Assembly (NCBI GenBank): GCA_010093515.1
Contig: MU001671.1
Span: 680,808 to 744,807, forward strand
Length of the DNA stretch: 64,000 bases
Direction of reading: 5' to 3'
Source of the DNA: Lineolata rhizophorae
Taxonomy: Eukaryota; Ascomycota; Dothideomycetes; Lineolatales; Lineolataceae
Shown here one piece after another: positions 1-64,000 of the stretch; position 1 is the stretch's first letter, and each line of letters opens with the position of its first letter. The notes beneath the pieces were generated by a model. The model made no database searches. It had not been told where the DNA came from and saw nothing but the letters and a program-made list of their open reading frames with translations. The position numbers and the translations under genes were made by a program.

Positions 1-466
1 GAGGATTTCGCGAGTCGCGACAGCGAGGCTGGGGCACTAAACCAGACTGAGAAGCGCGCAGTAAGAACGTGCAGCAAATCATCCCCTACCTTCGTACGAA
101 CGTAGTGGTTCTTCTCCATAGTGAAAGTACATAGCAGGGGTTTTTGCTAATATAATGTGTCTACAGAGTATTTCGCGCAGCAATCAATGATGGGCGGTCG
201 ATCCGCGGAGTCCTTTTCTATTCGTGCGTAAGAAACACGAACTCCCCACGCGGCTACGTCAGTGCGCAGTGTCTCTCCCGGCCATCCACCCCACCTCCCC
301 GCCCTGACGCCTCCATAACTTTGGAAGCTTGTCACGATACACAGTACTAATAGCATGTCGATATATATGGCAACTTGTCTAATTTCGTCGGCCTTGGAAA
401 GCTAGCCATCAAATATTTCGGTCTTTTTATCTCATTCAGATCGATCCAAGTAGCGCACGATATAAG
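1..466. other. 5' flank, no gene seen
   Basis: No reading frame here has a recognisable product. The stretch lies directly upstream of the kinase gene and presumably holds its promoter and leader. A small minus-strand frame at 147-356 has no family resemblance and I do not call it. Confidence 0.5.
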
Positions 467-1514
467 ATGGAGGAGCAGCTAGATCGCCTCGTCAAGAAAA
501 CATGGGGTATGAACAAAATGATTGGTTTATGGAGTTGACAGACTTGTTTAGTGGAAGGCCACATGCATGGATTTAAGCTAACATGTCTGAGCTATCCTGT
601 AGAGAAGTATCAAAAGCTGCCAAAATCGCGAAGGCTCTTGATCGGCGTTTCGGGCATTCCTGGGTCAGGTACGTGTTCGTCCGTAAAGCCTTTCCTCATT
701 GGAGCAGTATAGAGTTCTGTGGGCTCTTCACTTGAGTGGGCCATAGACCCTTGGGTCAAATCACTCGTTCAGTTCCACTTGTTTGACTCTGCTCACTCGC
801 CAACCCACCCCTGCTTTCCCCCTCAGGTTGCTTTCCTCACTTACAGCCAATGCACCCTTTCCAGGTAAAACCACCCTTGCCGCCCTCGTCGCCTCCCGTA
901 TAAATGACCTCTACCACGAGACCTCCCCCGCCGTCTCACAAGGCAACGCCATCGCCGCCTTCATCCCCATGGACGGATACCACCTGACGCGCGCGCAACT
1001 CTCCGCGATGCCGGACCCGACGCTCGCGCACGCGCGGCGCGGCGCGGCCTTCACCTTCGACGGGGAGTCGTTCCTGGCGCTGGTGAAACGGCTGCGCGAG
1101 CCGCTCTGTCCTGAGACGGGCACGATTTTCGCGCCGCAATTCGACCACGCGGTCAAGGACCCGGTCGCGGACGCCATCTCCATCGCGCCCCAGACGCGCG
1201 TGCTCATCCTGGAGGGCAACTATTTGAGTCTGGGAAGCGAGCCCTGGCGCAGTGCGGGAGAGCTGATGGATGAGCTCTGGTTTGTCGATGTAGACGAGGA
1301 GACGGCCACGAGGAGGCTCGTGCATAGGCATGTCAAGGCTGGGATTGCTCAGGATGAGGGGGACGCGAGGAAGAGGGTGGAGGGAAATGATCTGGTTAAT
1401 GGAAGGGAAATTATCAAGGAGAGGGTGCAAGTGCATGAAGTAATTCAGAGCAAGGAGGACGAGTCGTGGGCGCCAGAGAAACAAGGACTGAGGAAGGAGA
1501 ATGAGGTGGTATGA
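467..1514 (+). CDS. P-loop kinase of the uridine kinase/phosphoribulokinase family
   Basis: Three exons: 467-506, 603-668 and 865-1514, giving 251 aa. The first exon starts MEEQLDRLVKKTW. Splicing rebuilds a complete Walker A motif, GVSGIPGSGKTT, across the second intron, and this is the main reason for the model; the frame upstream of 865 in exon 3 lacks half the loop. Downstream are a PMDGYH motif, a substrate-side segment rich in Asp and Arg, the strand LILEGNYL and the lid-like RRLVHRH. This pattern is seen in small fungal proteins annotated as uridine kinase-like or YFH7-like, and in bacterial FrcK/PanK-type kinases. The substrate cannot be told from sequence. The 3' end faces COX18 with 305 bp between them, and an AATAAA lies at 1705-1710. 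Confidence 0.85.
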
Positions 1515-1819
1515 GAACCACAGGCGACGAAGGGAAACTGAGGAAGGAGGAGATTGGTTTGGGATACCATGGGCAGAAAATTGGCTTCTTCATTCGAGAG
1601 ATATGAGAATTTTACAAGACGGCGAGGGATAAAAGGGAAAGGAACAATTCGGACGTTTTTGACGGGGTAAATACGAAACTACATATATATACAGGGGTCA
1701 ACCCAATAAACATCCCGTGTCGCCTTTTTCCACAGTTCTCTTTCCTCTAATGAAGAAGGGATCGCATCATATATATAGGGCCAATCTTGTTGAAGGTCCT
1801 GTTTCCAATACTTTTACAG
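1515..1819. other. Convergent 3' intergenic stretch
   Basis: Short AT-rich gap between the ends of the kinase (plus strand) and COX18 (minus strand). It has an AATAAA at 1705-1710 and no coding signal, and probably carries the overlapping 3' ends of both transcripts. Confidence 0.5.
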
Positions 1820-3187
1820 TCACCTTTTCCGAGAACCCTTTCGTCTATTGTTTGCCATTTCCACCTCTTGTTTGGCGAATCCCTGCTTCTGCTTCATTAT
1901 CCTTTCCTTCTCTTTAGTCAAGGCATACTCCCAGGATGCCTTCTTAAGGTGCTCCTCTGACATTGCCCATGGCTCCGGTGTAATGGGCAATGTCGGTCGC
2001 AGCGGTTTCCATTTTTCCATCAGCTGAGTAGACATCAGTGTCAACGTCGTGCTCGATAACCAGTAGAGCAAGACACCACTCGGTAACAAGAACGTTACAG
2101 GGGGTAGGACTACCACGGAGACACCGAGCATAAATCGACGGAAAACCTGGGTAGGCGTTAAAAATACTCGCTTTTGGTCTTGTGGATTCGCGCCGCGGGT
2201 AGATAGCCAAATGTGCGTAAATGTGACGCCAGATACAAGGAAAGAGAGAGTAAAAGTCGGGTCGAAAGCGGTGAGGTCCGGGAACCACAGCATGCCTTCA
2301 TCTTGCATTGAAGGAACAAACCATGGTGACTGAGATGGTATCGTTGATGCTATATCCTCAGGAGCTGTGGTCACTGCAAGACTTCGATTGTCCGCCGCGA
2401 TTTCGTTTTGGGCAAAGGCACCAATTTCATCGGCTCCTCCATCAGCGTCCCTGCCACTCGTTAGGGAAGGAGAAATCACCCCGGTAACTGCATCACCCGC
2501 AGACGACGTAGTCGTAACACTATCCGTACCATCAGCTGCCTTAGTATGTCCTCCAGTGTTTTCCGACATCTGCCTGAGCCATTTCGCAATGAGCCCTAAC
2601 AGACTCGAATGCGTGCCCATCATTCTTCTCAAGCTCTCCGCTACGACTAAAAACACCGGCATATGGAGCAAAGACCACATCCACGACCTTCTCTGTAACC
2701 ATTTCATCCTGTCCAAAGCCAACGACTTGCGCGTCGGAAATGCCGCTCGCTCCGCCTCGTCCATCAGCTGCTTGCGCCGCGCATGCACCGAGGGCCCCAG
2801 CATGATCAGGTGGTGCCAGGTCTGCGGCAGTATGAAGCGGCGCAAGTTATACTGCGGGCTTACTTCGAGAAAGCGATGTTGGAAGTGCCGCTGCGGGATC
2901 GTGACGAAGGGCGTGAGGATGAAGAGGCGTACAAGTAACGCAGATAGGGGGATAACGGCGGCCCAGGGGAGGCCCGTTGAGTCGTGAATGAGTTGTAGGG
3001 TCGTGCAGGTGGTAGAGCAGACATTGTCGATGGCGGCGGAGACGGCGTTGGCGCGGCGTGGGGTGTGCGGGAGAAAAGCGGCGCGAAGGAGATGCGAGCG
3101 AGGTTCCGTCGAGGAGATGATGTAGTTGGGATAGTGGTGAAAAAGAAGGCCAGGCCGTCGGGTGGCCAGAAGCCTGGTGGGGACCAT
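1820..3187 (-). CDS. Mitochondrial inner-membrane insertase Cox18/Oxa2 (YidC/Oxa1 family)
   Basis: Single exon, 455 aa, starting MVPTRLLATRR at 3187. The N-terminus is basic and looks like a mitochondrial presequence. Hydrophobic segments follow the Oxa1 order: LPWAAVIPLSALLVRLFIL at about residue 73, a second after the RRSWMW loop, a third at TFTLSFLVSGVTFTHIWL, then VVVLPPVTFLLPSGVLLYW. The long gap between the first and second segments holds a charged matrix loop, as in this family. Cox18/Oxa2 exports the C-terminal domain of Cox2 during cytochrome oxidase assembly. A basic tail (about the last 40 residues) ends in RRKGSRKR. A Ser/Asp-rich insert sits between the second and third membrane parts. 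It is head to head with ALG11. Confidence 0.88.
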   Translation of the reverse strand: MVPTRLLATRRPGLLFHHYPNYIISSTEPRSHLLRAAFLPHTPRRANAVSAAIDNVCSTTCTTLQLIHDSTGLPWAAVIPLSALLVRLFILTPFVTIPQRHFQHRFLEVSPQYNLRRFILPQTWHHLIMLGPSVHARRKQLMDEAERAAFPTRKSLALDRMKWLQRRSWMWSLLHMPVFLVVAESLRRMMGTHSSLLGLIAKWLRQMSENTGGHTKAADGTDSVTTTSSAGDAVTGVISPSLTSGRDADGGADEIGAFAQNEIAADNRSLAVTTAPEDIASTIPSQSPWFVPSMQDEGMLWFPDLTAFDPTFTLSFLVSGVTFTHIWLSTRGANPQDQKRVFLTPTQVFRRFMLGVSVVVLPPVTFLLPSGVLLYWLSSTTLTLMSTQLMEKWKPLRPTLPITPEPWAMSEEHLKKASWEYALTKEKERIMKQKQGFAKQEVEMANNRRKGSRKR

Positions 3188-3698
3188 CGTTGCTCTGAGG
3201 GTGGTGACAGTGGGTTAACTTTACATGACGTGAAGCGGCTAGATGCCAATTGTATAAACTAGGAGCATAATCGTCGAGTAGCGGATATGAGGAGGGATTT
3301 CTGTGCATGCATAGAAGAGGAGAGGCAGCAGAATTAAGGTAGATAGAGAGCAGGTTCACAATATTCCTGCATCAAGGTACAAAAGTTGCATTAAGCCTGG
3401 TTGCGCTGGAGCCTTGGCGGGACCCGGAGAGTCTAGCGTTGCCATCTCCCCGGGCGGCTGGCGCACGAAACGGTGCGGTTGATTGGCCAGCGGTGCCTCC
3501 AGGGTCTGGCCCTGAACCGGCTGGGGTGCGAGTCCACGACACCGGCAGGGCGCTTGCCCAGCGTAGCATCACCAACTTCCAACCCCCACGACCCATTCCT
3601 GCTTCGATGGCATGAGATATCCCATCTAGATATCCCATCTTGGCGCCTCTTCATTCTATTTCGTTCACTCTCGCTTAAACCCGGAATAGCGGCTAGCC
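3188..3698. promoter_or_regulatory. Shared promoter of COX18 and ALG11
   Basis: The 511 bp between two divergent start codons must hold both promoters. An ATTGG at 3482-3486 (CCAAT on the minus strand) is a plausible CCAAT-box. No gene was seen in it. Confidence 0.5.
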
Positions 3699-5997
3699 AT
3701 GAGCCTGTCATGGCGTTTTCTTTTGCCTGACCCGACCTCTACTCGTGATACCCAGGCTTGGTTCCTCCTTCTTGCCGTTCTCTACCAGTCATACAGACTC
3801 AGCATTCCATCGTACTTGCTGCTCCCGAGATATTTTATATTTCTAATAGTCCAGTCCTTGTTCTTCCTTTCGTGCACATGGCATTTCGTGCGCTTCGCAG
3901 CCGGATGGTACCTCCGCCGCAAAACGACCGACCGCCGGCGACTGCTCGAGAAACGCGTCGCGATCGAACAAGACGACTACGACTCTTCAAGAGAAAAGAA
4001 ACAGAAGGGAAATAATGCCCAGAGTTTACCACCTCCACAGACCGACCAGAAGGGCGAGGACGACGATGACTGGAAGAAAGTGGAGTGTCACATGACCAAC
4101 TCGACTACCAATGGCGGGCCCCTGGATAAAGACTGGAAGGGCATCGTGGGCTTCTTTCATCCTTTTTGGTACGTCCTTCAATCCATGTTTTACTCATCAA
4201 GCATATCATATATTAAAGTCTCACTTTGATGCCTCGAATCGAAACTAACAACCCCTCAGCAATGCTGGCGGCGGTGGCGAGCGCGTTCTCTGGAGCGCCA
4301 TCCGTGCAACCCAGAAGCGCTACCCTGACGCCATCTGCTGCGTCTACACCGGCGATCACAACGTGAGCAAAACGGAGATGATTCAGCGCGTTCACGAGCG
4401 CTTCAACATCCAGCTACACGCGCCGACGCTAGTGCCGCTTTATCTAAGCACGCGGCACTGGGTGCTGGCGAGCACGTGGCCGCGCTTCACGTTGCTGGGC
4501 CAGTCGCTAGGCAGTCTAGTACTAGCCTGGGATGCCTTCTCGCTATTAGTACCCGACGTCTTCGTCGACACTATGGGCTACGCCTTCGCGCTTGCGCTGT
4601 CCAAGTGGCTGTTCCCGGACGTGCCCACAGGCGCCTACGTACACTATCCGACCATCTCGACAGACATGTTAGATGCCATTGCCGCGCCGCCAGTACCGTC
4701 GCCGTCGTCGGATCCCTCCCCGCTTACCAAGTCCAACACCGCGGCTCCGTCAGACCATGTCAAAGCCCAGGCCCAGGCTCAGACCAAGTCGGAGCAGCAG
4801 CTCAACCAATCTAAAGGTAGTGTGGGCGGCATCCACGTCGGGCAGGGCGCCGGTTTACGTGGCAAGGCGAAGCGTATTTACTGGCGCGCCTTTGCCGCGC
4901 TATACGGTGCCGTCGGCGGCACCGTTGATGTCGTCATGACGAACTCTTCTTGGACCCGGGGCCACATCGAAGCGTTGTGGGGCCCGGCGCGGGCGCGGCG
5001 GCGACAGACTTCGTCGCGGCGAAAGGCATTGCGCACGCAGACGTCCGGCAAGGACAGGGAGAACAGGGGGGAAGCCGAAGGAGAAGACCACGAACAGGTC
5101 TTGAGCCCAAGGTCGGTGGATGTCGTGTTCCCACCCGTTGCTGTGACGGATCTGCTCCGCGCCGTGGACGTCAGCGCCGCAAGCGAGGCCCGCCGCGAGA
5201 CCGTCCTGCTCTACATCGCGCAGTTCCGGCCCGAGAAGAACCATTCGCTCATCCTGCACGCTTTTGCGGAGCTACTAACCCAGTGGCCGGCGTTCGAGGC
5301 TCGGCCTCGGCTCGTTCTCGTCGGCTCTGTGCGCGGCGATGATGACTCCATGCGCGTATACAATCTCAGGCTACTAGCGCACGAGCTGCACGTTAGGGAT
5401 GACGTCGAGTTTGTCACGGACGCGGCGTGGCCAGTTGTGCAGGGCTGGTTGGGGAGGGCGAAGGTCGGCGTTAATGCCATGTGGAATGAGCATTTCGGCA
5501 TTGGCGTCGTGGAGTACCAGGCTGCGGGACTGATCAGCGTTGTGCATGATTCTGGAGGGCCGAAGAAAGATATCGTAGTGGAGGTGGACGGAGGCCCGAC
5601 TGGTAAGTCATCATAACTTTCAATTCGCTTTTCTTGCGCCTTTTGAACGTCAAGGATGGGATAGCTTAAAGAAGTTTGAGTGAAATTCTCCATCTGCACC
5701 TCATTTCTAACGCACGGGATTTGATCATTACCCTGATGCCTCTCACTTTTAAATAAATCTACTCGTGCCTCTCCACCTAACCTCCCAAAACCTACAGGTT
5801 TCCACGCCACCGATCCCCCTTCCTTCGCCCGCGGATTCGGTGCCGCGCTCGATCTGTCCCCCGCCGACGCCCTTGCCATGCGTCTTCGCGCCCGCGCATC
5901 CTCTCGCCGATTTACGGAAGAGGCCTTCGAGATGAAGTGGGTTGCGCACATGGAGACGCTGACGGCGTTGCAGGAGGAGCTGCGCGCTGCGAAGTAG
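3699..5997 (+). CDS. ALG11: GDP-Man:Man3GlcNAc2-PP-Dol alpha-1,2-mannosyltransferase (Alg11)
   Basis: Three exons: 3699-4168, 4260-5602, 5798-5997; 670 aa. The enzyme adds the fourth and fifth mannoses to the lipid-linked oligosaccharide on the cytosolic face of the ER. An N-terminal membrane stretch (about residues 30-62, ending LFFLSCTWHFV) is followed by HPF(W/C)NAGGGGERVLW, rebuilt across intron 1, which is the Alg11 signature. Later come DVFVDTMGYAF, GAYVHYPTIS, the GT4 element QFRPEKNHSLIL, and the acceptor/donor motif EHFGIGVVEYQAAGL with GGPKKDI. Intron 2 splits GG|P-T-GFHAT; the last exon has the usual F-T-E-E-F tail. Two low-complexity inserts, one Gln/Ala-rich near residue 310 and one Arg/Glu-rich near residue 390, are longer than in yeast. 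AATAAA signals occur at 6127 and 6175. Confidence 0.93.
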
Positions 5998-7045
5998 ATG
6001 GCTATTGTTTGATGTGCTCATTTCTTTTTGTATTATTGGCGAGTTTGGGCGAGAGGTGCAAAAAAACTGGTGTTGGCATATTGGAGTCTGGTGGGGGTTG
6101 CTGGGCCAGACATAGATTACGTAGAGAATAAAAGGACACGTTCCTTTTTGAGTTGTGGGTGGGCAGATATGACAAATAAAGTGTTGTGTCTCATGGAGAG
6201 GCCGCAACTGCGTTATAGAAAACTAATGCTATACACACTTCGTTCTGCGTTGAGGGACATATGTGCCTTTTGTCGTCTAGTAGCACCAAAATGATTAGAA
6301 ATTTGGTCTCCTACCGTAGTCATATCCAAGGAATAAAACCTCTTTTTCACTACGTAAGTACGTATGTGTCTTACGTACTAACGACAGTAGTAGACCAATA
6401 AGGATGGCATAGGGCGCCTCACTACCATCGCACTTCAAAATACGGTTCGCTTAATGCTATGCTATTACGAACCTTTGGTCAGACGCCGTGCTATCTTACA
6501 GCATCCGATCACATGAACGCAGCGCCACCATGACTTTGTTCATCCCATCCACTTACCAAGCGCCCGGGATGAAGGCATGAACGCCGTGAAGTGACGGCAA
6601 CGCAACTATTTCAAAGAAAGAAACCAAGAAAATAATTACGCAACTCCCATCTCCCAGTCGCAAGGCACTCCGAACCACCATGCAAAGACCCCGAATTCTT
6701 CGAACCCCGTTTCATGCACACAAACTTTTAGAAAAACAACACAAAGAGTAAGGAAAATAGGAGGTTTTGAAGAGCCTAACCACTATATCTCGTGTCATCA
6801 GCATCCAGTACCCTCAGCTAACGCGCACGACTAGACTCTCAATACCTATCGTCCACTCGGCTACGCTTCTCGAAACCCATTATCCGCGCCCGAATCTGCT
6901 CCACTGATCTCTTCCTAAACCCGGGCCCATTCTGTTCCGAGGAGAGTTAATCCATTCATCAACGCATCCACCTCCTCTGTACACTTCAAGCGTGCATCGG
7001 ATCTTTACTGTACTCTAGGCGGCAAATGGGGATTGTAATAACTGC
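5998..7045. other. Convergent intergenic stretch between ALG11 and the KH gene
   Basis: No gene is supported. It contains two AATAAA motifs downstream of ALG11 (6127-6132, 6175-6180) and a TACGTA-rich run at about 6350-6385. The C-terminal half nearest 7045 is probably the 3' UTR of the KH-protein gene. Confidence 0.5.
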
Positions 7046-9173
7046 CTAGACGCCAGGAGGAGGTGGGACGGCATTATAGCCACCAGACGCGCCCGGAGGC
7101 CCAGGAGGCGCACCTGGGGGCGGAGGGGGCGGTGGCGGCGCCTCGCTCGGCGGCGGGGGCGGCGGAGGCGGTATACCGGCAGTACCCGGCGCACCGCCGT
7201 TGGCGCCCGGCGGAGGAGGCGGAGGCGATTGCTGGCCTGACCCAACCTGCAGCTGTGCTGTTTGGTTATAGTAGTTGTAGCACATGGCTAGGTAGTTTTG
7301 GTATCCGCCGTACGCGGCATACGGGTCCTGGTGTCCCTCGGCGGCCTGCTGGTAGTACTGGGCATACTGAGCGGCGTAGTCGGCCGGGTTGGGAGTTCCG
7401 GCTGAAGGGACGGGAGGGCTGCCGGCGCCGGGGGCGCCCGGGCGGCCCACGGGCGAGCCGGCAGCGCCGCGACGCTGGTCATAGGCGCCACCGTATCCAT
7501 GTTGGCCGCCTATGCCGTGGTGGCCGTCACTAGACCCGTGATGGTGGCCATGGCGGCGGGAGCCTCCGTGCTCCTTGAATTGCTCGTACTGCTTACGAAC
7601 GTTATCTATGAGGTCTTCGCAAAGGGCTTTGCCATTGTCGACTTGATCACGGGAGGGGGCACTAGTGGAAAGGTCATCAGCATACCCGTAAAGTTTGGAA
7701 ATGAATGAAAGGTGGCACTTACGCAACGTGCAGGTACATAGGTTCGTCGCTCTCTTGCCTGGTCTCCCTCTCTAGGAAACCAGAGCCACGTCCTTTAATC
7801 TGTACCCGGCAGCCGGTTTCCTGCTGAATGTGCTTCACATAGGCCCCGCCACTGCCAACAACCGATGCGCGAAGATTGAATCCTGGAACAGGCTCCAAGC
7901 CGATAGGAATTTTCTCGTCCGGCCATTTGCGCTGTAGGACCTCAGCCCAATCTCAGTTAAGCATTTGATAATTTCCCGGTTATCGGGTTTCTCAAAAACG
8001 AAAGGAACAGATACATACCCGACCTAGCTCGTCACGTTCGAATTGTTCGGGTTCACGGCGACGAAAGCGACGTTCGTCGACCAAATTGGGCAGTTCTTGC
8101 TTGATGAGTTCTTGAATCTTTTCAACCGCAAGATTTAGGCCTTCCTCGGTCATGCTCGTAACATGAAGGTAGAGCGGGGGTTTCTAGAGAAGCAAGAGCA
8201 GTTAGTACGACATAGAAGCAATAAATCATTTACGGGACTGGGTAGGCCACTTACGGCTGTGCTGGCCATGCGCTTATCAGGGTAGTATTCGCCTCTGGTA
8301 GTGACATCTTTAAAATGTATGAGCATTGCCCTAGACCATGAATAGATATAAGCACGTCTGGAAGCGTACCGGCGCCAGTTTCTTCTTTAATCTAAATGTC
8401 ACACCATTGAGGTTAGCAGATGCCGAAGCGTATGAGCCGTGGAGCTCTGATGTGTGCTTTATGGTCAACTTTCATCCTCTCCTCTAACGGTGTGAATAAA
8501 TGGGGGAAAACTATAAACCATTCAAGGCAGACCATAGCCTTGTTGAGAAAATGCGCGGTGGAGGATAGGAAATTTGCCTGGCATATCAGTGCAACAAATG
8601 ACAAAAGGTATAATTTACCATCTTCTGAGTCTGGCCTTTGGTCAAGACATAGCGGTTGCGAAGGTCGTTCACTTCTATGTCCGTCATCCAGTCGCCATCC
8701 TGTGTATACGGCTCAGTATTAAGAGGCTGGCCTCCCGAGGCGCTCGAGGGCGACTTTGGATTGCTCTGGGAAGAAACCTTTCGAACCCAGCCAGCAGTTA
8801 CAGGCGTGGCCTTTGTATTAGCACTGAAGAGGTTGCACTATTCGATTCCAGGAAATTCACAGCGGGGCGGGAGAACAACACTTACACTCCTAATAGGTGG
8901 CACGTCCACGTGCTGGACGCCCCGCTTCTTCCTAATCTCAGCATTGATTTTCTCCGCCGCCTCTTGCGCCAATTGTGCAGCTGTGGCCGCAGGGTCATTG
9001 CTCTTGCCGGCCGTCGAGGGACTCTGGACGTCGCGCCCGATGGGGCTTCGACTGCGACGGGTCTCGCGAGTGCGCGAGGAAGGCGAGCGAGAACGGCGAT
9101 CGAAACGTGAGTGGCGCTTGGGCTCCGGCTCGGTCTGGTCGAAGCGCGACCGCTTGCGTGGTTCTTCACCCAT
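7046..9173 (-). CDS. KHDC4/Blom7-like KH-domain RNA-binding protein
   Basis: Seven exons on the minus strand: 9173-8886, 8810-8619, 8391-8370, 8307-8255, 8183-8019, about 7931-7723 and 7661-7046; about 514 aa. The start of the sixth exon is ambiguous by 9 bp, since a GAG acceptor just upstream also keeps frame. The N-terminus is Arg/Ser-rich with repeated RFD and RSRSP, as in splicing proteins. The first KH-like domain runs from DIEVNDLRNRYVL through IKEETGADVTTRG. The second holds NLRASVVGSGGAYVKHI and IKGRGSGFLE. The C-terminal third is Tyr/Gln/Gly-rich and then proline-rich, ending in poly-Pro runs. Human KHDC4 has the same paired KH layout and binds pre-mRNA splicing factors; the same role here is inference. 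Exon 3 is only 22 nt, and two acceptors are AAG. Confidence 0.85.
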
Positions 9174-9660
9174 GCCTTCAAGCTACTATAGACGCTGAGC
9201 AAGAACCCGTGTTGGCGGGTACACAGGTGTTAAGCGGAGGGAGGCAAGCAAAGCTTGTCTAGGTGGGGCCCGAGAAAATAGAACAAAGTAAGCTCCTGGA
9301 TGCTGCAGATAGCCTATGGAAGAAGAGAGGTAGAAGGAGAGTATCGCACGGCAAGAGGTGGGTGTTGACACACTCGCGCAGAAGCTTTGGGTGAAGGTTG
9401 AAATGGTAAGAAGTTGGCCTGCGAGAGGCAGACGCGCACACACGACTTGAAGGTCAGCTGGTTCGGTCATAACATTCTGCCGAGCCTCACCGCCCGACGT
9501 CGTGCCGAGCGTCCCTAGTCTACGCCTTCCTAACATTTTGATGAATCACTCTGCTATCGCGCTCAGTCACTACGTTTCCGTTTCTTCGTTCTCTCCATTC
9601 CCGCCCAGGGCGTACTTCCCCAAACCAATTGATCCCTTCCCGCTGGCTGTGGCGTACAAA
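9174..9660. promoter_or_regulatory. Shared promoter of the KH gene and ILV6
   Basis: Divergent gap of 367-487 bp depending on which ILV6 ATG is used. It must contain both promoters and leaders. No clear binding site decides more than that. Confidence 0.45.
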
Positions 9661-10808
9661 ATGGCGTCAGGGCGAGCCATCCAGGCTCTGCCACTGCGCC
9701 AGTCGCTCACCGTCGAGGCGCCGCTCTCCCGTAGCTACGCTAGCACCGCCGGCCGCGGCGTTCGCAGCGTTGCCTTATCTAGGTCGTATAGGCAACAGGC
9801 CAGACATTCGTCATCGTCCACTTCCGCGCTCGCCTACAAGGCACTCCACCGCCGTATCGCGCCGCTCCCGACCAACGACTCCCCGCCTTCGTGGTCAGCC
9901 CCGGCCGCCGTGAGCTCCATCCTGTACGAGACGCCGCTCCCGTCCGCCGCGCCGCCCAAGCGGCACATCCTCAACTGCCTCGTGCAAAATGAGCCCGGCG
10001 TCCTGTCGCGCGTGTCGGGCATCCTCGCGGCGCGCGGCTTCAACATCGACAGCCTGGTCGTGTGCAAGACCGAGGTGGACGATTTGTCGCGCATGACCAT
10101 CGTGCTGCAGGGCCAGGACGGCGTCGTCGAGCAGGCACGCCGCCAGCTCGAGGACCTCGTCCCCGTCTGGGCTGTCCTCGACTACACCGCTGCGCCCCTT
10201 GTCCAGCGCGAGCTACTCCTCGCAAAGGTCTCCATTCTCGGCCCGGAGTACTTCGAGGAGCTGCTAGCGCACCACCGTGAGATGAGCGGCGATCCAGACA
10301 TGGACGTCAGCGCTGCCGCGGCGGATGGCGTGCGCGGCCCAGAAGGCGAAGTATTGGAGATGAGCGAGGAGGCTGCGAGGCGTCGCGAGGCGGAGGTAGC
10401 CGCGGCGGTCCAGGAGAGCTTGAGGCAAGATTTCCATCCGTCGAAGTTGGCTATTAGCCAGGCCTTGCGGCATAAGCACGAGCATCTCCAGGCCATCACG
10501 AACCTGGCGCATCAGTTTGGTGGCAAGGTTTTGGATATTAGCACCAACAACTGCATCGTCGAACTGTCGGCCAAGCCATCTCGGATTGATTCCTTTATGA
10601 AGCTAATTGCTCCCTTTGGCATTCTGGAGTCTTCAAGAACTGGTAAGTGGTACTCGAGATTAGACTGTCCCTGTGCAGCGTAGCAAGCTAACCTGACATT
10701 CGCGAAGGCTTAATGGCGCTTCCGCGGTCGCCTTTACACGGGCCCAATGAGATTGAAGAAAAAGAGGCTGGTGACGTCGTTGACCAAAGCCAGCTACCTC
10801 CTGGATGA
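9661..10808 (+). CDS. ILV6: Acetolactate synthase regulatory (small) subunit, mitochondrial
   Basis: Two exons, 9661-10642 and 10708-10808; 360 aa from the ATG at 9661. An upstream in-frame ATG at 9541 would add 40 residues; I prefer 9661 because it sits in AAAATGG and starts a typical presequence (MASGRAIQALPLRQ, Arg/Ser-rich, ending near SYAS). The ACT domain begins RHILNCLVQNEPGVLSR and continues GFNIDSLVVCKTEVDD. A second ACT-like part is QFGGKVLDISTNNCIVEL, and the C-terminus is FGILESSRTGLMALPRSP rebuilt across the intron. It activates the catalytic subunit (Ilv2) and gives valine feedback in branched-chain amino-acid synthesis in the mitochondrial matrix. A roughly 60-residue acidic insert separates the two ACT parts, as in other fungi. 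Confidence 0.93.
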
Positions 10809-11430
10809 GTTCCGGCGCTGCGTAGCGACTGGTTGTTGCTTCCTTCTTATACTTGAATCTAGAGTTCTACTCAAGCAAGTCATCAGTCATTCCGTGAGTA
10901 AGATTTTTGTATATAGTATTGTCAGACCCAGATTTGGTTGGAAGATTGTTTTCTCGTCGCATGAAATCTCTGCTCGTTTCGTGCAAAGCCGAGATTTGCG
11001 ACCAAAAGAAAAGAGTATAAAAAGGTCGTTCGAGACCCCTACGGAACGTAAGAAATCGTATGATTTCGAGCAGTAACAAGTCGATACTGAGCGCTTACCC
11101 CCAAAGTGGAACCTCGAAAAGTGGCATTTCCTGATTTCCTACCAAGTAAAATGCGAGCACATTTCTCAGGGCCCATATGCGGACTCTGTTCTACCCAGCT
11201 CGGCCCGCATAGCGCCGAAAGCAGCCGTTGAACTTCGCGACTAGACGCTGCCTCCCACGAATGGTGGTGGTGCAGTGACTGACTGCGCTAGTTCTCGGCC
11301 GCCGGAGGGTGCGGTCATACCTCCAGCCTGGGTGCCTGGGCCCCCATAGCCATAGGTCGTGGAGCCGTCGCACCAACCATCCACATTGTGGCTCCACGTT
11401 TCTTTCGCAATGGATGCTGTTCTTGGGATG

Positions 11431-11660
11431 GTAATTCCCTTTGAGCACCGACAGTATTTCAAATTTGGTCCCTCCGACGTTCATCGATATGCACGATCAT
11501 TTGCCTAATCTTGACATGGTCTAACCCAAGCGTACCCTATGTCCTCTCTCCGACAGGTTACATGGGATTTCGGAGCAGTCACCTTTGAGCATAGATGGGA
11601 TTTGCGTCGGTATCAAAAATCGACCCCTCCGACGTTCAACGATATGCAAGACAGTTCTTC
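11431..11660. repeat. Diverged direct duplication
   Basis: Two copies about 150 bp apart (near 11431-11500 and 11578-11660) both contain CTTTGAGCA, then after a variable spacer a 27-bp core that matches at about 25 positions (CCCTCCGACGTTCA, then CGATATGCA). The copies are in the same orientation. No element or gene was recognised; it may be a small local duplication. Confidence 0.5.
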
Positions 11661-12962
11661 TTTCTACTTCGAGAAGCTTTCGAGGCTCCTCAGACAAAGC
11701 TGTTGGCCCTGCGACTGAATGAATCATCCGCACTCAGATCAATCGGAAGAGCCTCCGAATTATGTGTGCATAACTTCTTGACAATACATTAGCGATTTAT
11801 ATCTTCCCGTACAAAATGATCGAAAGCAACTCTTGTGTCGGACAAACGCTCAATTGGCGGTGGTTCGCAGAGTCTAGTAGACTAGTTCTAGAAGTCCGAC
11901 ACGCCCTCTAGCCTCGACTTATGCCGGAGCAGAATCTGTCTCTCAACCTAATAAGACCTCGTTAGTCTTGGCCTACGAATAATGGGCGCAGAATGCGTAC
12001 GCCCTTAGCTACCTAGATATTGATTCGATTATGACGTAGCGAAAAAAACTACCGGGAATTCGAGCTACAGCGCGCCGTCAGGGATCGGCGAATGCTCTCA
12101 ACTATGTATATGAGTACGGAGTCAGAATAATCTACGAGATATACACCGGTTCCGAAAAGTGTCGAGCGTCACGGAGTGTGCAGTGTCAACAGGATGTATG
12201 TGATGTCGTCGGACGGGGCAAACACGGGGCCGTCTTCGTACAGCCCCGAACTCACGTGCGACTCCTGCCGCCACCGAGGTTCGCCATTCAGGACTAAAGA
12301 ATGCTCGGCGGCCGCGCCGCGGGAGATATCTTCCGGCGAACCCGTCCGGGGTCCCTACAAGTATTACGGAGCATTCTCCGGGCCTCCCTACCGCCTGCGC
12401 CCTCTTCATGTCCTATGGGCCTCATTCCCATTAACTCCGCAAGTACTATTTTCTCGGGCCGATAGTACTACGTAGTCAAGCGCAAGCTTGGTATCCTCTT
12501 CGTCTTGCACTGTACTACGCAACCGCCTTCACACTACGATGCTTGCCGTCCTTTAGGTGGTAGGTTATGGCCCTTTGCCGCGAAACATTAGCTAGCGACT
12601 GAGCCAAACCAAGATCGCGAATTCTGTGGTTTGGCTTTGCTGCTTTGAAAGGTTGCCATGTTTCTTATCTGGCCCTGTCACACCTTCTCACATGCTAGTA
12701 GGACGCTCGCAAGCAAGACGGAGATAGAACCGCACAGAGTGGTGTTGGTTGCGCCTCTCCGAAGCACCTGGCGGTTGAGTGCGTGATTTTTTGCAGTATG
12801 TTTAGATTTCCGCCCACCATTCGAGGCAAAATCCCCAAACACTAAGCTGGCAGGATTTGCCCGCTGCGATAAGGGTGACAGTTACAAGAAAAGACGAGGC
12901 CCGTCCTACTATGCAAAAAGCGCTTGCCCGAAATATCTGCGTAAGGGTGTATGTGACGTATG

Positions 12963-13133
12963 CCAAGTCAAGTCGAGTCCAAGTCGAGTGCAACTCGAGC
13001 CGAAGTCAAATCCAAACCGAGATCCAAGTCAAGTTCAAATCAAGTCTGAATGGAGTTTAAACCAAATCCAGACTAAATCAGAAATCGAGTTTGAATCGAA
13101 TCGAGATCAAATCAGATCAAATCGATTGGAAAT
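12963..13133. repeat. Degenerate AAGTC/AAATC short-period repeat
   Basis: About 170 bp built from loosely repeated 5-6 bp words such as AAGTC, GAGTC, AAATC and GAATC, in the same direction. Periodicity is imperfect, which suggests an old simple repeat that has accumulated substitutions. It lies in the gene-poor gap. Confidence 0.7.
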
Positions 13134-13698
13134 GCTTCGACCGCTATCGACGGTCAGAATTTCAGTGATGCGCCGATCATTTACTATTTTCGATGCAGCC
13201 TGGCATCCAGAGAAGGATGGAAAAGTTTAATTTCCACTGGACTTTCCGAAGTCTTGACGTTCCGTCATTTCAGTCTTCATATTGACGGGATTGATTTCAC
13301 ATCCTACTAGATTCCGTTCAAGTGCTTTTCGTAAATCTAGGATTCTTGACTGCGGGAGGGTATTGCTCTCTAAAATGCGGCCGTTTATGACGTCCGAATG
13401 TGTCGAACACGCGTGCTGAAATGGAGGGTGATTTCGAGCGCTCAGGTCCAGTTTCTGCCTCAATCCTATCCTCCATATATGAGCAAGAAATTACCGTCTT
13501 TCTTTGTCGCGTCACACCCAGATAACCAGGAGTTGTCCAAGCGCATCATAGCTTTCATAACTAAATGTGTCCATTACGCCCGGATGAGATCACACAGCCG
13601 TTTCCGGCTTCTTCGCAGTATATATGTATCTGCAAGGACTCGCCCGATCAGCAACCGCTAAACCGAAAAGGTAAACATAGGAAAAGAAAATACAATAC

Positions 13699-15547
13699 TC
13701 ACAAAGGAATATAAGCGTGCACCCGGGTATCCGCCGCATTCTTCCTCACGTCCACCAAAAACAGCTCGACGGCCTCCCTGCTCCAGCCCAGCCTACGCGT
13801 GAAGAGCGCGACGCTGACGCCCCAGTCGAAGATCTTGCCGTAGAAGGCGCCGTAGCGCTTCTCTTCCGGGTCGTCGCTCCAGCCGGTGAAAGGTAGGCGC
13901 AGGCGCAGCTTGGTCACGTCGACGAAGCCGGCCTCGCGCAGGAGCGGGTCGAGGCGGGCTGGCGTCTCCATATCGACGCCGCCCTTGGCCGCCGCGGCGT
14001 TGAAGTGCCGGCTCCACTGCACCATGGGGCTGTCGGGCCCGGCGGTGCCATCGTCGCAGTGGAAGGGGAAGGTGAACTCGTGCAGCTCGAGGTAGCCGCC
14101 GGGTTTGAGATAGCTAGGAGGGAGAGGAAAAGGGAAAGGAATGGAGTTATTAGTTTGGTGCCCTGTTTGAGGAGATGGCTCTGGTCGATTGGACTGAGAT
14201 TACTTCGCAAAAAGGACAAGGGCTTACTGGAAGCATTTATTGAAGTAGCCTGGCCAGTCGCGCCACGTGGAGCCAAGTGTGCGGCTGTGAATGAAGTCGA
14301 ATTGCTCTTCCCAGACCCAGGGACCTTCGCTGTCCTCGACGATGAAGCTGCAATTCGGCGGCACGCTTTTCCTGGGGTATTGGTAAGATTGTATTGTGGT
14401 TTGCCGTGCCTGGATACTCACAAATTCGGTTGGATCGGACTATTTTTACGTTGCAAGTCAGCTAAATGTCCCCGCTTAGTTATAGATGGATATGCAATAT
14501 GAAATTCAAAAATCAAATCGAGAGAACTAACCTTAGGTCCGTACCTACTACTTTCGCCGACGGATACTCATCCGCCTTTAGCTAGTGTCAGCATACGCAT
14601 AGCTCATCAATATGACACGATCGTAGCAATTCGGGCATCGTATACCATATCCATGGCCCAAACACCAGTGCCTGTCGCAATGTCAAGGACGCTCTGTATG
14701 TCCTTTCTCAGCGGCGCGATGTGAAGTTTTCCGCCAAGCGCCATAAGCCACATCTGATGTTGGCCATCTGCAAATGACAAGTTCAGCATCTTAAGCGCAC
14801 AGCTAGACAATGTACCTCAGTCTTACCCAATCGCTCTTGTTCTTTCTGTTCCAGCGTTAGTGCCGCAAGATTTCATCTGAGACTTACGTCAATCAGACTT
14901 ACCTCATCATTGGGCAACAAATATGCTACTTAAAAGAGTTAGCCAAAAAGAAAATACCCCGTTAAACTCCTGTTTCTCCGCTCCAAGCCGCAACAGAACA
15001 CACCTGCGTCCTCAAACCCATGATATCTCCTCCCGTGCTCGTACTGATACGTGTAGTTGACCGAGTTGATGCTGGTAGTAAGTCTGCTCAGCAAAATGCC
15101 ATGCGCCGTCGTCGGGACCCGCGCTCATCAGCCATCTCTCACGATCAGCCCCACAAATCGGTCAAACTTACGAAGCGGCATCATCTCCCAGATTCGAGTC
15201 GCCCTCGAAGAACTCGTCTCGTTCCTGCTCTCGACCATTGTCCTGTTGTGCTCACCCGCACAGAATCAGCCAAATTCCATCCACATCCGTCCGCATCCAT
15301 CTCCTTCAGACCAGCCATCCACATATCACACCAGAAGCGCAGAACACGTACCCCACTCATTACATCTGCCTGCCCCGACCCCTCTCCCCCTCCGCTCCCA
15401 CCACCTCCCCCCATCCCTTGCTCCGCGCTCCCCGCTCCTCCTCCACTAGCAGGACTCCCGCTCGCGCTCCTCCCCGCCGCGCCTTCTCCCTGCAGCGGCG
15501 GCGATGGCTGCGACCGCAGCGACGACGCCGACAGCACGCGCGCATGC

Positions 15548-15579
<32 letters not shown>

Positions 15580-15795
15580 GGCCTCGGCGTTGCTCACGCC
15601 TTCTATCCTTGCAGCTTCATCCGGGTGCAGAGCGGGCTCGGGCTCGGCGTCAGGCTTAGCAGCACCGCTGGCGCTCGTGGGCGCTGTCGCGAACGAGGCT
15701 GCCGTCGAGGCCGTGTGCGAGGAGGCGGCGTCGGTGGAGGTGGCGGGCGGTGGCGCCGGGTTGTTGTCGCTGGAGGAGTCGGTGGGGGTTGGCAT
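13699..15795 (-). CDS. LaeA-like SAM-dependent methyltransferase
   Basis: Ten exons on the minus strand: 15795-15352, 15242-15172, 15071-15004, 14925-14903, 14845-14827, 14767-14646, 14575-14532, 14439-14422, 14371-14228, 14113-13699. All phases agree and the sum gives 455 aa. The first 148 residues are low complexity (Ala/Ser/Pro/Gly with a nine-Gln run). The conserved part starts YQYEHGRRYHGFEDA, then AYLLPNDE, QHQMWLMALGGKLHIAP, SAM motif I VLDIATGTGVWAMD (about residue 237), ADEYPSAKVVGTDLSPIQP, VPPNCSFIVED and LKPGGYLELHEF. This is the fungal LaeA/UMTA-type group, which contains global regulators of secondary metabolism but also many relatives of unknown substrate. Four exons are 18-23 nt long. 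No biosynthetic cluster is next to it. Confidence 0.87.
15550..15576 (-). repeat. CAG x9 tract coding poly-Gln
   Basis: Nine perfect CAG codons (CTG on the plus strand) in the first exon of the LaeA-like gene. Uninterrupted codon use suggests a length-variable tract. Confidence 0.9.
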
Positions 15796-17209
15796 TGTCG
15801 GTGGGGAGCAAGGAGGGGTCGGGTATAGTATGGGGGCCGTTCCGTGGTGCTGGGAAGAGTCAATATCGTGAAGGCGCAAGCAACAATACGTATGTACTGT
15901 GCTTGCGGGATCTAGAAGGAATAAACTGTACAAAAAAAAAGGCCGAAATGATAGGGAAAGAAAGACAGATTTGTCGACAATCGATTTCTTCAAACACGCA
16001 CACGCACAACGCACACGCTGTCTCTCTAAAATTGGATCAAGCTAAGCACAGATGAACGGAACTCACCCCGCGTCCACGTCCGCGCTTCTACATACGTAGT
16101 AGTCTCCCTTCCCTTCTCCCCACATCCATGCCCACATGCCGCCCACTCTCCCCCCTCCAACTTCCCTCACAGCCACCGACCCCCCCTGCCAAAAACGGGG
16201 GCGCCACTAGCCCTGCCAACTCTCGCTAAACGGGCCCACCGCTTCCGCATCCAGCCTAGCGCGGCGACCATCGCCGAATGGGCTCGCGCCGTCGCGCGGG
16301 CCAAGAGCGGGGCTTCCGCGCCCGCAGCGGCGCAGCCGCCGCGAACGGCTGGCCGGCGGCAAGGGCGTAGGCACATAAACGGCCCTCGGCTACCGGCTAC
16401 GGCTAACGGCTCGGGGCCTAGGCGGGAGGCGCGCACGAGGCGAGCGGGACGGTGCAGAACCCGGCGTCTTGCGGCGCGCATGTATGTACGTACCGTCATG
16501 TTATGCGACGGCGGCAAGGACTACCGGAAACTAGTGCGTGGATACTAGCTGTGTACGGAGCGTACCGCATGCGCAGGCGTCTGCGGCACGGCTCGGCTGC
16601 AGCGCATATTCTCGGAGTCCTACGTACGTAGTATGTACCTACGGAGTTACCCTACTGCGGCTCGCTTCGCCATATCACACGGCAACCGAGATTTCAGTCC
16701 ACAGCGGTAAACGGGGCAAAGATGAACAAAAAGGAGAAATGAAAAAGATCGATATAGCATTCTTTCGTCCTTCATTAGCCCCTGCTAGATAGATTGATAT
16801 AAGCCACGGGTACTTAGCCTAGAGCCTCTCCCTTCATCTCTTCGCGAATCTCGAGAGGACAAGATCTTCTCCATCCCACTCAACACGAGACCAAGCCCAC
16901 CGCATAGTCTGATTTCCACAAGACTTCCATAGGCACAATTTAGTTCGATTCGATATTCAAAAGGGGAAAGGGAAAGAAGTTCATCGACTTTGAAAACTCC
17001 ACAGGCCCAAGTCCGTCCGAAAGACCCATACGTACGAACATACCTATAAAATAGCCATCCTAGATCCAATCCCAGCTAGAACTCGGTAACGCCCAGCAGC
17101 ACGGTCTTGACAGATGCACCAAAATGCCCACCCTATACTGATACATAGGACGACTCCATCACCCCTAACCACGTAGTCTGAACCCAGCAACCACTCCCCT
17201 ACCACCACC
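15796..17209. promoter_or_regulatory. Upstream region of the LaeA-like gene
   Basis: 1.4 kb between the start of the methyltransferase and the 3' end of the TAG1-like gene. It should hold the methyltransferase promoter. It contains several TACGTA/GTACGTAC runs (near 16091, 16483, 16622 and 17028). Frames crossing it have no family resemblance. Confidence 0.45.
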
Positions 17210-20200
17210 CTACAACCTCACTTTCGCCCCAATCCCCCTCCCCACAAACCAAACCCACTCCCTCCACTCCCCCACCCTAACCCCGACCTCCGCCTTCGCC
17301 TGCAGCTTCAAGCTGCCCCCGAGCGCCTTCTTGACCGCCTCATACCCGACGCTGCCGGGGCTCCAGCTGACGGGCAGCCTCGGAGTGTCGGAGCGGCCGG
17401 GCGGCACCGCGAATGGCGCGTCGAAGCGCTCGATGTGGCCTACGGGGTCCCCGCGGTAGAAGGCCGTCGCGTTCATCGACGTGATGTACAGCGTCGTCGT
17501 GCCGAGGGGCGAGTAGAGCGTGAAAAGCGCCGTCGACGTCAGTAGATGTATCTCCGTCGACTGGATGAAGTGCGGGGCATCGTGGGGAGGCGCCGGGACG
17601 GGGTCGTCCGGGTCGGCGGGGTCGTCCGGGTCGTCGGGATCGGACGGCTGGTCGGGGTTGTCGCCGCCGTCGCCGTCGCCGTCCCCGCCGTCGCCTTCCG
17701 GGGGTGGGATCTGCAGTCGTGGCGCTGGGAGCGTGACTTCGAAGGCGGAGAGTGCGCGGCCGAGCTCGGGACACGCAGGAATGGTGCCCTCGTGGGTCTT
17801 AACCGTTAAGGACGTATTGAATCCTAAAGCATCCCACATTAGAACCTTTATGCTACAGTGGCTACGATTGGACCTTTACTACGGAGGATACTCACCAGAT
17901 AGGTACCTCGACAGCAGTTCTCTTCCAACGCTCCTAGCCTCCTCCCCGCCGGAGGCAACTGGATCCCAGACGGCTTCCACCTTGAGGTAGCGATTCCTGC
18001 CTGGACCGATCTCGAGTGGCTCAGGCGTCCTAGCGTAGCCAAGCAAGGTGTCATTGCAGAGGATGTGAAAGTCGATGTACGGGACCGAGGCGGAGTAGTT
18101 CGTCGGGTTCGTGAAGTTGAAGTCGGCAGCGAGAGTGATCGAGGTGCGCGTTGTGTCGACAATAGACAGATTGCCGACGCTAGGAGAAAGGAGGGATGGT
18201 ATGTCAAAGTCCGGCGAGTGAGGATCAGACGGTAGAGCTGCGGGTAGAACGAACCAAAGTCAGTCACGTCTTCTCACTATCAAGAAGATGATAATGTAAG
18301 ATAAGAAAGTTCGCAAGAGGAAGCTTGCGACGTGAGCGGCAGGGGTAAGGAGATGACTAACGACGTGAAGCCACAAGAGACGATTCAGACGGAAATATAA
18401 CGGGTGTAGTTTTTGCTCTTGTGGTTTTGCACACAACTCAATTAATCAAAACAGCGCAAACCCACGTTTAACGGGCACGACTCCCTTGGCCGGGATCCTG
18501 CGCACCGCGAACGTCCCAAGCGCCGTGCGCATCTCGACGTCAACGTCGGCTTTGATGTGTAGCTTCACCGGACCGCTGCCGGACAGCAGCGCCTGAAACA
18601 CGTCGCTAAAGACGTCGCCGTCTGTGATCTTCAGCGGCACGTCCTTCACTTTTGACTCCACTAGTAAAGCTGGTCCGTCAGAGTCTCCGTCACCCTCTTC
18701 ACCCGGCCCGACACGTGTCGAGTTAGCCTTTTGCCACTTAGACAAGTTGAGCTCGCCCAATTTGTCGCCCTTATAGAAGATGTCAGCATCGGCGCGGACG
18801 CGGTCGACATCCAACGGGAAGTTCATCTCCTCGGGCAGAGCGACGAGCACTTTGACGAGACCGGAAACGCGAGGCTGAGCCTCCGGGGTACCCGGCTCGG
18901 CCAGCGGGTTCGGGAGGCTGAAATGGACGTCCGCGAGGGAGAAGTTCCTCACTAGCCCCTCAAACGAGTGGCCAGGGAGTGGGACCGGTACCGTCACGTC
19001 GGTAATCAGATCGGTGATCCACTGCGGTGTGTCCGCATCCGGAGGATCGGACCCGCGCACATAAATCGTCGTGTCCCCGCCGTTGATGTAATTTCCCAGC
19101 AGAGTATCCAGAGGCGAATCCTTGGATCCCGGGCAGGCTGTCACTAGATCGTCGGGTAATCGCCTGACAGTGCCGGCCACATCGATCTTAGCAGGCGAGA
19201 AAGGGTGAACGTGTACCGGGCTGGTAATAGCATCCGCTACCATGATGTACGGGTCGTTGGGCAAACAGTTGTCCACAAGAATAGCGAATCCAAGACCCGG
19301 GATAACGATGTCCACCGGAAAATCATTCGCAACACTAAGTGCAACATCCGCAACCATGCCCTTATAGCCATCAGGGAGGTCTTTTTCGTGGATGTTGATC
19401 TTCTCGATGTTGTATGCAGGCATCGCGGGAAGTGTATTGCCTATGACTTTCGTTAGTACATCTCTCTTCTCCATGCAGATTACAGATGATGCCCTTGACG
19501 AAGCTGGCTCACCTTGGAAGACGACCGCTTGCGAGATCGATTGCGTCGGCAACGAAAAGATGCCTGACTTCAACCTCACATCTGCTTCGCCGTACACTTC
19601 CAACTGATCCAAATTGCCCTTTACCCAATCGTCCGCCACTTGCCTAATACCATCCAGCTCGCCAGGCTCTAACTCGGTCACAAAATCCACATGGGTCACC
19701 TTTCCATTTCTCACGCTCACCTTGATAGGCGGTACTTGGGCCGCGCCGACGACCTCGTCCCCATACTCTGGCAGCCTGACCCTCACCTCCGTCGCCTTCG
19801 TCTCTACCTCACTCGCGATCCAGGTGGCTGCCCTCCCCAAATCCCTGACCGGTTTCCTCTTTACTCTCCCGGCATCCATGACAAAATCCCCCTTCACTCT
19901 TGCCCGGACACCCGTGCCCGTCACGCTCTCGATCGACAGGCTTGTCGCCGTGAAGCTCGGCGCCTGCTCGGCATACTCGCGCGCCACCTCGGGCGCGAAG
20001 AAGACCAGCACCATGATCAGCACGGCCGCTACGCACAGCAGGAGCAGTGCGATCAGGCTAGCCCAGCGGTGGCCGGGTCGCGCCCGCAGCTTGGCCGCCG
20101 CCGCCGGATCGCCCGGCGACGAGGAGCGTCGGATCGAGCGCAGCAGCGCCGACGCCGCCGGCGACCTGCGGCGCTGCTCGACATCGTCGCCGATTTCGGA

Positions 20201-20410
20201 GGAGGAGGACTCAGCGGGGTCGTCATAGCGCGGGGCGCCGTCCGTGTCGGTGAGCAGTGGCGTCGCTTCGGACGTCGCCTTGGCCTTTTGATTCTTGGAG
20301 GACGAGTGGCTCGGGGCGCGGGAAGAGCCGGCGGATTTGTGGGAGGCGGGGCGATCGCTTGGAGTGGTCGTCGAGCCGCCCCAAGTGGGCGTGCTGGGTG
20401 TGTCGGTCAT
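17210..20410 (-). CDS. TAG1: Vacuolar membrane DUF3712 protein, Tag1-like
   Basis: Four exons: 20410-19513, 19440-18466, 18237-17896, 17823-17210; 942 aa. The start at 20410 (MTDTPSTPTWGG) is preferred over the longer frame, whose extra 48 residues look like leader. Residues about 1-125 are Ser/Pro-rich cytosolic sequence, followed by one membrane helix (SLIALLLLCVAAVLIMVLVFF) and a long lumenal part with repeated LEA-like/DUF3712 units (FSLPTQSISQAVVFQG, PIPLGHSFEGLV-type, TRTSITLAADFNFTNPTNYSA). The third intron junction restores VPVK-PLP, and the last exon continues GFNTSLTVKTHEGTIP, as in relatives. Fungal members are often labelled pre-rRNA processing protein; yeast Tag1 acts at the vacuole in ending autophagy. 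An Asp/Pro-rich insert lies near residue 790. Confidence 0.87.
19441..19512 (-). other. Stop-free 72-nt intron in the TAG1-like gene
   Basis: It has a GTGAGC donor, CTAAC branch site (in GTACTAACG) and CATAG acceptor, so it looks like a true intron. It is exactly 24 codons and has no in-frame stop, so retention would add 24 residues after VVFQ. Family resemblance favours removal. Confidence 0.75.
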
Positions 20411-20941
20411 AATGCCTACGGCTAGATTAGCCCCCTGGAGAGGGCGAGGTTGATTGTTGAGGCTGAACGTGAGACGCGCTTGTCGGGCCTCTCCGTGCGG
20501 AGGATGAAAAGAGGAGACGTGGGTAAAAAGCAAAGGAAGGCGTAACTCTAGCACATATTCTACTAGATCAACGTGAAAGAGTAAAAGAACGCCGCAAAAG
20601 AAAGTATCAACGATGACGTTGCGAGAATACGGCTAGGTGTTGAGGAGCAGAGGCAAAGGCAGGTGAGGTGGGCTGGCTGCTGACGAGGCTGGCGGCGATG
20701 GGGCCAGGGGAACTGGCCAATCAGGGCCGCGCTAGCCGCTTCCCGCGTCATCGACCGCAGCCCCAGATTCTGCCCGGCCGCGTGCCCACCGAAAAAATAT
20801 TGCGGGGAGTTCCTCTCGGCCCGCTCGTGGTGGCTCGAATAGCTTCAATCGCACTGCGAAGCAATTGAGCCTTCCCGCCGGCACGCAATTGAGTCTTCAA
20901 TTCGCATCGTACCTTTCCGCACTTTGTAAATAGTGCCCACG
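20411..20941. promoter_or_regulatory. Shared promoter of TAG1-like gene and OTC
   Basis: 531 bp between divergent start codons. A CCAAT at 20717-20721 is a likely CCAAT-box. Near 20890 is TGAGTCT, a near match to the Gcn4/CPC1 site TGASTCA that would fit an arginine gene; this is only suggestive. Confidence 0.5.
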
Positions 20942-22168
20942 ATGCCTCCCTTCCGCTCATCTGCCTCCTCGGCGTCCACCCTGCGGACCTACCTCCGCCA
21001 GAAGCATCCCCAGGCCCGCCGCTATGCCTCTGCGAGCGTGTCCTCGTCGTCGCCCGCGACACCCGCGTCCCCGTTCGCGCCGCGCCACCTCCTCTCCATC
21101 GCAGACCTGACACCCTCGGAATTCGCGACGCTGGTCCGCAGCGCCTACGCGCACAAGCAGTCGGTCAAGACGGGCGAGGGGCTACCGCCCTCGCTTCGCG
21201 GCGCGCTCGCAGGCCAAACGGTCGCCATGACCTTCAGCAAGCGGTCGACGCGGACACGCGTCTCGAGCGAGGGCGCCGTGGCCGCGCTGGGCGGCAACCC
21301 CATGTTCCTGGGCCGCGACGACATCCAGCTCGGCGTCAACGAGTCCCTGCACGACACGTCGGTGGTGCTGTCGTCCATGGTGGCGGCCATCTTCGCGCGC
21401 GTGGGGCCCCATTCCGACGTCGTCGACCTCGCCCGCCACGCCTCCGCCCCCGTCCTCAACGCCTTGTCCGACCTCTACCACCCGCTGCAGACCATCGCCG
21501 ACTTCCTGACCCTGCACGAGACGCTGGCGCCCTCGGCCACGCCCTCGGCCGCCTCGGCCCCCTCGGGAACCGCCCGCGCGGCGTCCACCGGCGCCAACCT
21601 GGGCCTCGGCGGGCGGAAACTGGCTTGGGTCGGGGACGCGAATAACGTCCTGTTCGACCTAGCTATTGGGGCGGCCAAGACGGGCGTCGACCTTGTCATC
21701 GCCACTCCGCCCGGGTACGAGATCCCGCAACCAATCCGCGAGCAAATCGCCGCCGCGGCGGCGGAGGCGCCGGCGCCAGGCAAGCTGTCCGAGATGCAGG
21801 ATCCGGCCGAGGCGGTGAGTGCCGCCGATGTCATTTTCACGGATACGTGGGTGTCAATGGGGCAGGAGGAAGAGAAGGTGAAGCGCTTGAGGGCGTTTGA
21901 GGGCTTTCAGGTCACGGAGGAAATGGGGAGGAAAGGTGGGGCGAAGGATGGGTGGAAGTTTATGCATTGTCTGCCGAGGCACCCCGAGGAAGTTAGCGAT
22001 GAGGTCTTTTACGGGAATAGGACGTTGGTGTGGAAGGAGGCTGAGAATAGGCTATGGGCAGCTATCGGTGAGCTTCTCCGTCCTTTTTTGTTCGTATGAG
22101 TGAGTACTGACGGGGAATTTATAGCTGCGTTGGAGGCATTCGTTGTGAATAAGGGCAAGATTGAGTAA
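20942..22168 (+). CDS. ARG3: Ornithine carbamoyltransferase, mitochondrial
   Basis: Two exons, 20942-22067 and 22125-22168; 389 aa. It makes citrulline from ornithine and carbamoyl phosphate in arginine synthesis. The N-terminus (MPPFRSSASSAS, then YLRQKHPQARRYAS) is a mitochondrial presequence. The carbamoyl-phosphate motif is SKRSTRTR, followed by YHPLQTIADF, the ornithine loop DTWVSMGQEEEK and the catalytic HCLPRHPEEVSDEVFY. The small last exon gives the family's usual C-terminus, ALEAFVVNKGKIE. A 25-residue Ala/Ser/Pro insert follows LTLHETLAP. All catalytic residues expected are present. Confidence 0.95.
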
Positions 22169-23114
22169 AGCCCCATATGGGTGTCAATCTAGTTGGTTCA
22201 TGGTGTCCTGGGCGTCCAAAAGTCTAATTCTTCGCATATGTGTGAAATATTCGAACAGCTTATCTACATATAAAGGGGGAACTATGCTAATCGCATTGAC
22301 ATATAGCACTACAAGGTATTTCTTCCTTTCCACCTTTCTGTGGTGATGTTCAGGAGTTCACCTATCCACGTGAGCCCTTGAGTGCTAGCACCAGCATCCT
22401 TAGCACCCAAGCAAACGGACTGTTGGTTGGGTACTCGGGGTATTCAATACGTACTCGGGTTTTCTACGGTCAAGAAAGTGATTACTGAACGCAACAAGTG
22501 AATAGGCACGTACCAACGTTGACTACAGCTACTACAAATACTTTCACTAGCAAACCTCTTTAACTAATTAGCAGCATGCTATCAATATTGAAACTGCGTG
22601 ATACATGGACTGTACTAGGTCTTTTTGGCCCTGGCGCAAGTTTCCACTTATCATGGGATTATACTTTGCGAATATCCTTTGTTCTGGCGGAAGATTTAAA
22701 GCAGATATTCACAGTAAGCATTTTTAACGCATAGTGAATGACAGCATTTGAGTATTACGCCCAAGTGTACCACTCGACAAGGGGGCAATTTCAATGCTTC
22801 GTTGTGTTTGGAGGCCGCCTGCGTCAAGCAGCGCGAATAGGGATTGAACTTAGTAAACTACCTAGCCTAGCTCATGCTAAATATCTATTCGCTCTCAGTG
22901 AACTCAGTCATGGCTCTTAACCAATCAAACTATAGTTCCATAGTCCGCTATAAACCAACTCTCCTGAAATCCCCATACTCAAAGACGCATAAATGCACAC
23001 GCGATACATTCATCCATGCCTCACGGAATGACGCCTCGAGAAGTCTCGGCAATAGCTAACACTATCGGACTCAGTTCCCGCACAGAAATATCTCCAATCT
23101 ATTTGGTGTACAAG
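22169..23114. other. AT-rich intergenic stretch
   Basis: 946 bp between OTC and the first small membrane protein gene. Base composition drops in GC compared with the OTC gene. No gene, repeat or RNA was recognised. Confidence 0.5.
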
Positions 23115-23891
23115 ATGCCGGAGAAGAACCCACCGAGTAAGTCTTCCTAGAACTTTTAATCCTACGTCCCTAACGGCAATGCAGGCATTCCTTTGCGCCG
23201 CTCGGCGCGCTTGAACCCGCCTCCACCATACTCGCCTCCGCAGACACCATCCGTACGACCGTCACCTTACTCTAAGGCGCCACCTACCACTTATGTGGAA
23301 GTTTGGATCACTCCTCAGCGGCCGCCGAAAGCCCGAGAGCCCCCTGTCTCTGTAGAGAAACAATTTCTCCGCGAGTCAAGCGTTACTGGCAGAATCACCC
23401 ATTTGCGGCCGCGCCGTCGACATTTTATTGATCTAGCCTGCCTTCTCGGAATGTTTGTGTGGGCCTTTCTGATGTGTGCGCTCTACTTTGGCATTGAAGA
23501 CACTCAGAGTGATAATAGCTTCGTTGAATGTCTCAGACGAGTAAGTGAACGTTTACAGGCGCTAGTCGAAGAAAAGTGCGTGAACACTGCGAAGCAACCC
23601 ACTAAACGTTCTCCATAGATTTTCTCGGCTAGCGGCGACACCGAAGATAGAGAACTGATCTTGCCTTCGATACTTGTTGGCACTTTGGGATACGCAGGAT
23701 TCATGATGGCTGCGGACAATCGTTGGAAAAGCGCAGGATCCGTCACAGCTATGGTGTCTACTCTGCTAGTGTGCTTTGAAGATACCATTACTTTGTCGAG
23801 GCTAAGGCGCGGTGAGAGGGTGATGGTAGTTCTTCCGTTGTCATTGTGCGCTGCGATGTGTCTAGTGACGGTAGTTTCATGGTGTGCATGA
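23115..23891 (+). CDS. Small multi-helix membrane protein A (paralog of 27018-27672)
   Basis: Three exons: 23115-23136, 23185-23540, 23619-23891; 216 aa. I do not recognise the family. The N-terminal 70 residues are Pro-rich and basic (LNPPPPYSPPQTP), then a basic patch RPRRRH leads into a membrane helix (LACLLGMFVWAFLMCALYF). After the intron come three more hydrophobic stretches: LPSILVGTLGYAGFMMAA, VTAMVSTLLVCF and MVVLPLSLCAAMCLVTVVSW. The second intron lies at phase 0 right after NSFVECLRR, the same place and phase as in the gene at 27018. Composition is AT-richer than the housekeeping genes nearby. Confidence 0.7.
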
Positions 23892-25065
23892 AGCTGGTTA
23901 GTCTCCTCTTGTAAATTGCTTAGTCTCTGACAAGAGCCAGGTTTAAACATCTACGTGTACATCTAACTGTGTTTTTAGACCTGGTTCTTGTGAACTTTGC
24001 ACAATATAGTTCCGTCCGTGCTATGTTCGCCTATCCAGGAACTTATCTCGCTAGAACAACCCCAAGTTGGATTGGACAATTGCATGAAACCAATTCATTC
24101 CTCTGCACGGCCAAGCAATATTCATAAGCGAAGTAGTGCAGGGATGCGTGGTGTTGCAACTAACTGTGAGACTCCTAAGCTTGTGATCTCCGGAGGCTGA
24201 TTTTGATTTAATGGACAAGTATCCACGCTGAACTCAAGTGAGACTCTCAGGTCATTAGACTGAAGGCTTATTGTGAGCGCCTTAATGTGACGTTACTTGG
24301 CTATCTCAATCGCGGAAAGTCAAGGCAGTCACAAGTGATGTATATTGCCAATAGCTATTCACAATAGGTAGCTTCAGAACCAAAAGCTTCTTAGAACCCA
24401 GGGACGCACAACCTCCAATAGTAACTGAACTCACTGCGGACCTCGAGCGGCTGATCAGAAACACTGGGAAACTTTGCTAATTCTAAGCACTCCAGATTAC
24501 TAATACCTTTACCACTAAACATAAATAATGAAAAAGATAGATGGTGATAGATAGTTAGTTGGAAGCGAAAATTTAGCGCTCGGACCGTAAAGGAAACGTC
24601 ATGCAATATTTGTGGGGTTGAAGAGACTACCAGCCAATGACAGTGAGTCGTATCCCGGACACTGACACGAAGTTACGCTGCCAAACCCCAATACCTCGCA
24701 ATCCGGCGCGCCTCCAATGCAAAATACGAAATAGAGAGATTTATTTTTAAAGGCTCCAAAATCTTGATGTTATCCGGCCTATGATACCCCGCACTCCGGA
24801 TTCAACGCGACCTTGTTCCCGGATACTACAATCGAGAAAGCAGCGATGTCCAATGACCACCAGGTGGCCTGGAGAGGAATACCGATATCAACGTTGAGGG
24901 TGGCTTTAGGGCCGCACACGGATATTAACAATTGGTGTTCAATTGCAAAGGAATGTCCGCGGCCGAGGCTCGTCTTTTGAAGGGCGAGAAAGCGATGTTT
25001 GGCACGGCCGTTGAATTTCGAACGATAAGTGCAAACGTGACTCGACTTCGCTGAGTAGCCGCTGA
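23892..25065. other. AT-rich intergenic stretch
   Basis: 1.17 kb between the 3' ends of membrane proteins A and C. No coding signal, repeat or RNA gene was recognised. Confidence 0.5.
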
Positions 25066-26377
25066 TTATACTGCGGCCGCCCCATGAATGCTAGAGACCC
25101 GAGCAGCAGGGACCGGAACGCGGGGTCTGTCGGCCAGTGGGACGTCCATGCCATCACTCATGCGCGACTGTCGGTTCCGACCCATAGCACTGCCCAAGAA
25201 TTCCCCGAGCCAGTACCTATCGGAACTCATCCATAGCTCGTACCCTCCTCGATGTATAAGGGTGCCAAGAGTGACCGCAGTTGGGCCCCATGTGAGGATA
25301 GGATACGTTTCTAGTCCGACCACGCTGCATAAAAACCACATGGCGATCCCAATAGTGAAAAGATAGCCCCACACATATCTAAGAATAATTAGCTAATCTG
25401 CAATGGATTTATTAGGAGAAAAACTACACGCACGCTGGCTCGTGAAGTGACCGCCAGTAAGTGAACCCAAAAAACACTATCGTTGACAAAGCCCATATGC
25501 CTAACATGCTGTGGGAGCAATCAGCGATGGCAGCATAAGCACAGGAATGATTCCACTCACACATAGAAGTGAATATATATATCGATAGTCCAGATAGTTT
25601 TCGGTCCGGTGCAGGTTTTCATGTATTCACCGAGGACTAGAACAGCGATGCCAGCAAAGGCCATGATAACACCACACCCGTATTTCACAGCTTCAAAAGC
25701 GGCCACCATCTTGCTGGAGCTTGTACGAATTAGTCGCGTCAATAAAAGGCTGCCAGTTAATTGGTTTCTCAGACGGTAATAAAATATACCAACCTTGACA
25801 AAGAAGGACTGCCAATTTGCCTTTAACCAGGTGCTGTTTGCGAGGGTGCCAGAAGAGGTGCTTGATTCGTATAACAGCGTTGTGCAACTGGGGTAAAGTG
25901 ACGTTCAGCTTTGGAGGCGTAGCAACCGTGAACAAAAGCTGTGTCTCAGCTCCGGAGCCAAACGACAGTTTCGAACTGTAGGCTAGACAGAGGGTATCGG
26001 TCTCAGTATTCGAGCTATTGACCCGTAGGAGGCGGAGGAAAGTCAACACAGTCTCCCGTTGCTCGGGGCTTGGCACGAGACCGCCCCCTATAGGGTGCAC
26101 ACTGCAAGAAGTTAAAAGGGCGCCAGCCAACGTGGATAGAAGGAAGTAAGGTTGTGGTGGCCTAGGAGACCGTTGCAGATAAATAACGCATTTGAAGCCA
26201 CGGTTCTGGGTTCTGCGCTGCTGCGCCTCGTTTTGTCGCCGCTAACTATCTGTAAGCATATTGGCTGTACAGCAACTTATCTACTAGGCTGAGGACTGGG
26301 AGACCCACCAGCAGGGTGCTCCTGACCATTGCTAACCAACGAAAGCCTTTCTTGGGGCGTTTCGTCCAATTGAGCAT
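25066..26377 (-). CDS. Uncharacterised multi-helix membrane protein C
   Basis: Five exons on the minus strand: 26377-26309, 26241-25790, 25713-25561, 25508-25434, 25378-25066; phases agree and give 353 aa. The first exon and its ATG are the least certain part. A basic N-terminus leads to a first hydrophobic stretch (YFLLSTLAGALLTS), then about 100 residues of soluble sequence, then helices CGVIMAFAGIAVLVLGEY, MLGIWALSTIVFFGF, YLFTIGIAMWFLCSVVG and LTWGPTAVTLGTLI. The C-terminus is hydrophilic. No family was recognised, and no catalytic or binding motif is visible. It lies in opposite orientation between the two paralogs A and B. Confidence 0.62.
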
Positions 26378-27017
26378 CGCTCAACCTGTTGCCTTCAGTT
26401 TGTTGCCTCGTTTTAGTCGATTCCTCAGTGCCAAGGCATATTTATGAGGTCCAACCGGGGGTGCTGTAGATAGAAGCCGGTTTCAATCTGAAAATGGCGA
26501 GACTGTTTTTTATAATCTACAATGAAGTTAAGGAGGGCCCTGAAACCCCAGTGGAAATGCAGTTCATGTTTACAATTTCGTTTGGATCAGGTCGTAGGCG
26601 TCCGTTGGGTGGTGGGGAGAATTGTCATAATGGGTGCCTTTTTTTTTTTTGTTCATCTGGCCCGAACCTTGCTTGGCATGTTGGGGACCTTCAGCGGCAG
26701 CTTTTCGAGCGCTGAGCCAGCTGCGCCCCCACGCTTAACTTGAAATGGAACTTCTTCTAGAGTAAACTACATGTAGATAATGTATTCTTGTGTGATTGGT
26801 CTTTCGCCGTGGGACAAAAGATCGCATTGCGTGTTCGCTGTTTCACAGCCTGATAGCATCATCTTGTCCGGGTGGCAGTGCGAGCCCGCTATAAGCTTGA
26901 CTCATAACTTCTATTGTAGACCTAGTAGATATAAGTTTGGCCTGCAAGTATCGAGAATTTTTAGCCTCGCGAGTCTGCCTTGGTTCTCTTGGTCAATCTC
27001 AAGCCAAACCTCTCGTG
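26378..27017. promoter_or_regulatory. Divergent gap between membrane proteins C and B
   Basis: 640 bp holding the promoters of two divergent genes. It has a T(11) run near 26640 but no other notable signal. Short frames are not supported. Confidence 0.4.
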
Positions 27018-27672
27018 ATGGCGAATTCAAACTACGGTATCACGTCACAACTATACATGCTTGCTTTGGCTAATGTGGAACGTAGGTTTTCGATACCACG
27101 ACATTTCGTTGGCCACATCCGACGGCCACGCTGAGGCTGAAATGCTCGGCCACTGCCGGTGGAGGAATCAATCTCGAAAGGTCGTCGACCTGTTATTGAT
27201 TACGGGGATATGGGGAGGAACAGTTTTAATGGACAGCTCGTACCTCGCCCTCAAAGATTCAGAGACTAGGAACAGCTTGGTTGGGACCCTTCGGCGAGTG
27301 AGAAATGATGCTACTTTGTTTGCAGTTCAACGTCTAACTCCGCTCTTACAGATATTGCGCCAAAAGTACGACACAACGAACCAAGGACTCCTGTTTTCAA
27401 CGTTCCTGTTGGGTGCAGGCGTGTACACCACTTGCACTTTGATTGGGTACCGCCGATGCGGAAGAAACGCATGGATATTGTCAACGGTCGGTATTTTGGT
27501 TGTTCTTCTGGAGGCATCTTGGAACCATTTCATGCTAGGTAGACTGGACAGAATGCTTCTTCTTATTCCTTTTGTATTGGACTGTGGAATTTCCGTGGCA
27601 ATGCTTGCATCGTGGAGAGACATGGAACACTGCCAAAAGCAACTCATAGGGGGCTCAGACCTGAAGTGTTAG
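27018..27672 (+). CDS. Small multi-helix membrane protein B (paralog of 23115-23891)
   Basis: Three exons: 27018-27036, 27086-27297, 27352-27672; 183 aa, starting MANSNYGFRYHDISLATSD. The order of features matches protein A: basic patch (RWRNQSRK), membrane helix (VVDLLLITGIWGGTVL), a loop ending NSLVGTLRR, intron at phase 0, then three hydrophobic stretches (LLFSTFLLGAGVYTTCTLI, WILSTVGILVVLLEA, LLLIPFVLDCGISVAMLASW). It lacks the Pro-rich N-terminus of A. The first intron in both genes comes after only 19-22 coding bases in phase 1. Intron 2 (54 nt) is a multiple of three with no stop. No function can be assigned. Confidence 0.7.
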
Positions 27673-28426
27673 TTGGTTCACGGAGCGTGCGAAAGTGAGT
27701 AGTGGACATTATCGCTGTCAGATACTGGTTGGATTTCCTAATTTTGCTACTAGCAGATCACCATAGGTCTTGAAAACTTGTACGACATTTTCTAGTATAA
27801 GCAAAGATTAGGTATTCGTACCTATGATGCAGTCATAACACTACGGAGTTCTCACTGACCAACTTCCTGCCGCGAAACCCAATCCTGCGGCCGAAAGAAG
27901 TGATCCAGACTATAATTGTTGTGCAAGGCTCCACATCAGTCTTCTCGGGCCGCGTCAAGACATAGAATAGGCTGGGGAAGACGAGCTAGCTCGGCTCCTT
28001 GTGGCATTTATTTAGGTCTCTCTCATATCATCTGACCCTGCATTTCACGTAGCGATAATTTTTCAACTTTGAACATGAATTCCGTACCTATTCAAAATTT
28101 GATATCAATTGTATAGCTTGAGCAGATCGAAGTTTTGAACTACGCAGCGTGGCCTTGGGCTCTTAGCGTTTAACCACACATGGAACTTCAACGAAGCAGG
28201 CCAACAGTGCTCCTGGATGAATCCCATTACGTACTCAAAAAGACTTTCAGTGTCCCGGTGAAAAATCGGCAAACAAGTTGGAGTTCAAGTATAGAGTCTG
28301 CTATATCCTCTTGCCTAGTGTTTGTCAACCTCAACTACCGGAACTAGCCGGTAAATTGTTCATTCACAGACGGCTTAGTCCACCGCCCACATCAAAGTCT
28401 CAAGCATGCCTCAGCATACCATTGAG

Positions 28427-28482
28427 CAGGGTTGGCAACGATACTATTGATTAGCTAATCAATAGTATCGTTGCCAACCCTG
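28427..28482. mobile_element. 56-bp perfect palindrome, likely minimal hAT-type element
   Basis: The sequence is its own reverse complement over 56 bp, centred on AGCT. Its ends read CAGGGTTGGCAACG inward, close to hAT-superfamily terminal inverted repeats, which commonly begin CAGGG. It is flanked by 8-bp near-identical direct repeats, CCATTGAG at 28419-28426 and CCATAGAG at 28483-28490, which match hAT target-site length. It therefore looks like two terminal repeats joined with nothing between, a very small MITE or deletion product. Confidence 0.7.
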
Positions 28483-28939
28483 CCATAGAGTTCGGTGCAG
28501 GCTATATGTACTGTTTCAACCCCTCCACAGCATGCCTGCACTATCTACCATGTGCACATATCTCCCAACTTTCCCTGCCACCACCGCATACGCCCTCAAA
28601 GTGGCAGCCAAATTCCTTTACAAAGCACGCTGCGCCGAAATAGACTCCGCCCAAGGGTATGTCGAGACCCACCATCCCCTCCATGCACAAGAGCCCAGTG
28701 GGGAAAGAAAGAAAAGAGCAAAGAACGCCATCTGTGTACGTAACGAACCACCCAGCGAGCCAGCCAACCAAGTGCGCAACGCACTACGCATCGCCAGCTC
28801 GGAACCACACCCCGTAAGCAAGCATAGCTTGAAAGACTCGAAACCGGAGCCAGAAACTCCAATCCAGCCCAGCCCAGCCCAGTTTAATGCAATTGAATCC
28901 AGAACAAAAAGAAGCAAGACTGAGCGATACGCATGCACC

Positions 28940-28977
28940 CGTCCGTCAGTCCGTCAATCCGTCCGTCCGTCCATCCG
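28940..28977. repeat. CCGT tetranucleotide tract
   Basis: Imperfect run of CCGT/CCAT units on the plus strand in noncoding sequence downstream of the SAT4-MFS gene. It is a short, slightly decayed microsatellite. Confidence 0.75.
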
Positions 28978-29145
28978 ATCCCAGCAATGCAATCACACCG
29001 GCCCCAAAACATCATCCAGGGAAGAAGTATACGACAGCAAGCGCCAATTACACCGCCCCAATGCAAACGAGTCCCGACTGCTCGAAACGCGACAAAATAG
29101 AGTGGAAAGAAAACAATTTTTTTCTTAAAACACCTCGCTCTCCAC

Positions 29146-32100
29146 TCACCCCATCCCCACGCTCCCCCAAGACCCGCTCTGCCTCTCCTTATGCTCCACC
29201 TCCCCTCTGCCCGGCGCGTCCCTTCTCCCCGGCGCCCCGCCGGACCCCGACGCCACGCTGTCCCACCGCGGCTTACGCACGACGCCGCCGCCCCAGCGCA
29301 TCTTCTTCCCATGCCCAACCCCATCCCCAGCCCCAACCGCAGCCGGGTCCTTCTCCGACCCAGCGCCACCGGCGCCTCCACCGCTCATCTCCGGCTCTAG
29401 CGGCAAGCCGGCCCGGCCGCCCCCGCCACGGCTCGGCCCCCTCGACTGCAGCCCCGGCAGCACGCTGTCGCGCCTGCCAGCGCGCCCGTCGCCGTCGCCG
29501 AGCCCGACGATCCTGACGGGGTCCACCTGGCGCCGGGCCTTGGGCACCGCCTCCAGATAGACGGCGTAGGCGGCGCCGGCGGCGAAGGCGGCGAGCACGA
29601 CGGCGTAGGCGAACAGCGGGTCCGCGCGCTCGGCGACGGCGTGCATGACGGGCGGCCAGACGGCGCCGCCGGCGATGGCGGCCGTCATGAGGGCGGCCGC
29701 GTTCTTGGTGCGGGCCCCGAGGCCGCGGAGCGCCGACGCGTACACGAGGGAGAAGATGGGGCCCTCGAAGAAGTAGAGGAGGACGATGGCGGCGGCCGGC
29801 CCCGGGGCCGACGAGGTCCCGCGCGGGCTGGCCGCCGGGAGCTTCATGCAGAGCGCCGCGAAGAGGATGCAGCCGGCGTAGCTGAGCGCGAGCAGGTGCC
29901 GCGGCTTGAGCAGGAAGATGTTGGCGAGCGCGGCTAGGAAGCGCGAGACGGCGAATGCCGTGTGCCCGATGGCTTGGTGGCTCGTCTTGTCGAGCGTCGA
30001 GCCGGCCGCCTCGAGGTACTCGGCGAAGCTGGTCGAGAGCGACTCCTGCCCGCCCACGTAGCAGAACTGCGAGAAGATGCCGAGGGCGAGGGTGAGGGCG
30101 AGGATGGAAATGGTGAGGCTTCGCCCGTTGCGCGAGAGGAAAGGGATCGCGATGGTGGCTTGGTTGGCGCCGTCGGCGCGCTGGGCCGCGTCGTCTAGCT
30201 CGGCGTCGGTGGCGTCTGGTAATGGGACGTAGTAGTAACCAACGGCGAGGATGATGGTAAAGAGAGCGATTCCGAGGTAAGTCCATTGGACGTCGACAAG
30301 CGAGGGTGCATCGGTGCGAGGACCGAATAGAACTTTCTTGGCAAGCAAAGGGGAGACTATCGTGCCGATGGCTTGCACGGCCTGCGATAGGTTTAGTCGG
30401 ATCTCCGCGTACTGAGGAGGACCGCATAAAGTCGTGAAGGGATTTGCCGAGAGTTCGAGAGTGGATAGACCTAGCCCAACGATAAAGTTGGAGATGAGAA
30501 AGGCCGAAAAAGAAGTGAGGACGGCGGAAGGCCAGAACACCAGGGTCCCCGTTGCGTATATTGAAAGACCAATGATGTAGCAGGACTTGAAGCCCCAACG
30601 AATAAGTGCCAACCTCCCAAACGTGATCGGCCCGATGAAATAGCCCGCATAATAGGCGCTGTGGATTCCGATACCCTTGCCACTAGACATGTAAGAAATT
30701 TGTTGGAATTGCTGGTTTAGTACGTCTAGTAGGCCATACGCAAATCCCCACACAAAGAACAGAACTGTGACCATGGCGATTGGGAAGACCGACTCCCGAT
30801 TGTTCATGAACACTATGCTCTTCTTCTTTTTCATGCTCACGAAGTCGAAAAATGTCGGCGCGGCTGCGTTCGTGTTTGCCGTCGCGCTCGTCATGGTGGT
30901 CATGTCCATCCTGCCAGGTGACGACCCGCTCCCGCCACTGCCTTGCGACCCGCCTAGGCCCTCTGGCGTTGTCAGGAAGTCGAGCATGTCTACCTCCTCT
31001 CCGTTTCCATTTCCGCTTCGACCCGCGGGTGATGGGGAAGTATGGGCCGGGGTCGGTCGCTGAGGCGCATTCTCCGGCTGCGGAAGCGACAGATTTCCTT
31101 GCGCCTCGACATGATCCGACGTGTTCGCCGTATTTCCAGCGGGAGATATCGACTTCTCAGTTTCCCCCACATCCCGGATAAAGTGCGGTAGGAATTTGGA
31201 AACGAGAGGTTTAAGCCCCGGAACGCACCCGCACATGATGCCAACGTTCGCCTCGATGTTGGACCACATGAACGAATACGCCGCATACCAGGAGAAATCA
31301 GACTGCTCTTTTCTCATGTTGCTTTCGTCCTGCTGCATCTGAACGTCGTTCAACCGATATAGGAACGCCTGCTGGAGGTATGCGATGCGCACTACATCCA
31401 CAATCGCGACAAAAATACCAAAACCGAAGGTGATTACAAGAATCACCTTCTGCTTCTTCGGCAATCGCATACTCGTAAGGATGGGCATGGGTAGGAACAG
31501 AATGGCCAAGTCCGTAATGATATTGACCGGGGCCGAGGAGAGGTACAAGGTCACAACATCGGTGCAATTCGCACCTCTCGGCTGGGGAGTTTTGAACGCG
31601 TCGGCAACGGGAACGCACTGAAAAATATTGAGGAAGGTAAGAGCAAGTCCGGCAGCATTGACGACGAAAAGCGTGGCCCAGCAAGCCCACTTGAAGATTT
31701 TTTGATTGGTCGAAAGCGTGAGGAAGAAAACCAGAATGGATGTCTTGGTCGCCATGAGTGAAGGGTTCTGCGCCGTTCATGTGAGTGTCCATGGAGAGCA
31801 AGCGTTGCACAAGAGTCGACGACGTACGTATAACACTGAGAAGGCATACTCCGCCTTCTTCAGTGGCGGGTCCCACACCGGCGGAACATCTCGCTCGTGC
31901 CGTCCCAGTCCCACAGACGTGCCCCAACATATGGAGAAAGACAAGCCGAAGGTGATGGCCTAGCGCAACGAGGCAAGACGTTAGTCAATTCACTCTTTTT
32001 TTTTTTTTTTGGGGGCACCTTGGACTCAACAGCGCAACCAATTCAACAACAGAGCCAAGCGCGAACAAGAGCCCGAGCGATCATGCTTGGATACACCCCG

Positions 32101-32293
32101 GCCACCAGGAAGCCGGTCCGCGACTCACCCACGCGAGAATCATGAAGTAGTCGTCCCAGGATATGCGGTGGACGATGAGGGTGCGTGAGGCCATGCGCAG
32201 CGAGACGAAGACGGTCGAGATGCAGATCATGGCCGTCGAGACGCCGAAGACGACGGGCCCGCGGTCCGGGACGCTGCCGTCGTCGCTCGACAT
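29146..32293 (-). CDS. SAT4/rhodopsin-like seven-helix domain fused to FucP-type MFS sugar transporter
   Basis: Three exons: 32293-32129, 31959-31828, 31767-29146; 972 aa. Residues 1-300 form a SAT4-type domain: VVFGVSTAMICISTVFVSLRM, WDDYFMILAW, then YNPSLMATKTSIL rebuilt across intron 2, CTDVVTLYLSSAPVNIITDLAILFLPMP, and SNIEANVGIMCGCVPGLKPL, the usual end. A polar linker of about 100 residues follows. From about residue 410 an MFS domain of the fucose permease/glucose-galactose type begins (SVFPIAMVTVLFFVWGFAYG, DVLNQQFQ, HSAYYAGYFIGP, LSTLELSANPFTTLCGPPQYAE) and runs to about 840, ending in a Gly/Arg-rich tail. The last exon is open through both domains without a stop or splice need, so the fusion is direct. 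SAT4 domains are of unclear role; FucP relatives import sugars with protons. What the fusion does is unknown. Confidence 0.88.
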
Positions 32294-34612
32294 GATGGCC
32301 GGTGGTGGTATTTCGGCACGGCGCGCGCGACCATGGTCTGGCGCTTCACCAGCGACGGACGAGGACGACGGGTTTTTAGAAAAGTGCCCACAAAGGACAG
32401 GATATATACGGGAAGGAAGGCAATGGCTGTGGATGAAGATGCGCCTCGAGCCCGAAAGACATTGGCGCGGCCAATTGGGCGACCGAAGAGACCGGAGTCT
32501 GGGAGGTGAAGGTCGGGCGCGATACCTATTGCCCGGCCGGTGACGACGGGCCAGGAGGGAAGAGGGTCAAGGGGTGTGGAGAAAAAGTGCCCCGGGGGGA
32601 GGAGGCAAAGACTAGAGAAAGACGGGCGAGGAACCGGAGCCGGGTGGTTGGGTCCTATTGTGGCCGACAACGTGGACAAGCCGAGCCGCCGGCCGGAGCG
32701 TGGTGGGCTAAAAAATGGCTTTGGGCTTGGGAACGATGGGAGGCCCTAAATCCGGCCCGAGCAAGCAAGCAAGCAGGCTTTCCCCGGCGGCCGGACCGCA
32801 CGGTCAACGAGCAGTCTGTCGGCAAGGTAGGCCACCGGCGAGAGACAGTCGGTATGGGGCGGCGGAAGGGTTCAAGCGGGGAAGCGCAAGAAAAGAGCCA
32901 AGCACGAGCAAAGCACGCGAGGCCGAGTCGGGGCGGCATCGGTGGGAAGGGGGACATGGCAGAGCCCTGCGCGCAGATCCAGACCGCGCGGCGGCGGCGG
33001 AGCCAGCAAAAAAACGAAGCAATTGTGGGGGCGGGCATGTACTCGAGCCCCCGAGGGAGGGGGGGCCGGGGGAGGGGGGTTGTTGACAACAAGTTGGGCG
33101 CAGCCGGCCGCTGCCGCCTCACACGGGTTCGGGGGTAAAAAGCAAGAGGGCCGAAAAGCAAGCAAGCTTGCGGCCCGCGAAGCAAGCAATCCGCCTCGCC
33201 GGCCGCAAGCGGCTGGGCGGCGACACGAGCTCGCCTCGACGACGCGCCCGCCGAGTGGGCGGGGGCTGCGGGCCACGACGTCACAGGCGAGCAGGGCCCC
33301 GGCTCCGTCCGTCTTGCCCAGCCCCCCCAGCGAGCCCTCGGCCAGGCGAATCGCCATGGCGGCAAGAAAGCCCTGCGTTTCGGTCGGAGGCCCTTTGCCG
33401 GATTGTCGCCGTCCAATTGCCGCGATGCTCCCCAACGGCTCTCCGTCACCGACGGCTCCTTTGCTGCGGCGCGCAGGTTCGCGGCTCGATGCAACCCGCA
33501 TGAGGGAAATCGTACGAGCTCTGGCTAAAAAGGCGGAAAGGTCCTGTTGGCGTGGAGTCCTCCTTGCGGTGGGAGGGGAGCCCCGGAGCGCGATTGGATC
33601 CTGCAGAGCACGCTTCGTCGTACCGGCCGATCGGTTTGGCAGACTGGTGCAGCGTGCTGGATCCTGCGAGGAGCAGTACTTATCTAGGCGGTCAGCGAAC
33701 GAACGGCTTCGCATAAGAAGAACAAGCCTGTCACCTAGGCACGCATTCTTTGCGGAACGTCGCATTCAGGGTGCCGCACGAGGTAACCTGGAGGTGACAT
33801 CCCGTAGGGCTGCCGTGGTTGTATGTATGTAGCTAGCAGATCGTAGCCCAACGGGGCCCGGCCCCGCCTTGTTTCGTTCCTATGTAAGAAATGGGCATCC
33901 TTACCAGACAGTAACGCCCTGGATTTGCTGTGTGGTTCCGCTCTGGCACGTGTTTGGCACACAACGTAGCGCGCCAATCGAAGCGAGTTGGGCTTGCGGA
34001 AACCAACAGATTCGATGCCGTAGTCCGATCGCGGGGAAGATAAGAAATCCGGCGTTTGTACATATGTAGGTTCCCCTTTATCCACCGGTCGAGAACGGGC
34101 GTTGGGAAAGCCGTTCGAGTGCTACGTACAGTGCTGCGTAGGTATGTACCAAGGAGCCAAGGTCCGGGCCAGCCCGAGCAACGCCCCGAAATTGCTTGGC
34201 TCAGAGCTTCCCGGAGCTGAATCCTGAACCACATCAGCAGATGTTGCCCACCAAGACAATTGTTTGATGCGCGTCGAGTCTCGACCACAATTCAACCCCT
34301 TTCTTTTTCCTTATCTCGGATGCTTCTGAGGTTGCCGTCCAACCTCATGTCATCACGCTTCAATTGACGGGGTAGCGCAGCAGCAATGCCAGCCCAAGCA
34401 GTTAGTTGACCGACGCCAGCAGGACACGACCCCGCAAAGCCTCAACAACTCCCTTTTTTTTTTGCATTTTAATCAATATTAGACACTAAATCCAGTAGCC
34501 AAATTTTTCCAAACTAAACCACGCGATGCGAATACAATCACCACCTTCCCCTCCCAGCTTCTCACATCGCCCCCACCACCTATCCCCTCTTCATGCCCAA
34601 TTCCACATCCTC
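32294..34612. promoter_or_regulatory. Long upstream region of the SAT4-MFS gene
   Basis: 2.3 kb between the SAT4-MFS start and the 3' end of the GPI-anchored protein gene. 32.5-33.5 kb is very GC-rich, so several frames of 270-300 codons stay open on both strands; their composition (Arg/Ala/Pro/Gly everywhere) and overlap argue against coding. From about 33.8 kb composition is more even. No RNA or repeat was recognised. Confidence 0.45.
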
Positions 34613-35455
34613 TCACAACATCCCCGCCAATCCCACAACGGCCGCGACGAAGCCGCCGGCCGGGACGTACACGCCGCCCGCGGCACCGCTCGAGGACGCC
34701 GAGGCGGCCGACCCGGTGGCCGTGCTATCCGAGGACGAGTCGCCGGTCGGGGTGCCGATGGCGGAGCTGGCCGAGTTGGCCGCGGCGGAGCCCGTTGCCG
34801 CGGCCGAGGAAGCGCCGCCGGTGGTGGCGCCGGTGGTGGCGGCGGCGGCAGCGGTGGTGGTGTCGCTGGAAGGGTTTTGGCTGTGCGGCGAGGGAGGGAG
34901 ATGGGGTTAGCGACGGTGCAGAGGACACATGCGGGACGGAGGGAAAGGTGAGGGTGGTGGGCCTGGAACTTACGCCTCAGCAGCGTTGCAGTACGACGTC
35001 TTGGTCTGCTCGTCGCCGAAGGCCTGGTCCGAGTTCGGGCAGTTGTTCCAGCAGCTGTTTGAGCCACGGTTGAGTCAGCCTTCGTCCGTTCAATCTAGCA
35101 ATGATCTCCTCAAGCTCTAGAAACATTCACGCCACTGGAAAGGAGAAACGGCAAAAGGAAGGGCGTTCGCCCTCCTCAATGATGCCCTTCGGAGGCGGCA
35201 GGCGGGGGGAAGGAGGATTCAGACTCACGTCACGACCTGCTCGTAGGCATCGCAGAGGCACTGCCAGTCATTGGCATCGCAGCCATCGACCTGGATCTGC
35301 GTCGTCGCCAGGCACGAATCGACAATGTTCTGCGCCTCGCAGTCGCTAGAGCCGGACGACGAGCCGGAGGTGGGCTGAGCGGGAGTGCTAGCCGTGGTCT
35401 GGGCGGCGGCGATGCCGGCCGAGGCGAGGATGGCGGCGGTGATTTGGAAACGCAT
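34613..35455 (-). CDS. GPI-anchored Cys-rich, Ser/Thr/Ala-rich cell-surface protein
   Basis: Three exons: 35455-35229, 35054-34974, 34880-34613; 191 aa. It has a signal peptide (MRFQITAAILASAGIAAAQ) and a short Ser/Thr stretch. Eight Cys follow within about 60 residues (DCEAQNIVDSCLATTQ, GCDANDWQCLCDAYEQ, TCWNNCP, SYCNAAE). Then comes a long Ala/Ser/Thr/Gly region and a hydrophobic C-terminus (GGFVAAVVGLAGML) after a Ser/Gly omega-site region. This is the layout of small fungal GPI proteins labelled Ser/Thr-rich. It resembles CFEM proteins in having eight Cys but the spacing does not clearly fit. It would sit on the plasma membrane or in the wall. Function unknown. Confidence 0.83.
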
Positions 35456-36779
35456 TTTTGTCGCGGTGGTTGGAAGGTTGGATTAAAATCTTGCTGTTGG
35501 TGTGGATTTTTTTTTTTGAAAAGGAAGTAATTATAAATAAGGGGCTTCGTGAGAGCGAGAGTAACGAAGAGGATGAGCAAAAGCGAGCGATGGCGAGGTT
35601 GTCAAATCCAAGAATGGATCGAACTATACCCAGGAACGAGTGACGGGTGTTTTGTAAACACGTAGGAAAATGGAATGGAGAATTAGGGTCAATGATGACG
35701 GGATGGAAAGGAGAAGAAGAAGAACTCTCCGTCAGGGGGGCAACCCCAGGAATTTTATTTGCATCTTCCGATGCCCAGCCAGCGATGCCCCGTGCGCGCA
35801 AATCCGAGCATGAGGGCGGGAAGGGTGGCAGCACGGCGCCTCGAATCTTCGACTTTCCCGACTCGCTCAGAGGCTAAAGCATGTTCACGAGATTCGGTGG
35901 CGGCGCCACCGCGCTCTGGCTGTCCGCGCCGCACCACCTAGTCGCGTCTCCGGACAACCACTCACCTCCTCCATCCAGTTCACGACCGGACCGCAGCTAT
36001 TGGCCCTAAGGGTGCATGTCTGTATCTGGACCACATCTCAAGGCTTCGAATGGAGGCTAATAGGTCCAGAAGAAGGCATTTTGGTAAGCTCACGCATCGT
36101 GAGTGTGGGGCGTCATGCGAGCGGGCCTGAACCGGCTCCCCAACGATTGCGTGGACACAATCTATATATAGAGGGGAGGGGCAAATGGGTTTATCGGCGC
36201 ATGCAGACGGCGAGATGCGTGAGTAGCGGCAAAGAGATCGGCCGCTCGGAGTATCGAAAGGCAAAGTGGAATCTTCTCCTCGAGAAGAACGAACGTCACA
36301 TTGGGCTTTTACCAACCTTCAATGGTCAGGCCAGTCGGTTCGAGGAGCGAAGATGCAGCTAGAAAGACCCCAGCAGCAATTGCAGCCAAAACCTCCGAGG
36401 CCCTCAATTTGCTGGACGCCGCCGGCGCGAAAAGAAGAGTGTGGCGGCCTGACCGCTAAGCCGCTTTGGAGCTGTGGACGCCGAAAAGGGGACGCCTCCA
36501 TTATTCCAGGGCGTGCGCGGTGCCGCTACTATTGTGTATTAAGGGGCGAGGGTGGGCGCGGAGCCGCACGGTGGACGTGAAGGGGTCCGAGCTTAGACCC
36601 TGCCCAAGCTTGCCCGCTTCGCTCCCATTGGTTGTATCGCTCGGGTCTCGTTTCGCCGTCTCCCCGCGTTTTGCTGCTTCGTTCTCGGCCGCAGCCTCGT
36701 GATGCTACTATGCGACCACGGCCAGCTTTGAAGATTGACAATATCAGCTCCACTTGCAATCTGAAATTACTTAAGAATA
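35456..36779. promoter_or_regulatory. Upstream region of the GPI-protein gene
   Basis: No supported gene. The part next to 35455 should hold the GPI-protein promoter. A plus-strand frame beginning at 36632 overlaps the SAT4 remnant and is a shadow of it. Confidence 0.4.
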
Positions 36780-37380
36780 AGGGGTACCCACGCCTAGTTA
36801 GAGAAGCGCGCGCTCTCCCACTTGTCATCGGCGACAACCTCAACGCCGTAGCAGAGACAGGCTATGCTCGTGATGCAACCACTGTCGTACCGAGTGGAGC
36901 GTTGGCCGTTCCATATTGCCAACATCGGACGGACATAAGGAGGGTAAATTCTGAGGAGGGCACTAAAGCCAGGAAACAGCGACGCTGTGTACAGCAAGTC
37001 CGTATCAAACGCCGTCCACCAGACCAACTTCTTCAGCAGCACTTGCAATTTCCAGACCGCCGAATACCGGGGTGGAGAGATCGTGTTGACGGCGCCCCAT
37101 GTTGGAAGCAGCAGCTCACGAACGATGCAATTGCCCACAACCTCGACTCTTCTTCCAATCTTTTCGCGCTGCACGCACTCGAGGGCGAGTATCAGCGTCA
37201 ACGCCAGGTGGAAGAGGACGTCGAACCACGCTATCACCGAATAGCGGGCGAGCCGCTTTGTGCGCGTGGTCCAGAAAAATGCGCTTGATCTGAAGGGTGA
37301 CGACGAGCTTCGCGATGAATATGAAGTCCGTGTAGATTATTCTCGATACGTTGCCGAACCTTTTCTTTGGATTTAAAGGT
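36780..37380 (-). pseudogene. Remnant of a SAT4/rhodopsin-like membrane protein gene
   Basis: Minus-strand sequence carries SAT4-family features in two frames. First comes YTDFIFIAKLVVTLQIKRIF in one frame; after a frame change near 37247 it continues IAWFDVLFHLALTLILALEC, the CVQREKI motif, GNCI, GAVNTIS and VWKLQVLLKK. Intact relatives read these in one frame (K-A-V-L-L-Q-L-Q-R-I-F, then VPREKIW, GQC, GAINAISDL, W-KLQMP). The expected DLxILLLP helix after NTIS is missing, so there is at least one frameshift and one deletion. The N-terminal helices were not found upstream. It is 4.5 kb from the intact SAT4-MFS fusion but is a different subtype, so it is not a simple copy of it. Confidence 0.6.
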
Positions 37381-38646
37381 GTGGAAGTTGTCAATTGAGA
37401 AATATGCGAATTCTAGAGCTGCTGCCTCTCACATGGAGGCGTTCTCGCTGCTGGTCTGGGAGAGCCTAAAAGGGTACGGTGGAGCCGCCGTTGATGTTGC
37501 GTTGCGTCAAAACTCCACCGTAGATGAAGCCGCAGTATTTTTGTTGATTGGTGACAGTAGTGTGTTCACTATTAAGCGAAACGTACGAATGCTATCAACA
37601 ACAGATCTGTAAGGAAATCAAGCGAGACGTACGAATGCTATCAACAGCAGATCTGTATGCAAGATCAGAAGACAACTTAAGGGCATTATAACAGAGAGGA
37701 GGGACACGGATAGTCCTGCAACTCGACTTGCTTCATAAAGTAGAACCTAGTAAAGCATCTTCCGCAGATGTTAAGACAATGATGAGCAGATCACGATCTC
37801 AACGAGCTTTCCTGTTCTCCCTGAACGAGCGTCAATTGAAAAATCAGGCTTTTCCATTTTGTGTTCCTAGGGTAGTTTGGTAGCCAGACTTGACCCATTG
37901 GCTCGCTGATGCACAATTTCAGAAACACAAATCTAAGGAAATATATTTCCAGCGAAGGCAAAGCGCACAAGTGGAGTTTGAAGGAAACAAATGATAAAAC
38001 AACATCGCGTGATGAAAAGTCCTCTAAAGAAAAGTTCTTTTCCATCCAACATTGCATTGGCGATTTTGCAATGGTTTGGCAAAGGATCTAGCACATCTAG
38101 CGTGGAAGTGAGTACAGGCATGGTCTATGTTATCACATTCCTAAGGTAACTATCCGCATCATGGCCCCGCAAACCTGGAAGAGCAAGGCCCGAAATTCTT
38201 CAAGCAGCTTTCGTGCAACTGTTGGCGGGGAAGTAGGACAAGAGGAGCGGCGAGAGGCGCCAATTCGCCTGACTAGGTCGCTCAAGGAGTCAAGATCTGT
38301 CTTGCCTCTTGTATCATGTACTAGTGTACTAGGGATCCTTTAGCGGTGAGCGATCCATTTTCTTCGGACCTCAATAGTCGACATTTCGTTAGTCGCACCA
38401 TGTTCATTCATGGGAAAAATAGTAGCAAGCCATGGCGGATCCACGACCTTACTACTTTCTAGACGTGATATTAATATCTTTAGCAACACTTTGAAGTCAC
38501 CCGCCCAACAAACATCCTGCGACACAAGTAAGGAAGCCAAGACCAAAGTTGACCTTAAAGGTACATCGATAAAATTAGTACCCGTCAAGAGCAGATCCTC
38601 TATGCCACTTACAAACGCCGACCAGGCCCCTCTAGCTAAGCCACAT
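37381..38646. other. Gene-poor stretch upstream of the MPP10 3' end
   Basis: No supported gene. It contains a 46-bp tandem duplication at 37574-37666, listed separately. Composition is AT-richer than the flanking genes. Confidence 0.45.
37574..37666. repeat. Tandem duplication of a 46-bp unit
   Basis: Two adjacent units (37574-37619 and 37620-37666), both holding ACGTACGAATGCTATCAACA and CAGATCTGTA, differ at only a few positions. This is a recent local duplication in noncoding sequence. Confidence 0.85.
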
Positions 38647-40971
38647 CTACAACTTAAACCCCGCACCGCCACTCCTCCCCTGCGACTGCCCATTCTTAGC
38701 CAGCTTCCCTTCCAAATCCCGAATCTCGCCCTTCTTCCCAATAACCTGCGCGCCGCCCTTCCTCAACTGGCCCAACACCTCATTCCTCTCTTTCTTGTCC
38801 CTCTGCTTCTTCTCGCGTCCCTTCCCAGCACCCTTACCCGCACCCGCGCCCGCACCGGCAGCAACAACGTCCCCGCCCGCCTTCCTAACCCTCGCCTTCT
38901 CCCTCTGCCGCCTCCTCCTCTTCTCGTCCCTCGACAACTCCTCCCTCGCGAGCGGCAACCCGCCCTTCGTCCTCACCTCGCCCACCTCGCGCTCCTCGCC
39001 CGGCCTATACAGCTCCTGCGGCGCCAGCAAGCTGGCCCCACCCGCCACGCCACTCCCGTCCGCCGCCGCCGGTCTCGCGTCCTCCATGCTGATGGCCGGC
39101 GCGTCGACGCGCACCTCGAGGTTCGCGCGCGGCGGCCGCGGCCGGAACCGCCAGCTAGCCAGGGCGTCGAGCTGGGCCTCGACATCTGCCCAGAGCGCCG
39201 CGATCTCCTTGTGCTCGCGGCGCAGACGCTCGTCGCTTGCGTCGACGAAGGCGGGGTCCGTGCGGCGCAGGTGCTCCTCCTCGTATTCTTCGGCGAGGCC
39301 CCTGGACGGCTTGGAGTCCGGGAGTTCGAAGGCGCCGCGGCGGGTGCCGGGCGCGACCGTTTCGGCGCCGGGCCGCCGCCGCACCACCTCGTCGAAGTCG
39401 CGGGCTAGGATGCGCCGCTTGATGAGCTGCTCGAGCTCCTCCGTCGTCTCCTGTGTCGTGGTGGGGACCGGCTTACCTGCGCGCTCGAACTCGAGGTCCT
39501 CCTCGAGCAGCGAGTTGAGCGGGCGGTCCGCGGCGCGGGCCTCGCCCGCCAGCGCCCACGCCCGCTTGGCCACGTTGGCGGCCTCGAGCTTGCGGATCTG
39601 CTGGGCGAGCTTGGCCTTGCGGCGCTCGTGCGTCGAGCGGCGCGCCTTGGGGTCGTCGGGGTCCACGTCCGACAGGAACGAGTCCGAGGAGTTGTCGTCG
39701 GCGTCGTCTTCATCGGAGAAGAGATCTCGGTGTACGGCGGACATGGTGCGCTCGACGTCGTCTCCGGTGGAAAGGTCTTCATTTTGCTTTTTGGGGTGGC
39801 TTGACTTTCGAGCTTTCTTTTTGCTCGATTTCCTTGCAGGCGGGGCGAAGAAGTCCGCGTACGTGATGTTGTTCGTGTTGGACAAACCACCCATACCCGT
39901 CATTTCACCCTCCCCGACAGCCTCATCGTCCGTTTCTTCGTTGCTCGCCCCCTCAGGAGCGTTGAGGTCGGCATTTCCGAAGGTAGGACCGTCATCTTCG
40001 TCCTCGTCTGCGCTAGAAGCGTCTTCATCTCGCCCGTTAGATAGTTTTATGGCCCTAGAGCCAGCCGCTAGAGGATCGGCATTCCAATCGACCTCTTCCT
40101 CATCGCTTGCTGCTCCATCGTCGTCTCCGCGGTTGTCTTGATGCTCTAAGAATTCGGTCTGTTTGTTGAAGTCGTCGATCGAGAAGAACCCATCGTTCAG
40201 GCCGTGAGGATCCTCGATGAATTCCTCCGCGTCACTGCTCTCGCCTTCGTCCGCAAGACCGCCATTACTGAGATCGTCGGCGTCCTCGCCGCTATGGTCT
40301 GAGAAGTTGTCATCGTCTTCCTCGCCTTCGTCGAGAAATCCATCCTCTATTTCCAACTCCGAGTCTCCGAGGGGATCGTCCTCCTCGGCAGCAGAGCCTA
40401 GACTACCCTGCGCAGAGTCCGTAAGATCGAACCTGTCCTTCTCGATCTCCGTGACCTCGCCGCCCGCGCTATTTGTATGTCCGTCAGCCTCGGCGCCGTC
40501 CCCGGCATCGTTGTCGCGCCCGGCCGCAACCTCCCTCTTGGCGGCGTCTAGAACCTTGCGGGCCTGCTGCCACACCTGCTCGGCGTCGAAGCCATCCACA
40601 TGGACCTTCTTGAGGCGCAGGACGGGGCCCTCGGCGAAGTCCTCGCCGCGCCGCTTCCGCTTGCGACGCCAGTCCTGCAGGCGCGCGCCCTGCGCCTCGC
40701 TCACGCCGCTGGCGAGCGGGTCCAGGAGGCGCTTGGCGAGCGACAGGGCGTCGGCGTGGAGGGCCCGAGACGGCCGGAGAAAGGCGTACGGGCTGGCGGC
40801 CAGCGTCGATAGCAGCTCGTGCTGGGGCGGGTGCGGGGGCGCGATCGGCGGTGACCCGGACGAAGCGCTCGTCGGCTTGGCATGGCGGTCGTCCATGGGG
40901 GGCAGGTGCGACTGGATGGAGAGGGTCTGTGACGATGTCGAGGCCGTGGGCGAGAATGGCACGGTCGCCAT
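38647..40971 (-). CDS. MPP10: U3 snoRNP component Mpp10
   Basis: Single exon, 774 aa. Mpp10 is part of the small-subunit processome in the nucleolus and binds Imp3 and Imp4 for early 18S rRNA cleavage. The N-terminal third has short conserved segments (ALSLAKRLLDPLASG, FDAEQVWQQARKVLD). The middle is very acidic, with many D/E runs, followed by EEFIEDPHGLNDGFFSIDDF, YADFFAPP and the Lys-rich KKKARK. The C-terminal Mpp10 core shows NSLLEEDLEFER, IKRRILARDFDEV, EEHLRRTDPAFVD and APQELYRP. The tail is basic and Gly-rich. A 448-codon plus-strand frame across it is antisense shadow. Confidence 0.93.
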   Translation of the reverse strand: MATVPFSPTASTSSQTLSIQSHLPPMDDRHAKPTSASSGSPPIAPPHPPQHELLSTLAASPYAFLRPSRALHADALSLAKRLLDPLASGVSEAQGARLQDWRRKRKRRGEDFAEGPVLRLKKVHVDGFDAEQVWQQARKVLDAAKREVAAGRDNDAGDGAEADGHTNSAGGEVTEIEKDRFDLTDSAQGSLGSAAEEDDPLGDSELEIEDGFLDEGEEDDDNFSDHSGEDADDLSNGGLADEGESSDAEEFIEDPHGLNDGFFSIDDFNKQTEFLEHQDNRGDDDGAASDEEEVDWNADPLAAGSRAIKLSNGRDEDASSADEDEDDGPTFGNADLNAPEGASNEETDDEAVGEGEMTGMGGLSNTNNITYADFFAPPARKSSKKKARKSSHPKKQNEDLSTGDDVERTMSAVHRDLFSDEDDADDNSSDSFLSDVDPDDPKARRSTHERRKAKLAQQIRKLEAANVAKRAWALAGEARAADRPLNSLLEEDLEFERAGKPVPTTTQETTEELEQLIKRRILARDFDEVVRRRPGAETVAPGTRRGAFELPDSKPSRGLAEEYEEEHLRRTDPAFVDASDERLRREHKEIAALWADVEAQLDALASWRFRPRPPRANLEVRVDAPAISMEDARPAAADGSGVAGGASLLAPQELYRPGEEREVGEVRTKGGLPLAREELSRDEKRRRRQREKARVRKAGGDVVAAGAGAGAGKGAGKGREKKQRDKKERNEVLGQLRKGGAQVIGKKGEIRDLEGKLAKNGQSQGRSGGAGFKL

Positions 40972-42352
40972 GCCCGGGGGTGGTCGGGGTGGTGCGTGTC
41001 GGTGCCACCCGCCAAGCGCCAGCCTAGGGAACGATGGATGTGACGTCTCTGCTGGCCGACGGCGCGGGAAGAGAGATATGAAATGGTACGAGTGCGGCCA
41101 AGGCCGACAGGGAAGGGAGCGCTGAGGTCGACTGGCGCTGGCCTGCGACTTTTTTTTCGCCGGTCAGGCTCGGAGGTCACGATGGGCCGGGGGCCAGCGG
41201 GCGCCTAAGCGAGCCAATCGGACGGGGGTCCAGCCAGCTACTGCGCGCAGCCGGCGTGGGCGGTCGCGACCTCGTGGCGGCAGCCGTGTGGGGCCATCTC
41301 GCATTTCCATTTTCGGAGCCCGCCGCAGGTCCCGGCCTCTGGCCTCCTGCCCCCATACACAGCAGCAAGATGGCCCCGATTGCTCTCCGTGTCGGAGCCC
41401 ATGGCGCCCAAGATGCCCATGACGGCCGTTTCCGGCGTAGCTCGCAGAGGGGACGCGTGCGCCGCCGCCTTCTCGGGCCTCGGGGGGTGTCGCTGGTACA
41501 TATAACCGGAGTTTTCGCCGCGAGGAAGGCCCTCAGCTTCTTGCTGGCCGCTGCCGCTCGTCCCCCGCCCCGTGGCAGCCCGGCAGCCTCTCGCCCGCGC
41601 CTCGCACGTCCTGCCAGGGGCCCCCGCGGTCGCCCGCCGATCTCGCCGGAAACACTTCGGAGAAAGGTCTCGAACGCTGCCCGTCGTGCCCGGCCGAAGC
41701 CGCCAGACGCATGCAACGGTCTCGCCAAGCCGCTCCGTCATGCCCCCCCGCCAATCGACGCCGCGCCCGTCGTCATCTGTAAGACCACTTCCATAGCTCG
41801 GCCTCCCAATTTAACGCCGCCTAGTCTCGCTCTGCCGTCGATAGATGGGCACGCTCCCCGGCGCCGCCCGATCTAGAACCTCTGCGGTGCCCATCACCAC
41901 CGTGTTGGACGCTTCGTTCCCGCCGGCTCTGCGTCTCATGATGGTCTGATGCTCGCGTTCGCGCCCCGCCCGTCATTGGCCGCTGCCGTCGCGGAGTCCA
42001 TGCCGCCGGGGCGTGGCTGGTCAGCCGCCGCCAGGCCCTTGGCACCACCGTCCGGCCGGCCGCCGCTGCCACTGTTTCCCGCAGCTCCCGTCTCCTGTGT
42101 CCGCCGGGAGCCACGGGCCTTGGCCCCTTGGGATGACCATGGCCGGGTCCGTCGCGAAGCATGTGCGTGGTCGGCCGGCGCGCACGAGGATATATGCAAC
42201 AAGTCAGAGCCGTCCGGAGTCGGCGCCGCGCTTTCTCTCCAGGCCCAGCAAAATTCGCGCCCGGCGAGTCTGCGCGTGCCTCCGCTGCTGCTTCCCCTAT
42301 CGTGACATCCAGCGCCGTTGCGCGCGCCTGAGTAGAGAGGACCGCCATAGTC
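40972..42352. promoter_or_regulatory. Divergent promoter of MPP10 and the Zn2Cys6 gene
   Basis: 1.38 kb between divergent starts. CCAAT occurs at 41214-41218 and again near 41754. The region is GC-rich and keeps several frames open on both strands, but none has a recognisable product. Confidence 0.45.
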
Positions 42353-45300
42353 ATGGGCGACTCGAGCCGCCAGTTGCGGGCCATCTTCCCGCGACCGGAC
42401 CCCAACGCGCCGACCGCGCCGACGTCGCCCTTGTCCGCCGCCCCCAAGGTCGCGCTGCCGTTGTCCAAGCCCAAGCGTCAGCAGACTGGCGTGGCTTGCG
42501 AGAGTAAGTCCTGCCAAAAGGCGCCGATTATCGAGCCAGAAAAGCGTCCCGTTTGCGATTGCAGTGCTGATAGGCAGTCTAGGTTGCCGTCGACGGAAGT
42601 GCAAGGTTAGCGGGAACCGTCCACGCCGCGGTCTAGAAGGATCGGAGGCATCTCCGGGCCCTAGACTCCCCCTTAACCACCCTCACACACCCCCCCTCCT
42701 TATCCGCCACACCCTTCCGTTTTGTCCCCATTGGAGTAGATCCTGACATGCAGGCGTGTACCAGTGTGATGGGAAGCGCCCTGTGTGCTCGCCGTGCGAG
42801 CGCCGCAGGGAAGACTGTTTATACGAGGCCGATAACGGCCTCACGCGCACCCAAACGCTCAAGCGCAAGGCCGAAGCCCTCACGGAAACCAATCAAGGCC
42901 TCAAAGCCGTCGTCACGACGTTGCGCAGTGGCTCGGATGTCGAGGCCGTCGAGATCCTGCGCCGCATACGCCAGACGGAAGATGTCGACACCGCCGTCGA
43001 CTTCATCGCTCAGGCGTCTCTACTCATGCCGCAGAATCGCCCGAGGCGGTCCTCATCGACACCCCCTATCGCCCAGCTCTTGCACGATCTCACGTCGAGC
43101 AAGGGCCTCCATCACCTCTCCATCGACACCGCGTTCCATGCGCTAGAGTCGCTGCCGACCGGGCCTACGTCCGGAGAGAAGGTCCCTTCGCTATATAGAA
43201 TGCAGCCGTGGATGGTCGAACCCGGCGTTGCGCCCAGCACCACAAGTCAACAGGCCGGTTTTACGTATAGGCTTAACGAACTGTGTGTCTCATCAATCAA
43301 TCCATATTAACACCGCCGCAATAAATCGTAAGCTAGGTCTAACTGTCTTCCTTTCCACAGAATGGATGGCTTAAACTTTCTTGACGGAGTTCCTGGATCT
43401 GCTGCCGTAGAAGACAGCAAGGCCGCCGACCACCCAACCGTCTATCTTCCTTACATATGCGTTTCTGCCGCACCATGGACAAATATCACCAACGATGACG
43501 AGTTTGTGTCCCATGCCATCTCGCTGTTTTTGACCTGGGACCATCCGTGGTATAATTGTATCGAGCGGTCTTCTTTCCTCGGTGCAATGGGTGAAGCTAG
43601 GCTCTTGGACTCGAAGGTAATGCCTGAGTCGGAATTCTGCTCACCCAGTTTGGTCAACGCAATTATCGCTCTTGGCTGTGTAAGTGACTCGCATTCCGTC
43701 ATCGTCACTGCTTAATACGCCCGGTCAAATGAAACTAACGCTTTCATTATCAAGCTCCATTCCCGCCATCCGACGGCTTTTGAGACCTCTGGGAACGCTA
43801 AAACCCGAGGCCGTCATTTCCTTAAACTTGCTGACGAGCTTCTTGAGCACGAAATCCTGCACCGAAAGCCTAAGATAGCTACACTGAGCAGCATGTTCCT
43901 AAACCTGACTGCACACGGCATACACGGAGAGCCGGTATTTGGCACGGAAAAATTCGAGGAGTTTTACCGCATATACGACGACCTCCGCCTTGGAGACCCA
44001 CATACCCTGCCGCCAGATTATTATATCAACAGAGACGTGCGTGCTCGGTTTGACGCTATATCGGAAATCACCTGGGGACTTTACTGTCAGGACGTGTATG
44101 TAGCCCACATCGCACACCTTTCCACAGTCGCCTGTCCGCAACCGAGACTTACGATAGCTGTTCCAGGAGCCATTCTATCACAGGAGGACACCCACCACGA
44201 CTGAACAGGCCTCAAATTGCGCAAACGTTTGCCTTTAAAGCCAATGGGAAGTCTAGCCACTATGATGACTCGACCATGGAGGCCGACGGCTGCATCATGT
44301 ACGACCCAAATGATACGTGGTGGCCATACCCACATCCGGGCATTCCAGAGCCGAGTCGAGTTAAGGAGTGCCTTAAGGCTAAGTGCGACCTTTCGAATCT
44401 AGTGCAAGACATGTGGGACTGTATCGATAGCCCGGAATCCCCTGCGTGGCTCAAGCATGACAGCGGAGAGCCGGGCAAGGTGCAGCGTGCCATGGACATT
44501 TTTGACAAGCTCAAGCTCTGGAAGACGAAGTTGCCGGAGCCCCTCGCGCCGGGCGGGAGCACTCTACCGCACGTCATGTTGCTCAGGTAGGCTACAGCAC
44601 TGGACTTGTCCTTGCACATAAGTCTTTCATCTAGGAGATGGGTTCCCTTAACTAACGTGCTTCACCCGCACCACAGAGGCTACTACGACACCGTAGTCAT
44701 AAACCTCTTCCGGTCGATGCAAGAGGCGCGCGTCCTACTAGATGGCACCTACTCGACGCTACACCACGAGATCGAGCACCCGCGTACCTATGTCTTCACA
44801 CACTGCATCTCGCTAGCGGCGACGACGGCCGAGTTCCGCAACCGGTACACACTCTTCCGGCATTGGCTGACGATGCAGTTCGCGTGGGCCGTGGCCTGGA
44901 CGCTGCTCTTCCACTTGGACGCCGCCTTCGGCGAGCCCACCACCGACGCCTTCGTCGACGCCGTCCGCGCCCTCCGCGAGCTCGCCCAGAAGTTCGAGCT
45001 CGCCGCCCAGGTCGTCGTCACCCTGCGCAAGATGGCCGAGGACTACGAGGTCGAGCTGCCGCCGCGCGCCGTCCGCTGGCTGTACCCGGTCGACCGGCTG
45101 CGCCAGCGCCAGCGTCAGCTCCAGCTCCAGCACCAGCACCAGCGGCAAGGCGCCGGCGGCGACAGGCGGAGGCGCGCCACCGCGACGAGCGCCGACGCCG
45201 CAGAGCTCGCCGACGCGCTCGCCTTGCTGGACGAGGTCAAGATGGACGACCCCGACCAGGTCCTGAGCGACATCCGCATCCCTGTCACCATACCCAAGCG

Positions 45301-45409
45301 GTACCGCACCGACGGGCACAAGCATCTGAAGGGGCGGGGCACGTTTGGGCCGGAGATCGCCGACGTCATGACGAATTTGAGGGCCATGCATATCGCTGAC
45401 GATGATTGA
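42353..45409 (+). CDS. Zn2Cys6 transcription factor with fungal-specific regulatory domain
   Basis: Seven exons: 42353-42503, 42583-42605, 42765-43264, 43361-43679, 43755-44095, 44167-44586, 44677-45409; phases agree, 828 aa. The zinc cluster is spread over three exons and reads VACESCRRRKCK then CDGKRPVCSPCERRREDC; all six Cys are present. A leucine-rich coiled stretch follows (LTRTQTLKRKAEALTETNQ). The middle homology region has LTWDHPWYNCIERSSFL, NAIIALGCLHSRHP, then SITGGHPPRLNRPQI. The layout resembles NirA-like regulators, but the target pathway cannot be told. A Gln/Arg-rich segment precedes the C-terminus. The exon 5/6 junction (GT donor at 44096, acceptor ending 44166) is the least certain. 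Confidence 0.83.
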
Positions 45410-48400
45410 CGGGAAGTGAGGCAAAAGGGGGGATCACATGCACGTCGAGAAATTCGCTGTGTGTGGTTGTGCTGGGTTGGGTGGTGGGGTTGTCAAGAGC
45501 GAGCGCCTGTGTGACCGGATACATGCGGCATGCATTTTTATGACTCTCACTTTTTTTTTTTTTGTTTCTTACCTGGGCACTTTTGATGCCAGGTTTCTAG
45601 ACTTTCCCTTCGCTCGTCTTTCCTTCTTGATTTCACGGTCTTTTTGCTTTGATAGAGGTAGGGGCTGCTTTCCGGTTCGAACCAAATACCCCGTTACGTC
45701 TCGCGGCACCCGACAAATTGAAACGCCTGACTCCCCCCTTAACGAACCGCCGAGACGGCCCTTCCCATGAGGTCAGTTTTTCTTTTCTTTTCTTATTTGT
45801 TTTCGCATTTCGAAATTTTCGTTTCAAACCCCCTCCCTTTTTTTAGTTTTATTCTTCCGGGTGTAAGCAAGGCATGACGAAGATGGGAATTCAGGGAGCG
45901 AGAGCATACATTTTTTTTCAGAGCGCACTGCTGGTCCCGCTGGCACGGCGTCGCGTATTCTGGCCGCACTCCGACCGCATTCAGTTCGCGGAAGGTTGGC
46001 GTCGGGAAATGAGCTTGTTTGACCTCGAACACCTTTCTGTTCCTTCCTTCCTTGTCATACCCGCACGGTAGGTTTACTGGGTTAGAATGGCATCGTGGAG
46101 AATGCGGGCGTCCTGGGTGCGTATATTCTGTACATGTTATCGATCTCGGGGCGCCTGCGTTCGGGGCTTGGGCGTCGTAGACGGGCGAGACGCGTTTGGT
46201 TCGGGATTAGGGACCACCTAGGTACATGCGGTAGCATGGCAGCAGGTTTGTTGGTAGACGGGGCTCGAAGCATGTGCGGAGGAGTTTTACAGGAGAGCCG
46301 CTATACCGATGGTCTTGATGGCGTCGCTTCGAGGACCTATAAGGTGTAGTGGATATGTAGAGCCTTAGTGGGTTGCTTATTGGGAGTTTTAGGGGAAGCA
46401 AGAGAAGGGATGAGAGACGGAACGTCTGGCCTTTCACCTCCCTGCCATTCTCTCGTTTTCGAGCTTTGCTTACCAGGAGCCTCCCTTCATTCCTTTTCTA
46501 TTTCCTCCCCCCTTCACGTTTATACCTTTTCAACTATTCTCACTAGGTCTTAGACTGGTTTGGAGCTCACCGACGGCAACTCCCACCCGGGAAGATGCTG
46601 CGTATAAAAGCGTCCTCAATTTTATTTTTTTTACTAGGCCTCTTGACATTGTAGACGTCACAGGCTACCGCTCCCGGGCGGAGTGCTCGTGGCTGGCATT
46701 AATGGACATGCTTATATTGAAGTTTCGGAACATCATCGACCCGCTCAGATCGGTCATGAAGCACCCGCAGCCTACCAGATGCAATATGGGTATGACATCT
46801 ACTTGAGCAGGCACTCGGTCACGTGCCTCTCAACATGGAACGAAGCACTAGCGCTTGTCGCTCTCATGCAGTTGCTCGCGTGAGCCTACAGGGGTATTTC
46901 ACTACTGCAGCTACTCGAGCAGATACGGCCTATGCTCGGACCAAATGCAATCTAACCAGCCTAGCTATGGAGAATCGCGCAGCGGATTAGAACCATTGCT
47001 GCGAGAAAGTTGAATAATAGGACATGCGTGTAGCCTTGAAGGAGGCAAAGTGATCGCTTAGTCGGGCTGGGGTTTTGTACATACGTGAGGCATTCCGTCG
47101 TTTGGAGATCGAATGGTGCTGGCAATGAATACCAAGCGGGGTTGTTGTCGAAAGGGTTTGGTGCATTCGGGTGTGCCCGAGGTTGTTTCGACGTGCATAA
47201 GCGTTGCTCGAATCTTTTAGCGACGTGAAAAAGAGGCTGCAGCTAGAACTAGCCGTTGCAAACTCCGGGAAATTTGGCCTCGCGGAAAATTCGTTTACCA
47301 AGACGAGCTTCTCGTTCTAGAACAACCCGGATCGTCGGTCGAGACTCACTGCTCATTCCGTCGGTTAAGTACCTACTTCTGCGTAGTGCCCAGCATATGT
47401 TTCAGCCGTCTCGTCGCGAGCTAGCGTTGAGGAAAAGCTATTTTATCTCACAGATCAGCCGTCCAAGCCAAGCCCGCTCAATCTCGTCCTCGCTACCTGG
47501 GCAGACCAGGCGAGGAAACAATCGTCTCAACCAAAGACCTCACCATTGCAAATTCCATCAGATTCATAACCATTGCGTCTCCCCACGATCTCAAGCTTCG
47601 CTTCGTGACCAAGCATCCACTCCTCAGTCCACACACTAGCAGCATGCCGAACGCGTCTAAACCAACCATCCGACTAGCCAACCACCAACACTGCGGGGGC
47701 CGCTCACGCCGCCGATCGCCGTTAGCAGACGCGGGGCACGGCGGTGGACGGATCCACGCCGTTGGCTTGGACGACCGCGATCGCGTGGTGGCCCGGCGGT
47801 CACCCTACGTAGGTAGTACGCGTGTATGCGCCAATTCGACGAATCGGCTAGCCATGACGAAGCGGCGGTGCGGAGCTTGCGGTGTGGAGCATGCAATATG
47901 TAGACAGGCACTCCTAGCGTAGGCTGCGGCCTAAGTAAGGCCCGGCCTCCGTTCAACTGTCGTTTGCATGTACTCGCGGAGTAGCAGGCTCCCTAATTGA
48001 GAGCTACCTAGAAGAAGACAACCTGGATGACGACAGGCAGACTCTTCAGAAGGGGCTTGTGATGCATCTTATCGGACACACAAGTGGACACGAGCTTATC
48101 GACCGATACACCACACAAATGACGGCGCCGGCAAGAAGCACGTTGATATCCTTGATGAGTTCGCCCAAAGATAGACCTATTGCTACCCCTGTTGTCTGTC
48201 CCGTCCCCGCGGTCGGAGCCGGGGATCCCTGCTCCGAGCGGCCGATCGTAGGGTGATCTGAGCAAATGCGCTCACTTTTCGGAGTACGCTTACGGCGACA
48301 TACTGGCAGGTTAGGTGCACGAAGTTCTTGGCCACATATCCGGTTCTCCCGGTCGAGAGCGCAAGATAAGTGAGGGGTTATCACTCCGTGGAGTGAAGAG

Positions 48401-49433
48401 GAGAAAGATGGAGATGAAGCAAAAGGTGGCCGTGCATTTACCATCCGCATGACTAGCTACAGTAGCTTCATGGGCGTCTCGTCCGCTGCGTGAAACTAGT
48501 ATATCCCCTCAGCTGCGGGGACCCTAAGGCGCATCCTAGAAACGGCGGGACGATAGCGGGTTGAGTGCTCTCTCCCGACGATAAGCGGGCAATTCGAGTG
48601 GCTGGGTACCTTATAGGAGGGGCAACTGAAAAATTTTGGCCCGTTGACCCTTCAATTTCTGCCGTGTCTTTAGTCTGCACCTGCTCCACAAGGAATTTCG
48701 GGCTCCGACCCTCGAGCCGATGCCAGAAGGGGCAATGAAAATCTCTGAAGCTGCGGAGGCCCGGGCGGTTATGGGAGAAGCGGGGTTTAGTATGTAGCTC
48801 CTGGTGTGTCCCAGCGAAGTCTCTTTCTGCGTAGACCTGCCTAAACACGTGCATGAAACTGGTGCTCCAAATCTCCAACGGTTCTCCCGACCGCGGGCAG
48901 CCAATAATGGGCAACGAGACTATGGACGGTATGAAGAGTTTTGCACTCGGCACTAGGCGCTGGGTGCCGGGCGAAGCGAATGATGCATAGTCCCGTCGTG
49001 GATATCATAAATGGCAGTAGTAGATCGCAGAGTAGAGCTTAGCTCGTGCTCTGCAACCTCACCAATACACTCTGTGACGCTCGGAAAGTCTCATCCTAGC
49101 GCTTCCTACATCATCCGGAGACCGTTTTCGTCGCTGGCTTCAAGCTGCATGGACTCCGATCCAGAATCGCGCAACACCCGAGCAACCAGGTGCCCTAGCA
49201 GTACGTACTAATGCACGGCCAGGGATGCTGCGCTTTGAGGTAATCAACCAGTCCCACGCAGTTTAGCGTTCGATGTACATACATACAGAGTCGCTGCTCT
49301 GGACTGTACGTACGTACCGTAACTACTTTTAGTCCTTGGGTGTCGTCACGTGTTATATCACGTGACTCTGGCCTGCTTTTGCGTCTATCAAAACGGCTTT
49401 GGACCCGGTTTCCTCAACGTATGAGACAAGGCA
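45410..49433. other. Gene-poor 4 kb gap
   Basis: No frame in it has family resemblance. Noted features are a T(11) run near 45550, TACGTA-rich runs at 47806 and 49300, and a pair of CACGTG boxes at its right end. Frames at 48046-48450 and 48468-48953 are open on the minus strand but I see no domain in them. Confidence 0.5.
49345..49366. promoter_or_regulatory. Inverted pair of CACGTG boxes
   Basis: Two CACGTG motifs (49347-49352 and 49359-49364) lie in an inverted repeat: GTCACGTG, a 6-bp spacer, CACGTGAC. This would suit a bHLH or bZIP protein binding as paired dimers. It lies about 70 bp upstream of the HNH gene remnant. Confidence 0.5.
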
Positions 49434-51030
49434 ATGGCACCAGCTCACCTCCGACATCAGTCATCTCTCGAGGAAATCATCGATTTCTCTGCCGAACCGC
49501 TTTTGGAAGCAGATCAATACATCAAAGCAAAGCGAAAGTTCTACGATATCATAAACCGCTTTGAAGCCGCAGATGACAGCAGCCGCAAGTATAACCGCCC
49601 CGGTTAATCCGCCTTACCTACGAATACGCGGCTTCCGAGTATCCAAAAACCAAGTTCTACGAGCCTTTTTTCGATCTATAGCACATGCAACAGACGAGGA
49701 TAGGGATATCGACTTCGCCGACAAGACCTTGGAGGAGAAGGTCCATTCAGACCTAATCGAGTTTGCAGAGTACCTGCTTGATACTTTCTTCTTACCTTGT
49801 CTGGCCCCTCCTTACCGCCCTTTTAATCTTTCGATTATTCCTAACGCCTTCTAGTGAAAGCTTCGGCCAACAAAAACCCCCAGCCCTCCCCTGTATACCA
49901 TACGGTAGTTAAGAACGGACAAGGAGGAGCGCGTAAGTATACCGGGACAGAGGCTCGAGTCTCTACCCTCCGTCGTAGCTGCCTTATTCGCGATCGCTAT
50001 CGTTGCGTAGTATCGCGTAATTTTGATATCGTCGAAGGAGTCGAGCGCTATAAAAGCAATGGCAATAATGCTCAAGATGACGACGGGAATTTGCTTAGAG
50101 ATGAGACAAGTGCATTCGGGCCTCTGGAAGTCGCTTGTATCCTTCCCCATACCCTAATGCAAACCAAGGCGGTGTTAGCATATATAGTTCCTAGCCAGCA
50201 GCATCGCACTAAAGTGCGATACTGTGCCAGTCTTTTGGCCAAGTTGGTTAGCTGCAGGCTAGGGTACGCTAGACCTAACAGGCGGGTTCTCAATTGGTAT
50301 GTATACCTCGATAATCATTTAGCTACTCTAAGCTAATAACCTATAGAGGACTACACTCAACAAGCTACCCTAGCGATCCTCAGTTTGTTTGATAACGGCG
50401 TTGTGCATCTAATTAAGGGTGCCGAGATTAATCGGCCGCTTAATGCCATTACACTTACCATCGCTTTCCACCGGCTTCTTGGTAACTTCGAACTCTTTTT
50501 TACGCCTATCCCAGGTCATCAGCCACATACATACCGAATCGACTCGTTTCTTCCCCCTCTTTTCGTACGAGAGAGTCATACGAATCTCGGAAATGTCGAC
50601 GACCCCATATCTGAGTCCATGGAGCACATGTCTATTGGCGAAACTGACGCTGGGGCCACGGTGTCAGTCCAGAGGCGATCGGGTCCCAAGGCCCATCACA
50701 AGGCGAAGGGAAAGGGCAATCGGGCGGATCAGTTTTGCGTATATAGGAGATTCTCTCCCCATTACCCGCACTTTCTACCTCACTGAGTCCCGGTCAATAG
50801 AGCCTCCTTTACCTCGGCTCCTCGCACTGCACCGCGCTATTGGCCATATCCTTCACCTCTCTGGGGCAGGGGAGTATATCGACGAGATACTTCGAGATAT
50901 GGAGGAGTGCGTACGGACGGACAGCTCTACAGAACTAAGCCGCCTAGTAAATCTTAGACTACGTGGATCGTTAGATAGCAACATTAGGGCCTGTAAATAT
51001 TCCCGCTTCTCAGAGGATGGAGGAGAATAG
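49434..51030 (+). pseudogene. Decayed HNH-nuclease-domain gene with MITE insertion
   Basis: The reading matches the fungal family of HNH-nuclease-domain proteins in pieces: EEIIDFSAEPLLEADQYI and YEYAASEYPKTKFYEPF, then FAEYLLDTFFLP, then after a short intron ending 49852 KASANKNPQPSPVYHTVV. The HNH part follows: CLIRDRYRCVVSRNFD, DDDGNLL, LEVACILPHTL, then GVVHLIKGAEINRPLNA, FHRLLGNFELFF, and the end SLPITRTFYLTESRSIEPP, LSGAGEYIDEILRDMEE. The frame changes near 49610, 49680 and 50760, and a 108-bp element interrupts it at 50173. The position of the first shift follows RPG. The second is in a T-run. Function of intact relatives is not established. Confidence 0.7.
50173..50280 (+). mobile_element. 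MITE copy 1, inside the HNH gene remnant
   Basis: Short element of about 108 bp with imperfect inverted ends (TGTTAGCATATATAG and, from the other side, TGTTAGGTCTAGCG), both followed by CCTAGCC. Flanking direct repeats GGCGG at 50168-50172 and 50281-50285 mark insertion. It holds a hairpin, ATCGCACT-AA-AGTGCGAT. The reverse strand stays open (read as LANLAKRLAQYRT), but the same peptide in copy 2 reflects shared DNA rather than coding. Exact ends may shift by 1 bp. Confidence 0.75.
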
Positions 51031-51174
51031 GAGTCTACGTATCCGTGACGGGATCGGGATGTTTTGGGCTGTTGTATCATGTTGCGCTAACATTAATATT
51101 GTCTCTACACTCCTCACCTGAATTATACAGAAACTGCATAGGATAGCGTTATAGAGCTAGTATCTCGTCTGCTA

Positions 51175-51478
51175 GCCCTTTGTTTTACGTATAGCTGCCA
51201 ACCTCTTAGGCATAGAGTCAATACACTTCTGGAGTAACTCTAGTAGAATCAAGTACCATGCCTCTTTACAGGCCCTTACAGGCGCCCTGAATTCCTCCTT
51301 AGAATTACCCATTCCAAGCAATTCGGAATAGCTCTTTGATACCTGCTTCTCGAGGGGCCACTAAATGTGCTCAATAAGGGTCAGACCAGGGCAGTTCGGT
51401 GGCCATTTTACGTGGCGAATGTCATGCTCTTCAACCCAATCGTGCACGATCTTCTTCGTTGGAATATTGGCATCAAGG
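51175..51478 (-). mobile_element. 3' fragment of a Tc1/mariner transposase
   Basis: Minus-strand translation gives VHDWVEEHDIRHVKWPPNCP, then LTLIEHI with a stop where Tc1 proteins have W (the usual motif is SPDLNPIEHIW), then LLQKCIDSMPKRLAAIRKTKG, a normal Tc1 C-terminus. Only the last third of the DDE domain remains. The TGG-to-TAG change at IEHIW would fit RIP or ordinary decay. Terminal repeats were not identified. Confidence 0.7.
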
Positions 51479-52168
51479 GAGGAAGGGTGCGCTGCGCGAC
51501 GCGTTGTTGTCTAACACGCGTTGAAAAAAGCAAGATAAGGACAAATTCGCAGTGCGCTAGTGGATCTACCGCAGAGGGTGAGTGCTGCGGTCGGCATCAT
51601 CAGCGGCATCGGACATCATGCGAACCGGTGATCCACCAGTCAAAGAAAAAGCGATATGCGCAATTGTTACAAAAGGCCGTCGGACTCGCAACGGCTTGGC
51701 GGCCGGCTGGCGCTAGGGAGATTTGCGATTGATGCTGCGATAGCCGAATCGAAGACTTCGTGTCAGCCCCTAGAGGCTGTGGTTGCCCTCATCCAAACAC
51801 AGCCTGTGGCGTATGCCGGAGGACCAGGTAGGGAGGAAAAGGAGGGCTAAAAAAAAAGACTTGACATCAGGTGGAGAAGAGAAAAAACGATCCATGTCCA
51901 ACACGGCAAAAAGCATTGGGACGCTACTGTAGCCCGCATGCCCCTCGGCGGCGAGCTGCGTGCCCCGCAGGAGAGCTTGGAAGTGTTTGCAAATCATAAG
52001 CTTGGCAGCAGCCGGGGTGGGCGGTTTATCGGCGGCGACACGCCCGGGCCCCCGGCTCCCGTCGTCTCTCGCGACCTCAGCAAATCGTCGTTCTTTGTAG
52101 CTCCATTGCGCGCCCAATCTCTCCTTTTCTCGCGCCCATTGTTTTGTTCTGCTCTCTGCCGGCTTGCC
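51479..52168. promoter_or_regulatory. Upstream region of the VTC5-like gene
   Basis: 690 bp with no supported gene; the part nearest 52168 should carry the promoter and leader. An A(9) run lies near 51850. Confidence 0.4.
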
Positions 52169-53598
52169 ATGAAATACGGCGAAACCCTTCGCCAGCGGTC
52201 AATTCCCGAGTGGGGTCATTGTACGTGTTTCTGATTTCATCGTGGTTTCTCCCTCGCGTGCCGGGGCTCCAATGACGCCGGTGGCTCCCAAGAATGCACC
52301 GCATGCTAGCAATCCCGCAATTCGACCTATCACGGCCACGATAGCACAAGTTGGCTAATCACTCGATTGCTGGGCCTCTCCTCTCTTCTGTAAACAGACA
52401 ATGTCGACTACGACGAAATCAAGCGGCTCATCAAGGAGCACACGACGCCGGGCAACGTCAAGCCGGTGTCGATCCCGGGGTCGGGCGACGCGGCCGAGCG
52501 CACCTTTGAGCGCCAGCTCTACGCCCTCTTTAAGCACGAACACGAGCGTGTCACCCTCTTCGTCAAGAGCAAGTCCGGCGAGATCGAGCGCCGTCTAGGT
52601 ATGCTTTGCATCAGAACTTCAATTGCACCAAACTGCCCGCGTTTCTCCGGCTCACGATCTGCTATGAATCGATCGCCACGCAGTCCACCTAGGCAAAACG
52701 ATCCGCCAGCTCCAAGCCCGCGATGCTGGAAAGGCTATATCAGCTCACCGGTTAGGCCGCTACGCCAAGGTCGAGGGTGACTTGATCAGGTACGTCCGTC
52801 GCACAATCGCCATTTTATCTCGAACATAGCAACCATGGCGCACCACTTCGCAGCAAATCCCATCCCGTCCCACCTTCGTCCCGTTCCACTAGCGTCGTGC
52901 AACTTCAACTAACCCACCCGCGTGCTCCCACAGAGTCGGCACCGAAATCCAAGCCCTGAGCCGCTACGTCGGCGCCCAACGCCTCGCCTTCGCCAAGCTC
53001 CTCAAGAAGTACCGCAAGTGGACGGGATCCGACGCGCTCGGCGCCCGCTTCCGCCAGGACGTGCTCGACTCGCCCGCCGGCTTCGCCAATGCCGTCCCGC
53101 TCGCCGCCCTGCTCGACGCGTACACGGACTTGCTGCACGCCGTGCGGACGCCGTTCGAGGGCGGCGGCGACGGCTACGGTGGCGGTGGCGCGGGCTCGAC
53201 GACGTTGGGCGCGCCGCTGCCGGGCCTGGAGCTGCCACAGCAGCAGCAGCAACAGCGACGAAGCAGTCCCGCTGCGTCGCGCGCCGTGGTGAACGCGCCC
53301 TCCTCGGCTGCGACCATCGCGCGGATCTGCGCCGCGACGACCGACGGCCACGGCGGCGGGCTGGGCGGCGCCTCCTCTCACTCCTCCGTCTGCGGCGCGG
53401 ACCTTGACACGGCGCTCGCGAGCATCCCACTCGGCGTCCACGGCGCAAAAGCGACATACCTGGTCCATCCCGACAGCGTCGTCGAGCTACAGGTCCTGCT
53501 CCTGCAGCATATGCGGTTGGTGACGCCGTCTGGGTTGGGGTCCAAGCCGTCACGGCCGACACCGAGTCGGCAAAGTTCGTCGGTGCTCGGGGATGGCG

Positions 53599-53635
<37 letters not shown>

Positions 53636-55961
53636 CAGCGGCGGCGGCGAAAGGCCAGCCACGTCGCTAGAGAAAGAGCCGGATGCCGGATGCGTGGTCC
53701 TGGACGGTCTGGACAGCTTTGCGCGGAGTCAGAGCGGGACGATGGTATCGGACGCCGAGGGCGTGCCAGGCGCGGCGCCCTTCCCGGCCGCGGCGTGCGC
53801 GCGGTGGGCGGCCGGGGGCACGGGAGACGCGGTGGTGGCGGTAGGGATCGGAGGGGTCAGGGCACGAGGGCGGTCAAGCGGGAGAGCAGATGCGGATAAC
53901 TTGGGTGATGGCAGCGGTGGGAGCGCCGCCGGGGAAGACGTCTGCGAACCTAAGATCGCCCACGTAAAGCGCAAGCACCTCGCCAAGTTGCTCGATGCCT
54001 CGCAGCCGTTCCCGCCGGCCGCTAGTCGCCGTGCCTCCGATCTCTCCTTGTCCGCAGCCGGCGCCGACGCGAAGCAGGGCTCGCCTACTGGAGACGCCGC
54101 CGTGGCGGAGGTGCGCCGCTGGCTCGCTGCCAACTCGAATGTGGTGCCCCTGGTGGCCGTCACATCGAAGCGGGCCCGCTTCGTGGGGCTCGGGAACGGC
54201 GAGCGGGACGCCGTGTGGGCGACGCTGGATTGCGGAATCGGCATGAGGAGGGACGTCGAGGGGTTGTTAGCCGCAGATGAGGGCCTGAAGGACAAGGATG
54301 GTGCGCGGACGGAGTTCCCGCATGCGGTGTTGACGGTGAGGAGGGAGGGGGAGGGCGGGAGGGCGGATGAGTTGGTCGGGGTGTTGGATAGGAGTCATTT
54401 GGTATGTTCTGACGTGTGGTTTCTATGCGTAGTGAATGGACGGAACTGACTGTTGGTTGCGTGTAGACGGAGAGGGTTAGGGGTTTCTCGTTGGAGACGC
54501 ACGCGGTGTGGGAGTGCTGTAGGCCTGAGGGCATGCAGCGACCTTTTTGGGTGAGTTTTCGTTCTTACAGCCCTTGTCGAATACCTTCCATATCTCAATG
54601 TATAAGCGGCTTTTCCTTCACTGATTCTTTCTCGGCAGCTTCCCTTACTCTCTAAAGACATCCGCAAGGTCCCCCAGGCCGAGCGTCGTAACCGCCGTCC
54701 CATGTCTGGCATCTCCTTCGCCCTCGACGCGCCTCAGCATCTGTCTAGCAATCGCACGTCTACGTCGAGCAACTCCGTCACTGACGCCGAGCACATGAGC
54801 GCGAGCACGCCGCCGGCAGTCCTATCATCAGCCACATCCGTCACAGACCACCCGACATCGCCATTGATCCGGCCTGGACGGAAAAAGACCAGACGATCCG
54901 CGTACAGAAAGCATCCGCTATCGTCTCAGCAGACTGCAAACGACGAGAATAATTACGACAGCACGGCCACTTCAAGGTACTGGAGCGAATACGACCATCC
55001 CGAAGAAGAGGACGAGCAGGACGCCTACGTGCTCTACATCGATCCCAACGCGCCTGTGACGTACTTCCCGGGCCAAACGGCTATCGTCATGGCATTCAAG
55101 AAGATTGCCGGCCTCTTCTCCTCGGCCTCTAAGGACGGCAAAGACGACCAGACCCGTTCTGCTGCGCAGAAAGCCCCACCGGACGATGACCCGTCTGCTC
55201 CTTTACTCGACCACCAGTCCCGCGCACTCTTTGCATCAGCCGACGCGACCTTCGACGAAGACGATGAGGAGTCTTCGACCTCGTCGGACGAGGCCCAGCA
55301 AGCTGCCGCCGCCGCCCCGCCAAAGTCGTATGGCGCCATCCCGCCTCCGCCGCCGAAGCCCAGCAGCAGGCGGCCCGCCCGCTCACTTACCCGCAAGTCA
55401 TCCGCGGGCTACTTCGACATTCTGCGCTCGAGTACCTCCCGTGGGAGGAGGGCGCACGGCGCGGCTTTCGCGCACACGCACGCCCACGCGCAGCCGCCGC
55501 CGCCGCCGTCGCGGCCGCGCGGCCGTAGCGGGACGTCGTCGCGCCGGCGCGACACCGGCGTCGGCGACGGCGAGATGCCCGACGACGTCGAGGCGGAAGC
55601 GGCCGCGGGCGTCGGCGTCGACGTCGACGATGAGGGCGACGGCCTCCTATCGTGGACGCCGGCCGTCAGCACGACGAGCCTGCTGGCGAGCGTGGCGGTG
55701 CTGGCTGTCGTGGGCACGCTGGCGGCGACGGGCCGGCGGAGGCAGCGCGAGGAGGTGGACGTGGGCATCGTGTTCGGCGTCGCGATGAGCTTGCTGTTCG
55801 CGCTGCTGGCGGTGGCGAGCGTGCTGAGCGGGTCTAGGAGGAGGAGGAGGAGGAGGAGGGGGAGAGGTGGGGCTGGATGGGTGAGGGTGGGGGTTGTGTG
55901 GGCAGTCTTTTTAATAGTGTGCGTGGGGGATGGAGTGTTGGTGAGTGTGGTGGTGAGGTAG
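52169..55961 (+). CDS. VTC5: SPX and DUF202 protein, Vtc5-like
   Basis: Six exons: 52169-52220, 52398-52598, 52693-52789, 52934-54401, 54467-54550, 54639-55961; 1074 aa. The SPX domain starts MKYGETLRQRSIPEWGHYNV, continues YDEIKRLIKEHT and ends IQALSRYVGAQRLAFAKLLK with KYRKWTG, which includes the Lys cluster that binds inositol pyrophosphates. The long middle has Gly- and Gln-rich inserts (a poly-Gly run near 53600-53650) and no polyphosphate polymerase tunnel motif. The C-terminus has three hydrophobic helices (TTSLLASVAVLAVVGTLAA, IVFGVAMSLLFALLAVASVL, VGVVWAVFLIVCVGDGVL), a DUF202-like unit. Yeast Vtc5 has this SPX+DUF202 layout and stimulates the vacuolar polyphosphate polymerase complex. 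Length exceeds yeast Vtc5 because of the inserts. Confidence 0.82.
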
Positions 55962-58120
55962 GCAGCGGGTGAGTGGGTGTATGGGTTGGTGGACGGGTGG
56001 ACGGGGTGGTTGTGGGGTGGTCTGAGGCTGGGATAGAGGGAATTTGTTTGCGGGGGAAATAAGATGGGTGAGTCTAAACGGGGGAGAAGGGAATCGTTCA
56101 GGTTTTCTTTTTGTTTCCTTTCTGTCTTAATTAACTTGGTGGTTCATTTGCTTCTCTGTACAATTTTTACTTTTTTTTTTTTCTTCCTCACTTAAGCGGT
56201 GTTCTTCTAATGCCGCTATTCCATTCTTGTGGGCACGTTGGAACGGGAACTTGGGAGTTTGGCTTCGCGCCCGTCCTCTTTTCTTTTAGAAACGGCCGCC
56301 CCGAGTTAGATTCCTGTCCTAGGAGCCGTTGTTCGTTTGACTACTAGATTGACTTCGAGGACTCTGCAGCGCGATTGTACCAAGGCTGCGGGATAAGGAT
56401 ATGCATGATACGGCCGCTTTGGGGGTTATTTCGGAGCTTCTGGCTAGATAAACCTGGGGTTAGGGCTGTGCCCGGCGAGCTGGAAGAACATTTGGAGTCC
56501 CGAGCGCGTATTCAACGGGACTGAATCGAATACTGTCTGCGTCTTTCCAGAAGACGTGACTGCATGCTCTTAGATATGTCACTATCATAAAGGCACATAT
56601 GACTATGACTTACACCTCACCTTAGACCTTGGTGTTACGGCGGCCCTGTCGTATGACAACAAACTAAAATATTCTCAATTGCACTTATGTAAGGAAAGGT
56701 AGTCTTCTAAGTTCAACTAGGGAAGCCCCGTTAATGCTTCCGATGATCATAGAATTATGTTCTGGCATCCAGCTTGGTTTGTAACACCGAGCTTTTATTG
56801 ACAATGTCTCTGCTTTGGTACTTACTGGTGCAATGGCTTCGGTCTAAGAGGGAGTCCATGATGCTTGAGCTCGTTCAACTTTCTTGTAAACTGTTAGGAC
56901 TAGCATACAGTAGCCAGCAACTAGCTAACTTAGCCAAAAGACTGGCACAGTATCGCACTTCAGTGCGATGCTGCTGGCTAGGGACTATATATATGCTGAC
57001 AAACAAATAATCTGCGGCGCTGCAACATTTCAGACGACGATGGACGCGGTTTTGAGCCTAATGAATGAATCAAGAATCCCCCAAGCTTTTAGGATAGAAT
57101 TCCGCATAGTGGTCGCAACTCCGCTGTGCTCAGAGATATGTGCGTATGTTATGCTTTTCGATTGAAGCTGTCCTACATACTTAATAGATGGATTGTTAAG
57201 AAACATCAATCCAACTAGCGAGCTTCTGAATGTTTATTGCCCATAGGCATAAAGTGTTCATGCCCACAATTTAAAGCGGGTTGTGCAGGACCTGCACCGG
57301 CCAATCTTTAAACCACGTGGCTGGCTTTTTTCCTTCCCGTGCAGGGTATGGCTTCCACCGGTCAATTTCCGTTGCTCTCCGTTGCATGGACGGCTGTCTG
57401 CCCATCCTACATAGTTGGATCCCGAAGTAGCTTGAGCGCCAAAGCTTCGACCGGCGGAGCTGAAAATCCGTGAATAGCGGCTCAGGATTCTGCAGGGCCG
57501 TATTGGGTTGCCTGCATCGCCACAACTCGCTTGAGGCGCCGCCTCGCGCTGCGTCATCGAGTCCGTCGTTCCTCCGTCGAAGCAGCTGAGCGCATCGCCG
57601 ACGAGCGGCCGTGCGAGGCCGCCTCTGCCCTCAACACGACGTCGCGCGGCACCGAAAACAAGCGGAAAAATTCGCCCAGTTTGTTCTTCAGCTCCAATGC
57701 TCCTTCGGTGAGTTCACCGGGTGCGTCTGGTCGCATCACTGTGGGTCCGGCATCGTCCATTGTCCCCTTAGCTGCTGCTGCTAAAGTAACATAGCCGCAT
57801 CACCCCACGCATGTGATGGCAACCGCGGACAGCGCCACAAAAAAAAGTCATACTGGTCCAAGGCGGAGAAGCTCCACGCCGTCTCCGGCGCGGCCTGCTG
57901 AGGGCCACATTTATATAACCTGCGACTCCCTACCTTCTCCTCGCGAGGACTCGCGCCCGTCCGTCTCTTTCGCCTGCGTCCCCGTCCTTTCGTCGAGACC
58001 CGCGCCGCGCCCCGAGACGCGTCCGCGGCGCGCGTCAATCCGCATCGAGAATCCATAGCACCATCCCATCCCGCGCGCATCCTGCCGTTGCTGTTCCCGG
58101 CTCGACGATAAGACGCGACA
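55962..58120. promoter_or_regulatory. Intergenic stretch and GUT2 upstream region
   Basis: 2.16 kb with no supported gene. It contains MITE copy 2 (56892-57001). A CACGTG occurs at 57314-57319. The right end should hold the GUT2 promoter and leader. Confidence 0.45.
56892..57001 (-). mobile_element. MITE copy 2
   Basis: Reverse-complement relative of the element at 50173-50280, about 110 bp, with the same inner words (AGCAGCATCGCACT, CTGTGCCAGTCTTTTGGC) and ends TGTCAGCATATATATAG and TGTTAGGACTAGC. The hairpin is kept as ATCGCACT-TC-AGTGCGAT, with changes only in the loop. Flanks share AAAC (56888-56891 and 57001-57004), a possible short target duplication. Confidence 0.75.
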
Positions 58121-60775
58121 ATGCCTCCCCGCCCCTCGCGCCGCGCGCTGCGGCCCGCGCTCTACACGCTCGCGGGCGCCTCGGCGCTCGGCGCCGGCGC
58201 GCTGTACGTCACGTACCGGCCGCGCGAGATCCCCGGGTCGGAGGCGGCCGTGGTGCCGCCGCCGACGTACGAGGGCGGCGTGTTTCGCCCGCCCAACTTC
58301 CCGCGCGTCAAGACGCGCGCCGAGCAGGTTGCGGACCTGATGCGGAGCGGCGGCGCGGCTGCAAACGGCGCGAGCGGCGCGAAGAGCGGGATTTTGGAGA
58401 GCGTGGCCGGGTGGGCTGGCTTTGGGGGGAAAGGCGGGAGCAACACTGCGGAGACGATGACCGAGGAGGGTGAGAGCGAGCCGTACGATTTGTTGATCAT
58501 TGGGGGTGGAGCGACGGGCTCGGGCATCGTGCTGGACGCGGCGACGCGAGGGTTGAAGGTGGCGGTCGTGGAAAGGGATGATTTCAGCAGCGGGACGAGT
58601 AGTAAGAGCACGAAGCTGGTGCACGGCGGCGTGCGGTACTTGGAGAAGGCGGTTTGGGAATTGGATTACAACCAGTGGGTGGCGTTTCGTGTTCCCATGG
58701 TCCGCAAGTTTCGGACGGAGCTAATCCGCTTCAATCTCTCAGGTACGCGTTGGTGAAAGAAGCTTTGAGAGAACGGCGATATTTTCTTGATACAGCGCCG
58801 CATCTCTCCCAGTGGCTTCCTATCATGATCCCTATAAGCAAATGGTGGCAAGCTCCTTATTTTTGGGCTGGGACTAAGTTCTACGATCTCCTCGCTGGAT
58901 CTGAAAACATCGAAAGTTCGTACTTTCTCACAAAAAGCAAGGCATTAGAGGTGTTTCCTATGTTGAAAAAGACGGATCTTTTTGGTGCCCTCGTATACTA
59001 TGGTAGGTTTCCTATTTCTAGAAATTTATTACTATTAACTTTAATTGTCGGTCTGCACTCTAACCACTTTGCTTCTAGACGGCGCGCATAATGATTCTCG
59101 AATGAATGTTTCATTAGCCATGACTGCTGCTCTCTACGGAGCGACAGTTGTTAATCATATGGAAGTGACTGGTTTAGAGAAAGACGCATCTGGCCGACTG
59201 AACGGTGCACGCGTCAAAGACCTCGTTGACGAGGCCAATGGGGAAAAGCCGAAAGAATTCAGGGTTAGGGCCAAAGGGATCATCAATGCCACGGGCCCGT
59301 TCACCGACGCCATCCGTAAGATGGACGAACCAACTGTGGAAGACATCGTGGCCCCTAGTTCAGGCGTTCATGTAATTCTGCCGGGTTACTATAGCCCCGC
59401 AAACATGGGCCTGATCGATCCCTCAACGTCAGATGGCCGAGTTATCTTTTTCCTCCCATGGCAGGGGAACACGATCGCGGGGACAACTGACGCGCCTACG
59501 AAGATTACACAGAATCCAATCGCGGGGGAGGAAGAAATCAACTGGATTCTAAACGAAATACGGGGGTACCTTGCGCCTGATATCAATGTTCGCCGTGGTG
59601 ACGTTTTGGCGGCATGGTCCGGCATCAGGCCTTTGGTGCGCGATCCGAAGGCAAAAAAGACTGAAGGCCTGGTGCGAAATCACCTCATCACGACTTCGTC
59701 ATCAGGCCTTCTGACGTGCTCCGGCGGCAAATGGACGACATATCGTCAAATGGCGGAAGAAACCGTTGACGAAGCCATCAAGGAGTTCTCACTAAAACCG
59801 CAACGCCTCACCAGTCCTCCGTCAGTCAGCGGCACTGGCATTTCAGACGACACGGGAGCCCTCGACGGATCTTGCAGAACTCAGAAAGTCCGATTGATCG
59901 GCGCCCACGGCTACTCGAGGACTCTATTCATCAATCTCATTCAGCACTACGGTATTGACACTGAGGTCGCGAAGTACCTCACCGCCGCGTACGGTGACCG
60001 CGCTTGGACTGTCGCGGCGTTGTCTGCACCTACGGAGAAACGCTTCCCCGTCCGCGGTGAGCGTATCTCTGAGTTGTATCCGTTCATTGACGGCGAGGTG
60101 CGCTATGCTGTGCGGCATGAGTACGCACAGACGGCGACGGACGTGATCGCTCGACGAATGCGGCTGGCCTTCTTAAACGCGCAGGCGGCATTGGAAGCGC
60201 TTCCGCAGGTAATCGACCTCATGGCGGAGGAGTTAAACTGGGACGCGAAGCGGAAGCAACGCGAATGGAAGGATACGGTCGCATACTTGGGAAGCATGGG
60301 CTTGCCAAAGGCGAAGTTGAGCCTGAGCAGGAAGGACGTCGAGCATGGAAGAGTTGGCAAGTATGCGGACGAAGAATTTGGGATGTACGCCCGGCATGGT
60401 AAGGATTTTCTCTTTTCTCCAACCTCGAGCCGGTCTTGGCCACGTGCTGCTCTTAACTCGCCCTTAATGCTTGGTTTGGCGATCTGAAGCTCGGCGTCTC
60501 CACTTGGCACAGTCGAGCTGCCTTATCAGGCAACTTGGCGGTCGTTCACCGGGTCGCAATCGTTAGCTGAGGATGCATTACTAATTACCAAATTTGCCGG
60601 ACTAGCCAATTGCCCATCGCGACTTTTTCCACGATGTCTCGCCCTATCGCTCAGGCCGAACTAAGCTAACCGTGAATGTGATGCAGACAAGCCGGCCGAG
60701 ACACTCGAAACGGATGCAAAGATCGTACCCGGCGCCAATCCGGTGCAATCCTCTGAGTCACCGGCGAACAAATAA
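58121..60775 (+). CDS. GUT2: FAD-dependent glycerol-3-phosphate dehydrogenase, mitochondrial
   Basis: Four exons: 58121-58674, 58743-59002, 59079-60398, 60687-60775; 740 aa. The enzyme oxidises glycerol-3-phosphate to DHAP and passes electrons to ubiquinone at the inner membrane. The N-terminus is basic with a hydrophobic stretch ([19 protein letters not shown]), a mitochondrial signal/anchor. The FAD motif is [14 protein letters not shown], followed by [20 protein letters not shown] and [12 protein letters not shown] rebuilt across intron 1. Intron 2 restores [12 protein letters not shown]. Later motifs are [23 protein letters not shown] and [14 protein letters not shown]. The last intron is 288 nt and its removal gives [12 protein letters not shown] and the stop at 60775. 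Without splicing there a different 28-residue tail would follow. Confidence 0.92.
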
Positions 60776-63700
60776 GTGAGCTGCTGGCACCGTTGCCCAC
60801 CGCACGTCCTGTGAACGACATTTGGCGTTCGGCCAACCCACCAGCCAGCCACTTGCGGCAGTTGGCAGGCAAGCGACAGATGCGGCTATCACCGCCTTAA
60901 TAATAGCCTCGTCTCATTGATTTCTCAATGACCGCATCGCTGCACGTTTTGACCACCCCCTTCCCGCCTGCGGATGCCACACCACCACGCCCAGCTTCTT
61001 GTGCACCGGCGTAGACACGTACGCGTCCATACATCATAGACCGAACCTAACCAAAGCCGGTCGAGTGGGACCGGTCTGGTCTAAGCTCCTTTTTAGTGAC
61101 CCAAAGATCGTCCATGTGGCTAGCGGACGCTTAGACCACATAAGGCCCAGGCAGCTGCATGTACCTAAGGATGTGAGTCTCGGATTAAGGTGCAGTAACA
61201 GGGCTCGGACAGATTCCTCTAAGGTCGGAGTTAGATGTGCTTCTTCGCTATTTGGTCTTACCGCACGCATATGCGCACGCGCAATGCAAGCACGCAGCTT
61301 GTTCCCTGTCCGTCGCCCGCTCTACGCTGCCATCTGCCCAATCTGAATGGATCCGCAACTGGCTCCATCACCGCTGGCCTATAGCAACGGCTATCTATGA
61401 TCCATCTCTTCCAATATGGTGGGCTCCGATATGCTGCCTACCGACAGCGATTGTACATATTCACGTATACATGGCGTGTCTCAACTAGTATTTTTCACGC
61501 AAGCCTGCGTTCTAGCTCTCCTAGTCTGCATCTATACTCCGGGGCGGATGTACCACGTGTACTGAATCTGCCGACTGGCTACGTCGATAGGTACACTCCC
61601 ACCGGAGATATTTCCCACTGGCCTGATTACCTATCATGCCTTGTGGCCACCATCCGGGGGGCGGGGGGGGATGCCAGTGAGTTCCTCTAGCCCAATGTTC
61701 TTAGTCCTTCGCCCGGAGCATCATGCTCCCATTTGCGGGATTCCAGGCTGTATCCCGTCGATCGTGTCCGCCCTCTGCGGACCCCCAGAGGCCTCCCAAA
61801 GCTGCCACCGCTGGCAGTTTGAGGACTTTAGGACCCATTGCCACTCCACCTGTGTCTCGCCTTATTCCTTCGTACGCCTTCACCGTCACGACTTCGCAGT
61901 GGCCACGTTTAGGCAGGAGTAAGTGGTCATAGCATTCTTTCTCATCTCGGGGATGTGGCCGCCATAGTCCCAATTGCCACCTGTCTTATTTACCGTTAGT
62001 CAAACTTCAACCCATTGGAGTTTTGTTGTCTTGTCGTCCCCAACGTCTTCTCATCATGCCTGCCTATGCAGGTAGGTAAGGACCAAGCCCGGTAAGATGG
62101 GTAAGTTCTTAGGTGGAAGGCACGTAGAGTCAAGTGCCCGGGCTCAGCCCGGTAGCGCCAAGCGCTCACATCAGCGCCGTTGGGAGGGACGGCAAGTCGG
62201 GTACATGCCCAACGTACCGACGCTCCGCGGCAAGCCGGATCTTAATAGGCTCGTGAGACGTATGTAGCGGCCATACTTAGCTATTATGTGTGTCTCATTT
62301 GGAGCCAGACATAGCCCCCACAGCCAAGAATGATTATCCCGACGACGCCCTCGTGAATAACCTAGTACCAAGGCAGAAAGGCGCGTCCTATTTTTCGCTT
62401 TTCAGGTGAGTTTTCCATATTCCTTTGCCCGCGGCCTCCGTGATTGGTTCGATTTTCCTCGTGTATGCCTTTTTCCCCCTCTACGAGATGCATTTCGCGA
62501 GAGGCGGCCCCTTTTTTTTCTAGTTTGTGTTAAGCGGTGGCTCGGATTACCTTGCTGGTTTTGCTCCGGTTCGGACTACCTTCCTACTTTTATTCCATAA
62601 ACCCATGACTCGGTACCTAGGCACTCCATGGAGTGCCAATACATGGGTGCTCGGCAGATACATACCGCTGTACCTTGGAGCCTTCCGACCAAGTTCCTTC
62701 GTCTTAGGCCATGTAACCCATGTTTAGCTCGACCTACAACAACAAGGCTCACATCGTATGCCCACGATTCCCCACCGACGCACCGATCAAGCCGGTACTC
62801 AATCGTGCATTCTCCTCCCTACATCCCTTCCCGACAACCCACCTACCTACCTACCTAGGCACCCACCCGCACGCATCCCTCCATCTCTCCCTCCGTCCTC
62901 CCCCTTCCAGCCTCGCGCACCAAAACACCGCACCCGCCGCCCTCCTCCCCGCCCCGACCCGTGCCTCCCAACCCAAGATCCCAACCGCTACCTGCACGCC
63001 TCATCACCGCTGCCCCGGAACGAGGCGGGCGTCGCGCCGTGCGCGCGCGCGCCCGTTCGCTAGGCGGCGGGAGGACGGTTCTGCCGTTGTGGCGAGTAAG
63101 TAGGGATAGGGAGGGGAGGGGAGGGCGCGTACGAGGGCGGGGACGCGGGTGGGCGCCCTGGATGCGTGAGGAGGGGGGGTAAGATGTGTGTGCGTGGAGT
63201 GAGTGGGTGTATGGGGGGTGGTGCGAGGATTGCGCGTCGGGGAGGTTTGTTTTTTGTAGGTGTTGGCGGAGCAAGGGATGGGGCGATGGAGTGGATGGAA
63301 CGGTGGGGTTTTGTGGGTAGAGATGCTGTGGTGGTCTTGCTGTTGCGGTGAGTGTGTCTAGGTGCATATACATACGTGGATGTGGGGGGAAAGTATGCTG
63401 GGGACTTCTATAAGCCTTTAATGGCTTGTAGTGTTATGACAACATCTTAGTTTCACTTGTTCAGGTTGGCATCTCGTCGCGCAAGTATGCTAGGTAGGTA
63501 TGTAAGAGTCTGAGTCGGGAGTGGATGGCACATGTGGAAATGCACTTACAGTCACCATAATCACTTTTCTCACAAGCTGGTCTCATGCGAGTACTGAAAC
63601 TACTACATGCAAACCTAAATTACAAGTACAGGCAAAACGTGCTAGCAATCGTATAGTCATTCAGTTACGAGCAATTGGACTCAAATGCAGCGCTAACGCT

Positions 63701-64000
63701 ACCCTAAACGTGGCGCAATGTAATGCTTGACTCCATTCATGACGAAACGGTCCGACTAACCAAGACGAAAATTGCAATTCGTTCCGAACATTGGCCCCCC
63801 GGAATCGGTTCTTCACCATCCCATTTTTGCTTCTTGTCCGCCATTGCATTCTTCATCCCCCTCTTCGCACCTCGAACCTCCACGCCTCCCAGCTTTGGCG
63901 AGACATCATCACACATCGAGCAGTCGCAAAACCCAGAAGACAGAAAAGCAGCTTCTCGAATCAAACTTTGCAGAGCTGATCATCATTTTTCCACAACGTA
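60776..64000. other. Gene-poor right end
   Basis: 3.2 kb with no supported gene. It holds an 18-bp perfect palindrome (GGCACTCCATGGAGTGCC, 62620-62637), CTAC-rich runs near 62840-62860 and GC-rich simple sequence at 62.9-63.2 kb. Open frames on both strands have no family resemblance. Confidence 0.5.
62620..62637. repeat. 18-bp perfect palindrome
   Basis: GGCACTCCATGGAGTGCC reads the same on both strands. No flanking direct repeats were seen, so no element is claimed. Confidence 0.7.

Follow-up and report, generated by a model that had tools for sequence, protein, structure and literature searches.

A candidate fusion of a Pth11-like seven-helix domain with a FucP-type transporter in Lineolata rhizophorae

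Gene anatomy and genomic surroundings

The window, a stretch of 64,000 nucleotides from contig MU001671.1 of the Lineolata rhizophorae assembly, carries a three-exon gene on its minus strand (32293-32129, 31959-31828 and 31767-29146) that encodes 972 residues. The fusion is established at the level of this gene anatomy, which is as follows (positions are those of the window).

32129-32293, minus strand: exon 1 (residues 1-55), with the start codon and, from the SAT4/Pth11-like domain, helix 1 and the beginning of helix 2; the PF20684 match begins here
31960-32128, minus strand: intron 1, 169 nt, GTGAGT..CTAG, with a CTAAC branch-like site
31828-31959, minus strand: exon 2, residues 56-99; its splicing-in extends PF20684 to full length
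31768-31827, minus strand: intron 2, 60 nt, GTACGT..GCAG, with a CTCAC branch-like site
29146-31767, minus strand: exon 3, a single open frame (873 residues and the stop codon) covering SAT4 helix 3 onward, linker, transporter and C-terminal tail
31177-31767, minus strand: exon-3 part of the SAT4/Pth11-like domain (PF20684), helices 3-7, residues 100-296
30805-31176, minus strand: linker, residues 297-420, stop-free, with the scanned AATAAA- and TATA-type motifs absent
29530-30804, minus strand: FucP-type MFS transporter, residues 421-845, 12 helices; D447 and E537 correspond to FucP Asp46 and Glu135
29149-29529, minus strand: C-terminal tail, residues 846-972, of low complexity, modelled at low confidence and with the lowest coding score among the segments tested

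The single open exon of 874 codons described in the initial annotation was confirmed at 31767-29146, the count including the stop codon; read from its first ATG, the same exon appears in the ORF list as 29146-31755 (869 aa). In the frame of exon 1, none of ATG, GTG or TTG occurs upstream of the start codon as far as the preceding stop. Both introns are bounded by GT..AG and contain branch-like sites. A run of 15 A residues (minus strand) lies near the branch-like site of intron 1. Independent support for the splice model came from the domain itself: the exon-3 frame alone matched PF20684 with 147.2 bits, starting at profile position 72, and the joined exons matched the entire profile (positions 1-237 of 237) over residues 32-290 with 201.9 bits (E = 1.5e-59). 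The two upstream exons thus complete the SAT4 part, as had been supposed. The earlier statement that the end of a SAT4 domain, a polar linker and a complete FucP-type MFS transporter share one frame was likewise borne out by the Pfam scan, the match to FucP and the structural model. The linker had been placed at 30.8-31.0 kb; its 30.8-kb end stands, and the other end was moved to 31.2 kb (31176-30805).

Of the other long frames in the window (30 are in the list), 20 were scanned against Pfam and eight matched, two of them below the family cut-off. By these matches, the neighbors are ALG11, the acetolactate synthase small subunit, Tag1, an ornithine carbamoyltransferase-like protein, Mpp10 and a glycerol-phosphate oxidase-like protein; no sugar-use cluster was seen among the window frames scanned against Pfam. 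The best solved relatives of the Mpp10 neighbor include 5oql, and we take these structures to be from Chaetomium thermophilum. Together with the PF20684 genes of the genome, this neighbor points to a filamentous ascomycete. About 660 nt beyond the stop codon of the fusion gene lies a perfect 58-bp palindrome (28426-28483) composed of two 29-nt arms with zero spacer. A 26-nt portion of the arm recurs in the genome in two inverted copies that together span 447 bp (C5:374149-374595) and as a single copy at C24:309350; the palindrome has the look of a small TIR element stripped down to its two terminal inverted repeats. On the minus strand at 35225-35455, a short ORF, with a signal-peptide-like start and spaced cysteines, looks by eye like a gene for a small secreted cysteine-rich protein.

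The organism's own genome (31 Mb in 48 contigs) contains 39 PF20684 matches, which were grouped by eye into 26 places, the fusion included. It also contains a stand-alone FucP-like paralogue on contig C24 (510 residues, three exons, 41% identity over the main aligned part), a contig on which PF20684 had zero matches. Neighboring MFS genes were sought with phmmer (ten MFS queries, E of 1e-3, frames of at least 50 residues) at 58 loci (L012-L069), representing 23 of the 25 other PF20684 places, many with only 1.5 kb of flank per side; C7:348344 and C27:390505 were left out. Matches were found only in the fusion gene itself and in the C24 gene, and the 23 other places showed none. As far as was seen, then, the SAT4-MFS pairing is unique within this genome. 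One PF20684 gene (C8:297556-297993, L054) lies in a 656-residue frame whose tail of about 400 residues is of low complexity, rich in Gln, Ser and Pro, with a recurring D(V/I)GGLL; the tail is not a transporter.

The fusion gene is without the two introns of the C24 paralogue. It also lacks an intron in helix 6 that was seen by eye in four of the five SAT4 paralogues examined. Intron loss through a cDNA of a fused mRNA was considered and is not relied on, because one SAT4 paralogue is also without the helix-6 intron.

The two membrane domains

The N-terminal half is identified as SAT4/Pth11-like by its complete PF20684 match. No CFEM domain was found in the fusion protein in the Pfam scan, and the SAT4 half had zero sequence relatives in the solved-structure library at E up to 1. 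Its helix ends were set by eye from hydropathy, the family and a low-confidence model rather than by a trained topology predictor. Of the 7+12 helices envisaged in the initial annotation, the twelve of the transporter were recovered in a mostly confident model; in the SAT4 half, the hydropathy scan marked five of seven (helices 1, 2, 4, 5 and 6), and helices 3 and 7 were positioned visually, at sites where the low-confidence part of the model also has helices. That model (AlphaFold2, with no relatives supplied for the SAT4 part) has helices at the places of 3-7.

With these helix ends, the even loops carry a net charge of -3, and the odd loops plus tail +7. Loops on the putative outer side hold 10 K/R and 13 D/E, and those on the inner side, with the tail, 9 K/R and 2 D/E. 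The net loop charges fit an outside-N/inside-C orientation of the SAT4 half, whereas K+R alone, being alike on the two sides (10 versus 9), does not discriminate. In FucP-type carriers, the N-terminus lies inside, and an N-inside MFS protein needs an inside C-terminus before it. A SAT4 C-terminus on the inside and a carrier N-terminus on the inside would thus make the halves topologically compatible via a cytosolic tether.

The C-terminal half matched PF07690 (MFS_1) with 49 bits (cut-off 33.4). It also matched three narrower models below their equivalog or subfamily cut-offs: TIGR00885 fucP (E = 6.5e-41; 140.8 bits, equivalog cut-off 280.4), TIGR01272 gluP (74.6 bits, cut-off 202.55) and the NagP model. 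Since the fucP equivalog cut-off was not reached, fucose is left unclaimed as the substrate. The only PDB sequences matched at E up to 0.1 were those of E. coli FucP (3o7q and 3o7p, E = 2.4e-31 and 4e-31). FucP Asp46 and Glu135, for which a role as the proton/substrate pair has been proposed (PMC3824880), correspond in the alignment to D447 and E537 of the fusion; in the corresponding columns of 39 bacterial relatives, D occurs in 27 and E in 37.

Exon 3 was modeled in AlphaFold2 together with the 39 bacterial relatives. In the transporter (residues 321-750 in model numbering), pLDDT was at least 85 in 33 of 43 ten-residue blocks, with dips at model residues 481-490, 511-550, 581-590 and 641-660 and at both ends. 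Twelve membrane helices were read in the model, the long helix at model residues 362-417 being counted as two. A Foldseek search of the PDB placed FucP (3o7p, 3o7q) at the top of 611 matches, with a TM-score of 0.79 by target length. By sequence and predicted fold, the transporter half is a complete FucP-type MFS protein, closest to that of E. coli.

Conservation was assessed over 81 columns, each kept in at least 80% of the 39 bacterial relatives; a 40th locus (L109) was excluded as a fragment. The fusion keeps 48 of these columns and the C24 paralogue 57. In the N-half, the two are nearly level (31 and 32 of 46), and in the C-half, the fusion keeps 17 of 35 compared to 25 in the stand-alone paralogue, or 11 versus 18 of 28 when the regions by which the bacterial loci had been retrieved are removed. 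Residue 772 of the fusion is serine, where all 39 bacterial relatives and the C24 paralogue have proline. By our own count, its neighbor F771 aligns with FucP Tyr365. This divergence of the C-half makes the substrate, and even transport, uncertain.

Third-position GC climbs from about 0.55-0.7 to about 0.9-1.0 inside the transporter of both FucP-like genes (29149-30200 in the window; locus L028 on C24). A shift at about residue 620-640 was considered as a mosaic boundary and rejected, since the stand-alone paralogue rises similarly; the comparable rise provides no evidence for chimerism at the joint.

The linker and the alternative readings

Residues 297-404 (about 108) are polar, rich in G, T, S, P and A and predicted to be disordered; they were modeled helix-free at low confidence, with pLDDT of 29-43 over model residues 191-300 (residues 290-399). 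Ahead of the first transporter helix, the segment TFFDFV..KKKKS....RES presumably resembles the native N-terminus of a fungal FucP subfamily, in which case the joint would lie at about residues 297-395. When 20,000 sequences were generated by Markov resampling, 3.9% were free of stops in a given frame over a linker of this length (372 nt, 124 codons), a figure that is not overwhelming alone; the frame of the linker also continues through the domains on either side and has the highest coding score on the minus strand. That score, referenced to codon use in six Pfam-matching ORFs of the window, was highest for the linker's own frame among the three minus-strand frames in both parts of the linker. 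One plus-strand frame, which has two stops, equals this frame across the linker as a whole and surpasses it in the second part; the coding score is therefore taken as support and not as proof. A scan for introns gave weak candidates only, four from one donor and one from another. On the minus strand from 31300 to 30700, none of five AATAAA-type motifs was found and no TATA, and there is one CCAAT, at 30783. The linker DNA has a single match in the genome, itself, and no repeats were found inside it. In-frame ATGs within the linker encode M386, M388 and M391 (ACCACCATG). On these sequence features, a single polypeptide is the best reading, and we infer a single mRNA.

Because the linker is without a stop codon, a separate SAT4 protein would have nowhere to end before the transporter, and an internal start at M386-M391 is therefore the strongest remaining rival. 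An internal promoter or start would also yield a free FucP-type transporter from the shared frame, with the long fusion being a minor or read-through product. M391 stands in a favorable ACCACCATG context, with initiation at M386-M391 the first transporter helix would be preceded by about 32-42 residues (about 55-60 in the stand-alone paralogue), and one CCAAT motif is present, at 30783. Against these points are the missing stop, the absence from the linker of the scanned poly(A)- and TATA-type motifs, the weakness of its candidate introns and its 372 nt, which would be little space for a promoter and leader in addition to a tail and 3' end; the two-product arrangement is judged unlikely. An error of assembly or sequencing that joined two neighboring genes is much harder still to credit, given that the linker is a single-match sequence, repeat-free as far as found, inside a 1.6-Mb contig, and that one frame is kept with the top minus-strand coding score in both linker parts.

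Two further alternatives accept the long protein and dispute its function. The chimera may be neutral or decaying, the product of a recent deletion between two tandem genes that confers no joint function. It is the sole such pairing found in its own genome, and the C-terminal tail (about 130 residues) has the lowest coding score of the segments tested, although its frame outscores the other five in that region. Both domains are complete, though, with unbroken frames, and the SAT4 half scored 162.1 bits in the unspliced genome scan, second only to a match on C30 (162.2 bits), and 201.9 bits when spliced. Scores this high indicate that the SAT4 half is not a degraded member of its family, and a neutral or decaying chimera seems improbable. 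Alternatively, the carrier half may no longer transport and may instead act, next to the receptor-like half, as a scaffold or sugar sensor. The lost family-conserved residues do concentrate in the C-half and include the two positions after the equivalent of FucP Tyr365. Set against this, D447 and E537 are retained, the phenylalanine at the Tyr365 position (F771) is shared with 35 of the 39 bacterial relatives and the paralogue, and the 12-helix fold was modeled, mostly with confidence; such a non-transporting transceptor is also considered an unlikely outcome. We regard the locus as probably a real gene fusion that encodes one 972-residue membrane protein of about 19 predicted helices, in which a Pth11-like module is tethered to a FucP-type symporter.

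Proposed working and relation to known systems

In the fusion protein so conceived, the N-terminal half would be a Pth11-like seven-helix module (SAT4, PF20684, fungal class XIV) with its N-terminus outside and its C-terminus inside. A flexible cytosolic stretch of about 110 residues would connect it to a proton-coupled monosaccharide symporter of the FucP type with its N-terminus inside. By the mechanism proposed for FucP, the carrier half would use protonation of D447 and E537 to import a neutral sugar; that the substrate is a sugar we infer from the family. The receptor-like half, held in a 1:1 ratio beside the carrier, may sense an outside cue, such as a related sugar or a wall or surface compound. 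It might instead control the trafficking and activity of the carrier. The coupling between the halves is putative, and a "transceptor" reading is possible. In yeast nutrient transceptors, the transporter fold itself signals. The fusion resembles these by analogy, in that one protein would both sense and carry; it would differ in having a separate seven-helix module attached.

With Pth11-like receptors (class XIV), the fusion shares the complete PF20684 domain; its net loop charges, though not K+R alone, fit the outside-N/inside-C orientation. It differs in its C-terminal 12-helix transporter and in having no CFEM match in Pfam; class XIV is listed with PF20684 and CFEM in a passage of PMC13308352. 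With FucP, the L-fucose:H+ symporter of E. coli (3o7q), it shares the predicted 12-helix fold, the best sequence and structure match and the Asp46/Glu135 pair, and it differs in falling below the fucP equivalog cut-off and in its many changed C-half family residues. Relative to both FucP and the fungal L-fucose permease-like genes, it adds an N-terminal receptor-like domain and a long tail. Fungal genes annotated as L-fucose permease are mentioned in one report as a family expanded in pathogens (PMC2330156).

Relatives were also sought beyond the genome itself. For the SAT4 part of exon 3, taken together with most of the linker, there were 41 pattern matches in genome contigs and three in viral contigs, none of which was confirmed, and the transporter part gave zero pattern matches in viral contigs. 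A profile built from the two transporters retrieved 40 loci, all bacterial. In the open-licence PMC literature, at the level of titles, the starts of abstracts and some passages, no description of a SAT4-FucP fusion was found; both families are known. Two papers name PF20684 or a rhodopsin domain-containing protein in the body text but not in title or abstract (PMC13116585, PMC11384713). SAT4-FucP fusions may occur in Sordariomycetes. If they do, the novelty of the present case drops and its biological weight grows.

Passages of a survey of 1357 fungal species present Pth11-like proteins as the most abundant receptor class, and report the PF20684 class only from Pezizomycotina (PMC12842992). 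For most classes, the filter given there keeps proteins of 6-7 helices after BLASTP with >75% coverage of query and hit, a helix criterion outside which the fusion falls, with its approximately 19 predicted helices. By that description, such a protein would be discarded, and the fusion thereby exposes a blind spot of receptor surveys that keep only 6-7-helix proteins. It is conceivable, though doubtful, that there is a stable class of fungal chimeras of a Pth11-like sensor and a FucP-type carrier, in which a cue gates the carrier or the receptor reports sugar flux. Were this so, the class would have been overlooked wherever such a filter is applied. Pth11-like proteins have been studied in host infection in three fungi, where their ligands are described as unknown (PMC13308352); a naturally occurring fusion with a sugar carrier suggests what a Pth11-like receptor might sense.
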